A stretch of DNA of 64,000 bases from positions 1,279,922-1,343,921 of the forward strand of contig NW_001865041.1 of assembly GCF_000002865.3 (NCBI RefSeq), read 5' to 3'. Shown here one piece after another: positions 1 through 64,000 of the stretch. Numbering within the stretch: the first letter of the stretch is position 1; each line of letters begins with the position of its first letter. The stretch is from Monosiga brevicollis MX1 (Eukaryota; Opisthokonta; Choanoflagellata; Craspedida; Salpingoecidae). Position numbers and translations under genes: made by a program. The notes under the pieces were generated by a model. That model searched no databases and was not told the origin of the DNA. It saw only the letters and a program-made list of their open reading frames with translations.

Positions 1-46
1 TATGCTGTCATCAAATATCCATTCTTGCACCCCTGTGGCCTCACAG

Positions 47-1408
47 GCGTGCCACCAAGTTGATCAGCGGCAACACCCGTGCTTACTTCTTGCTTTCCAA
101 GCTGTACTACCGCATGGGCGAACGCGCTGATGCCTTGACCAACATCCGCGAGTGTGTCAAGCTGGATGAAGAGGACAAGGAGTGTTTTGGTTTTTACAAA
201 ATGCTAAAGAAGTTCAACAAGGCTATGGACAAGCTTGATGCGGCGTACGAACATAAGCGGTATGTGGGTTAGCGCACCGAGAACTGCCTGGCAAGAATAT
301 GACTTGCGACGCCCTGACTTCACACTCGATCCAAATCCTTGCTGGCAGGTATGCTGAAGTGTTGCAGCACTTACAAAAGGCGCGGGGCATCGACACCTCC
401 GAACCAGAATACACGCGGCGCTTCCTGAACCTCGAATGCGAGTGCTTTGATAATTTGCAAAAGCCGGACACAATCGCCGTACGTCAGCCACCCCCCCCCC
501 CCACACACACACACACACACACACACTTCTCACCCCTACCTTACCTGTGGATCCTCAGACACATTTTCATCTCTCATCCCGCATGAACCGCGTGTGCACT
601 GTCAATGCAGAAATGCAATGAGGCCATCGCTGCAGATCCTCAACATGCCATGAACCTGGTACACAAGGCCCATGCCTTTGAGCGTAACTCAGATTTTGAA
701 GGCAGTGTGGACCTCCACCAAAAGGCCAAGGAACTGGATGGCGAAAACCGTCAGGTATGTGGCGTGGCGCACGGTCTTAGCTCGATGCGCGATCCTCCAG
801 ATGGAATCGATCATCAGTTGAATGCCATGCTGTTTGATGACTCTGTGTCAATTCCGATGCATCTTAGATCCAAGAGGGCTTGGAACGCGCACAGCGTTTG
901 TTGAAAAACTCCAAGAAGCGTGACTACTACAAGATCTTGGGCGTTCCCCGCAACGCCAACAAGCGCGCCGTGACCAAGGCCTATCGTCAGCTTGCACAGG
1001 AGTGGCACCCTGATAAATTCGAAACGGAGGAAGAAAAGGCCATCGCTGAAAAGCGCTTCATGGACATTGCTGCCGCCAAAGAGGTGTTGACGGACCCCGA
1101 AAAGCGCCGCATGTTTGACAACGGTGCGTTGTTTCCTATCTTTTGCTCATTTGATGACACGGCAGTGGCCCACGAGCGCGGGCCTGCTCGAATTTGATGG
1201 CTATGGAGTGTGGTGGCCACGGTCCCTCGGTGCCACGACGGGGGTCGCCAGCTCATTAACCCTGTCGTGTTCTCGCCTGATATGTGTAGGTGAGGATCCT
1301 TTGGATGCGGAGGAGGAACGTGAGCGCGCTTCGCGCGGCCACAATCCGTTTGGCGGTGGCTTCAACCCTTTTGGTGGTGGCCAGCGCTTCAACTTTAAGT
1401 TTCAATAG
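47..1408 (+). CDS. DNAJC3: DNAJC3/p58IPK-like ER co-chaperone, 3' part
   Basis: TPR-rich Hsp40 co-chaperone; animal DNAJC3 acts with BiP in the ER lumen and restrains eIF2-alpha kinases. Five exons are visible (47-259, 349-478, 611-754, 868-1123, 1290-1408), all GT-AG and in frame, giving the last 286 residues. The first begins after an AG at 45-46, so the 5' end with the signal peptide and first TPRs lies outside the window. TPR-like helices occupy the first two thirds. A J domain follows, starting KRDYYKILGV, with its HPD motif in EWHPDKF. The C-terminal tail carries GEDPLDAE and two NPFGGG repeats ending FNFKFQ, which is diagnostic of DNAJC3 rather than DNAJC7. Intron 2 holds a C-run plus (CA)n. 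The gene converges on the chitinase. Confidence 0.9.
490..526. repeat. poly-C followed by (CA)n microsatellite
   Basis: A run of about 13 C followed by about 12 CA units, inside intron 2 of the DNAJC3-like gene (479-610). Confidence 0.95.
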
Positions 1409-2099
1409 TCACATGCTGCGCGCCACAAGAGAATGTGCCGTGAACGCGACAGGGAAAGGCTCCTGCGACTCTTTTCCATCTTATCATCCTTTTTAAAATC
1501 GAATCAGACTTTTGCCTATTTGCAGAGAGAACTAGTGGGTCGGTCGGTCGTTCAACTTTGTGTCAAAATCAACACCATTCATTTTGAGCCCTCATTTTGA
1601 CTAGACTGTGTAAGAAAGACACACAAAGCGCTGTCATGAGAGACTTGCATGCTGAAGACAAGAAGTGACTCTCAATTTTGTTCCACGACCGACATAAAAA
1701 TCCAGGCCACACCCATGCCATGTTTTTTTTTGGATCGCACACAAGTGATGTCGGCACGAGGATGGTGAAGCAGGAAAGGGGCACTCAAAAGACCGTTCAA
1801 GTGACAAGTGCGAAACACGCAGAAAATACTTGAAAATTGCACAAAAAGGAAGAAAAATGACGCAAATCTCAAAATTTAATCACAACTCAGGACTACCACA
1901 CCACACCATGATATTGAGCCAAAGATGCAAAAGCCGAGGCGCTCTACATGGCCGGGCTCACTCACCACAAAGCTCAGAGAAAAAAAAAACACACCCTTTC
2001 CACGAGTCTCAAAAGGAGAAGAAACAAAAAAAACAAATAAGCCCACAGGGCCAGGTCACATAGGACACATGTTGGGAAGGCATCGCGAACGGACAACAG
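1409..2099. other. Intergenic, convergent 3' ends
   Basis: AT-richer spacer between the stop of DNAJC3 (+) and the stop of the chitinase (-). It contains A-rich runs near 1981-2036. I see no conserved ORF or RNA gene; it presumably holds both 3'UTRs and polyadenylation signals. Confidence 0.6.
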
Positions 2100-4694
2100 C
2101 TAGATGTCGCTACTCTCACGACTGAGAAGGTCATCTTCACGCAAATAGAGTCCCTGGCGCATGTCAGAGCGGCGCGTGTGCACATCCCGATCGAAACGGG
2201 AGGAGCGTTGATAGTCCAGGGGCTGTGTATCTGGAGCATACTGCAGCTCAACATCGCCAGCATCAGCATTCAAGTCCACGCTCTGGTGATTGTCTCGTCG
2301 CAGGAGCATGCCACATACAAAGAGCAAGCTGAGAACCACCATGGACGTGATGACAAGCACAACAATCACACCACGATCTACTTTATCATCGGTTGTATCT
2401 TCCACAGGCGGAGCGGGCTCTGCCACGCGCAAGTTGGCACGCAGGGCTTGGGTCAGCGGAAGGTGGTCCTGGTAGTTGTCCATGTCCAGCGTCCACAGCA
2501 TAACACCAGCCAGATCCTCTTCCATGACGAGCTGAGCCTTGAAAGCAGCTGTGCGTGGCGAGTCGTAGCCGACCCACTGTAGGTCGCGATAGGCGTACAT
2601 GGTGCGGGTCGCGTTGTGGTAGACTGACCGCCAATCGTCGCTGATCTGGAGGTCTTGAATTTCAAAGTAGGCCAGCAGACCAGCCTCTTTGGTAAAGGCG
2701 CCCGGCGCGCTCGCCCCAGTGGCAGGCGCCCCGACGAGCGCATTCCCGGATCGTGCCAGGGTCCAGCCGCGCCCAAATGCAGCCACACCAACCACGAGCT
2801 TGTTGGCTGGTGCACCTTGATTGCGCCAGTAGGACACACCGTCGCGTACGCTGAGGCCATCCGAGGCGCGCAGGGCTGTATGGGCGCCTGTGACCGTCTC
2901 CCAGTCGCCATGTAGGTCGTAGGTCATGAGCAAGATATAATCCACATAGGAATGTACGCGTGGGATATCATAGCCTTGGCTGGCGATATACTGAAAGGCA
3001 TTGACAGCCACCGTAAACACCAGTGGGCTCTTGCCCGTCTTGCTGGCATCCTCGGTAATGGCCTGACGTAGCTCTCGCAATAAAGTGACATAATTGGCGC
3101 GGTCCACTGTTCGCCCACCCGTGGGCTCGTAGCCGGGAAACTGCCAAGACGACCATGGGACAAACGGCACGTGAGTGTCAAACAAGAACTGGCAGTGCGT
3201 CTGAGCATCAAGTGGTCAGCCAGTGGCGGACCAAATCTTACCTCCCAGTCCAGGTCAATGCCACCAAAGCCATGGGCGCGCACCCAACTGATGAGATTGC
3301 CAACGAAGCGAGCTCGCAGCGCGCCATCCGCGGCAATGGTTGAGAGCAAGCCTGGCCTCAGGTTGGCACCACCCACACTGAGCAGGGTCGTGATATCAGG
3401 ATTCACGCGGCGCACCTATGGACGAGGCAGCGGCACCCTGATGATGAGGCGACTCGATGGTCCAACAATCATGGCGCGAAACGACGTGCAGCTGGCAAAA
3501 CACAAAACAACATCCCCTTTGTTTCTTCATGCTGCACACGCGTTACGATTCATCGTGATGAGGCGTGTCGACTGACCTGCTTATGAAAAAGGCGGTAGTT
3601 GCCCAGCTCAGGCTGGTCCATGTTCACGTCGGCGGGGTCGCCTGCACCCACGGCTCCATTGGCAGCCACTTGGGCAAAGGCGTAAATAAGGTGCGTAAAC
3701 TGACTGGCGTCAATGTCCTCCATGGCAAAATCCCAGGGTTCAGGCCGATATTGAGCCCAGTTGGTGACGTATCCAAAGACCACCTTGCAACCAGCACGGT
3801 GTTCGCGGGAGCAGTGGGTGGCATTGTCAGCCTCGGGGATCAGCTCGACGTTGCGCACCACCTGTAGGTCGCTGCAAGCCCAATATTCGTCGGGGTAGGC
3901 GACACCGCTGGTGCACGGCGGCAGTGAGGCATTGATGCCCAATGCATCGAGGTTCATAGTAGCGTAGCCTGGGGGTAGGCAACGGTCGGCTCGGACGAAG
4001 TACCACTGCAAGACACAGTGCCGGCACTCCAGATCGGATGGAATGTTGAGCAGAACACTGTGTTCTCGCGCATCGCCACCTGCAACGAAAAACCTACGTT
4101 CAGGAAAAAGAGACGGCACCGAATGATGTACGAGAGCAAAGGCAGGGGCAAAACACAAGCAGGTGAGCTATTGCGGACACACGGCTCAGGGTCCACATGT
4201 GATTGATGCCAGCCAGTCAAGACAGACCTTTCACTGTAGCTGAGGTCTAGTCGCATGTCCTCGTGGACTTGCAAGAGGTGTGTGTTGAGACAACTTTGCG
4301 AGAGGGCGACCGCGTCTAGAGCGGCGTATCCAAGCGTGGTGAGAACAATGTGCGCCAGTCGCTTTGGGTTGTGCGCATAAGCGCAGCGTAGAGACATCGC
4401 GGTGACTGACCTGCACAGATGCGAAACTCAAAGTGTCCGGGGTGACCGTTGCTGCTGGCGGTCAAAGTCACGGTGGTTCCGGCCAGTACAGCCATCCGCG
4501 CTGTGTCCTGCTTGAGGACATCTGATGTATTGACGCCACACAAAGCATGACGTTTCGTCGTGCTTTCAGTTTCTGTGGCGGGCCAGCCCCCCCCCACAGT
4601 TTGTGCCTGGACGACAGCCCGGCCCCCACTGTCAAAGCGTCCATTCCAACTGCTCGCCACGAACGGCAGATTGAGAGAGACAGAAAGAAGAAAG

Positions 4695-4765
<71 letters not shown>

Positions 4766-5013
4766 GCGTTGAAGGCCCAAAAGAAATAGATAAATCGTCA
4801 GAGCGACCTTGATACGAACCTGGTATTGCCAGCGGGCTGCCGTGGGCTCGGTATGATGAGCTGCGGGCCGAGCATGGTGCCTGGGGTTGTGCGAATGGCT
4901 TGTGAGGTCGTTTGGGCTAGGGCTGGGGTGAGCCAACCCTGAAACAGGAGATGTGATAATAACAGCAAGGGGAGCAGCCGGTGAGCCGGCGCCCCATTTC
5001 CTTCGTGCAGCAT
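2100..5013 (-). CDS. Membrane-anchored AA15 LPMO-like/GH18 chitinase fusion
   Basis: Six exons, complement(2100-3188, 3242-3415, 3577-4093, 4228-4315, 4411-4649, 4820-5013), total 2301 nt, give 766 aa with every phase matching. A signal peptide (LLPLLLLSHLLF...ALA) is followed at about 80-260 by a region like AA15 chitin/cellulose monooxygenases: TLTASSNGHPGHFEFRIC, then SQSCLNTHLL, then CRHCVLQWYF, then YWACSDLQ. His134 aligns with the second copper ligand. GH18 runs about 277-655: VFGYVTNW, TTLLSVGG, GGIDLDWE (catalytic Glu404), MTYDLHG, QWVGYD, MLWTLDMD. A TM helix (about 677-700) and a 66-residue tail make it a type I membrane protein. Chitin would be the shared substrate. Oddities: no N-terminal His for the copper brace, and Gly at the first Asp of DxxDxDxE. 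The GH18 call is firm; the LPMO part is a family-level reading. Confidence 0.87.
4650..4819 (-). other. Chitinase intron 1 with (CT)n tract
   Basis: Intron between the signal-peptide exon and the LPMO-like exon. Read on the coding strand it contains a roughly 70-base CT/TTCT microsatellite (4696-4765) close to the acceptor CAG at 4650-4652, so the repeat probably forms the polypyrimidine tract. Confidence 0.6.
4696..4765. repeat. (GA)n microsatellite
   Basis: Nearly pure GA dinucleotides with one AAG interruption, in intron 1 of the chitinase gene. The translations it produces (RERERE, SLSLSL) are artefacts. Confidence 0.95.
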
Positions 5014-6016
5014 CTTGGTGACTTCTCGGTGTCACGCATCCAGTTTTGGGTTTGCCCAATCCTCTGGCCACGGCCACGGCGTTGGCGCACGGGCCGTGGG
5101 CAGTGGGCGAGCTGGTGAACGACTCAAGCAATCCGTTTGCCACAACACTGGGGTGTGTGTTGCACAGCCAAGAGTGTCAGCCAGCGCACTAGCACGGCAG
5201 CCTCCAACAGCTGCTTGTGTGGGCGATCGCAAAACATAAAAATCACCGTCAACTGCACACTTGACTGCCGCGACCCCTCATAAACGCGGCGTCACCCCCC
5301 GAAGCAAAGCCGCCACAATTCCCAGATACCTCAGCGCACCTCAGCACAACCAGGCATGCTGACTGCATGCCTGGATCAATCATCAGTCATGCTTGTAAGC
5401 ACGAAGCAACCATGATTTTGCGGACATAAAAATAGTCCGCCATGTCCTGTATCTGGGCAACGGCCAGGGAAAGGACTGCTCATGCCGTTCCAGGCCGGCC
5501 GCTGGGCTTGGCATGACCACAGCGGGGCAACGGAGTGTGGCGAGCATGCCGTCGCCCGGTACACCGGCATGCGGATACTTTGCACCGAACAAGGGCGTTT
5601 CTTCCACGCTTTCCCCTTGTTTGATTTCGAGCTGGTGGCTTGGCTTATCCATTTTGGCACTGCAGCATCTGTTGCGCTCTGCAATCCTAAGCAGGAGCGC
5701 TTGACGCGCATGTTGTCGCAGTGACCGCTTGATGCACCACCGGTGTAGTTCACCAACGGGTACCGTGGTTAGTCGTCGCCTCCATTTGCTGCGCACTGTT
5801 CTCAACTGCGTCGCTCTTCTTCCCCTGAACTTCCCCTGATCATCTTCCGTTGCTCCAATCGCTGGCAGCACCGCAGTGGCACTTGACGACTGCCTGGGCT
5901 AGAGCTCAGCAGAGCTTGATCGTCTGCTGCCCTCGCTTTTGAGTGGTCTTTCTATCTTCTTCTTTTTTTTTTTACAAACCTCTTTCTCTCCACGACGCTG
6001 CCTCGGACATTGCACG
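5014..6016. promoter_or_regulatory. Divergent intergenic region between chitinase and chitin synthase
   Basis: A 1003-bp spacer separates two start codons pointing away from each other (chitinase ATG at 5013 on -, chitin synthase ATG at 6017 on +), so it must hold both promoters and 5'UTRs. A pyrimidine-rich stretch with a T run (5945-5990) precedes the synthase ATG. ORFs inside it (5383-5871) show no recognisable domain and I reject them. I see no TATA box I could defend. Confidence 0.55.
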
Positions 6017-9000
6017 ATGGATCGTCGTTCCAGTGCCAGCGCGACGGCTGCCAACAGCGACGTGGCGGGAGCCAGCGCGCACACCGTCGCCACCCTCTCG
6101 GATTTGCCGCAGCCTGAGCGAGCTTCTCTCCGTTATAGCGAGGCACGCAAGCTGCTCCACAACAAGTCAGCCAACGGCGCCGATTGGGCCCGCTATCACA
6201 ATGGCTTGGAGGCGGAGGCGGAGGCGGATCAATCTACTCCCTCCATCGAACCAACGCCCAGTGCCACCAAATCAGACGTGGCAGCACCCCCCGCCTATGC
6301 AGAGCCGTCAGCCAAGCCACCAATCCGCCGTACAGGCCCACCACAAGATACGGGCTACATCACCAGTGTCGTGACGGGCATCAGCCTCTTCAGCATCCGT
6401 GACCGCCTCCTTCGCGACTCTGTGCGGCAAAGTACGCCAGACATGCAAAACCTGAAGAAAAGCATTGCTCTTTGGGCTGACCCTGAGGCCCCAGAAGTGG
6501 TGGGCCAGCCCAGCCTGCCTGGTCTTGGTGTATCCACGGATACGACTACAACCGAAGCTGAAACCAAGTCGCACGTAGCTTCCTTTGTGAGTCGCGCTAC
6601 AACCGAAACGCAGACGGACGCCATGCTGCGCCGGGACACCGGTACAGGCGAAGAGTCAGCCTTGCGCTTCTCAAACAGCACCGACACCGCTGCCGAGGAC
6701 GACTACGAATGGGACGTGGGGGCCGAGCCCCAGGGATATGAAGGCACCTCCGCTCGCCGAGCCCCAACCTATCCCGGTGTTGGCAGCCATGCCAAGCCCG
6801 CCCCCTCTTCCTCGACCGTTGGCCTTGGTACAGAGGCCAACGACACAACTTTCTACCGCCAGCATAGCTTTACAGCAAACCATCGGGCCCGGCCCGGGGC
6901 TCACGGGCTGGGGACGCACGGCGTGCCCTACGCAACTGGTAAGAATGCGCAGCCTCGCGAAAAAAAGTAATATTCTTTGGCTGGGCTTGGCTTGCTTTGT
7001 ATTGCTCGCTCTTGCCATGCTACACATGTCGTGTTCACATCACGGCTCACCTCGTTGCACCTGATTCGACCTGCTCGCTTCATGCACCAACAGCCAACTT
7101 TGAACAAGCCGACACCGAAGCCACATACATGCACATGCAACCGCGCAACTCCCTCGTTCGTCAGCGACGCCCACCCGTGCCTGCCCGACCATCGCTCATG
7201 AAGAACCAGCACCGCAGCCATGCCAACAAGCCAGCCGCTCAACAAGACACCTCGGGGATGGAGACTACCGAGGAACTACCAGAAGTTGAAGAGGGTGCTC
7301 TTGTGCTGGCCCCGTTTGATCGTCTTCATCATCCCATCACCACTGTTTACTCTCGCCACACCGACTTTTACCCAACCGCCGGCAAACGCTATTACGGTGA
7401 GCTTACACAAGCACCCGCTGCAGCAGCTTGACTTGAAGCGCCGAGGCGGCGGCTTGGGACGTGCTGGCCCCCTTTTGTTTTCCAACACCTACTCACCTCT
7501 TCGCTGGCTTTGTAGTACCTTGGACCACCCAGCAGCGTCGATTGTGCGCCGTGATCCCCACCTACAACGAGCCGGCCTCGGCTCTTCACCGAACTCTCAA
7601 CACGTGAGTGGAGCTTGTTCTTGTTCAAGCTCACGTGCAAGCGTCGTGCACTTGAGGGACGGATGATCCTTATTGTGGTTGTCGTCACCGCCAGTACTTT
7701 GTTGGCATCTTCATTTGCGTGCACGTTCTGCTGCCACCTGTCTCTTGCGGGGACAGTCTCATGATCTAATCCTGGCCTGTCGGCATGGGTTTTCAACTCG
7801 TACAGCTTGCATATTCAACTGCCCAAGTTACAAGAACGCGACTTGGATTTCCATGTGGTCATTGTCATGGACGGCTGGGGCTTTGCTTCTTCATCCATGA
7901 AGATGTATCTGCAGTCCATCTTCGACATGCCAGAAAACGTGTTGGATAACGGTCCCACATGGTGGGGTGACCTCGACAAGGAATGGCCGGGACGTGAGGT
8001 CGAGACATTTGTCGTGCAGCGGGCAGATACTCGCAACTGGCAGTCTGCCTCTGTGCAGTTTGCCCCCGAGGACGACCCGGCGGCACGTCTCAACCTGACG
8101 CTGATTGTGAAGCGCGATAACCGGCGCAAGCATAATACCCTCGAATGGTTTTTCCGCTCCTTTGCCATTGAGTACGGGGCCGAGTATGGCTTCACAACCG
8201 ATTGTGGCACACTTTTCGAGCAAGATACCATATTTCATCTGGCTCGGCATCTTGATTGCTTCCCGCGTTGCGGCGGCGTCACGGGTCGCCAGCGCGTCAT
8301 GACGGCCGAACAACAAGGTGACGGCCAGGAAGACGGCTTTGCTTGGTGGATGCGTGCAGTCCAAGGCTTCGAGTACGAGGCCACCTATGCCGCCTTTGTG
8401 GGCGCTTTTTCCGTCACGGGCTTTCTGCCTGTCCTTCCCGGTCCCTGTGGTCTCTTCAACATGAAGCACCTCAATGGGTCGGGCGTCGACTTTTTCTTTG
8501 ACAAGGTGAAGCAGGATCCAGACACGGCTGGCTTGCTGCTGGGCAATGGTCTGTTGGCTGAGGATCGGTTCCTCTCTTACGCCGCGGTAGTGAGCACCGG
8601 CAAGCCAACCATCACCGAGTTTGTTCCCGAGTCCATCTTTTACTTTGAGGCCGAAACAGATCTCAAGACCTTTGTCGCTCAGCGTCGCCGCTGGAACAAC
8701 GGTACTCTTGCTTGCTTTATTTGGCTTGCCAAGAACTTGGACTTGGTTCGCAACTCGCCCCACGGCCTCGTCTTTCGCCTCATGACCCAGTTTCTGATCC
8801 TGTGGCAAGTCATTTGGATTACTTTCAGTCTCTTCTCTCCAGCATTCTTCACCGTGTTGATCCGCCTGGCCACCCGTCACACCTTTCCCGCCAACGAGAC
8901 GGTGCGTGCCTCATTGCATTGCTTCTTGAGTGCACCCGTGTTCACTTGCCCATGCGCTTGTTCTTTCATGGCCTGGGCTCGACCTGCAATGACCAGTCTA

Positions 9001-9953
9001 CACCCACTTACTTTGTGTGTTGGCGCAGTTCCAAAGCTTTTGGGCTGACATGATTCCCCTGGTTTATTTGGTGCTGTACGTCGCTTTTATCATCAAGCAC
9101 ACCTCCAGTAAATTTGAGGGTTGGATGGTACGTGACTGTAGTTCTTTATACAGCTTGCAACGCGGGCACTATCCCCCAACTGGGTCATGCCATCTGTTCC
9201 GTTGGGCCACACTTTGCTCACCTGTTCTGCCCTGCGTCCATGGTGGTCCTGGTCTCTGTGTCTAACTGAATGTAGTTTCACATTTTTACGCTGATTCACA
9301 TGCTGACCGTCATGTTTATCGTGACCACCTTTGTGGATGCGGCCATCAGCAAGCGGGATCGCGTGGTCGAGCTGACGCTATATGTGTTTGCCGTCTACCA
9401 GGGCGCCCCAGTTCTGCTCTCCCTGATTGTGAGCCCACGCTCCGGCTGGCAGATGCTCAAGTACTTTATCCCCTTTATGCTCTTCTTGCCGACTCAAACC
9501 ATGACATTCTGGACCTACTCGCTGACGCGCACCTTTGATTTGACGTGGGGCAATCGGCCCACCACGCATCGAGCGCCTGCGGATGAGCGAGGCACGGTGG
9601 TGTCCAAGCTCAAGGAGCACTCGCTCTCAGTCATTGGCATTGTGGCTACGATTAATATTCTGATTTCCGTGTTTTTGATGCAGCTGGCGGTTGCTGGCGA
9701 GGTGGTCACCCTGATTTGGGTCTTGGTTGCGCTCATGGCCTTTGCTGGCGTGCAAATGTTCTTGTCCTCCTTCTTTGCCTTTGAGTACCATGTCGTGCGG
9801 CGATTTCGCCGCTTTTTTCGCGATCGCAAACTTCGCCGTCGCCGCGCCAAATATCTCAAGCAGATGAAACGTCAGCTTGTGGCAAGTGGATCACAGCCCA
9901 AGCTCGGACCGCGCGGCTCCCGCCAGACCTTGCTGGCTGATACGGAACTCTAG
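6017..9953 (+). CDS. Chitin synthase (GT2 family)
   Basis: Polymerises UDP-GlcNAc into chitin at the plasma membrane. Six exons (6017-6938, 7094-7396, 7516-7603, 7806-8901, 9029-9127, 9276-9953) total 3186 nt, 1061 aa, all phases matching. The first about 410 residues are a low-complexity, Ser/Thr/Pro-rich cytoplasmic region. The GT2 domain then shows VIPTYNEP, VVIVMDGW, TTDCGT, LPGPCG, acceptor-site EDRFL (about 690) and QRRRW (about 730); these last two are the chitin synthase signature. TWGNRP lies where fungal enzymes have SWGT. Hydrophobic segments follow (about 760-950), then a very basic tail. The start ATG precedes the long open exon. It is head-to-head with a chitinase. A related GT2 polymerase such as hyaluronan synthase is less likely given EDRFL. 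Confidence 0.87.
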
Positions 9954-10502
9954 CCTATCCGCTGGATGTGTGTGATGCCTAATATTATCTTTTGGTGGGG
10001 CGACCCTCATGTTCAACTTTTGTTGTATTGGTGTCCTGATGAGTCAATGTATCAGTGAGTGCAAGCGTGTACCGTGGGCCAGGTGCAGGCGCGGAGAGGT
10101 GCCAGCCATTCATCTTCCAGCCAGGATGATGCCCGTAACATATTCCATGTTTGACGACAAAGTCTTTGTGTGCGTGTGTGTGTGTGTGTTCCAAATAGCA
10201 TGACATTTTTTATCTGACAACGTATTCTCACTCGCACACTGCAGTAAGCCTTTGAGACACGTGTGTTTGTGTGTGTGTGTGTCAGCGAGAATCACATTCA
10301 TTTGCACGACGACGACAAAGGAGCACACGGTGGCCGGGCGTTGGTATTTCAACGAGCAGCTGGTGGTGATCTGTGCGCGTGAGACGTGTTGGATTGCGGT
10401 TTGAATCTGGGCACAGAGTTGGGTGGTGCGGAAAGTCAGCCACACCGCGAATACACGCCGCTACTCGGTGCTCGTGCCTCCGAGGCAATCTTCACCGGCG
10501 CC
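9954..10502. other. Intergenic, tandem genes
   Basis: Spacer of 549 bp between chitin synthase and DDX54, both +. It holds short (GT)n tracts around 10166-10190 and 10261-10282. No conserved ORF is visible. Confidence 0.55.
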
Positions 10503-13500
10503 ATGAGCGGTGTCGCGCACTTCGGCGACCATGACGAGCCCAGCAAGTCCTCAAGCAAGTCCAAGGTCAAGATGGGGGCTTTTCAGGCCATGGGTACGAT
10601 GACGGTGCAGCATTTGCCATGCACACCTCTTGCCATGGTGGTTATTTGCTCCATTGGCATTCGCAAGCTTGCTATAACGATTATCAGACAGCGTCGCTCA
10701 TCGCGAAATTTGACAACACACCTTCAGGCTTGTCTCAGGCGGTTGCGCGAGCCATCAATCGAAAGGGCTACAAGGTCCCAACTCCCATCCAGCGCAAGTG
10801 CGTAGCCAGATGCTTGACTGTACCCGTGATTCTAGCCATTTTTGTCTGCACGCTTGCTCTTAGCGGCAATATCTCTCGTCGAGCCAGCAAGGACAGCATG
10901 TCGTTCAGCCTTCTCGTTCTCTTATTCTTCTCTTTTCTCTTCGTTCATTGTGTGCATTCATGTCCTACACAGAACCATTCCTCTGCTTATGGCTGGTCAA
11001 GACGTCGTGGCTATGGCACGTACAGGCTCGGGTAAAACAGCAGCCTTTTTAATCCCACTCTTTGAGCGCCTCAAGAACCACAGCGCTCGGGTAAGTGCTT
11101 GCCCTTGAGGCCCACGCACGCACGCACCTCGATGTCAGCGCCGCAACTCACCAAACCATGATTCGCTCCTGCAGGTGGGTATTCGAGCGCTGGTGTTGTC
11201 ACCCACGCGTGAACTAGCGCTGCAGACGTTCAAGTTTGTCAAGGAGCTAGGCCGCTTCAGCGACTTGCGCTCCATCTTGATTCTGGGTGGTGACAGCATG
11301 GACAGCCAGTTTGGTGACATGCACACAAATCCGGACATCGTCGTGGCCACGCCAGGCCGTTTCCTCCATCTCATTGTGGAAATGGAGTTATCCCTTGTGA
11401 CTACGGAATACGTGGTTTTTGACGAGGCAGATCGGTATGATCAGTCTCGGGGCTTTGGTGCCTTTGCGCCGCCATGCCTCACATTGCGGCGTCCTGGTGC
11501 TGGGTAACAGGCTCTTTGAAATGGGCTTTGCTGAACAGTTGCGCGAGATTATGGCCCGTCTGCCAGATACGCGTCAGACAACCCTGTTCTCAGCCACGCT
11601 CCCGAAAGTTTTGGTACGAGATTGAACTTTGTGGTTGGCCGTGTGCAGGCAACATGAGCCCATGCCATTCTCTGACCGACAGACATTGTATGTGTGCAGG
11701 TGGATTTTGCCCGGGCCGGCCTGAAGGAGCCGGCTTTGGTGCGCCTTGATGCCGACACCAAGTTGCCTGAACAGCTACAGTGTGTTTTTTTTTCCTTGTC
11801 TCGGCCTATCTCGAGCTTCGCCTTTTTGCACGGAGTGGTCGAAGGGTGGGAGGGTAGCGGCCCAACCGATGCTCAGTCGTCATTCCTTCCTTTAGAACCC
11901 AGTTTTTCCATTGCCGGCGTGAGGACAAACCTGCGCTGCTCCTCTACGCTCTTCGCGTACGTCGCGCACTGGTCGCCTCGCTTGGTTGCTTCTTGCTGGT
12001 AACCATGTCTCGGTCGGGCCTTCATCTCTCTGCTTGCTCCTCCTACGTACAGGAAATCATTCCAAAAGGCAAGCTTACGGTCATCTTTGTGGCCACCAAA
12101 CATCACGTGGAGTTTTTGCGCGTACGTTCTGCCAAGTTCACTTGCCCCTTGGGGTGGTGGCTGGACATGTGCCCGTGTCGTTTCCTGACCCATCGAGCGC
12201 CCTTCACGTAGGAGCTTCTGGCCAAGGCCAACTTTGAGTCCACCTATAGCTATGGTAGTCTGGATCCCACGGGTACGTTTGGTGAAGCAATGTCTGCTTT
12301 GTTCCAACACTGTCCTGGCTCTCACACGCATGTGCGTCCATGTGGAATGTATCCAGCACGAAAAATCAACGTGGCCAAATTTCGCAACGGCAAGGCACCA
12401 ATTCTTCTGGTGACGGACGTGGCCGCCCGTGGTATTGACATTCCTATGCTGGATTACGTTATCAACTATGACTTTCCCGCTGCCCCCAAGCTCTTTGTGC
12501 ATCGCGTTGGTCGTGTGGCCCGTGCTGGACGCAGTGGTACTGCCTACTCATTCATTGGCAATGATGAAGTAAGGCCGCGCTTGTCCTGGGGCTCGTGCTT
12601 CAAGTTGTGGCTGTGGTGCATTGGACCTTGGCGTCGACCCCTGCCTGACCTTGGGTGCTGTGTCATTGTAGCTGCCCTACGTCGTCGATTTACACGTTTT
12701 CCTTGGGCGCAAATTTAAGCCAGCTCTCAAGCGCTCCAAGCGAGAGGAAGACGGCCTCTTTGGCGCTGTTCCCCAGGTAAGAAAGAGCTGGGCCGTACTA
12801 GCGTCACACGGCAATCAACTTCACGCCACACGTCGGCCCTCTGATGCTGGTTGAATTATTTTTTTTGGGAACGAAATTGCAGAGTGTGTTGGACGAGGAT
12901 CGCGAAGCCGTCGAATCCCATCTCAAGGGCAGTGTCGACTTGCAGTCTCTGCACAAGGTCATGATCAACAGCTACAAAAACTATGATCGGTACGTACTAA
13001 ACAGAGTTTGACCGGGTTGGGGAAGTGGGCAGGTCGAGGCACGGGTTCTTTCTTTCCTTTTTCTCTATGAGTACTCATTTGTGGGGCTGTGGCATGGGTG
13101 CGGCGCAGCTCGCGACCTCAGGCGGCCACAGAGTCTGTCAAGCGCTCCAAACAAGTTGAGGAGATTGGCTATCAGCTTCACCCCGAATTCCTCAGTCGCA
13201 TCGCCACTGGCGAGCTGGAGAAGGAGACAGTGCTGAAAGCGCTTTCTCGCTTCAAGCCGTCTCAGACAGTCTTTGAAGTGAACAAAAAACCAACGGATCC
13301 CGTATTGCTGATGATGTCTGAGAAACGGTGCGTCCAACATGCAGTCGTGCGTTCCCGTGGGGCCGAATCTACCGAGCTCATGATAGCATCATGCGGCTGC
13401 ATTGCGCACCCTTGCAAAACGCTGCCGGGCTTTGAACAATAGGGCAACGCACGAACAGTATCGCCACAACGTGACAGAGCGACGCAAGGAATTGTTGCAA

Positions 13501-14711
13501 CAGGCTGACTGGATGAAGGATCGCACTGCCTCCCTCAATCAGACGTCGGACGGCCTGGAACAAGCTACAGGCGATGACCTCATCGAGGCCTTTAGTACGA
13601 TTGTGGCACCGGGTCGCAACAAAGCTGGTTTGCCTGAGGCGGCCATTGCCGTCACCAAGGGCCAGCGTGCAGTCGGCGAGGCTTCGGCCGGCGTCACCAT
13701 TACACGCGCAAAGGAGGCGGACGACGTCTTTGTGCCGTACCGTGCTACCAATACGCACGATGAGCGCGGCTATGCTATGCAAGAGGGTGGTTCGTTTGCC
13801 CGGGCTTCAGCACAGGCTACTTTCGATCTTACGGGCGATGACAATCAGACCATGCACAGCCAGTCCCAGCAAAAGCAGTGGTATGTTGGGTTTCCGCGGG
13901 CACTTGGGCAGGGCGTGTTTGGAGTTCTTTGCATGGTCCTTGCCTTGGACGTTGGTGGGATTTCTGCCTGTTCGAGCGAAACTTTGACCGTCTGATCTGG
14001 TACTGGTCATGCATCCTGCTTTCAGGGATCGCCGAAAGAAAAAGTTTGTGGGCGCCAGCGGTGACAAGAAGATGATCAAGACCGAGGCTGGCAACAAGAT
14101 TCCGGCCACCTACCGCAGCAATCGTTACGAGGAGTGGTCGTCGAAGAATCATGCCGACAAGTGCGTACTGCCCCGCCTCGCTGGGCCTGTTCCAAGGCCC
14201 TGCGTTTGATTCACTTGAAACTCTACTTTCTGTAGACAACGTCCCGGAGAGGAGGAGGACGAGCGTCAGGTGAAGCGCTGGCACAAGGACCCGCGTGAAC
14301 GCCGGTAAGTTGAATCGCGCAAAATCTCACTTTGCGAAACCCAACTCATACATGCACGTGCATTGATTCGGGCGTTGGGGTCCAGGCGTGGATGGCACAA
14401 GTCCGGTGCACCCAGCGAACCCGAGGGGGACTTTGGTGGGCCTCCCAGCAAGCGTGGCAAGCAAGGCGGTCGGCAGCAGGGCCCTCCGAGCAAGGTAAAA
14501 CTTGTTGCTTGTCCGCCATGAGGGTCTGGTGCCGCTGTTTGCTCACAATAACGCCATCTTGTGGTGGTTCTCGATTGGTCTGCAGGCCAAGCGGGGTGGA
14601 GAGTTGCGACCCAAGGATCAAATTCTCAAGGAGCGCAAGCGTCGCGAACGCCAGCAGGCACATGCCGCCAAACAACAACGTCTCAAGTCCAAGCGCAAGG
14701 GCAAGAAATGA
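10503..14711 (+). CDS. DDX54: DEAD-box RNA helicase DDX54/Dbp10
   Basis: ATP-dependent RNA helicase of 60S ribosome biogenesis in the nucleolus. I resolve 18 exons: 10503-10593, 10728-10797, 10973-11090, 11175-11434, 11511-11613, 11700-11779, 11896-11956, 12053-12121, 12212-12272, 12357-12568, 12672-12776, 12883-12989, 13109-13327, 13443-13880, 14026-14160, 14236-14304, 14386-14494, 14586-14711. They sum to 2433 nt, 810 aa, in frame. Motifs in order: MGAFQAMG, Q motif [11 protein letters not shown], Walker [66 protein letters not shown]. The C-terminal half has the DDX54-specific VPYRATN, KKKFVG and RYEEW blocks and a Lys/Arg tail for RNA binding. The N-terminus is shorter than in human. Confidence 0.95.
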
Positions 14712-15119
14712 GAGCCGTAGCTTTGATTCTACCACCAAAATCACTCTCTTTCTCTCTTTCTCTCTCTCTCTCCTACACTTCTTCTTTTCTGCGTTGGCTT
14801 GGTTTGACTTGCTTGTGGATTGTGGAGTATGGAGTGTGGAGTGTATGTGTTGAGGTCACTGTGTAAACTGTCATGCAGCTTCCGATGTGATGGCTGAAGG
14901 AATCGAGTGAAAGGGGCTTCAACTCATTTCGTTCACGAGAGCGGCAGTCGTGATGTCTTGGTTGTCAATTTTGTCGTTTCAAAGGAGCAAGACTGCTCAT
15001 GGGCGGGCATTCAAAAAGTGATCGTGTGTGGGGGTGGTAGTGTTTGAGTGGCATGAAGAGGGGGTGGGAAATGACATTATGTGTGGTTGAAAGGCATCGT
15101 TATGATGACAAAAGCATTC
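14712..15119. other. Intergenic, convergent 3' ends
   Basis: About 400 bp between the stops of DDX54 (+) and the Pin1-like gene (-), with a TCTCTC tract near 14752-14775. Nothing else recognised. Confidence 0.55.
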
Positions 15120-16011
15120 TCAGGGCAGGCGCTGGATGATGTGGGAGCCCGAGTCCGTGTGCACAACCTGTGAGATTTCGTTCACCTCCAGACCAGCAAC
15201 GGCGTCAAAAAAAGGTTTCTGGATTTCCTCTGCCGTGAAGGTACCAATGTCTAACACATATTAAACATGGCTGTGAATGGGCGAGTAGAACCCGAAAATA
15301 TGGGTTCCATGGTCTCGAGGGGCAGGCTAGCAGGGCATAGGGTTGCGAGGAACAAGTTGAATATAAAGGACTGACCGCCGCCTTGTGCTGCCGATCCGCA
15401 ATCCGACTCGACGGCCGCAATTTCCTCAAACTTCTTCTCACCAGACACGATCCTAGTGCAAGCAAGGGAGTGCTGTGAGCCTGGGTGCCCATAGTGGATC
15501 CGGGGTTCGAACTGGGTCGAGGTTGCGAGAGCTGAAGGAAGCACACGCACTGTTCGCGAAACTTGGTGAGCATCTCGGTGGCCTGAACCTTGGAGCGAGC
15601 ACGGATGTTCTTGCCCTCCTCGTCTTTCCAGCTGCTGCAACTGTTGAATGGGAGCGAATTTGGTGCCAGGCAGCAGGCAGACAATCGTGAGGTCAACGCA
15701 TCGGACTTTCAACCTCTCGAGCATCTGTTTCATCAGCAGGCGACCAAGCCGTTGGGCGATGATTGGTTACTCACCGACGGGATTCCTCGTGCTTGACCAG
15801 GATATGACGAGCTGTGCCAGTAGCAAAGCAACATATTAAGAAGTACCATGAGACGGGTAGAGAGCGAGAGAGAGAGAGAGCGAGAGAGAGAGAGCGCGCC
15901 CATGTGCCCAATTGTAGCGCACAGCTCCGTTCGAGCGCGTCACAAGGCGATGGCAGCGAAAGCTTGAGACAAAGAGGGCAAGGGCACGGACGAACCGTGA
16001 TAGGTGGCCAT
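15120..16011 (-). CDS. PIN1: Pin1-type peptidyl-prolyl isomerase without WW domain
   Basis: Phosphorylation-dependent parvulin that isomerises pSer/pThr-Pro bonds. Five exons, complement(15120-15250, 15376-15452, 15551-15634, 15775-15811, 15996-16011), total 345 nt, 114 aa, in frame. The first exon is only 16 nt (MATYH). The PPIase domain covers nearly the whole protein: RHILVKH, the phosphate-binding basic pair in SRRSW, SDCGSA with the active-site Cys, GDIGTF, IQKPFFDA and TDSGSHII with the C-terminal His. Human PIN1 has an N-terminal WW domain; here there is no room for one, as in the single-domain plant Pin1 enzymes. The tiny first exon is an inference from phase and ATG, so a different 5' exon remains possible. 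Head-to-head with the SCI1-like gene. Confidence 0.85.
15858..15896. repeat. (GA)n microsatellite in Pin1 intron 1
   Basis: GA dinucleotide tract, CT on the coding strand of the Pin1-like gene, inside the intron between 15811 and 15996. It may serve as part of the polypyrimidine tract. Confidence 0.85.
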
Positions 16012-16423
16012 GGCTTTGGTTTGAGTATTGCTAGTACAAGCGGTGCTGTACAGGACACGTTCTTGGGTGACTGAAGCAGAGTCTCCTTGTCGCGGGGTCG
16101 CCGTGTGCTTGCTGCTTTGATCTCGCGCTGCCAAATGGGACCCACTGAACCAGCACCACGTCAACACCCACACAACCAAAACACCAAAGAAGAAGAACAA
16201 GAAGATGAAGAAGAAGATGATGATGAAGAAGAAGAAGATGAAGAAGAAGTAGAGGTATAGTAAAGGAAAAGCTTACATAGAATGATGAGAGAAGATGAAG
16301 AAAATATATCAGAAGATGAAGAAGCGCAACAAACAAAAGAGACCAGGTGCAGCAAGCGAAAGGAGTGAGAGTATCGCGGTCTCGGGATGTATTTGGTGGC
16401 GCTGGCGCTCAACGCTCTTCACG
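16012..16423. promoter_or_regulatory. Divergent spacer with AAG-rich repeat
   Basis: Spacer between the start codons of the Pin1-like (-) and SCI1-like (+) genes. It contains a purine-rich AAG/GAT tract at about 16187-16256. It must carry both promoters; I cannot point to specific elements. Confidence 0.5.
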
Positions 16424-18054
16424 ATGCCGCGTGACCACGAGCGCGCCGAGCGCGACTCGTCCGGTAAGAAAGGGCGCTCGCTGTACAAGGACAGGATGGC
16501 GACCGGCTGAGTGCAGCGGGCGCATGGTTGTCATGGCTGCCTGCACCGAGTGGGCGTGCAGCTTCGGCTCGGTCTCACCATCTTCAATCTCAGCAGGTCG
16601 CGAACAACTGACCGAGGACGACTTTTACGAAAAGAGCGGCAAGTCACGGGTCGCGCCTGTTTAAGACAGTGCCTTTGCTCTTTCGGCGTGGCCACGTTGA
16701 GACTCATGGACCTGGGGTTTGAATACTTGCTTTGGACAGCCGAGTTTAGGCGCTGGTTGAGGAAAGAAAAGGACAAGTATCTCGAGGATCTGGATCGCGA
16801 GGACAGCCGGCACTACTTTCGAAAGTTTATCAAGCGCTGGAACCGAGGTGACCTCTCCCATCGGTACTACGATGGAGCCTACTCTGCGCCCGCCGCTACT
16901 TCAGATGAGCGATCCTCCTACGCCTGGGGTGTAGGTTCCTTGCAATTGGTTCACGTTCACCTCGCTTGCGTCCGGACAATTTTGCTTGAGCTTGCACTCA
17001 CACTTTGTCATCCGTGCTTCTCAATACAATGGCCGACCAGTTCTCCAAACGCATTACCGGGGATGAGCGGGCCAAGCTAGATGCTGTTCGCCAGGCCAAT
17101 GGTGGCGAAAGCACGGTGCGTTTCGTCCCTCCACTGTCAGAACGTCCATGCTGGGCCGGCTGGCTTGCCGTGCAGCTCGTGCACTGGCCTCACTTCCGCT
17201 GAACCCAGGCCAAGCGAGTCAAGCACGGGCCAGTTGCACCTGACCGGGAAACCCTACAATCCTACAAGCGATCAGTCGAGAAGAGTGAACGCCATCGCCG
17301 CCGGCAAGATCAAAAGGCCGTACGTTGCAAGCGTCCCGAGTTCGGCCACTTCCACCTTCATGTCATGTAATCATTTCTGGTGGAGTGGCTCATAGGTGCT
17401 GGATGAGCTGGCGCCCAAAGAAACGGGCCGTGACGCGCGGCTCGCAAAGAAAGCGGCAGCTCGTGAGGATCGTCGGGCGCGACAACAATCCCCAGGTACG
17501 ATTGCGCCACCGCCGCTGTCCCAAGCCAAACCGCACAAGGCAAAGATTGCGCAGCACGATTCCTTGACTACAACATGTGGAATGGCTTGTTATATCTGTT
17601 AGAAATGCCCGAGCGCGACCTGATGGGCTCGAGCTCGGGTGAATTTGCGCACCTGGTGCGACGGGAACGAGAGCGGCGTGAATCCCGGGCGTAAGTCTTG
17701 CCTGACAACATGGTGTCAGATCAGGTGCGGACCGAGTGCCCAAATTGCCTCATCTTTTTGTCGGTAACAATGGGAATGGGTCTTGCAGGGCCAAGCGGCG
17801 TGCTGTGGCAGATCGCAAGCTGAATGCATACCAAGAAAAGTACGGCCAAGCCGCGGTGACACGCTCGTACAACGACTGCAGGACTGCATTGTCCCGACGT
17901 TATCTTTGCTTTGCAATTTCGGAAGGGACCAGGGTTGCGTGCTTGCGTTCCGATTCACCAGATCATGGCTTTGAATATTAGGGAGGCGGCGCGGATGGCT
18001 GAGATTATGGCCCTGGCTAAGCAAGTCCGGACGCAAGGGGGCTGGGCTAAGTAA
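16424..18054 (+). CDS. SCI1-like (style cell-cycle inhibitor family) nuclear protein
   Basis: Nine exons (16424-16463, 16597-16638, 16740-16930, 17041-17115, 17209-17319, 17396-17495, 17603-17690, 17789-17839, 17982-18054) total 771 nt, 256 aa. The pattern LTEDDFYEKS then EFRRWLRKEK, RKFIKRWN, SKRITGDER, LDELAPKETGR, SPEMPERDLMG and a charged Arg/Lys/Glu helical tail matches the conserved eukaryotic family named after plant SCI1. Members are small basic nuclear proteins; biochemical function is poorly defined. The intron between exons 2 and 3 (16639-16739) begins GC (G|GCAAGT) and ends AG; only this choice keeps the frame through KSAEFRRW. The family name rests on remembered motifs, so treat it as tentative. 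Confidence 0.72.
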
Positions 18055-18251
18055 GCCCGCGACTAAGCTTGGGGTCCTGGGTGGCCCTCGTGCATGCCGT
18101 CAGGATGAGCCTTTTGTCACCTGCTTGCCAAAAAACCAGTCAATCCATACAGTCAGAAGTGGACATTGACGCATTGAAGCATGTGGCTCGATTCAATCGG
18201 GGGTGAGGGAGGGGGGGCGCTTGGGGCACCAAGGCCAAAACTAGGGTGCAA

Positions 18252-19576
18252 CTACTCAGGCAGCTGCTCATAGTCTTGCTTGGCAGCTGGGGGGTGTACA
18301 AACACGCCATAGAGGTACATGAGGCTGAAGAAGAAGGAGGCCCATGTGGCAAAGTAGCCATTGGCGCTGCTGCAGGAGCTGCTAAAGGGCCCCTTGCTGG
18401 AGGTGTTAAGGGCGGCACCCACAGCCCACAGCGCCACTAGCACGGGGGAGAGGATGCGCGACGTTAACTGGCCAATGTCGGGAGCGAAACGGTCGAGAAG
18501 CGTCTGCAGGCCAGCAATCACAACAGAAACGGCACCCACGGCCACGGCAGCGCCGTCCGAATGGTCGCAGGTCACATGCTTCTGGCTGCAGCGATCAGCA
18601 GCCACGGACAACTCAATCAAGGAAGCAATGAGCAGGAGCGAAAGGCCGTCAGCGAGTTGCAATTGCTTGATCTTGTCCGAGACGTTTGCCCAAGCTAGAA
18701 TGGCGTAATGGGCAGCTGCACCAAAAGCCAACCATCTAAGCTCGTGAAATCCGTTTGGGCACCGAGCAAAGGCACGTGTAAGGCAATGAATGGTAGATCG
18801 GGCCAGAACAGAAGCGCGGTGGCTGTGAGCACAAGAGGAAAGAGCAATAAAAGCACGCGTACGTTGCAAAGTAGCCGTTTTCTGTATCTCCAAAGGGACC
18901 TAACCAGAGCGAGTTAAATGGATTGAGCACCAGGCCAAGCATCAGTGTGGAGGCCACAGCCAGCAAACGATGAGACCCGCACGAACCTTTTTGGCTCGTA
19001 TTGAAAGCAGCACCGCCGACCCAGAGGAGGATGAGACACGTGGCAAAGGCAGCATCGGCCTGCAGCGGCAGATTGATCGCATGCGAGGTCAGGAAATGTC
19101 GCTCCAACGACTCAATCTGAAGCGAGGAGGTGCGCGGGCACGCACACGCTGATCAAGACCCGTCGGCAGAAACTTGATCAGAGCCAAGCGCAGTAGGCAG
19201 ATGGTGGCGCTCAAAATTCCGCAGCCGACGGCCCATTCGTAGCGAGCGTGCCCGCAAGTCTTGCGATGGTCACACCTGACTCAAGGGGGGAGGTCGGGGG
19301 GAGTGGGGGGAGTGCACATGTGTGTGCATGGGTGAGTTTGGAGTGTGCTGGTACATGGGCGTGGCGTGGCCAAACTTACGCATCCAGTGCAGCGGAGAAC
19401 TCGATGACAGAAGCAATGAAGCACACGATGAGTGCAACCCCGATGCGCTCGTCGTAGGAGGCAACACTCCCACCCCCAAAGCCGCTGCGAAAGCCGCCGT
19501 TAGAGTTGGCTCCATCGCGACTGCCGTTGCTAGCGGGTGTGGCCGCGGGCACGGCAACAGGTGCACTCTCCGCCAT
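18252..19576 (-). CDS. Duplicated four-helix membrane protein, family not recognised
   Basis: Five exons, complement(18252-18735, 18863-18899, 18987-19116, 19146-19275, 19380-19576), sum to 978 nt, 325 aa, in frame. About 45 hydrophilic Gly/Ser/Ala residues are followed by two tandem copies of a four-helix module. Parallel landmarks are CFIASVIEFSAAL and LIASLIELSVAA; DACDHRKTC and DRCSQKHVTC; LLWVGGAAFNTSQKGPF and ALWAVGAALNTSSKGPF; NGYFATWLAF and NGYFATWASF. Each copy has an extracytoplasmic-looking Cys pair after helix 1 and the NTSxKGPF/NGYFATW block around helices 3-4. The layout resembles MARVEL-like tetraspan proteins but I cannot assign a family. The C-terminus ends in an acidic short tail. 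An upstream in-frame Met exists at 19594. Confidence 0.78.
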
Positions 19577-19646
19577 GATAGCAGCACAGGTCAACTCGAG
19601 AAAAACAAGAAAGCGTTACTTTGGCACTTGCTTCAAAAAGCTCATC

Positions 19647-19720
<74 letters not shown>

Positions 19721-20023
19721 CTTTCGATGCAGATGACTTGATGCTCGGGTTGGTGGACATGTGTGATGCGAACACGCCATGTAGTGCGTATGGCTGTGGT
19801 GCCCTAGGTTCAGATCGCTGTAGTCGCAGCGTGAGCCTTGAGGTACATGTGTTCGTTTGTGCCAAGACTGAGAGGAAGGAGACGCAACTCTGATCCATTG
19901 ACAAACACCAGCAAGTCGCTCCAAGATGACAAAAGCCTGGCAGGGCCACACTACACTCCATCGAGCTTCTCAGACTTCAACCAACAGACTCGGGCCTGGC
20001 CAGGGTCACACACAGTGCACACT
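19577..20023. other. Intergenic with long (GT)n
   Basis: Spacer between the tetraspan start and the TFIIA-L stop, both on -. Its main feature is a pure (GT)n tract at 19650-19718. No coding signal is visible. Confidence 0.55.
19650..19718. repeat. (GT)n microsatellite
   Basis: About 34 uninterrupted GT units upstream of the tetraspan gene. Open frames through it (poly Cys-Val, poly His-Thr) are artefacts. Confidence 0.97.
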
Positions 20024-21449
20024 TCACCACTTGAGCTCGGCCTGGATTTTTGAAAACACATAGCTTTTTCGGTCCACCGTCAATACGGCGTTGCGCAGTG
20101 CGCATTTGTATGCCCCCTTGGTCTTGGACACCTGGGTTGAAAGTGACAGCACGCAATGCTGCAAGGTGAGGGATGATACCTGGCTCACAGAGGGCACAGG
20201 GACAGCTACAAACGAAATCTGGCGACACTCAGGCAAGGAGAGTAGCAACGCGGCAGCTTTTTTTCTTCTCCACGCTTACCCTGTCGTAAAAACAAAGAAG
20301 GCTATTGGCTGTATGGAAACTGCCCTCCTCATCGTCGTCGTCGTCGTCGTCGTCGTCTTCATCCTCATTCTCAGCAGCTTCTTCACCCTCATCAGCATCC
20401 GATGGTCCATCCACCTGTGGGAGCACACCCGACGCTGTGCCATTGATGCGAGGTCGATGAGCCAAAGCTAGTGCGCCACCTGGCAGATGCTTGTTTGTTT
20501 GGGTGGAAGGGCAAGGAAGCGCTGAGCGAAAATTCCGGGCTCAAAGTAGTCGGTCGGTAAGTCTACGCGAGGCGGATGGGGAGTTGTCTTACATGCCACG
20601 CCACCGCTCTGCGAGTTGGCCGAAATGTGCAGCCAGACCAGAACACATGATGGTGAGCTTGCGCGCGTCATTGCGGTCGTGAAAGAAGTACACGAATAGA
20701 GATAGTGCACAGGCAGGACATTGCTGGTTCTCACCTGTGCAGTAGACTGAGAAGTAGCCTCTGATCCAGCTAAAATGGCAAGAATTGGATGCGAGGCAAG
20801 AAAAGAGCAAAGGTGTGACTTTCAGAGGGTCAAACAGTGCTCGCCTCGCAGGACAAGGCCATGTTATGGGCCCTTTCGAGCCGTACCTGGAACATAGGGG
20901 GCAAACACATCCTCCCGAATCAAGTTTTCCAGCCACACCTAGAAAGGGCCGAGCCGACACGGCCAGTTAGGCTGGGGTCGAAAGAACAAGGCCATCCACC
21001 GTCTGCGGGCCTTGTCATCGGGCCCTCTTTGGAGCTTGTTGAGAGGAAGCTGTCTCCACACAGAGCATACGGGGCATAGGAGGTCTCAAGGGCAGACAAA
21101 ATAGCGCCGAACGATATGGTGGTCGTGCGAAGGCCATCACTCCGCGCAATGACGGAGCAGGGTCAACATCTTCAACAACAGCATGGCTGACCTCTTTGAG
21201 GCGGTCAATGGACGTCATATCCATTCCGTCGTCCAAAAGGGGCTGGCGCATATTCTCAATGGTATCTTCAATCACATCATAGTAGACCTTGCGCTGCAAG
21301 GCGTCCGAGTCACAGAACCAGTGGGGCAAAGAGATGAGGGCAGGGGCTTCAGTGCCCAAGGCAACACACACATTCACAGGCAGCGATCGAGCAAATATAC
21401 ACACCGTGTTTTGGCATGCGGCCAGGTTGGTGTACTGATGGCTTGCCAT
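20024..21449 (-). CDS. GTF2A1: TFIIA large (alpha/beta) subunit
   Basis: General transcription factor subunit that stabilises TBP on DNA. Supported exons: complement(20024-20131, 20280-20467, 20887-20938, 21192-21293, 21405-21449); joined they are 495 nt, 164 aa, in frame. The N-terminal helical domain reads YYDVIEDTIENMRQPLLDDG then LKEVWLENL, matching TFIIA-alpha. A short linker has LPQVDG and an acidic run (poly-Asp from a GTC repeat on +). The C-terminal beta domain reads EEGSFHTANSLLCFYDR, VSKTKGAYKCALRNAVL, SYVFSKIQAELKW. Human GTF2A1 is over twice as long because of its linker. The 419-bp intron 20468-20886 is long for this window, so a missed linker exon is possible. The first exon (MASHQYTNL...) is the least certain. 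Confidence 0.88.
20332..20357. repeat. Coding (GTC)n trinucleotide repeat
   Basis: Trinucleotide repeat lying within the TFIIA large-subunit exon, encoding the acidic Asp run on the minus strand. Being a triplet repeat it does not disturb the frame. Confidence 0.9.
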
Positions 21450-21482
21450 GTCGACCGGTTCACACAATCAATGAAACTTGCC

Positions 21483-22075
21483 NNNNNNNNNNNNNNNNNN
21501 NNNNNNNNNNNNNNNNNNNNNNNNNNNNNNNNNNNNNNNNNNNNNNNNNNNNNNNNNNNNNNNNNNNNNNNNNNNNNNNNNNNNNNNNNNNNNNNNNNNN
21601 NNNNNNNNNNNNNNNNNNNNNNNNNNNNNNNNNNNNNNNNNNNNNNNNNNNNNNNNNNNNNNNNNNNNNNNNNNNNNNNNNNNNNNNNNNNNNNNNNNNN
21701 NNNNNNNNNNNNNNNNNNNNNNNNNNNNNNNNNNNNNNNNNNNNNNNNNNNNNNNNNNNNNNNNNNNNNNNNNNNNNNNNNNNNNNNNNNNNNNNNNNNN
21801 NNNNNNNNNNNNNNNNNNNNNNNNNNNNNNNNNNNNNNNNNNNNNNNNNNNNNNNNNNNNNNNNNNNNNNNNNNNNNNNNNNNNNNNNNNNNNNNNNNNN
21901 NNNNNNNNNNNNNNNNNNNNNNNNNNNNNNNNNNNNNNNNNNNNNNNNNNNNNNNNNNNNNNNNNNNNNNNNNNNNNNNNNNNNNNNNNNNNNNNNNNNN
22001 NNNNNNNNNNNNNNNNNNNNNNNNNNNNNNNNNNNNNNNNNNNNNNNNNNNNNNNNNNNNNNNNNNNNNNNNNNN
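21483..22075. other. Assembly gap (593 N)
   Basis: Run of N between the TFIIA-L 5' end and the TRMT6 start. The right edge (22076-22142) is GA/CAGAGA simple repeat, so the unsequenced part is probably a purine-rich repeat. Translations containing X come from this gap and carry no information. Confidence 0.99.
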
Positions 22076-22150
22076 AAGAGAGAAAGAGAGAGAGAGAGAC
22101 AGAGACAGAGACATGAATTGGTTGGGACAGAGAGACAGAGAGAGGGAGGG
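22076..22150. repeat. (GA)n / (CAGAGA)n repeat at gap edge
   Basis: Imperfect GA and CAGAGA repeats directly abutting the gap. Confidence 0.9.
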
Positions 22151-22261
22151 AACCACGGAAAAGTGTGACCGTTGAGTCACTATCCCATGGCGGCTTGATC
22201 AGAGGGTGCACACGAGTTGGTTGTGAGCTTTCATTTGCTTGGGCTGGTCGGATCCATATCC

Positions 22262-24341
22262 ATGTCCAAGATGGCTGCTGCGGTATCTGTATCGCCCGCT
22301 GAGGGACGGGTACAATTGGGCAGTCATATCATCGTGGCGGCGTTGCATCAGCACAACATGCGCGTCGTTCGTGTGCGGGAAAACGAGTAAGAGGCTGGTC
22401 ATCTCGGCTCATGTTTTATGGTTGTTCTTTCAGCGCTGTGCCCGACCCTCCCTCACTTCGGTGCCTGCCTCGTTGATTGTGTGAAAAGACACGTGCGTAT
22501 GGGCAAGATTCGCTTCAACAGCAAGCATTTGATTGGCACTGCGTACGGTGAATTTTATCGTGTGGACAGGGACCGCCTGATTCCTTACGTCCCAGAGGAG
22601 GACAACGACGATGAAGACGCCGCTGTTGAGGGTGACAACCGCGGCATTATTGCCACAAAGGCCAATCAGGGCCTTGATGATCAAGCCATCCAGAATCTCA
22701 AGAGTGAGGGCGTCACGGGCGAGGTGAGGCTGTCAACAGACTTGAACCCCTGATTGTCTGGCCATTTGGATGTGCGCCGTCGAGCAGGTGGGCTGATGCC
22801 TCGTTGCACCCAACTGATGCATCGCGCATAGGCCTTGGTTCAGACGTTGGTGGAAAATAGCAAAACCTTCAAGCAGAAGCATGCCTTCACCCGTGAAAAG
22901 TATATCAAGCGCAAAAAGGAAATGTCAGTGCTTTCATCTCGCCCGATCTGTTGGACGGACCACCTCCTCTACCTTGCGCCCATTGTCTCTCGGCAGCCGA
23001 TGGCGTAGCTCACTTGGCTTACCTTGCTTCGCCTGGCGCCTGGCCCGTCTAAACCCAATGTATAGCCACGTCAATGCCGTGCAAATCTTGCGCCCAACGA
23101 TTCGCAACTTGCACGACGCCTTTTACCAGCACTTTCCCGATAAGATTGCGTACGTCAACGGCTTGACGGTTTGATGGCTTTTTTTTTCTCTCTCTGTTTC
23201 TTGTCTTCTCATCCCGTGTATCACGGATATGCTAATTCCAGTTCGATTCGCGTTGACACACTTGCATCGCTGTTGATGCGTGCCAACGTGCAACCACATT
23301 CCCGCGTTGTTGTGTTTGAGACCTGCTCGGGCCTCATGACGGCGGCTGTTGCGAGACAGCTGGGAGGTGCGACGTTCTAGCTCTCCTCGGCTTTCCAAAA
23401 GTTCTTTGCGAACCATTTTATCCTACACACCCGTGTATTCACCACACTTTTGTACCTGCTACCAACTTGCACCATCTTGCTCAGCGACCGGCACGGTGAT
23501 CCAAGTACACTGCGGCAGCGCACCTCAGCATACCTTGGTGACTTATTCTGACCTGTCAGCTGAGAGCAAGGCCACCATTGTGCCCTTTAGCATCAGCGAG
23601 CTGAGCACCGTCCTCGCCCAGCGCCAAGCTCTGGTCGACCGGACCGAGGTCTGTGGCGGGCCTCAATTCCTCGACGAGTCGCCGTAGCCGCCTTGAGTTT
23701 CACTCGTATCTTTGTTTTTCTGACCATGCCATAGGCCATTCCCGATAGTGATGTGCCCAACATGTTTGAGGGCCACCAGCGAGACCGTGCGCGAGCCCAC
23801 GTGCTTTTGGGCCAATGTGACAGGTAGGGTGGCCTGTCGCCGGCTGTTACGGCAAGTTGCTCTGTGCCTTGATTCACGCCCTTCTCTGGCTCGTCTCTGT
23901 GCGACACAGCTTGATCGTGGCAGCGCGGTATCGGCCTACAAACATTGTGCAGTCCCTGCTGAAACTGCTGGCACCCTCACAGCCTTTTGTTGTTTACCAC
24001 GAATATCGCGAGGTTGGTTGTGGCGTCGCAACGCAGATGTTCGGCGCTCGCAGTTCCTCATGCGTGGTCCCTCTTGCCTACCTGATTTGCTGCTTTGTGC
24101 AGCTCTTGGTCGAGTTGATGGACGAAATCAAGGGAGCAAGCGTCAACGTCAATTTGGCTGAAAATTTTTTGCGCTACTACCAGGTCCGCCCTGCCGTCTG
24201 CCTTCCGCCCGTCGACCCACCACAACGATTGCCTCTGTCAACTTACTCATGCTTGATAAAATTTGCCTGATCTCGCAGGTGCTGGAAAAGCGCACACACC
24301 CACTCATGACAACCGAGCCACGACCTGGCTCCTTGCTCTAG
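22262..24341 (+). CDS. TRMT6: TRM6/TRMT6, tRNA m1A58 methyltransferase non-catalytic subunit
   Basis: Partner of the catalytic TRMT61A in the complex that makes m1A58 in tRNAs; contributes tRNA binding. Ten exons: 22262-22386, 22489-22723, 22832-22923, 23066-23149, 23242-23366, 23485-23648, 23735-23823, 23910-24012, 24103-24183, 24279-24341; 386 aa from this ATG, or 383 from 22271, all in frame. Family blocks: IGTAYGEFY, LVQTLVENSKTFKQK, EKYIKRKKE, RVVVFETCSGL (Rossmann-like), SLIVAARYRPTNIV, PSQPFVVYHEY, NLAENFLRYYQVL. It is shorter than human TRMT6 (497 aa), lacking most of the acidic insert in the middle. The acceptor before 22489 (GAAAAG) is weak, but alternatives hit stops. Confidence 0.92.
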
Positions 24342-24833
24342 TGAGTTTTGCCGTTCAATGGGGATGGCGATCTGCGGGCCCATCATCACTCACGTGCGCT
24401 GCCCGGGTCTTTAGTGGTACCACAACGCACCGGACAGCAACCAGCTGCACGCGCACCCTGTATGAGCGTGCAGTCGCTCTGCATGGTCCCACAAGTACTC
24501 AGGACTCCGCTGCCAAGGCAGAATCTGGCGCACCAGAAGCCAAGCGCCCCTGCCCAGCCTAAACAAACGACTGCCTCTCCCTTTGCTATCTCCAGCTTCG
24601 TTTGGATCGCGCAGTGCTGAATATGCGCACCCCCCGTCGCAATTGTGAGACACACGACCAAATCAAACCGTTTGTCAATTGTTGATTTGTCAGGCCAGCC
24701 TTGCATGGTTTGCTACCCGTAGCAATGTCTCTCCAACGTAGCAATGTCTCTCCAATTTGTTTACATGTTCACATCAGCACAAGCGCGACTGCAGTTCAAA
24801 CAATCGCAGCGAGCTCGTCACAAGGTGCAGGAG
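24342..24833. other. Intergenic, convergent 3' ends
   Basis: About 490 bp between the stops of TRMT6 (+) and the patatin-like gene (-). Contains two perfect direct copies of a 19-mer (24718-24755). No conserved ORF. Confidence 0.55.
24718..24755. repeat. Tandem duplication of a 19-bp unit
   Basis: Two adjacent identical copies of CGTAGCAATGTCTCTCCAA, 24718-24736 and 24737-24755. Confidence 0.95.
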
Positions 24834-26167
24834 TTATTTGGGTGTTAAATGAGATATGATGTTGGGCCGAGAAGATCCGGCACCGGGGTTGGCTGATGGG
24901 GCTGCGGGCGGGCCCTGCGGGGGTGTTGGTATGGGTGCAGTACCGACGCGTGGGATTCCACTGGGCCAGCGGCTCGCCGCATTGGTGGTACAACGGGGTC
25001 GGCCTTTATCCGAGGTATCTAGCCAGACGTTGGCAGCCTTGAGGCCCCAGTTGTGTATTTCACGAGCAGTGGTCATGTCCGCGGGGTTGTAGCATAAGGA
25101 CCAGAGCTCGCGCTTGGTGTAGGGAAAATCGGGCGTCAGCTCGGGTGAAATGTCCAGCTTGACGCCCTGGGAGCGGGGAAACGGTGCTTGGAAGGGGCAC
25201 ACCTTGACCGCACCGGCAATTCGCGGCACCAGCTGCCAAGTGCCCCCGTCAATGACGTACCTATGATGCAAATCAGGGTGGGCATGACGGCAAAAAGGCA
25301 GGTGAGTCACGGGCGCGACGCTGTCTTTGTGCATGTTGTTTTCAAGCCACCGACGCCATCGATGGCACCGTACCAGTCGCGGAAGCGGGAGATGAGGGCG
25401 GCGTCCAGATAGCCCGGTACCATGCAGGAGGAGAGAAGGGCGTTGATGAGGTCTTGCCGCTCTGGAAAATGGGACACAAATACTGGGCGTAGACGAGGGC
25501 GTGGCCACAGCCGAGTCATGGCCACTGAGAGGCGGCCCGAGCACTTGATGTGCGCATTGTGAGGCAAGGTTTCGTCCATCATGTGCTCTAGCAGGCGACG
25601 AAGCTTCCACCATGTGCCTTCCTGGCGGCAAATTTCCGACTGATAGAGGTGTGCCTCAAGCACGGTTTCCGGGTCAATGGCACATGCCAGGTAGGCGCCA
25701 ATGAGCGACCCGCCGGATGCACCTGCAAAGCGGGTAAACTGGCGGATGCGGCCAGCCGCTACGAGGCCGTGTGCTACTCCAATGTGGTATGGCAGCATCC
25801 TATCATTCAAGCATGGAGGCAAGTGTGAAGTCAGAGGTGGGCAACAGGTGTGATGCGGGGTAGCAGTGGATGCGGAGAGGCAGGAGGCACGGTTCGGACA
25901 AAGGCAGAAGTTGAGGAGTGCCACGCCAGCCAGCCGGAGCACCACCATTGAAAGAACGTACCACCCACAACCAGAGAAGGCAATGACATCGCGTTCGGGC
26001 TGCTCTCGACGGGCTGCAAATGGCTGATGAGCCCCCGTGCTATGCATCCGAGTGGGGTGCTGTGCTCCACAGAGGAGTACAGGGCCAGAGGGCTGCTGCC
26101 GGCCCCAGCCTCGCGGCCAAACGCCAGCTGCCGCAGTTGCGTAACGCGATGCACGCAGGCACGGCAT
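24834..26167 (-). CDS. Patatin-like lipase of the ATGL/PNPLA1-5 type
   Basis: Ser-Asp dyad acyl hydrolase; animal ATGL releases fatty acids from triacylglycerol on lipid droplets. Three exons, complement(24834-25260, 25374-25799, 25962-26167), total 1059 nt, 352 aa, in frame. Oxyanion motif FSGCGW joins across intron 1 to MLPYHIGVAHGL. The nucleophile elbow is GASGGS. SGRLSVAMTRL and VSHF, then LINALLSSCMVPGY, and the catalytic IDGG, formed across intron 2 (RFRDW|YVIDGG), all follow the ATGL order. The tail is Pro/Gly-rich with no obvious lipid-droplet hydrophobic stretch; it is shorter than human ATGL (504 aa). The start could be the ATG at 26046 instead. Head-to-head with GPANK1. Confidence 0.88.
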
Positions 26168-26704
26168 GCTCGTGGTGGTAGGTCCTGATCAAACCAGTGT
26201 GTGCACACCGGCTGCCAGTGATTAACTAGCACGGATTTAGTTGAAACATTCGTTCGGGGCGACCAAGTTCACAGGGATCCTGGCCAAGCCCATGGCGTGA
26301 TCGTGCGAACGTCGTCGGCGGGGGACGTGTGCCGTTCGCCTGAACTGAAAGTGTCGAATCACCAAGTCACACCACGGGCCGTTGTCGCGATCCCACTGGC
26401 CAATATTTTCAAGACAACACCAACTCCAGGGTCTGAGTTGGACTCAATCTGCAATGATGCTCTATCGCCACTTGTCGCCCTGCCAAATCCGCGGCCGTCC
26501 ATTCCAAATAAAAAAAAAAAAATGAAAAAAAAGAAAAAAAAAAAAAAAATAAAAAGTGATGGAGCCGTTCATTGCGTCAGCCGTCATCGTCGCTCTGTCT
26601 GTGTCTGTGTCTGTGTCTGTGTCTGTGTTTGTCTCCTCTCGCTTATACCAATTTGTCAGAAATTCTTCTTATTATTTGCTGACAAGTTCTGAGGGGGTGT
26701 CGGG
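26168..26704. promoter_or_regulatory. Divergent spacer with A-rich run
   Basis: Spacer between the patatin (-) and GPANK1 (+) starts, containing an imperfect poly-A run at about 26510-26556 followed by TGTGTC repeats to 26630. It must hold both promoters; no element is assigned. Confidence 0.5.
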
Positions 26705-27895
26705 ATGGCGACTGGCGGTGGTGAGGGGGCGGCGACGGCGGCGGGTAAGTATCCAGGATTTGTAAAGTCCAAGGTGGGGTCGGCTCAGCAGTTGGTGACG
26801 GTGCCAAGAGTAGCGGCGCGCGATAGCAGTGTGGCTGCAGGTAGCCAACGAGATGTGGCGCTGCGGCACGAATACTTGGCCATCGTGGACGACGACCTGC
26901 CAGTGCCAACCTGTCCAGATGCTCCGCCTAAAGTAGATAGAGGGCTGGCCTCGCGGCGCCTGGTACGGCGCGCGAATCCACGGGCAAAGACGGCGAGCTT
27001 GAGCCGAAGCAAGCTCCGTCAGGGCCTCCTACGTGCGGCACAGGACAACGACGCGGCCTTTGTGCGGCGCCATGCAGAGGCCCTCGCTCAGTCGGGTCTG
27101 GCGTGTTGCCTGGACGATTATGCCTGGACGCCGCTCATGATTGCAAGTGCCGCCAACGCCTTGGATGTCGTGCATGCACTTGAAGAGGTCTTTGGATATG
27201 ATCAACTCGACTATGAGCACGCTGACCGCGGTGGCAACACCGCCCTTTCCATCGCTCGCCAACACGGACACGAGCAGTTGGTCGACTTTCTCGTCGCAGT
27301 CGCTGCTCGGACACCAGCTGAGCCGAGACCCACCTCGGCTACGGAACAAGCCGGATCTGCAGGCGATAAGACATCGACGCACCCCATACCTGCCTCAAGC
27401 AAAGCACTCGCGCCTCAGCCTTGGTTCTGTGCGCCGTGTGGCCTGGAGGTGCGGGAGGCCGAGGCCTCCCATTGTGCAAGCATTGCACACAATATCAACT
27501 GCGCCCGCCCCGTGGCCCGTCACCCGTTTGTCCTGGGTGTGGCGAACAAAGGATATCAACTCATGAAAGCAGCAGGCTGGAACGAGCAATCGGGGCTGGG
27601 ACCCGCACAAGCAGGTCGCATTGCGCCCGTCAAGACCGTGTTGAAGCGCGATCGTGCAGGGCTGGCCTCTGCACAGGATCAGTCCAGCGAAGTGCCTGCG
27701 CAAAAGGCCAAGGTGACACACTTCAAGGCCAATGATCTCCAAGCCGTCCGCGATGCACCGCGTCCAGCGCGGCGCCTTGATCAACCCCTTCCCCGTAAAG
27801 TCCAGGCCCGCCTTGTCGCAGCCGAGCAGCAGCGTGATCGGGATTGGCGCCACATGGCTGCAGCCTCGGATCAGCCTCGGCTTGAGCCCACATAG
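26705..27895 (+). CDS. GPANK1: GPANK1-like G-patch and ankyrin-repeat protein
   Basis: Intronless, 396 aa. A disordered N-terminus (about 1-95) precedes ankyrin repeats (about 100-200: LLRAAQDNDAAFV, WTPLMIASAAN, GNTALSIARQHGH). Then come a Cys/His segment FCAPCGLEV...SHCASIAH like a small zinc-binding element, and a G-patch GYQLMKAAGWNEQSGLG at about 280-300. The downstream PVKTVLKRDRAGL and KVTHFKANDLQAV blocks are shared with animal GPANK1. G-patch proteins usually activate DEAH helicases in RNA metabolism; the precise role of GPANK1 is not established. Unlike most genes here it has no intron, and it reads open from a clear ATG. Confidence 0.87.
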   Translation: MATGGGEGAATAAGKYPGFVKSKVGSAQQLVTVPRVAARDSSVAAGSQRDVALRHEYLAIVDDDLPVPTCPDAPPKVDRGLASRRLVRRANPRAKTASLSRSKLRQGLLRAAQDNDAAFVRRHAEALAQSGLACCLDDYAWTPLMIASAANALDVVHALEEVFGYDQLDYEHADRGGNTALSIARQHGHEQLVDFLVAVAARTPAEPRPTSATEQAGSAGDKTSTHPIPASSKALAPQPWFCAPCGLEVREAEASHCASIAHNINCARPVARHPFVLGVANKGYQLMKAAGWNEQSGLGPAQAGRIAPVKTVLKRDRAGLASAQDQSSEVPAQKAKVTHFKANDLQAVRDAPRPARRLDQPLPRKVQARLVAAEQQRDRDWRHMAAASDQPRLEPT

Positions 27896-28054
27896 CCTGG
27901 GTTGGATTGTACTGCATGGTATGCGAGGCCTTCCTTGTGAGGTGATCAACTTGTCGTTTGTTGGATGGGACCGATGTAAGTTTCTCACATGTCAATCGAT
28001 TGATGAATGCAAGGTTTTCAGCTGCCCGCTACTCCTGCTCGAAAAGTGCCGCAA

Positions 28055-31000
28055 CTAGTTGGCAGCGGTGGGCTTGAGCATCTGAACGAGATGGTGAACG
28101 AGCTCTGACTCTTGTTGCATCTCTTCGAGGATTTTCTCAAGAGCGGCTCCGTCATGCGCATCCTGCAGCCAGCCATGGCAGAACGGGTCAGGGACGCAAG
28201 CAAGACAAGTAGCAGGCAGGGCGAGCGGTATTGAGTCATGCCAGAGTGCAGCCAGCATGCCAAACCTCGGCATCCAGGATGGCCTCAAAGCGTTGCTGGC
28301 AGGCATCCAAGACGTTCATGTACTTGTCAAGGTGAAACTCGAGCTGGTCGCCCACTCGCGTAACAAAGCCCGTTTCGAGATACAGCTGTTGATGTCATCC
28401 ACGGTGCATGAGGACAATGATGTCCACTGTTGATTTGGCCCCAAAGGCTAAGAAAAACGCTTCTGCGTAACAATATCATACCTTGTAGGTGCTGATGGCG
28501 CTGATGGTGTACGGCCGGGTGGCCGAGCTGTCAAAATTGGCAAAGCGTCGCAAGTCTTGCAAGGCAAACGACGCCAAATGCTTGGCCATATCTAGAGGTC
28601 CCCAATGGCCCACCGTTCGCCTTCTGAGTGTCGCCGGGGTTTCAGCAACCAAGCGATGCGGTCGTGACCTTGCAAACTCACCTTCACCTGCAACTCGGCC
28701 ACGCTCGACGAGCAACTTCATGGTGGTGAGTGAAGTGAGCTCAGCGCGGGGCTCCTCTAGTAGCGTGCAGGTGTCTGGCTTGATGCTGCCTTTGACGTGG
28801 TCCAAATTGTAAATGGCATGTCCGACCTATGGGTTGCGGTCGGAGGCCACACAACCAGCGATGGCGACAATTCAAGTTCGTAGACACGATAAGACACTAC
28901 CAGGCCACTTAGGCTGGTGGGAACACAGGCCAGAGGCGGGAATGTACATGACGGGTCCTGGTCATCTATGTACCACCTTGTCCCCATTCCACCACCGTTT
29001 CAAAAGGAGCGCGTTCTGGCTCGTCATACCTCGTGCGCCGCTACATGGTAGACAATAGTGTCGACGGCATCGAGCAATGCTGCAAGCTCTTTGCCGTTTA
29101 CACAGACCTAACCCCACCCAGAGTTGAGTGGTGCGGTGGCATTGCCATGCCAAGCGAAGCGGGATGCATGGCGCGATATCGGACCACACCTTTTCAACCA
29201 TGTCGCCGGTTGTCTGCAGACGTGCACCCGTCGAGACGGCGTCGAAATAGATTTTCACTCCCTTTTCGTTTTTCACTGCGGAGCGATTGGGAATGCTTTG
29301 ACCAGAGAAACGGAAATGGAGTGACATGCCAGACTACATGTGCATGGCCCGGTCCATGGCCAAACGTGAGTGGGCCTTTGGGTGCACAGCAAGCACTAGG
29401 CAGTCATCAAATTGCACCAGGTCGGGCGAGAAGCTGCGTTGCCTCAATGTAGCCACCTTACTTGAAAGGGCAGGTAGTAGATGCCGGCTAGGCTGGCGCT
29501 CAAGGCAAAAAGGCCCTTTTGGCTGAGATCGGTTTTGCGCTGACGAAAGTACTCGACAATGTCAGCCTGGATGGCAGCGATCGTATCATTGGCATCCTTG
29601 TAATCCATGTCCAGGAACCTGTTTCGACAAATGAACAATGCTGCTAAGTTCACACAGAACACATAGTGGTGTAACCCCAGCTGCCAGCACAAGCCCTGTG
29701 CGCACCGAATGCTAAAGTCAGGAATCACTTTCACCCGAAGAGGGTCTCCGTAGCCTGGGGCACGATGCGACCAAAAAGCACGGTCAGAGCGAGCGTTTGG
29801 GGAGACTTTTAGCACACGGCAGGGCGCTTTCGAGCATCGGCAAGGGCAGCCAGTGCTCGGCTCTACGCGTGAGCACAGGGGTATGCAAGAAACACACCAG
29901 ACTCGATATCATGCACCAGCTGCAAGAGGACAGGCCATGGACACGTGAGCTTTGCAAAAGGGTTTCCACACAGTTTTGCTCGCCGACCAGGTGCCCTTAC
30001 CTGAATGTGGTATTTGCAATCCATCCAGCGACGGTCAAGCTCCTCCCAAGCCGAATCCAGTTGCTCACTATAGCACCCACAAAGCAATGGCGGGAAGGAT
30101 TGAATCCAGACGATCATGAGGTGCCGGCTCCCACCGGAGCATCGTCTGAGGATGCGTGCCCATGCAGGTGACGATTTCAAATCTTACATGTCCTCGAGGG
30201 CCAAGCAGACACGATACTGGCGGAGAAAGGGCAGATAATTTTTTTGCTCCGCAGTCAGATCCTGCATGACCTAGACCGATGGAATAAAATGGTGAGGTCG
30301 GACATTGCTTCCTCACCATTTTCACGCTCATGGGCCCCAACGCTGTCGAACCTCCAGCTGAGCAACGAGGTCATCAAAAGCCTGTAGCACGGGCACCAGT
30401 TCAGTTTTGAAGACGGTGGCGTACGCAGCATGTGTATAGCTCGAGGTGGCAGCGTCCCATGTAATGATCGTGTAGGGGTTGAGCAAGGCGGCATCTGTGC
30501 ATTTTCAAATTGTGGCACGGTGGTCCCGGGGAGAGGTGAATTTTTGGCTTGCAAATGAGGAAGCTTGGTGTAAGGCAGTGGCCTAACACCGCGCGCCATG
30601 CTAAGCGGGACCTGCGAAAAAAAGCACACCCCACCTCCTGGGCTTCCATCAGCCTCTAGCTTTTTGGCAGTCTCGTTGCCCTGCACTTTCTTCGACCAGG
30701 CCCGGTAGTACCTGGAAGCAGGTGCATCAACCAAGGGTAACGCAACAGCAAGAAGAGAGCTTCATGGCACATGATGGGTCGCAAAGGACAACGTACGCAT
30801 CATAGTAATGTGAGATGACGGCCGAGTACTTGAGGAGCACGGCATCAAATTCTAAGGGATAGGAGGCGGTGCTTGAGCCAGTGAGGTGCTGACCAGGAAG
30901 CTGGTAGGCTGGTGGACAGCAGAGGGAAATTCTGCTGTGTGATTGTGCGAATCAGACCTGGGAAACCATGCGGCAGCTCGTCGAGAGCAGAGCAAATGTG

Positions 31001-31598
31001 AGCTCGTGCCACATCGTTGCTGGCCGAGGCCAAGTCCAAGAGGTCGTAAAACTCGTCGGAGAAATCGCGAACGCCGACAAATTGACTAGGAGCCGATGCA
31101 AAGAGAGTCCCAAGGGCGAGAAGTCAGCACCGCACACATCAAAGGTCGTGTTTGGGGTGCAGGCAAAAGGGTCACGTTGGGCACGGGCCCTTGTCGATGG
31201 CCAGCTTCGAGGGAGGCGTTGTGCTTGGGATGCAGAGCGTGTGCATGTGTGCAGGTGCGCAAGTGTGTGCGTGCCGCCAGCGCTGGGTTGACCCGTTCAA
31301 ATGCATTTAGCGAGAGGTGATCAGTGACATACCTGGCAATGGCAGCACGAATGTACTTGTCTTGGTTGGCGCTGGGGTACGTCTTTTCAATGTGCTTTCG
31401 AATGAGTTGATGGCTGGCCTCTTCAATCTTCTTGAGCAGCGAGATGCCTGCATGACCAGCCAGCTCGCCCTTGATGGCGGCAAAACTGGTCGGTGGCAAA
31501 TGTTCAGTTCAACACGCGAGGGGACGGGCTCAACAATCACTCAAGCCAATGCATGGATCTGCCAGTACATACTTGGCCAGAGCCGCTTCAAAAACCAT
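28055..31598 (-). CDS. Putative HExxH zinc metallopeptidase (M49-like EExRAE), multi-exon
   Basis: Large gene of about a dozen or more exons from ATG 31598 (MVFEAALA) to stop 28055. I follow NFAAIKGELAGHAG (31335-31490 region), DFSDEFYDLLDLA (about 31000), EFDAVLLKYSAVISHYYDA, LLNPYTIITWDAATSSY, EQKNYLPFLRQYR, QLDSAWEELDRRWMDCKYHIQ, GYGDPLRVKVIPDFSIRFLD, AIQADIVEYFRQRKTDLSQK. The key region is LLDAVDTIVYHVAAHE (exon low end 29030) spliced to VGHAIYNLDHV (exon high end 28826), giving HEVGH, followed in the same exon by EEPRAELTSL. HExxH plus a downstream EExRAE recalls the zinc site of M49 (DPP III-like) peptidases, though M49 proper has HExxxH. The rest is mostly helical. No signal peptide is evident. 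Not every exon edge is resolved. Confidence 0.65.
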
Positions 31599-31943
31599 GG
31601 TGACTCGTGATCACGGCAGGCAGCAGTGGTGGCAACTCGCCGCCGCCTCCTCCTCAAAACTGAAATTAATTTTTTTTTTCACATGCCAGTAAAATTCGGA
31701 TTTTGTGAATTTTATTTTATTTTATCATCTGATTTAATTTTTAAAGTGGCAGCGGCTTCGGGATTTAGAAGACTGGTCTCGATTGGATTTTGTTTGAGCG
31801 GGGTGGGCGGGGGCACGCGCGTGGTTGGTGTGAATAGGCAGCGTGCATGGATATGTGTGCTTGTCATCGCTTGAGTCAGGCTGGTTGTTGATCGCCTTAC
31901 ATCGAGAAGAAGCAGACGGGGGACTGCAAGAGGAAGGCACATC
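31599..31943. promoter_or_regulatory. Divergent spacer metallopeptidase/TM2D1
   Basis: 345-bp spacer between two divergent start codons, AT-rich at 31665-31745 (T run and TTTTATTTTATTT), which may hold core promoter elements for either gene. Confidence 0.5.
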
Positions 31944-32801
31944 ATGTATCGTGACGCGGCCTGGCGCGTGGGGGCCAGCTGGTTGACCCTCGTGTGTGCG
32001 GTGGTGATGATTCATTGTCACGAGATCGAGGCCAACGCCGAGTCACCTGTTGAATGCGGGGAACTGTTTCCTGCCATGCTGTGTTGTCTGGACCCACTTT
32101 GGGACCCGGCAACGCACCAACCACGAAATTGCGGGCATGATGGTCAAGCTGCTCGACTGTGCTTCGCCCGACCGCAGGTGGCATGTAACAAGAGCACCGG
32201 CCCGATTGTGACTGCAGACGAGGCAGCTGCTTTCGCAAGTCCCCTGACCTGTGATGGACAGACTTACACGCTGGCGGACGTGGCGCGCATTGAGGTGACT
32301 TGGCACCCTGCTCTTGCGCTTGTGTGAGCTGGAGTTGGGGTAGAGTCTCTCCCACCTCCTGAATTGTTTTTGCCGTCTCAAACCTGCACACGTCTTGCAA
32401 TGGATCCATTAGACATTTGCGTGCAGTTTTGTCGATGCAGAGGGCGAGTACGAGTTTGAAACAGCCTTGGGCTTGAGCGTGTTCTTTGGCATGCTGGGCT
32501 TGGATCGATTTTATCTGGGCTATCCTGCACTCGGCCTTCTCAAGCTCATGACGCTGGGCTTTCTCTTCTTTGGCCAGGTCTGCACATGCTCATGCTCACT
32601 CTCTCAATGCCGCCAACCATCTATCATTTCGGTAAATGTGCTCACCCCTTCCTGTTGGGCGACGGACCGCGCCAGTTGGTGGACGTGGTGCTGATTGCGA
32701 CGCAGACTGTGGGGCCTGCCGACGGCACGCCGTATAAGATGCGCTTTACTGGCCCACGCATCACCAAGCTCTGGGCTAACAACGACACGTACTTTTTATG
32801 A
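31944..32801 (+). CDS. TM2D1: TM2 domain protein, TM2D1-like
   Basis: Three exons (31944-32294, 32413-32577, 32676-32801), 642 nt, 213 aa, in frame. An N-terminal hydrophobic signal segment (WLTLVCAVVMIHC) is followed by a Cys-rich ectodomain with CGELFPAMLCC, CLDPLWDPAT and CFARPQVACNKS, the pattern of animal TM2D1. The TM2 domain has two helices around the conserved DRFYLGYPALGLLK (DRF motif), and the C-terminal VGPADGTPY...NNDTYF continues the TM2D1 match. TM2D proteins are linked to Notch signalling in flies and to amyloid-beta binding in mammals; molecular role here is unknown. TM2D1 rather than TM2D2/3 is chosen from the ectodomain and C-terminal tail. Confidence 0.88.
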
Positions 32802-33258
32802 TACGACTATCCATCCCTCCTCTTGGGGATTGTTTCCACGGGATCAGTGATCCATTCCTGCCTCATTCAGGCTGAAGATAATTGACGACTTCGCTCTACC
32901 ATTCGGTGTGCACATTTCCCCATCCTCGCCTGCGCATGTTGCCTATCTCAAGCCTTGTTTAATTTTTAAAATTTTAAAAGGTTGTCCCATTTCATTCGGA
33001 GTCAATCGGAGGGCTGGAATCAATTCGACAACCGCACGCGTCTACGACACCAAAACAAGAAAAGTGGGGTTGAAAACACATCAACCACTGGGGTCGGGGG
33101 GCCAATGGGTTCGAATGGCAAAGCCATCATCGAAACCAGGCCACATCACGAGCCAGTTAACAGTTTTGGTTAGGCAAAAAACACAAGATGTTAAAGATAC
33201 AAAAACATGAAACGTCGGCAAGAATCCGACAAGTCGACTGGAATTAAGAGTAAGGAGT
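32802..33258. other. Intergenic, convergent 3' ends
   Basis: 457 bp between TM2D1 (+) and beta-tubulin (-) stop codons, AT-rich around 32951-32985. Presumed 3'UTRs; no ORF supported. Confidence 0.55.
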
Positions 33259-35611
<2,353 letters not shown>

Positions 35612-36766
35612 TCATGGACTACGAACGTGTTGGCGCTGGGAATCGCTGCAGTATACACGGACGGAGCCGCTCGTAGTCTCTTGTGTAACGAAGCAGTCGG
35701 CTGGGAGGGGCAACAGGTTGACAGACGCCCAGAGCTTAGCCCGGCCAGGCTTACCCGAGCGCACCACCTCCCAACAACCTCGGCGAAATTGTGCATGCCA
35801 TTGGTGCTGAGCCTTGGCCAACGCGATGGGCTGCGATGCATCTTGCGTGGCTTCTCCAATCTCATGTTTAATGGGCGGCACCACTGCAGCCTCGCCCGAC
35901 AAAGGCTGATGCTCGGGGTGTGGAGGGTGTGTCTCGATGGCATCAAGCGGTCGTGTCACGTTTTGCGAGGCCTTGGGCCGCATTAAGTGGGCGATTCGCG
36001 TCAAGGCGCGGTGCCGCACCAAGGGGGGCTTGGCATCACTTGGCTGAAGAGCCGGGCGTGGATTCGGCATGGCTGTGGCCAAAGTAGCTTGTGAGGGGGC
36101 TGGGTCCCGAGTTTGCGTGGTGGTTGGCTGATTGAGCAGTGGGGAGGCCGAGGCCTGGGTCAGGGTCTGAGTCAGCACGGGGCGTGAGTCGGCCCGATCC
36201 TTATGGCGTGCGGATGGCATGCGAGTGGTTGAGGCCGGGGTTTCAGATAGGGTTGCACCTAGGGTGCCGCTGCTGCTTATGGTCAGAGTCGTGGCTGGTG
36301 CAGGGAGGGACCACGGTTGCAGTTCGGGCTGCCCATGGAACGTCAGGCCGCCAAAGGGAAGCGGCAAGCACTGACTCCAATCCGGTCGGGCCTCGGCACT
36401 CACGTCCTGAACCGTTGGTGGAGGCTTGGCCCGAAAGCGGAGCCAGCCTAGACGAGACGGATCCGATGGTGAAGGTCGGCCATGTGCGGGTATGATGCGC
36501 TGCCAGTCAGCAGCAGAACCTTGGGCATAAAGTCCCTTCAAGTGTGAGCGCGCTGCCTCGGTCGTGAGCGGATCAGGTGCATGCAGAGTCACAAAGTGCT
36601 CTGTTGGTGTCACAGACGCCATCAGATTCGTGACCGGACCTGGGTACTGGGGCAGATGCAAGGCACGGCTGATCCGAGGGGGAAAGGTTTGACGCCAGGT
36701 CGGGGAGAATCGTCGGCAGCGCGCCAAGGCACCAGTCACTCGGCGATTCGCGCTTAGCCGCTGCAA
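35612..36766 (-). CDS. Unrecognised 384-aa intronless ORF
   Basis: Open frame of 384 codons with ATG at 36766. I do not recognise the product. The first about 40 residues are Arg-rich with no acidic residue (MQRLSANRRVTGALARCRRF), which could be a mitochondrial targeting sequence. A region with VTPTEHFVTLHAPDPLTTEAARSH and SRLGWLRFRAKPPPTV may be folded; the middle (about 170-300) is Pro/Thr/Ser-rich and probably disordered. Near the C-terminus QHQWHAQFRRGCWEVV is a short basic-aromatic segment. Head-to-head with the IQ/BAG gene. Length and lack of interruption in a GC-rich genome make it a fair but unproven gene. Confidence 0.5.
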   Translation of the reverse strand: MQRLSANRRVTGALARCRRFSPTWRQTFPPRISRALHLPQYPGPVTNLMASVTPTEHFVTLHAPDPLTTEAARSHLKGLYAQGSAADWQRIIPAHGRPSPSDPSRLGWLRFRAKPPPTVQDVSAEARPDWSQCLPLPFGGLTFHGQPELQPWSLPAPATTLTISSSGTLGATLSETPASTTRMPSARHKDRADSRPVLTQTLTQASASPLLNQPTTTQTRDPAPSQATLATAMPNPRPALQPSDAKPPLVRHRALTRIAHLMRPKASQNVTRPLDAIETHPPHPEHQPLSGEAAVVPPIKHEIGEATQDASQPIALAKAQHQWHAQFRRGCWEVVRSGKPGRAKLWASVNLLPLPADCFVTQETTSGSVRVYCSDSQRQHVRSP

Positions 36767-37361
36767 ACGCTCATGCTCGTCGTTCGCTTGGCAGGAGAGG
36801 AGCGGGAGGTTGAGTGTCCGCTCTGGTCGGTGCGGTGTTTTTTTTTTTGTAACCGAACTTTTGTCAGACGGATAATTGTCAGACGGATAATTGTCAGCAA
36901 GATCATGGATGACAAATTGTCATTCGATTCGTCAACTACACCTTCTGGCAGCATCTCGCAGTCTCTAGAGATCTTGTATCAACAGGTTCTGGCAACACCT
37001 CGTCCCCACGATCATCAAGCAAAGACGATCAAGGTGATGAAAGCCTGCACTTTTGGTAAGAGCCAGAAGAAGCCCCGTCGACGTGGTGGTGACAAGGAAC
37101 TGATGCAAACGCTTTCAGTGATGACGGGAGGGCATGCTCGGGGCCTCGGAAAGAGGTGGGCTGGGCCCGGGGCTGAGAAGCATTTTCTTGATATCCAGCC
37201 GGTGAAGCATCATCTCCGACCTTTTCTCCCAAGCCAGCTCCAGCTCACCTTCAGCGCCATCTATCCCCACGACAGTACTTGTGTGTGCGCGCGCACCACC
37301 GAGAGCCCGTTGTCGCTGAACCTCCGGCCCATTTCGGCGGTGCTTGTGAGAGATCAGCAGC
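36767..37361. promoter_or_regulatory. Divergent spacer with 15-bp tandem repeat
   Basis: 595-bp spacer between two divergent starts. Contains a T run (36839-36848) and a 15-mer repeated in tandem (36861-36901). ORF 36773-37483 across it has no domain and overlaps the BAG gene out of frame. Confidence 0.5.
36861..36901. repeat. Tandem 15-bp repeat
   Basis: Unit TTGTCAGACGGATAA at 36861-36875 and 36876-36890, then a partial third copy to about 36901. Confidence 0.95.
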
Positions 37362-38573
37362 ATGTTTGGTTTCCCACGTTTTACCCAGCCCGACTACGGC
37401 TACTACACCCCCCGTGCCCCGCGCCAAGTCTACCGCGACCCTTATCAGCGGGCCGCTTATCGCCATCCGTACGAGTACTTTGACGACGAAGACCAGTACG
37501 TGGCTGACCCCTGGGCCGTTCAACGCCAAAAGCAACAGCTTCGACGCCAGCAAGAGCTAGCCGCCCAACAAGAGCGTGAACGGCAGCTGCGTTTGAAACG
37601 ACAGCAACAACAGCAGCGCCAGCAACAGGTCAAGGCTCGCCATGCCCAACTACGTGCCTACAATGAAGCAGCCACCATCATCCAGCGCGCCTGGCGTCGA
37701 CACAGCGCCCAAGTCCAGGCTGAACGCGAAGCGCACGCCGCAGCCGTCGTTACCCGCTGCGTCCGACGAGTAGCCGCCGCCCTGCGCGCACGGCGTGTCC
37801 TCGACTCGCTGCGCCGTCTGGCTGAGGCACGCAAGCAACTCGATGAGCTTGCCAGCGACTTTACCTCCACCATGCGAGGCTATCGTGCTCTTTTGATGTT
37901 TACAGATCAAGTGGAGAAGCTCATCCTTCGCCTGGATGCCATCCCCCATCACCGCAACGACTACGTACGAGCGCGTCGCAAGGCCATCGTTCGTGATGCG
38001 CAACAAGTTTTGCGCCTGGCCGACGTGGTGTTGCACACGTTCAACCGACAGGCTACCGTGGCCCAGCGCGCCTTCCGAGCTTGGCGCATGCGCCACCAGG
38101 CCACGGCCCGCGACCAGGCTGCCCGCGTGGTGACGCGCTGCGTTCGCAATGCCCCGGCCATTCGCGAGGCCAAGGCTGTGCGCCGAGATCTGGCCCAGAT
38201 GCAGGAGCAGCTCGCTGCACTCCGGAGCCTTGAGGCCGACTATCAGCGCTCCTTGCAAGAGATGGCCAAACTGACGCAGCGCCTCAGCAATCAGCACCGC
38301 TCTGAGCTTGCTGCCGCCGTCGCACAGCATGCCGCTACCACTCGAGCTCAGCGCACGAGCGCGCTGGCGCAGGCTTCTTGGCCGCAATGGGCCGATCCCA
38401 ATGCACCTACCATTCTTACCAGCTGCCCCCGTGATGAGGATGCTGCCCAAGATGAGCCGATGCCATCAACCACGCCAACGACTGCGTCACCATCGACACA
38501 TGCACCAGCCACTTCTCAGCCCAGTCACAAGCGGGCTCGCCGGAACAAGAAGCGAGGTGGCAAGAAGCACTAA
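37362..38573 (+). CDS. IQ-motif and BAG-domain protein
   Basis: Intronless, 403 aa. The N-terminus is aromatic/Arg-rich (FGFPRFTQPDYGYY). A long Gln/Arg helix (about 50-105) leads into an IQ calmodulin-binding motif AATIIQRAWRRH, then a BAG-like three-helix domain (about 150-230). The latter has LMFTDQVEKLILRLDAI, NDYVRARRKAIVRDAQQVL, the pattern that contacts the Hsp70 nucleotide-binding domain. A second IQ-like helix (VAQRAFRAWRMRHQ), more coiled coil, a Thr/Pro-rich linker and a basic end (RARRNKKRGGKK), possibly a nuclear signal, follow. IQ immediately before BAG is known from plant BAG5-7 proteins. The BAG reading is from the Leu-Asp-x-Ile/VRxxRK pattern only. Confidence 0.72.
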   Translation: MFGFPRFTQPDYGYYTPRAPRQVYRDPYQRAAYRHPYEYFDDEDQYVADPWAVQRQKQQLRRQQELAAQQERERQLRLKRQQQQQRQQQVKARHAQLRAYNEAATIIQRAWRRHSAQVQAEREAHAAAVVTRCVRRVAAALRARRVLDSLRRLAEARKQLDELASDFTSTMRGYRALLMFTDQVEKLILRLDAIPHHRNDYVRARRKAIVRDAQQVLRLADVVLHTFNRQATVAQRAFRAWRMRHQATARDQAARVVTRCVRNAPAIREAKAVRRDLAQMQEQLAALRSLEADYQRSLQEMAKLTQRLSNQHRSELAAAVAQHAATTRAQRTSALAQASWPQWADPNAPTILTSCPRDEDAAQDEPMPSTTPTTASPSTHAPATSQPSHKRARRNKKRGGKKH

Positions 38574-38893
38574 AATCATGTTTTACTACCTCAGGCCCAG
38601 TCCCAATATGTGTTGATAGTCAAGGCAGGGCTGTCCCGATGCTTGTCGAGTTTTTGACCAAGCCCTCGCGAATCCTTATCGAGTTTCTAATTGACCAGAA
38701 TGATGATATCCGTGTATGACCTCCTCCTTCTGGTGCACTCACACACACACATGTAAACCTCGTCCTTTTGATTGTGCAAGCTGGACGATAATGATGACAA
38801 CATGCACATCCAACATCATCATTACACAAGCCAAAAGAGCTCTGTTGTCAGACAATGTAAAGTAAACAAAACACAAAAAGCTTGGGCATCTTG

Positions 38894-38894
<1 letters not shown>

Positions 38895-38934
<40 letters not shown>
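38895..38934. repeat. (GT)n microsatellite
   Basis: About 20 GT units in the spacer. Confidence 0.95.
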
Positions 38935-38935
<1 letters not shown>

Positions 38936-39550
38936 AGCAACATCCGAGGCCTTTTTCTTCCCACAGACACAGACACAGACGCACACACTTGGCTTTGCTT
39001 TTGGAGTTGGTGCAGGTCTTGGGTAAGATTGGGGACTGGGGCAGAGGGGGAGCGCGTTTTGATATGCCTCTGTCGCACATACCGCCTTGTTCTTGTTGGC
39101 ATGCATGCGGCTGCTCAATGAGCCGATCTATTCATCGGCTGGCCGACTTTGCCAATCTTGGGTCGCAGGCAACCTGTCGCGGTCGCCATAGTACACCACG
39201 CGCAGGAGGGGTGCTCGGTGGGCGGCGTCAGTTGTGGTCACGCAGCGTGGAGGAAGCAGCACCACAAGGGCAGGTTTGTTGTCCATCGCTCCTGTTTTGA
39301 TCTTTTCAGGGTTCCAGCCTTCTTGGTCAGGCCATCGTCTGCCGCGTTGTGACTCACACACGCGTAATGTGTGCTTCCCCCACGCCGCCGTATCCCAGCA
39401 TCCTTCCTCCAGCGTGCTCCAATTGACCGACCACAGATGCCCTGTACCGTCTGCTAAAGCCCGCAGTGCTCCCTGTCAAGCTTGCAGCCCGGATCGGCGC
39501 CTGCTGAACCTGGTGTGGTGCCAGCTCCTAGGCGACAGCTCCGCGTGACA

Positions 39551-39576
39551 TTTTTTTTTTTTTTTTTTTTTTTTTT
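39551..39576. repeat. Poly-T tract
   Basis: About 26 consecutive T located 37 bp upstream of the SLOG gene ATG. Confidence 0.95.
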
Positions 39577-39612
39577 GGGCTCAAACTTCTCACTCGCACT
39601 TGGACGGGCAAG

Positions 39613-41505
39613 ATGGAGCTGGCCGACCCCGATTTGCTGCCAGCTGCCGTGCAATCTTGCCGACCGCACAGTCCGGGTGCAGAAATTGACGAACAGGTAC
39701 CTCGCTGTGTAGAGTGCCCATCAGCCCGCCCCCCCCCCCCTGACACATCGCGCCGCGACGTGGCGGGTGAACGCTCCCCACTTTGCTCAAGCGCATATCC
39801 TCGCCTCCGCTTGCCTACCTCCCCCTCCCAACAGCTGGAAGCGCTGGCAGCCGGGTTCCATGACATTTTTCGTGCGGCGCGTCGAGCCGGCAGTTCTTTC
39901 CTTGAATCCGCCAACCAAATGCTGCTCCAGAGCGATGTCGCGGTTTGTTCGGCATGACTGTGGCCTCCCGCTATCCACCTGTCATGCCCGGCTCAAAAGG
40001 CAATTTGATTGACTGATGTCGTGCTGCTTGTGTTGGTCGCCCCCCGGCTGCTTGCTGCCCGTGAAATGGCTCGTCCTCTTCCTTTATTTCTTGCGACAGC
40101 AATTGCTGGCCCCTGAAGCCGACGTTGGTCCTCCAACACCCCGCCACCTTCCTATTATTGGCATCATGGGCTCGGGTGCGTTCGTGTGTCTCGTTAATGC
40201 TTAATGTAGCTGCTTTTCTCACCTCTTCACTCGCTTGTATCCATTCACTTGACCGCCTTTTTGCTGGGTCGCGTATGTGCCTGCCCCCGTGTGCTTGATC
40301 TAGGCACGTATGGGCACGAAGAATTGGCTGAGCCGCTGGGCCGGTAAGGTGGTTCCACCCTTCTCATGCCGGTGCCCTCAGCTTATATCGTTGCAAAAGC
40401 CGTTGCATAACCTTTTTTGTTCATTGCAATCGATAGGTGGCTGGCAGCGGCCGGTTTTCATCTATTGACTGGTGGAGGCCGAGGTGTCATGGAGGCGGCC
40501 ACACGGGCTTTCACCACAGTGCCCAAGCGCTCTGGCTTTGCAATTGGTATCATTCCTTGCTCAGAGTACAATATTCTTGAGCCCAAGGTTGGAATTGTTT
40601 CTCTCATCTCGTATGACCTGGAGAAGAAGAAAAAAAAAAAAAAAAAGAAGAAGAAAGAGAGAGGGAGGGAGAGAGATCAACAGGCTGGATGCCAAGAGCC
40701 GACTATCTCTGCCTTGACATTGTCTCTTCGCCCTCCTCTACCACCTTGGTTGGGGTTGGTTTTTTCATTTTTCTAGTCTGGCTACCCAAACGACTTTGTC
40801 GAGATTCCCATCATGACGCACCTCCCGCCCGTGGAGGGTTCCCACATGCTGAGCCGCAATCACATCAATGCTCTCACGCCCGCCGTTGTCATTGCCTTGC
40901 CCGGTATGTTCACCAGTTGCTGGGAAGCCACATGCCTATAGCCGCCGTGTTGAGCCGTGTCTCACGATCAACGGGCCAAACGCTACTGCTGCAGGCTCAA
41001 GCGGTACGGCATCTGAGGTCCAACATTGTCGGGCTTACAACACTCCGGTCTGCATCTACTCTCCTGATGGCATTGAGGCTGTTCCGGGCGTGGACCCGTC
41101 TACCGTGGTGCTCTGTCGGTCTGTTATGCGAATGTTGCCCCGTGCGCGCGCGCGCGTGTGTGTGTGTGTGTGCGTGTGTTTCACAACATCGTTTGGACTA
41201 TGACCTTGTGTTGGGTTAGGTCGCTCCCTGAGGTCATCGGATTTGTATATGATAGTCTACAAGCAGCGCGCGACCAAAGCATCAGAGCCGAACGATCGGG
41301 GTTGGATCGTCTTTTGCCCCCAAACGTTCACGATCTAAAGCCCAGTAGTAGCAAAAGCACACAGACACTTCGGGCTCCACGTCGTCTCCGTACCAGCTCC
41401 TCTGGCACGCAGACAGATCGACCGGCCGAGGAGATGGGTCCAGACGCTCCCTTGGATCCGTGGAGTCTCTCTCTTCTCACCTCAGCCCTCCAACCAGCTG
41501 CCTAA
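39613..41505 (+). CDS. SLOG/LOG-like (Rossmann) nucleotide-binding protein
   Basis: Eight exons (39613-39696, 39835-39942, 40100-40175, 40304-40343, 40437-40587, 40777-40903, 40995-41118, 41220-41505) total 996 nt, 331 aa, in frame. The core runs PIIGIMGSG, YGHEELAEPLGRWLA, LLTGGGRGVMEAA, FAIGIIP, LPPVEGSHMLSRNHIN, VIALPGSSGTASEV. This is the SLOG fold of LOG phosphoribohydrolases and TIGR00725-type proteins: GGGRGVME is the first glycine loop and PGSSGTASE corresponds to the PGGxGTxxE signature, with SSG replacing GG at the nucleotide site. An about 75-residue N-terminal helical part and an about 90-residue Ser/Arg-rich C-terminal tail are extra. Substrate is unknown; do not assume cytokinin activation. 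Confidence 0.82.
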
Positions 41506-41533
41506 TCATGAAATCAACGCTCCTCCTTTTGCT

Positions 41534-41539
<6 letters not shown>

Positions 41540-41617
<78 letters not shown>
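41540..41617. repeat. (GT)n microsatellite
   Basis: About 39 GT units between the SLOG and coiled-coil genes. Confidence 0.97.
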
Positions 41618-41618
<1 letters not shown>

Positions 41619-41745
41619 GTCAGCAAAAGTGTTGGCGGGAAAATCGAACTTGATTTGTCGACAACCTAATGTACAACATCATGAACAGACACCAGTTCAC
41701 CGCCAATGTGCCGAACATCATCACTCTCGATACATCACTGCCGCA

Positions 41746-42868
41746 ATGGCCACTGAACTGGATCGAGCCCGTTCGGCAACAGCGCATGCCATGACTGTAT
41801 GGCGTCAAAGTGATGCCCTGACCATGCAAGGTATGCCAGAAACAACCCCACGGGCAATTTGATGTGGCCCGCATCGATGGTGATAAATCCTGCGAGCCTC
41901 AAGGAGCCCACCCTGGTGTGTGTAGAGGTACAAGCCTCCTGGCAAGGGACTTGGCAAGCCGCGACACAAGCTGCTGTGGAAACCTTGCAGACTCATCTCG
42001 ATCAGGCCCGTCTAGCTCTTGATTTGGGTTCACCGACACTCAGAACAAACACCCTCTGTCCGATTTTGAAGCAAAGCCCATCATGCCTGTGGTCTGACTC
42101 ATCAAGTAGATTCTTTGTTGTTACCTACAGGTTCATCAAGAGCCTCTTATGGAGCTGGCTGCTTGTCGTGCCCGTTGGCTTGAGGTGCAACAACGGTGGG
42201 CCAACCTCCAGGCGCAGACAGCGACCAGTCCTCTGCTTGAACAGACGGCAAAACGCATTCGAGTTCAAGGTGAAAGTGCAGATGCTGCCTGCACCTTCGC
42301 GTCCACATAAATGCATATCCTGCTCACCGCCCGGGCCACTTTTAGCAGGGCCAGACACATCAACCGTCGAGCAGGTGCTCGAACGGTCTCGAGTCAGTCT
42401 CGACGAGCGACGCCGGCAATTGAGCTGTAAGTCTGCACAAATGGGGGTGCATGTCCACTGTCAACAGCTTTAAAAGTTTCTACCATTACTTGGATTTGGT
42501 TTGCTAGGCGAGCAGGTGCAGCGCATGACCACGGCCCTCCAGCAAGTGGCTGCTCTCTGGCAACAAGCATCCAGCGAAATCCAACGAGCTCTCGACAATG
42601 CGTCTTGCGCGGTATCGTGAAGGCGCCTCCTCGTCAATTACGGCTCTTGCAGCTCCTGACTTAGTGACACCCATCTCGAATGCACGGGCAGGTTCAAGAA
42701 GCGGCCCATGGCGAGGTGGCCAGCTTACAGGCACGCCTTGAAAGTGCAACGGCACGACGCGGTGCCCTCGAGCTGTTGGTCCCGCGGAATAACATGTCGA
42801 TAGGAGAACGGGCCGACACCCCATCCGCTGGGCCACCTGATCATGTTCAAACCACGACCAGCCTCTGA
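41746..42868 (+). CDS. Small coiled-coil protein, unrecognised
   Basis: Six exons (41746-41830, 41926-42027, 42141-42269, 42349-42426, 42508-42611, 42692-42868) close in frame at 675 nt, 224 aa. Almost all of it is heptad-like helix rich in Gln, Ala, Leu and Arg: AATQAAVETLQTHLDQARLAL, RARWLEVQQRWANLQAQ, QVLERSRVSLDERRRQL, LQQVAALWQQASSEIQRAL, VASLQARLESATARRGAL. The tail is short and polar. I do not recognise the family; a centrosomal/kinetochore or vesicle-tether subunit would be typical for such a protein but that is speculation. Acceptor of exon 3 (ATCAAG) is inferred from frame. Confidence 0.55.
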
Positions 42869-43119
42869 AAGCAGATCAGGCGCCTTTTGCCAACAAATCG
42901 ACTCGGGCGGCCTTGTCATGCTCAGACAAATAGAATGGGAGCAGCACAGCGGAAAAGGAAAAGAAAATTCGGTTCACGATTGCCAAAAGAAAAAAAAAAA
43001 AAAGGAAAAAAAGGGGGAGGCAGCCACAGCTGCGACAGAGGAGACGGACAACGGCAGGCAAGAAAGCACACAAGAACTTGACCGTCAACAAGCCAAATCC
43101 AAGACTCGAGGAGGGTTAT

Positions 43120-45406
43120 TTAATGACCAGACAAGGCCTGCTTGGCAGCCTGAATCAATGGCACCAAAGACTTGAGCGGGCTGGCCTTCTTGAGGAAGGG
43201 GTGCTGCAACAACTCTGAGGCGGAAGCACGGTCATCGACAGACATTTCTAGACTTCTCGACAAAAAGTCCTTGAACTCATCAGATAGCTGGTCTGGGTTT
43301 TGCAGCTCTGGCGTGCCGTTGGTAGCAATTAGATACAATGCCTGAAGATGCATCACGCAAAGGCAACAAAGCGGCATGCCAATGAAAAGAGTGCAGGTCG
43401 CAAAGGCACGGCTGTGCTGAGCAAACACGGAATGGTTTAGCGGTGTTGAAAAAGAAAAAAAACAAAACAAAACAAAGCAAATGAGTCGCTGGCTGCAAAA
43501 CACAGGTACGCACGCGCAGAGGGTTTTCGTTCAGGTATGGAGGTTCGCCTTCAATCATCTCGATCGCCATGATGCCCAAGCTCCAGATGTCGACTTTGGG
43601 GCCGTACTGTTTGCGCGTAACGACCTCAGGAGCCATCCAATAAGGAGTGCCCACCATGGTGGAGCGCTTGGATGCCTCGCCAGCCAGCTGGGCGCAAAAA
43701 CCAAAGTCAGCTACACACAAGGTTGGGGCAGAAGAGGGATCAGGTGAGTTGAAATCAGTTTAAAACTCGGGCATGAAAATGGAAAAACTTTTCTTGATTT
43801 CTTTTCAAAGGTAAGCGGGCAGACACTTGACGAGCCACGCACTCAGCTTGACGGCACCATCCATGCCCAAAAGAACGTTGTCGCTCTTGATATCACGGTG
43901 AATGACGGAGCTGGCATGCAGAAACTCAAGGGCCTTGAGGCATTCTCGGCAAATGGAGGCAATTTGCCCCTCATTGAGGATCGTCTCTGTCACTACGTCG
44001 GTCAGGGAGCCACCGGCCAGGTATTCCATGATGACCCACAGCTCCTGATCTGAGACAAGGAAACTATCCACATAGTTGACAATGTTGTCTTGTTGATGCT
44101 CCCGCATGACCAGAATCTCGTTGATAATGAGCTCCTTCTTCGGTTGCTGAGCCAGATTCATTTGCTTGATAGCAACCACGTTACCCGTGGTGGTGTCGGT
44201 GGCCGTAAAGACGGTGCCTGAAGCACCCTGTCCAATTTTTTGCAGCTCCTTGAAGCGGCTTTTGGGATCAGACGGGTTGACAATCTCACGCAATTTTCGC
44301 AACACCTCCTCATCGGACATTTTCTTCTTGCCCTTGTCCCGCTTCTTCACATCAGCAGTGCCTGCAGCGGGGGCCGGACTGCTAGGGGCGGCAGCTGCCG
44401 GCGCAGAGGCCGAGTCAGTAGACGGGGCCGGTGAGGTGGTGGGGGGCGGCGGCCGCGCCGGCTTCTCGCTGGCCTTGGCAATCGGCTATTGAGAATGGGC
44501 AATGTAGATGAGTTCACGGACACGGGGGTCAAGAGCAAAAAGGAAGAAGAAGTGGTACCTTGGTTTTCTCCGACTTTGTAAACTCAGGGCGGGCTACCAC
44601 GGGGGGTGCCTGCGCGGCAGTGCCCGAGCTGCTGGGACTGTCGCGGCCGGGGGTGGCTGAGTCCTTGCGATTGATCTGTACAGTCTGTTTGGCTGACTTC
44701 TTTTGAGAGCCGTCCACGGTCATGTACTTAAGCTGGCCCTTGGGTTCTTGACCACCGCCAATGTCTTCTGTGTAGAAACCCAGTACATCCACCATGGCTT
44801 GGGGGTTGCGAGCAATTTCGTTCTTGGAGATGCCCGATATTTGCAAAAGGGCGCTCCATTGCGGCGGCAGTCCCTGCAGCCGAGATCATTTCCGAAAGCA
44901 TGTGACGTTGTCCAGGGTGCCAGAGGCAGAGAGGGGCCGCAAGCGCAAAGTGCAAGTATCGGGAAAAAAAAAAAAAAAAACAAAGACACAAAAGGGAGTG
45001 GCATGAGTCAGGTGTCGATCCGGACAAGAGGTGCTGATTCGTCGCTCGGGTCGTTTGCTTTTTAGGTTTACTTTTTCTTCCTTTTTCTTCCCCCCCTTTG
45101 TGCCTGGAGTAGTTCGTACCGAGAATTCGCCCGTTTTGGGGTCAAAGCCAACGTGAACCTCGTGGACGAAATCAATGGGACCCGAAATGTCATCTTTGCG
45201 CACTGTCAAAAGAGTCAAAGGAGCGACCCAGCAACGAGAGGGTGAGTTGCTTGGGAAAATCGAAAGAAAGCAAAGTCAAATACGCTCGCACAATAAGGTG
45301 TTGGGTAGGGCTGGTGGGGCACGTTGCACGTTAACAAACCTGAGGCTTTGTCCTCGCGCTTGGAGTTGCTGCCACCAAAGGGCCAAAACTTCTTGCCAGG
45401 CTTATC
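43120..45406 (-). CDS. PAK: p21-activated kinase (PAK), 5' end unresolved
   Basis: Cdc42/Rac effector Ser/Thr kinase. Six exons traced: complement(43120-43341, 43514-43710, 43843-44485, 44559-44873, 45120-45202, 45340-45406), 1527 nt in frame. The CRIB/p21-binding and autoinhibitory region spans [26 protein letters not shown] and [13 protein letters not shown] Pro/Ala/Ser linker follows. The kinase domain is complete: [51 protein letters not shown] (built across an intron), [26 protein letters not shown], and the PAK-typical end [14 protein letters not shown]. Upstream of [11 protein letters not shown] at least one 5' exon with the ATG is missing from my model; candidates in 45420-45900 do not keep frame. 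Head-to-head with TRIP12. Confidence 0.93.
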
Positions 45407-46725
45407 CTTTTAATGGAAGAAGAATCAAGGGTGAGGGCAGGCATGGGCGCAACCATGCTGCAATGTGCCAGCTGAGGCCGAAACGCAGCATACCATGACG
45501 TCTAATTTTGTATTCCTCTATCCGGCTAACAATGGCGCCAGGGGAGGGAGGTGTCAATGCCGCGCAAGGCACTGACGCATCCAAGGGTCACCTGAGCTGG
45601 ATGCGGCTGGAAAACAATCTCGTGGCAAGGATGGGTTCGATGCTTTGCAAGCAAGCCAAGACCGAGTTCTCTGCGTTGCAGTCTGGACACGAGTGTGAAC
45701 CGGTAGTCGACGAATCCGGGGACAAGCTGGCTGGGTCAGTCCAAGTGATATGATGGCAGAGTAGCACAGCACCCAGAGAGCAACGGATGGAAGGGTGATG
45801 GCGTCAAAGGTCGACCAAGTCAGCAAGATTTATGGATCCATCCAGCCGTGTAGGTCTCGGTCAATCGGCAGGCTCCACTCTTGAAGACCCGGGGCTGGCC
45901 TCTGTACAGGCAAGCCCAAGGCGAGGGGATACAGTCAGTTGGTCAGCTGAGTTGAGCGACACGGGCAAGATCATTTCTGGCCAGCAGCAGTCTGGTCTCA
46001 CAAGAAGAAACAAGAAAAGAGCAAAAGGAAAAGAGGGCGGAGGGTGGCACACTGGCTCGAGAACGCGTTGTCCAAAGCAAAAGGGATTGAATGCAATCAA
46101 GAAGGTCTCATGACGGGGCCGGGTCATGCAAGTGGGCGGGGCGATATTGACTGTGTGTGTGTTGTGTCGTGGGGGCTGTCTGTCTGGGCTGTCTTGAAAG
46201 GGGCCAGTCACCGCACACCGACCGACCTTTGGGGGGACCAGTCGCTCAATATGCATGAGCTGTCGTGTTTCCTCCTCTCTGTTGTTTGTTGTTGGTGCTG
46301 TGTCGTTGTTGTTGTTGTCGTCGTTGTTGTCGTGGTGGTGGAATTTGGGCTGTGACTTGGCGGAGCAGATAAGCAAGTTATTGTGGAAATACTCGGAGTT
46401 ATAATATGAGTTTATGCGGGTGTTGATAAAGTTTATGTCGTCCTCTTCATCTCGGGTCGTTTATTGTTTCTTTTGTTCTCTCTTTTGTTCTCAGTGGCGC
46501 ACACGCAAACACAAGACTTCGCTCGCGCGGCTTCTTTGTCTTCCGTTTTACTTTCGGGAGGGCCATGTTTACAGCTCAGCTAACCTCTCGGGTTTATTTA
46601 AGAGGGGTTCTTCACCAACTCGCAAAGGTCCCTTCAGCTACCAAATGTCAATATCCATTGACTTCAAAACTTCTTCTTTTTTTTCCCCCACCACCCCAAA
46701 TGTCAGCATAGAATCTCTCTTCTTC

Positions 46726-46762
<37 letters not shown>

Positions 46763-47402
46763 GGTGTTCGCCTCTTGAGAAAGAGAACACAGAACATACG
46801 TTAGTTTTTATCTGCAAGACGACGTACGACGACCATCGACAGCTGAGAACGGTTGTGCTCGTGATCATCAAGAGGTGTGTGTGTGTGTGTGTGTGTGTGT
46901 GGTGCCTCCGGCCCGGCCCGACCCGTCTCGCTCTCTTGCTCCCACACATGGGTGCGAATGCACGCGTCCAGCTCTGCCCCTTGTGGTCCAGACTGGCAAG
47001 TGAGGGTGGGACATCCAGCTCGGAGAAGAAACAAAAAAAAAGAGCGGGAGTCAAGTGCCCACAGGCAGCACGACAGCTTGACCCGAGCCGTCGTGTCGTG
47101 TCGTGCTGCGGCCTCACTGCTGGCGAGGCTCCTCTGTCCATTGAACCTTGTCCGGTTTCAATGCCTCACCAAGTTCGCTGCTCTTCCCCCTTGATAACAG
47201 GCATTGTCGCGTTCGCTTTCCACGCCGTTGGCCTTGGGCTACCTGTCAACAGGGTGGCTCCGGCCTCTCGGCCCACTTGGCTGGACTCAAAGCTTGCTTT
47301 GTCTTCCTTCTCTTCCCGTCGTTGCATGCGGATACAAGACCAGGCTTGAGTGCCCACACCACCACTTCTTCCTGCGCGCCTTCCTGCGCTAGACAGACTC
47401 GC
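45407..47402. promoter_or_regulatory. PAK/TRIP12 divergent region with repeats
   Basis: 2-kb region that should contain the missing PAK 5' exon(s) and both promoters. It holds TTG/TCG-rich repeat (46282-46338), (GT)n at 46727-46758 and 46874-46900, and pyrimidine-rich stretches. ORF 46414-47349 is repeat-driven with no domain and is not called. Confidence 0.5.
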
Positions 47403-50400
47403 ATGGACAACGCTGATCACAGCGCTTCCGGATCCAGGTAAGCTGCGCCCTTTTTGCCGACCTCGGAGTCGGGCCCGTAGACTTTGCCAGCTCGTGGTCC
47501 GCATTGGCCCCACCATGACTCTTCTGAATGCCTGGGGAATATAGGCGGCGAGGAGCCCAAAGTGAACGCCAGGCAGCGCAGGCCAAGCGAACTCAGCCTG
47601 GCCAGCAGCAGGACTCATCTCAAAGCGAATCTCCCCTCACCCCCGCACCCACGAGCAAACGTGCCAAGAGCACCCGCACTTCCACACGGTGTGTCGAGCT
47701 CGCTTCCGCGCACATTGATAGTTGCAATCAATCTCAAACTCAACTGGTCTCAACCCTGTTTTCTTCAAAGGCGCGCCGAGCGAGCTAGCAAGGCATCGCA
47801 GCGCGAATCGGCTCTGCCGGCGCCAGCGCCCGGCGCTGGCGCAAGCGCTGCCATCGCTGCCGCGCAGAGTGCTGCCTCTCGAGCAACCTCCACAGCGCCT
47901 ACGCGCACAACCAACGCGACACTTCCTCACGGAGCGTACGTCATGCCCACGCTTTGACGGCGGCTTTCGGGAGGAATATAAAACATCTCACCCCCGCGCC
48001 GTATTGCTCTCATCCTGCGTCTTGGTTCGGGGGCACCCCCTCCACGCAGCCCGCGCCATCTAGGTCGGCAAGCTCGTGGCCAATCGACGGCAAGTGGCCC
48101 CACCTCACCTCACCACCGAAACTCCTCCGCCAGATCCAGCACGAGCGCAAGTCGCAGCTCCAAGGCTCGACGAATCTCCCGTCGCTCCCAGCTACCCAGC
48201 CCAATTCCAAGTCCTGTCCCACGTGACACCATGGATGAATCAAGACTGTCTGACATTGCACAACTCTTGGCCATGGCCACGGCCCACCGCGGTATGCATT
48301 TGCTTGTTGACCTCCCCTTTCCATGTCCTTAGCTGGAACAGCGTGTGTGGCCTTAGCTTATCCTTCTGCCCCCATCACATCCATGTCGATAAAAGAAGAT
48401 ACAAGTCGCAGGCAAGAAGGAGGGTCACACCGCCGAGGCGCAGCTCGTCGCTCTCAACCCCCACGCAACTCCTTCCCATCCTCGCGTGACCCTGCAACCC
48501 TTGCTGATGATGACGACGAAGATGAGGAGGCAGGCCTGGAAGATGAGCTGTTTTACCGACATGCCTTTGGTCTTGATGACGATGAGCACGGCGACGGCGA
48601 CGATGACGCGGAGCACGATGTAGGGGAGGAGGGTGACGACGACCATGGGGAAGAAAGTGCCTTGAGCGATCCCGCTGCCCGCTTCGCGCGCATGATGGCG
48701 CGAGGTCCACGTGGTGCGCGTGCTCCACCCAGCGACCGCCTCAGCGCCCTGCTGCAGCAGTTTGCCAACGCAAGCGGCGGCATGCCATTTGGTGCACGGA
48801 ACCTCGGTCGATCTCCTCATGACCGTTATACCCGCGGCCTCGAGTCGCCTGATGCCATGGTGCGCCAGTCAACTCTTGAGGATCTCTCCCAAACGTTGCT
48901 CATGGGAAATGAGGAGAGCTTGGGCAGCTTCCCTTTCCGCTCCATTACCCCGGCCTTGCGCCACATCATCGAGGTGGAAACCGACCCACAACTGGCCGTG
49001 CTGGCTTGTCGGTGCTTAACCAACATGCTTGAGGCTCTCCCCCAAACGGCAGGAATCGTCGTGGCTGCTGCTCCCGCGCTATGTGGCAAACTTTTGACGA
49101 TTGAGTTTATTGACGTGGCTGAGGCCGCCCTGACGTGCCTGTACAAACTAACGGCAACATCGGCCGGGGGCGTGCTTGATGCTGGTGGCATGGCTGCCGT
49201 ACTGACCTTTCTGGACTTTTTCCCCACCATGACTCAGAGGGACGCCACGGCGGCGGCGGCACGCATGGCCCAGCAGCTGGTGCCGCAAAAGTACGACCTA
49301 GTCCGTGACGTTATTCCCAACCTCACCCAGTTGCTGGAGGCCCACACCAACCCGGGCGTTCTCGAGAACGTGGCGCTCACCTTTGCCAACATGGCCGAGG
49401 CTTTGTGCGGGAGTCACGACGTCTTGGTGAAGCTTGACGAGCATGGTTTTGCTCGCCGAGCCCTGGATTTGCTCTGCAACCACCGACAGGTGCTCTCAGC
49501 CTCTGTGCAGTCGAATCTCATTCACACCTGCGCCATTCTCACCCACTATGGGCCCGAGGTGGCCTTGGCCCTCCTCAATGCGGGTGCCCTCGAGCTGCTC
49601 GGACAATTCCTGCATCAGGCACGAGCCATCACCGTGGGTTCGGGAAGTACACTGCAAGCCGACGGCGCTGCCGCCAACGAGAGCATCCTGGACGCTTCCG
49701 TGCTAGATGAAGCCCAGGCCACTGCGACAGCATCGGCTTCTGTGACCTTCAACCTCACTCGAACACAGCTCGTGGATGTGTTGGAGATTTTTAGCTCGCT
49801 CCTCCCCGCCGTTCGCTCGGAAAGCCACTTTGCGCGTTACTGTGAGCAGCATAGCTTAGGTGGCAATGCGGCATATTGGCAGTGGCAAGACCGCGGTGGA
49901 TGGCGCACGTATAGCCCCGCTGTCTCGCGCACCATCGAAGCTGCCTTTCGCGCTCACAGCAACGCCGCTCAAGTCCAGGTGCAGGGTCGGCATTACATGA
50001 TTCGCTTTTCGGATCTCGTGCAATTGGACATGGAGTCGCATAGCCGGCGCCGCGTCCGTCGGCGTCACACTGCCTCGGCGTCTCAAGCCGATTCTACGCC
50101 CAATGCGGAAACGTCCCAGCTGGCAAGTTTCTATGCCGCCAACGGCTCGGCCGTGGAGCAGATCATGGACCTAACCACGGGCATTCTTTTTGACATCTAC
50201 CAGTCGTCGTCGCGTCAAAAGCTGCGCTTGGTCTTCATCTCTGTCCTCATCAAGGTCCTGCAAATCTGCTCAAATGATCTTTTGCATCGCCTCTTGGCCG
50301 AAGTGCAAATGTCGAACCACTTGGCTGAGATGTTGAATGATGCCAACGTTGGAGTGAAGCTCGGTGCGACTGAGTGCGTGCGGATTCTCATGCAGAAGCT

Positions 50401-51453
50401 GCCCGATGTCTTCGTCGTACATTTTATGCGCAAGGGCGTGGTGCGAGCTCTTGGTCGCATTGCAGAGCAAGTGCCGCCGGCCCCTAGTCCCGCAGAAACC
50501 TCGACTGCCGCCACGAGCACCACTGCAAGCCAGAGTCGAGAGCATGAAGAGGGACAATCCGGCCCCTTGCGTCGCGCTCACCGCCGCCGCCGCTCCTCGC
50601 AGTTGGCGGGCGCGAATGAACCGGATGACACAGCTTCTGGGCCTGCACCCGAGGCGCCACCCCCTATGTTTGATGCTTTTGCTGCCTTGCAAAAGGAGGC
50701 CCAAGAACTCCGCGCTGATTATTTTAGTGCCGCTTTACCGGCTGGCCCAGCGACGCTGCGATCGTACGTGGGCTCGCCTGCCTTTTTCTCCTTCATGCGC
50801 TCTCGCACAGTCATGTGTGTAGTTGTGTGCTTTGGCCCAAAATCCTGAGCGCATGTCGGTACTCATGCGATGGTTCATGCTATTGCGTAGTCGCTGTGCT
50901 ACTCTGCGCGAGTCTATTCTTGTGGCCCAAACACACGTCGAGTATAGCAAGGCTTTTGGACGCTTGGCGTCATTTTTGCAGGATGATGATGGTGTGACCG
51001 CCTTTGAGCTTTACGATTCTGGTCTTTGCGATGCATTGGTCAAGTAAGTTTTTTTTTTTTTTTTTTTTTTTTTTTTGCACTTTCTTCCGGCCTTTCCTGT
51101 CCATTTTGTGAACTTTGACTAAACTTTGCACAATTGTGTAGGGCTCTAACCAAGCCTGCAGGAACCACACAATCCGACGTGCCGCTTTTGGCATTTGTGA
51201 CCGTGTTCTATCAACGCGACCACCCTGAAGTGCTCAAAAAATTGCTTCAGGTTTTGCACGTTGCCATCCGCATTCTTGAGAGCTTCAAGGCAAGCGACAA
51301 TCAGGAGGGCGGCTCCGTTGACGACATGCTGGAGGGCACATTGCGTCTCAATCTGCGGCGAGCAGATGATTCGGACGAGCTCAAGGAGTTTCCACCAGCA
51401 TTGGTCATGATCGAGCCCATGACTCCCATTCAGGTACTTGTGTGCATGTGTGT

Positions 51454-51515
<62 letters not shown>

Positions 51516-51516
51516 C

Positions 51517-51551
<35 letters not shown>

Positions 51552-52025
51552 CGTGCGTGTGTGTGTGTGTGTGTGCCCTTGTTTGTTTCTCCGCTTGCAA
51601 GGCGGGAAATTCCGTACATTTGACCGCTTCTGTTCCGCTCGTGCCCCACTTTTAATACCCCTCCCCTTCCTTTTTTGTTATATCCACTTCATCTCATTTG
51701 ATACCTTTTTTTCCCTGCGCCTTGATTGCAGGCCATTGAGGACTTCCTATGGCCACGCGTGCGCAAGTCACGAGCCGCGCGTAAAGAGGAGCTCTCACAA
51801 CGCCGTCGCAGCAGCACTAACAGTCGCAGTCGCCAAATCTCTGCGCCAGCGTCGCTGGCATCATCCCAGCACGCGGCACGTTCTGCTGCAGTCTCAAGCG
51901 AGCCACGCCGAGCCAGCGCCATGGATGGCGAAGAGCGCCCGGGCGACCACGTCGATGACGAGATGGGTGAAGCGGACCCGGATTGCGAGGTTGATGAGGA
52001 CGAGGAGGATGTTGATGATTTCGAA

Positions 52026-52058
<33 letters not shown>

Positions 52059-54656
52059 GGCGAGAGTGCAGGAGAGGGTGATAACAACAGTGCACGTGAG
52101 TGTCAGGACGCATTATCCTCATCAAGCCTAAACGGCGCCCTCTGCACGAAATTCTCACCCACTTTCCATGCGTGTATGCTTTGATGCGAAATGATATGCA
52201 GGTCGGCGCCATCATCGACATGCCTACAAGGTTGAGCTCCAGCCTGCAGCCAGCGAGCGACCGTGGTGGGAGAAGCGTGTTCGCTCTGCCGCCCGAGCCG
52301 CCGGGCACCTTGAACTGTTGTTTAATGGCCATGTGTTGCCACCGCACGTGTCCATCTACCAAGCGGTTCACATGTATGCACAGTCCCAGGATGATAGTGC
52401 TCTGGACAGCACGGCTGAAGAAGCGCAGCAGGCCCCTCCAAATTTGGCGCAGCTTTTGCGTGCCCGCATCCGGGGCGCGCATGGCAACGCTTATACAATC
52501 GAATATCGCCCTGCTCGCAACCAACGCAAAGGCCCGCATGGCCAAGGCACTGTATCGCCGGCGAGCGCTGCGGGCTTTGGCGAGCGTGTGTCTCAGGCGC
52601 GTTTGGCAGAGCTGTCCCTTCCTCCCATCCCTCACCTCGAGACGGTGGTTGAGGACCCGGCCGGATCGGCAATCCAGCTGCTGCGCCTGCTCTACATCCT
52701 CAACGTCAATCGCTCGCATCTGCTGGACAATCTGCCGACCTCATGCGCAGGGGCGGAGGTGCTAAATGATTCGGCATTTGTCAACCACATGTTGTCCACC
52801 AAGCTATTGCGCGAGGTGTCCAACTTTTCTGCCATCAGCAAGGCGAGCTTTCAGGCCTGGTGCACTGCCTTGGTACAGCTGTGCCCGTGTCTGGTCCCCT
52901 TTGCCCAACGCATGCGCTACTTCCGTTACACAGCCTTTGGTGCCGCGCGTGCCATGCAATTTTACCGAACTGAGATGCAGGGCAGCAATGCCAGCGCTAG
53001 CGCCAACAACGGTGCTGGTGGCAGCGAGTTTCGACTCACCCGCACCAAGGTCAGCGTTCCTCGCGACGGCATCTTGGAGGCTGCTCACCAGGTGCTTTTC
53101 AAATTTGGCGAATTGCGGACTGTTCTTGAGGTTCAGTTTACCGACGAGGTGGGAACCGGTCTGGGGCCCACACTCGAGTTTTATGCGCTTGCTTCACGAG
53201 AACTGCAACGTGCGGATCTGGCCCTGTGGCGAGGCGAGGCCGGGGAAGGTGCAGAGTATGTCCATCCAACGACCGGCCTGTATCCCCGCCCCACTTTCAA
53301 ACCGAATCGTCGCACGCTGGTGCTTTTCGAAACAATGGGCCTTCTCGTGGCCAAGGCCGTGCAAGATGAGCGCGTTGTGGACCTGCCCTTGAATCCGCTC
53401 TGGTTTCGATGGCTTCTCCCCGGCCCCACCCCGGGAACTCTAGCCGACCTTCGCTTGCTGGATGAATCTCTCCACCACAGCCTGGAGCAAATGTCTATTT
53501 TGGCAGACCGCTGGGCGGAAGCTCAGCGCACACATGCTGGCGATGCAAAAGGCTTGGCCCAAGCCGCCCAGGCACTCAACTTTCAGGGCGCGGCTATTGA
53601 GGACCTTGGATTGACATTTGTGCTTCCTGGTTATGATGTTGAGCTCAAGTCGGGTGGTGCTTCTATGGATGTGACGTTGGAGAACTTGGCTGAATATGTT
53701 AAAGTATGTAGGGGGGATTGTATGCTTGCATCAAGTGCAGCAGCCCAGACCCTTATAGTCAAGGCTTGCTATTGGTTGCACTGACCCTTTCGCCGTTGTG
53801 GGGACATTCACTTCCGTCCGTATGATGCCGGTGTATAGCTCGTCTTGGACTGGAGTCTGCGCCGCGGCGTGCAAAAGCAAATGCAAGCGTTCTTACGTGG
53901 TTTTGATCGTGTTGTGCCCCGCGAACACCTCGCCATTTTTAATGCCAGCGAGGTGTGTGCTCAGCCGCGACTTCTTGCCAAGGCTGCTCCTGTCTCGTGG
54001 GTGTGAGGGTGATTTCAACCCAACTCATGGCAACCCCTTGTCCCTCTGGTCTGTCTTGCAGGTGGCGGAGCTCATCGGTGGCCACAATAACCTGCCCTGG
54101 GGCATCGAGGGTGAGTGCACGCTGTCAGTAGCAGGCAGAGTCTGGGCGGCACTGACTAGTCGACTCATGGATGCATTTGTCGCGTCTTCTGTTATCGGGG
54201 TTGTTCATTTTTAGACTTGCGTGCGGCCCTCAAGACAAATTACGGCTACACCATGGACTCACCTCAGGTCGCACAGCTTCTCGAAATCTTGGCCAGTTTT
54301 GGCCAGGAGGAACGTCGGGCTTTTGTACAATTTCTGACTGGCAGCCCCAATCTTCCGGTCGGAGGTACGTGCCTGACCCGCCGTCCTTTTGTTCGACGGG
54401 CCCTAATCCCTCCCTCCAACACTCATTTGCTATTGCGTGTCATTTTGACATCTGACTTTGTCCAGGATTTGCCAGCTTGCAACCGCCGTTGACTGTGGTG
54501 CGCAAGGACCCTGAGGGTGCTGCCGATGCCGTCTTGCCGTCTGTCATGACTTGCCAAAACTATCTCAAATTGCCGCCGTACAGCGGTCTGGAGGTCATGC
54601 GCGACCGCTTGCGGTTTGCCATGTTTGAGGGTCAAGGCTCATTTGACTTGTCGTAG
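47403..54656 (+). CDS. TRIP12: TRIP12/UFD4-type HECT E3 ubiquitin ligase
   Basis: HECT E3 of the ubiquitin-fusion-degradation type. Thirteen exons (47403-47437, 47545-47688, 47771-47935, 48050-48291, 48396-50767, 50823-51043, 51142-51433, 51732-52095, 52202-53703, 53839-53952, 54062-54110, 54215-54364, 54466-54656) total 5841 nt, 1946 aa, close to human TRIP12. A Ser/Arg-rich N-terminus and acidic stretch precede ARM repeats ([20 protein letters not shown]...). A WWE domain ([15 protein letters not shown]...[10 protein letters not shown]) and an acidic linker follow. The HECT domain starts near [21 protein letters not shown] and ends with [11 protein letters not shown] and the catalytic Cys in [11 protein letters not shown], then FDLS. 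The first four exons and the exon 5/6 junction are inferred from phase. Intron 51434-51731 holds a large (GT)n. Confidence 0.95.
51044..51076. repeat. Poly-T tract in TRIP12 intron
   Basis: About 27 T directly after the donor GTAAG of a short TRIP12 intron (51044-51141). Confidence 0.9.
51457..51576. repeat. (GT)n microsatellite with GCGT interruptions
   Basis: About 120 bp of GT with GCGTGCGT interruptions, inside TRIP12 intron 51434-51731. Confidence 0.97.
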
Positions 54657-55035
54657 TGTGCCCTGTGCAAGCGTGTCTGCGGTCCTCTTCTTTTGACAAG
54701 TTGAAATTGATCACCCCTTTTCGAGTTTGTTCTGGATGGAAAGACGCGCGACCGTGCAAAGAATACACTGGGATAAGACGCTTAGACTATGTGCCTCGTT
54801 GTATGCCCCGGAATAGCAGCCCATGCCCATCGGCGACAACCTGCCTGGAATGGATGTAAACAACTAACACTAAAGAAGAAGCAGGGTCCAGAAAATGTTG
54901 ATTGGGGGCATGAACAAAGGGCCAAAAGGGCTGCACAGCAGCTGATTGGGAGTCTAGGCGTTTGCTATTACAATGGCAAAGCCGAGTCCTCAAAGACCTT
55001 CAAGCCTCTACTGGCCAAGCCGGCGGCGATGATGC
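54657..55035. other. Intergenic, convergent 3' ends
   Basis: 379 bp between TRIP12 (+) and the next gene (-). No coding or RNA signal recognised. Confidence 0.55.
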
Positions 55036-56546
55036 TCATGGGGAGATGTCGCTGTGCATATCGGGCATGCTGACATGGGTTTCGTCTTCGCGTAGAAATT
55101 GGTGCTGTAGTGGTTGGCTGCGACCGATCTCACCAATGCTTGGTTGAGATGCACCGCGCCGCAGCATTCGTGGAGATGCACGGTCATTGTTCAGCTCGTC
55201 AGATGGTCGGGTCATGTCGATTGAAGGTCGATGTGATGGAGCTGTTGTGACGGTAAACTGTCCAAAGTCCCGCAAACTGCTAGCCAGTTTGTGTAGGTCA
55301 CCCATCAACTCCTGCCCAAGGTCAGGTGCAAGCGATATTCGACAAGAACAATGAGGTTAGTGGTTGGGTGGTGGCGTCTCAGTGACGCCGAGAAGAGTAG
55401 CGAAACGAGAGTTGGGCAGACGAGAGTTGGGCAAGTCATAGAAGCCGAGAAGAGATTTGTTTCATCGGGGTAGGGGAATCATTGAACGTACATCTCCGCT
55501 GGGGCCTGCACGGTGCTCAAAAGACTCGAAAGTTTGTCGTCCCTGTAACATCCACCAAGCCCAGGCAGGTCGGTATGAGCGGAGAAACACAACGATAAAA
55601 ACGAAAGACTCTGGGCTCGGACCTCATCAACGCTGCCATCGTCCTCCTCACTGCACATCAGGTTGTCACCAGGGGGGCGAGTAAGTGTGGCAGGGCGCGA
55701 CCATATGTGCGGTGTGCACGTGTGTGTGTGCACGGGCGCCAGGATCAACACTGAGCTGAAAACGCAACTTACAGTCGCTCAGTAAGCTGCATGTCAAACT
55801 CCTGCAGCTTCAGCGACAGCGCTTGCTGTTGCTGCCGCAGATTATCCAAGCGTCGAAAAACCTCGTCAGTTTGAGGACCTAGCACGAGAGGCATAGGGAA
55901 AGGTCATTGCTGCTCACGATGAAGTCTGCATTGGATGACAAAGGTCGAGTCCACGGACCAAAAGCTGAAAGATTGCCCCGTTCAATCTCCTCCCGCACAT
56001 CTTGCAGCCGAGAAATCTGTTCAAAGGGCAATGAAACCGATTTGAGCTTGATACCAGCTTGCTACTCATTAGGTTGTCAATGACGGAGGAAGAATAGCTG
56101 GCCAGGGTTGCTTACGTCGTTGCCCTCCAACGCCGCAGTGACGGTAGGCACATGATGCTCGTTGCCTACACAGGACTGTGAGGATCACGACACACACACC
56201 GACCATGATAGATGATAGCAGGAGACGGTGGGCGACCAACCAAAGTATTCACTGGAAGCTAAGCTTCGATTGCTGCTGTACTGGTGACTTGCACGGCTAT
56301 GGAAAGAGCCGGCGATCAAGATGACACCGAGGCAAGCGGGCGCGGTGGAGCAAGCAATGTCGAATCGCTGTGGCTCACATACCCGGTCGGCCGATCCATG
56401 CTGTGAAAGATGGTGTCTTGAGCCCCGGCAGTCCCCAAAGAGGGTGCACGTCGGTGACCTTCGATAGTAAACGAGGCCCGCAATCGACGCTGTTCCTCTT
56501 CATACGAGTTTTGCTGCCGTCGCAGCCGTGGCTTTCGCGCCGCCAT
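55036..56546 (-). CDS. Unrecognised 262-aa protein with central coiled coil
   Basis: Eight exons, complement(55036-55311, 55492-55542, 55623-55650, 55773-55878, 55959-56016, 56116-56165, 56241-56296, 56383-56546), total 789 nt, 262 aa, all phases matching, including a 28-nt exon. A basic N-terminus (MAARKPRLRRQQNSYEEEQRR) and Ser-rich stretch lead to HVPTVTAALEGND, ISRLQDVREEIERGNL and the helical DEVFRRLDNLRQQQQALSLKLQEFDMQ. The C-terminal half has a short helix (ELMGDLHKLASSLRDFGQF) and a polar Ser/Arg/Pro tail with phosphorylation-like RRGASQPSI. I cannot name a family. It is tandem with CCDC22 (start 231 bp downstream of CCDC22's stop). Confidence 0.65.
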
Positions 56547-56777
56547 TTTTCCGTGTCTTTTTTTTTTAGAGAGAGAGAGAGAGACAAAGAAAACTGTTTC
56601 TCAAATTTTGTCAAGACTGTTCAAATTGACATGCATGTGCTGTACATCAGACAACCAAAAGCATTGTTGTCTCGAGCAAACCCGTTCTTGTGAAGGTGAG
56701 AGGGGTGTGTGGGATGGGATGGTGCCCCTGTAGGCAAGAGGAAGGAGATTTACTTTCACAGGATAGGTTCAACATGT

Positions 56778-59700
56778 CTAAGCCTTGAGTTGCTTGGCCA
56801 GATCAGCGGTCTCATTCTTGAGCACGTTGCTATCCTGCTCGATGCGCAGTAAGTTGGCCTCCAAGTTTTTGGCCTGCTCCACATGGACGGCATTGTCCAG
56901 CTCGCGGCATTCTTTCTCCAGTGAGCCAATGTTTTCCACGCATTGAATCAGGTCCTCGCAACCCTACATCGCCAACGTCCAACACAAGTAACAGCAGTCA
57001 AGAAAACGGGCAAGTCAGGGGGTGCGCGCGATGGGCAACCGCTCGTACCGTGTGTAGGCTGGCAAGCAACTGATAAGCGCGCTTGATGTCAGCGTCTTTC
57101 TTGGCGTCCTGCAGCAAACGAGGCGAGGATGAGTTATGCGCGAGCATGTGTCCCAAAATGCCCAACGGGACTTGTTCGCGTGATGAAGCGGGAACTCACC
57201 TTGAAGACCATCTCATCGACAACGGTAAATTGTCGGCTCAGACGGTCTGAGATCTGATTGATCTCACGTTGCATGGCTCGAATATCCAAGATGCTCTACA
57301 CCACACGTTGGTCGATCAAATGTCTCTCTCTCTCCTTGAAAGAAAAAAAAAAAAAAAAAGAAAAAGAAAAGAGAACCCGCTCCATGATTCAGTCGGGAAC
57401 GTACCGTTTCAATGTCCGCCGATTGTTTGTTGATGGACTTGATAATCTCGAGAATTCGCTCGACGTACCAAGAGCGTTGTGTGGCGTTATTGCGCTTCTC
57501 GTACTCTGCTTGCAGTTCTGCCACGCGCTGTTCCTTGGCTTTGGCCCCAGCAAGAATGCCTTGCGTTGTTTCGCGCATCTCCTGCACATAGGCCATCTGA
57601 ACTTTGATCTCACTCATCTGATCAGCGGCTGCCGACTACGTGGTCCCAACCATTGCATGCCGGAAATCATGAGTTTGGATGGCCCAAAGAAAGCATCACT
57701 GTGAACCCAAAAGAGCCCACCGACCTTGAGCTGTTGATACTCGCGCAATAGCTCTCGGCGATGTGGCTCCCACTTTTCGCCAATGGCGATCAGCTTTCGC
57801 GCCAGAGCGTCAATGGCTTGGCCGAGACGCTCAATATTTTCGTCCGCATTGGGCAGCAAATCCAAAACCTGTGCAGCCCAAAACACCCGCGCTCATGAGT
57901 CTCGACGATGGCGGCATCGACAAATGACGTTAATTTAGAAGAAAAGCGGGCTAGAAGGGCCGATGTACACACGCGCTTGCGGACGGCATTGTTGGCCGCC
58001 AGCTCCTCAGCCAGAGCCTTGAGCTCGGCGAGCTTGCTGTCCATCTTGACCGCATCCTTGTCAAAGGTGCTCAATTCGCCCTGCAATGACTGCATGGTTG
58101 CCATCAAATCAGACAGCCGAGTCTCCAGCTCCTCCAACTCAGCCTGGCGCTGCTGCTCCAACTCCTCTTGAGTGGCAGCCTTGGGAGCATCCGAGGCCTC
58201 GGATTGAAACTGCAGCTCCTCGCGCTTGCGGAACAGGCTCTTTTTGCCCAACTGCACGTCTGCCACAATCAATGCATCGTATAGGAGATAAGGACTAGGT
58301 TGCCCAAGCAGGCTCACCCAAGCAAACAGTCCACGTCTGGTTGCATGTCGCACACGCCGTCAGCTTATCAATGTTAAACTGATGCTCTGCACTTACTAGC
58401 AAAACCATCCAGAAAAGTTCGAATGTCTTGGCGCTGACGATGGGCCGTCATGTCGGCTGCGATGCCCTTTTGTAGCTGTGTGGCAAGGTAAGCATCAAGA
58501 TGGGTGTCAATAGGGTGTGCAATCGCACAACGACTCAATGTAACAACAGCAAACGTACCTGTTGGCGCATATTTTTCAGGATGCTGTCCTGCTTGTCGTG
58601 GCGGTATTGCTGGGCAAACATACAAAGGATGAACGGATAAAGAGAGTACAAGAGCCGAGCCCCTGCCCCCTCACATCCTTTGGTACGAGCAGGCAGTACC
58701 TGTTCTGTTTTGCCCGAAGTCATGCCAAGGGTAGACCACTCCTCCTGCCAAACGGCACGACGGGCCTGCAGTGCGGCATGCTTGGCCAGCAGAGACTGCA
58801 TATGTGCATGCACCAATCGCGAGTCCAAACAATTTGGTGAGCTAGTCAAAGGTGATGCGACAATTGTGCTATTTTTGAGCTACAAGCTGCAGAGACCGCA
58901 CCGTGAGGCGATTGGCCGATCGCATGGGTTGAGCCGTAACGAGTGGCATATGTTCGGTTTCGTACGCAACGCGCTCTATAGCGAGTCAGGTCAAGTAAGA
59001 AAAGCAAGTGAGCATGGCTGAACGTGGCTTGAGTGACTGGAGTAGATCAAACGACGTAGTGACACCGCTGCGTAAACCGACCTTGGCTGCCATTGCTATC
59101 AGCAATCTCGAGAGTATTGGTGCGAAAAGGTCGTTGTGCTCGAGGGTTCTGGCAGTTGAGAGGTATGGTGAGCCAGTGAATGTGGGGGTTACGCATGGAG
59201 CACGCTGAAATATGCTGAATGGGCAAGGGGAGACTAGGGAGGCGAACACACCATCTGCAGCGTCGTTTTAGCATCGAGGGCGATGGCGCCATCACGGTAG
59301 ATGGCGTGGGGTAGAAAGGGCAATTCGATGCGTCGGCGGACGTCGGCTGCCACGGCCGCCCGGAATCGAGCTAGTCCAGTTGTGCCTGGACATGACACCA
59401 GATGGGGAGAGAAAGGTAAGCCCATGACATGTCGCAATGCAACGCGAACCTACAGAAAGTAAGGCACATTCGGCGAGATGGGGCGGACCTGCGCTGGCTT
59501 GGGTAGCGTCGCTGACATCTTGTGGAAGTCGCTCAATCAGCCTTGAGCGGGGCCAAAGGTGAGTGACCACCATGGGTATGACACGCCTTCAAGGGGCGTC
59601 ACAGAGGGATGGGACGACAGCGAGCTCATGAGCACTCACCACATGAGGATGTTGCGGCAGTCATTCTCGTTGCCGTAGAGGAAAGTGTTGTAGCCAATGG

Positions 59701-60155
59701 AGCTGGTATAGCCCAATGCCTGACAAGCTTTGGCAAGCGTGGTGCCCACCTGAAAGCGGGCAGCCATGGTGGATGGCAATTTCAAAGGCATCTACTCGGC
59801 CCAGCCCAGCAAGTGTGATGAGTCGAGTCGGGTTGGGAGACCAGCCGCCGAATAAAAATGCACAAGGAAGTAGGCCACTCAGACCTCATCACTCTGGTTA
59901 ATGACGTTGAGGCAACGGGCACATCCCTCCACAAAGACATCCGTGCCCAGGTCTGCAGTACCAAGCGCGGCAATGCGTGTGAGATGGTCGAACACCTGCT
60001 GATCCCGAGGCATCGGTGATAACCTCGATGCTTGGCATGGCAAGGGCGGGCGCAAGTTTTTCCACCAACACACCCGACACGGTTTGAACGGTCTCGGGTA
60101 TCTCCGTGCCCAGATGCTTCAAGTTGAGCAGGATGATCCGATCGACTTCTTCCAT
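56778..60155 (-). CDS. CCDC22: CCDC22, CCC/Commander complex subunit
   Basis: Scaffold of the COMMD-CCDC22-CCDC93 complex, which works with Retriever and WASH in endosomal recycling. The gene has over ten exons. The N-terminal NN-CH (calponin-homology-like) domain begins MEEVDRIILLNLKHLGTEIP, then (across introns) DLGTDVFVEGCARCLNVIN, VGTTLAKACQALGYTSSIGYNTFLYGN, LIERLPQDV-like and RRRIELPFLPHAI. The long C-terminal coiled coil contains RLSDLMATMQSLQGEL, LRKRV, GEKWEPHRRELLREYQQL, ERILEIIKSINKQSADIE, and the highly conserved RQFTVVDEMVFKDAKKDADIKRAY. The end is AKQLKA. All blocks occur in the human order. The start is set at the MEE ATG; an in-frame ATG 27 bp upstream exists. Middle exon edges are approximate. 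Confidence 0.92.
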
Positions 60156-60490
60156 CGCGACGGTGGCACCAGAGGCGAGCAACAGCTGTTCACGGCGCTG
60201 TCAGTGAAAGTCAAAAAAATAGAAAAAAACTGGAGACGAAAGATTATGAATCTCACTGTTTTCGCTCTTTGTAGATTTCTGGTAGGAAGACACCGACGCT
60301 CGGCTTTGTCGACATGGGTGTGTTCATCTTATCGATGGTGGCTGCTGGGATGCGACCACACTGCTGTTGCTTTAAGCAGGCATACTGCAAACTTCGGGCT
60401 CTAAGCAGTAGAGCCAGGGTGGATGGACAGCATCAACAGGTTTTTTAAAAAAAGTGATATAAATTTTTACCCCTTCAGGTCCCAGGCGCT
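60156..60490. other. Spacer between CCDC22 and the HDEL gene
   Basis: 335 bp between the CCDC22 start and the stop of the upstream gene, both on -. Contains a T-rich coding-strand stretch at 60210-60245. Should include the CCDC22 promoter. Confidence 0.5.
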
Positions 60491-63373
60491 TTAGAGCTCA
60501 TCATGTTTGAGCAGGCCGCGGAAGTAATCGGCAACAAATTGGTATGCAGCTTGGCTGGACAAATCAGCGGTCTTGTCGTACACAAATTTGAGCTGCTGTG
60601 CCGTGTCGTGAATGACCAGCACGGGCAAATCTTTGCGCTGGACCCCAAAGAACTTCATGGCATCACCCGTTTTTCGGTAGTCTAGAAGACGAGCAAGACA
60701 CAAGTGATGGATTCCAGTGCCAGTCTGTGAGGTAACTCGCATGGGCTTGCACCGAGTGGATAGACTTGGGCACATACCCGCTACAACCGGCAAGATGCTG
60801 TCGTCGAAAGGTCGGATGCCCTCCAAGAGAAGCTTGAAGAAGAGCGTAGGAACAAGCAAGAACCAGGATGAGATAAGTTGAACATTCTGCTGTAGCAAAA
60901 TGGTGGAAAGCCTTATGCTGTGAAGATAATTCTTTCAACAGCAAAAACAACATCGACTCCCCGAAAAAAGAAGAGAAGTGAAAAGCAAAGAAGACAACAA
61001 GACGAGAGAAAAAGAAAAGGCAAAGCAAAACATTCTCAACTCTATCGGAGAGACACACCTCGGGCACAGGCTGCTGACGGGGTGCCGTGGGATCATAGAA
61101 AATCAGCACCTTGGGCTGCTGAGCCCGAAAGAGCTGGCTCTTGGAGGCTTCATTGCTCAGATCGAGCGTGATGCCACCCAATATTTGGCGCTGACCAATG
61201 CGGACAATCGCGGCAACCAAAGAAACGACAAAGGCCCCAAAGGTGGGGGTGAGTTGGTCCCGATGAAAGATGGGGGTGGGTAGTCGAACGAAGTAGCAAC
61301 CTCGCGTGTAGCATTGCAAGCACATACCCCGGGCATTGTCCAGTTAATTTCAAACGAGCCAGGGGATGGGATCGACTTTGGCAACCTGGCAAGGACCAGG
61401 ACAGAACAAACGACCGGCAAACGTCGTGCTGCTGGTAAGGAATAGACGAGTAGCGCCAGCCCACCGACTTGCTAGCTGGCCAGCCAGCAGCAGCAGCAAA
61501 GCAGCAGCAACAACAACAACAATGGAACAACGAAGAAAAGGCTTTTGTTACTGACCGAACAAGCATGAATTCAGCACCGGGAAGCTCGATCTGCACGTTT
61601 TGATGATCCCCTGCCACCCATTCGAGGGCTGTAAAATCCGATTCCTAGTCAAGGTACCGTTTGAAGCAGAGTTGTAGACGTTAATGAGACCACACGTTAG
61701 GGTTAAAAGGCCCACCAAGCGCACTCGTGTGACCTCCTGGGTGGTTGCAAGGACGACGGCTGGGTGTCAGCACGGGCGGCGTACTTGAGTGTCAGAGCGC
61801 GGTTGGCTTGTTTTGAGGCCTCCACTACTTTCCACCAGCTTGTTGACCACAGAGGCAGGCGGTTCGATGCAGTTGGGCGGGGCTGGGCGGTAGGCCCACC
61901 AGTTGACCAAGAATGTGACACGGGTGGTACTCTGGTCTTGAAGTTGTGCTACGAATACACGGGTGCAGGCAGATGCAACGGCATCAGGGCGTGTGGCCTG
62001 CTCCATGAGTATCACATGTGGCAGATCGCACCAGCAACATTGGCTGCATGCTCAGCACCAAGCGTGCCGGCGACACCATGCATCAGGTTGCCCTGGAAGA
62101 AAATGTGCTTGTTGCGCTCTGGATAGACGAGCGCGCCGCGTACTGGAACGCGCGGTTCATCGTCATTGCCGTCGATGGATGTCTAATGTCATAAGAAAAA
62201 AATAATACAACGTGAGGTCGATTCGTTTTGCGCGCTTGATCGCTCCGTGGGTACTCAAGCCAGCCATTCTGCCGGCATTTACCCCGGTGTCGGACGCCGT
62301 ACTCTTTCACGTCCACATCGACATGAACATACCTGGTTAAAGATGAGAGTGGGAGCTCCAATGTTGGTCAGGTAAGACACGGTTGAGATGGCAGGCAGCA
62401 CAAGCCGCATCTCTTCCGAGGCCGTGGCTTCGTCCTTATCGTAGTGAAAGCCAATATTATCCGTTTTCTCGCGAACCTGATACCACCTGAGACATTAGAC
62501 ACTCAAAAGTGAGAGGCCGAGTATCAAGTAGGCAGGCGCGTGTTGTCTGACACAAGGACATCAGCAGAAGACGGGCAGTCTCACCATTCAGCACCAATGA
62601 TGCCCTGTTCGGCAAAAGAATTGCCAGGAAAATCAAGCTCTCTAGGTGGCAGATTGTCGTGTGAGAAAAGGTAAAATGCGCGTTTTGCAGCCGAGGTCCA
62701 ACGAGGTATAGAAGTAAGCTGGCTGAAGATCTTACTTGAGAATGTGCACGGCGGCTTCGGCGGCAAAACGTGGTGCATGTGTGCTCTTGCTAGTCAAGGG
62801 GTACCACCATGTTCCTCGCTGGACCACAGAATTGACGGCAGCGAAACGGGGTGAGGTCTGACGGCGAACACGCAAGCAGATTTCTTCCCATCCCATGCCA
62901 CACTGTGATTGGCGGGCACGTTGACAAACCTTGCCAAACTTAAAGTTATCACTCGGCATCTGGTCCAACAAAAGCCCATCCCGTCTATCAAGTGGATGCA
63001 GAACGAGTCCACGGCCCAGCCCCAATGAGAAAAACAACCGGAAAGTCAGTGCGCCCCGGAAACCAAGCAAGCGCAAAGTGATTTCGACGTACTTGAGAGC
63101 CTCAAGAAGATCATCAGGGTAGACTGAGGTCCAGCTTCGATACAGCGGATACTGGTACTCGACTGCAGGTGCCCGCCCGGCGAAAGGTGGGGGCACGGGG
63201 AGCGGCAGTCGCCGCATGTGAGTCTGGCTTGCTGAACAGAGTGTGCACCCGCTCCGTACATTGCGAAGCTTACCGTTGTTAGTACGCGGCCCGCCGCTCA
63301 CAAAGGTTGCGCTCGTCATCATGGCGCCCATGATGAGAAGCGCAGCCAGACAGAACACACTAGACGACGCCAT
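60491..63373 (-). CDS. ER-resident 2OG-oxygenase-like plus thioredoxin-like protein with HDEL
   Basis: Multi-exon gene. Exon 1 (63274-63373) gives a signal peptide (FCLAALLIMGAMMTSA) and splices in phase to VEYQYPLYRSWTSVYPDD (63093-63162). Later exons give GIIGAEWWYQVREKTDNIGFHYDKDE, VSYLTNIGAPTLIF, KHIFFQGNLMHG and RVTFLVNWWAYRP. HYD, the distal His of LMHG and the Arg of RVTF are spaced like the HxD...H...R iron/2-oxoglutarate site of 2OG dioxygenases. Downstream, LPGAEFMLVRS, ITLDLSNEASKSQLFRAQQPKVLIFYDPTA, RPFDDSILPVVAG and GVQRKDLPVLVIHD...FVADYF look like PDI-type thioredoxin-fold domains without a visible CxxC. The protein ends HDEL, the ER retrieval signal. An ER-lumen hydroxylase/chaperone role is inference. 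Middle exon frames around 62780-63010 are unresolved, so two genes remain possible. Confidence 0.68.
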
Positions 63374-63601
63374 GGCTCGGGACGTGTCAGGCCAGCAGCC
63401 AAACAAATCTGCCCTCTGCCTGCCAGAGGACGAATCCAAGATGCGAGCAAACAGGCAGGTGGCCAGGATAAGCCTCATATTTCACGATAAGGGATCGCAA
63501 TCCCAGCGTTGTAGCATTCACCCTGTACGTAGCCGCGAGCATCGCGGTAACAATCAAGCCACGACCACCCACCTGGTTCTTGGTTGTGCAGTGCAGTCCA
63601 A

Positions 63602-63630
63602 TGATGATGATGATGATGATGATGATGATA
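63602..63630. repeat. (ATG)n trinucleotide repeat
   Basis: About nine ATG units. Confidence 0.93.
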
Positions 63631-63657
63631 TGATTGCCGTGAAATGAGCTGAATAGC

Positions 63658-63805
63658 ACCACACAACACAGCACAGCACAGCACAGCACCGCACAGTACC
63701 ACACGGTACCACACTGCACAGCACCACACAGCACCGCACCACACAGCACCGCACCACACAGCACCGCACCACACTGCACAGCACCGCACCGCACCGCACA
63801 GCACA
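63658..63805. repeat. CACAGCAC/CGCACCA minisatellite
   Basis: About 150 bp of degenerate CACAGCAC and CGCACCACA units, repeated some 12-15 times; Cys/Val/Ala ORFs on the other strand derive from it. Confidence 0.9.
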
Positions 63806-63902
63806 GTCGCTCAAACCCTCAAAAGGAAAACGTCCTGACGAAAGCGAATGACCAGCGTAAGCGATAATGTGTAAATATCCACACTATCGCACAGCGCCCC
63901 TT

Positions 63903-63904
<2 letters not shown>

Positions 63905-63985
<81 letters not shown>
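63905..63985. repeat. (GT)n microsatellite
   Basis: About 40 uninterrupted GT units near the window end. Confidence 0.97.
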
Positions 63986-63988
<3 letters not shown>

Positions 63989-64000
63989 GTCTTTTTGCAA

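Follow-up and report, generated by a model that had tools for sequence, protein, structure and literature searches.

Fusions of an AA15 domain to a GH18 chitinase have been reported from Chlorophyta, Bacillariophyceae and tunicates (Sabbadin et al. 2018, PMC5823890). The sections of that paper drawn on here also name Ichthyosporea, while the string 'choano' has 0 occurrences in its main text. AA15 proteins with GH18 and others with GPI anchors are also described in PMC8615602. An LPMO needs His as its first mature residue plus a second His, and in TdAA15A of Thermobia domestica these are His1 and His91 (PMC5823890). The original prediction for the locus analysed here, which is contained in a 64,000-nucleotide stretch of the Monosiga brevicollis genome (the window), knew of no described eukaryotic AA15-GH18 membrane fusion; as regards the AA15-GH18 fusion as such this was outdated, as three groups are named by Sabbadin et al. 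2018.

Gene model and predicted domains of the fusion gene

The fusion gene was located on the minus strand between 5013 bp and 2100 bp, where six exons joined in frame via GT-AG introns would encode a protein of 750 amino acids. The predicted exon 1 (4820–5013) contained the start codon (5013–5011), the signal peptide and then QLIIPSPR (residues 51–58), and was in frame with exon 2; its donor at 4820 (CCAG/GTTCGT) fitted six of the eight consensus bases. Exon 2 (4411–4649) encoded LPMO-like sequence in which the stretch NGHPGHFEF contains H134, the second brace histidine by the TdAA15A alignment, and the LPMO_10 match began here at residue 72-73. The LPMO-like domain continued in exon 3 (4228–4315) with SQSCLNTHLLQV, which aligned to TQDCFDQHLLEL of TdAA15A. 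Exon 4 (3577–4093), part of a single open frame (3550–4167), encoded the end of this domain (ECRHCVLQWYF ... EYWACSD), a gap of 28 residues and the start of GH18. The GH18 sequence in exon 5 (3242–3415; codon score +0.143) ended at the catalytic DLDWE (residues 400–404). In the spliced model, exon 6 (2100–3140) encoded the remainder of GH18 (FPGYEP..., with MTYD at 476–479), the TM helix (662–680), a 66-aa tail and the TAG stop codon (2102–2100). The six in-frame exons and outer coordinates originally predicted were thus confirmed on the minus strand, start and stop codons and GT-AG introns included, and the length of 766 aa was corrected to 750 aa, the last exon starting at 3140.

Two other acceptors were considered for the last exon. 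Acceptor 3188, which fits the length of 766 aa and leaves a 53-nt intron, would insert 16 residues; it was rejected because these would sit right after the catalytic DLDWE. The extra residues of the modelled acceptor 3200 (770 aa) would likewise land behind DLDWE. Acceptor 3140 (101-nt intron) restored DLDWEFPG and gave the 750-aa protein. By a noisy codon measure, the bases between 3141 bp and 3200 bp scored −0.172 per codon in frame, compared with +0.158 for the remaining exon 6.

The codon model was trained on 13 of 14 long open frames, with the fusion gene left out, some of which overlapped on opposite strands. It was taken as weak support only, because of this overlap and because exons 1 and 2 (−0.008 and −0.055) did not outscore the best frames of introns 1 and 2 (0.088 and −0.039). 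For the whole of exon 1 the model frame was the best of three (−0.008 versus −0.335 and −0.18), and for its mature part it led narrowly (0.032 versus −0.034 for the next best). A run of nine Cs on the plus strand was noted inside exon 2 (4587–4595), where an assembly indel would shift the upstream frame. Intron 1 contained a GA simple repeat (4697–4764), which is CT on the coding strand.

Comparison of the predicted protein with Pfam revealed a full-length Glyco_hydro_18 match (E 1.8e-81; residues 279–625, profile positions 2–317 of 317). Residues 72–250 matched profile positions 35–183 of 183 of LPMO_10, with an E-value of 9.5e-8 for the full protein and 1e-8 for the N-terminal 264 residues. 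On the strength of their E-values (1.8e-81 and 1e-8), both predicted matches are far beyond chance. The LPMO_10 score was about 36.5-37.0 bits for the model against a cut-off of 23. A search of the PDB with the N-terminal part (E up to 10) matched two sequences, of which only TdAA15A (PDB 5msz) was significant (E 7.1e-8; model residues 123–217). Through LPMO_10 and TdAA15A, the domain thus matches the AA15 family at the sequence level. With an E-value of at most 1e-5, the GH18 part matched 141 PDB sequences; chitotriosidase, among the best 60 of these 141 that were listed, aligned over query residues 7–364 of 367 (E 5.7e-70). DLDWE (DxDxE) and MTYD (MxYD), the catalytic motifs of GH18 chitinases, were both kept.

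The N-terminus resembled a signal peptide when judged by eye, with cleavage probably near residue 33 (ALA/QTT). One TM helix (mean hydropathy 3.08) preceded the tail, and five N-glycosylation sequons were ahead of it. Given this signal peptide and the single helix called by hydropathy, a type I membrane protein is predicted. Eight cysteines were present up to residue 247.

The original prediction of a signal peptide, a complete GH18 domain, a TM helix and a cytoplasmic tail was borne out by these analyses, the signal peptide by eye. The HMM check that it had proposed for the LPMO match was run with Pfam LPMO_10 and gave a significant result (36.5 bits). The AA15-like region stood as a match to LPMO_10 and TdAA15A, but not as an intact AA15 active site, as the match began only at profile position 35.

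The copper brace and alternative 5′ exons

Alignment with TdAA15A placed H134 opposite His91, so that the second brace histidine was kept. No histidine was present in residues 22–98 of the best model, and the predicted cleavage (ALA/QTTSQ) left no N-terminal His. LPMO_10 left the first 34 profile positions unaligned in the model whereas TdAA15A, the positive control, aligned from position 1. The first 23 profile positions were reached in none of the six N-terminal versions tested. Y244 in EYWACSD, near the CSD motif, is a candidate for the axial tyrosine or phenylalanine; the TdAA15A stretch containing Tyr184 was absent from the alignment. Of the combined oxidative and hydrolytic attack suggested in the original prediction, the oxidative half is doubtful, since the best model lacks the first copper-brace histidine. 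The lack of His1 applies to this gene model; that the actual protein lacks it too is inferred and not established.

Alternative 5′ ends were enumerated with up to two 5′ exons, GT-AG introns only and an upstream limit of 6010. The first enumeration yielded 9,066 structures, in 115 of which a His followed a signal-like stretch; the four that passed simple splice filters all began HHTEPTAARW. The second yielded 20,095 structures and 332 His hits, 244 of which started HPSPSPND and 12 HGSPLAIPGS; the pattern H[GASTY]-(1-6)-P-x-x-R was found in 0 of these 332. In the third, which used looser signal criteria and two-exon structures, 54 of 19,970 structures had HG starts, every one of them HGSPLAIPGS.

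In all 54 HG starts the second donor fitted merely 3-4 of the eight consensus bases, compared with six for the model donor at 4820. One of these structures spliced the signal peptide starting at 5013 to give ...LLFQA^HGSPLAIPGSWNG. Its sites were poor: the donor was AGG/GTTGGC, the acceptor CCGAG (GAG) and the second donor TTC/GTATCA. Its LPMO_10 score was 36.7 bits with a match from profile position 51, and the HG stretch added nothing to it. The HG structures were not adopted because of this second donor and because they brought no Pfam gain. When another frame of exon 1 was joined to acceptor 4606, LPMO_10 scores of 39.6 and 40.9 bits were obtained for two lengths, against 37.0 for the model. 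This frame would start HPSPSP behind a signal-like stretch, with a match from profile position 24 (40.9 bits), and it lacks its own start codon. Judged from the sequence, alternative 5′ exons that would place a His at the mature N-terminus do exist, each needing weak splice sites or a separate or improvised start exon. The first exon may also be another than the one modelled, including a more distant one.

The possibility that has to be taken most seriously beside our own reading, although we incline against it, is a true bifunctional membrane enzyme in which the AA15 LPMO and GH18 are both active and the real first exon puts His1 directly after the signal peptide. It would accord with the second brace histidine, with Y244 as a candidate axial residue and with a signal peptide at 5013 that can be spliced directly to an HG start; the HPSPSP frame beats the model by 3.9 bits. 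Published AA15-GH18 fusions (PMC5823890) offer a precedent, as does a bacterial AA10-CBM5-GH18 protein whose domains show synergy (PMC10154629). Against it, every HG start relies on the poorly fitting second donor, the ...LLFQA^HG structure also uses a GAG acceptor and its Pfam match stops short of the HG stretch, the HPSPSP frame requires a separate start exon and no version tested reached the beginning of the LPMO_10 profile.

The neighbouring chitin synthase gene and the genomic context

A chitin synthase gene was found on the plus strand between 6017 bp and 9953 bp. Its six exons (6017–6938, 7094–7396, 7516–7603, 7806–8901, 9029–9127 and 9276–9953) encoded a protein of 1,061 aa, which matched the Pfam families Chitin_synth_1 (8.9e-9) and Chitin_synth_2 (3.4e-8) when spliced. 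The main exon matched the PDB chitin synthase 7wjm (E 4.3e-23), and the protein contained QRRRW (QxxRW motif) and EDR motifs as well as six hydrophobic segments. The chitinase and chitin synthase genes were arranged head to head, with their start codons at 5013 (−) and 6017 (+) facing apart and separated by an intergenic region of 1,003 bp (5014–6016).

A search of the genome (39.5 Mb, 57 contigs) with the main exon and the two Pfam chitin synthase families did not reveal a second chitin synthase. The only hit outside this locus, on contig C45, was rejected as it reads as a kinesin. The single gene found agrees with PMC3942024, in which Monosiga brevicollis is an exception to the rule that a species has several chitin synthases. 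A GH18 profile search of the genome returned eight matches in four places: three exons of the fusion gene, three matches on contig C35, one on C51 and one on C56. By eye, C35 reads as a chitinase, and at the DxDxE site C51 has VLELW and C56 NFDYE. If the genome holds ~9,000 genes, the figure for Monosiga, the odds that one of four GH18 genes would adjoin the chitin synthase gene by chance are roughly one in a thousand, an estimate made post hoc and not a formal test. The adjacency of the two genes could be due to chance.

Genome searches for other LPMO genes returned only exons of the fusion gene; these searches were weak because LPMO_10 detected even the fusion gene merely at E 0.178. A scan of viral contigs with TdAA15A revealed no relative, and a profile search gave no match to CBM_14. 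One match to the polysaccharide deacetylase family, a possible chitin deacetylase, was found on contig C42:63962-64189 (E 1.1e-5).

Elsewhere in the window, five of ten long open frames matched Pfam families, none of the five being chitin-related. A DnaJ-domain gene (~1-1408, plus strand; DnaJ E 1.4e-22) was open at the left edge of the window and convergent with the chitinase gene, and a tubulin gene (33262–34686, minus strand) was contained in one open frame. Between 20001 bp and 22000 bp the G+C content fell to 0.40, compared with ~0.55 in most of the window, and the long open frame at 21153–22172 in this part had no Pfam match.

The original prediction had suited the enzyme to a protist that either eats or remodels chitin. 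The head-to-head arrangement of the chitinase and chitin synthase genes speaks for remodelling rather than eating. A digestive enzyme at the surface or in a food vacuole, feeding on the chitin of prey or detritus, would be secretory and membrane-bound with its GH18 motifs kept, as is predicted here, and the tail contains EDDLL, which loosely resembles endosomal sorting signals, a weak indication. As the pairing with the chitin synthase gene favours endogenous chitin, we consider a digestive role improbable.

Proposed function and comparison with known systems

The LPMO_10 match ended at residue 250 and the GH18 match started at 279, both ends lying within the single open frame of exon 4. Because one open frame spans the domain boundary, the covalent link between the LPMO-like domain and GH18 is independent of the predicted splicing, and the predicted sequence supports a single membrane-anchored protein that carries both. 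It is very improbable that two distinct genes, or an artefact of gene prediction, have been mistaken for a fusion, since exon 4 carries both domain ends uninterrupted and its methionines are, by eye, without a signal peptide downstream.

Our tentative preference is for a surface chitinase whose target is chitin of the cell itself and whose LPMO-like domain serves as a chitin-binding and perhaps non-catalytic module. The signal peptide would direct the protein into the secretory pathway and the TM helix would anchor it in a membrane, plasma or endosomal, so that the 66-aa tail is inside and both the LPMO-like domain and GH18 are outside. GH18, whose family and catalytic residues were identified, would hydrolyse chitin, and the LPMO-like domain, most likely a chitin-binding module, would keep the hydrolase attached to the polymer. 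Chitin produced by the same cell is the most likely substrate, because the gene forms a divergent pair with the only chitin synthase gene found in the genome; given the observed adjacency, chitin synthesis and trimming may be co-regulated. According to PMC9550227, the PMO domain of Neurospora CWR-1 keeps its allorecognition role when brace histidines are mutated, and an LPMO fold can therefore work without catalysis. The retained second brace histidine, which would not be required in an inactive domain, speaks against a binding module.

A more specific form of the surface chitinase reading, in which the LPMO domain has lost its first copper-binding His to become a non-oxidative chitin-binding module and the membrane chitinase forms a minimal make-and-trim unit with the only chitin synthase found, is rather unlikely as a whole. 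If true, an LPMO fold without the first histidine on a chitinase would show the reuse of LPMO domains as binding modules. It is the pairing with chitin synthase that would matter, as it offers two linked genes that are testable together. Little is known of how unicellular relatives of animals, among the close ones of which this organism may be, use chitin.

Chitotriosidase and other PDB GH18 chitinases share with the fusion protein a GH18 domain that matches over its full length and has the DxDxE and MTYD motifs; they are not known to carry an LPMO domain. TdAA15A has the second brace histidine and C-x-x-C-V-L-Q-W in common with the fusion protein, the N-terminal part of which was unmatched and, in the best model, lacked His1. 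PMC5823890 reports ten conserved cysteines in T. domestica LPMOs, compared with eight here (to residue 247), and T. domestica sequences that are LPMO domain only, to which the fusion protein adds GH18. Bacterial Jd1381 / JdLPMO10A likewise has an LPMO module ahead of a GH18 chitinase in one chain but, according to PMC10154629, is an AA10 protein with CBM5 and an active LPMO.

No printed report of an AA15-GH18 fusion or of a chitinase/chitin synthase pair in a choanoflagellate was found in the open-access literature searched, and no chitinase/chitin synthase bidirectional-promoter pair was evident among the titles found there. Among the closest known likenesses are the published AA15-GH18 fusions, in which eukaryotes likewise couple an AA15-related domain with a GH18 chitinase. 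Here, the GH18 domain is followed by a TM helix, on which the sections cited are silent for theirs, the best model lacks His1 and the neighbouring gene encodes a chitin synthase. The fusion itself is a further case of this published kind, and its head-to-head pairing with a chitin synthase gene is new here.
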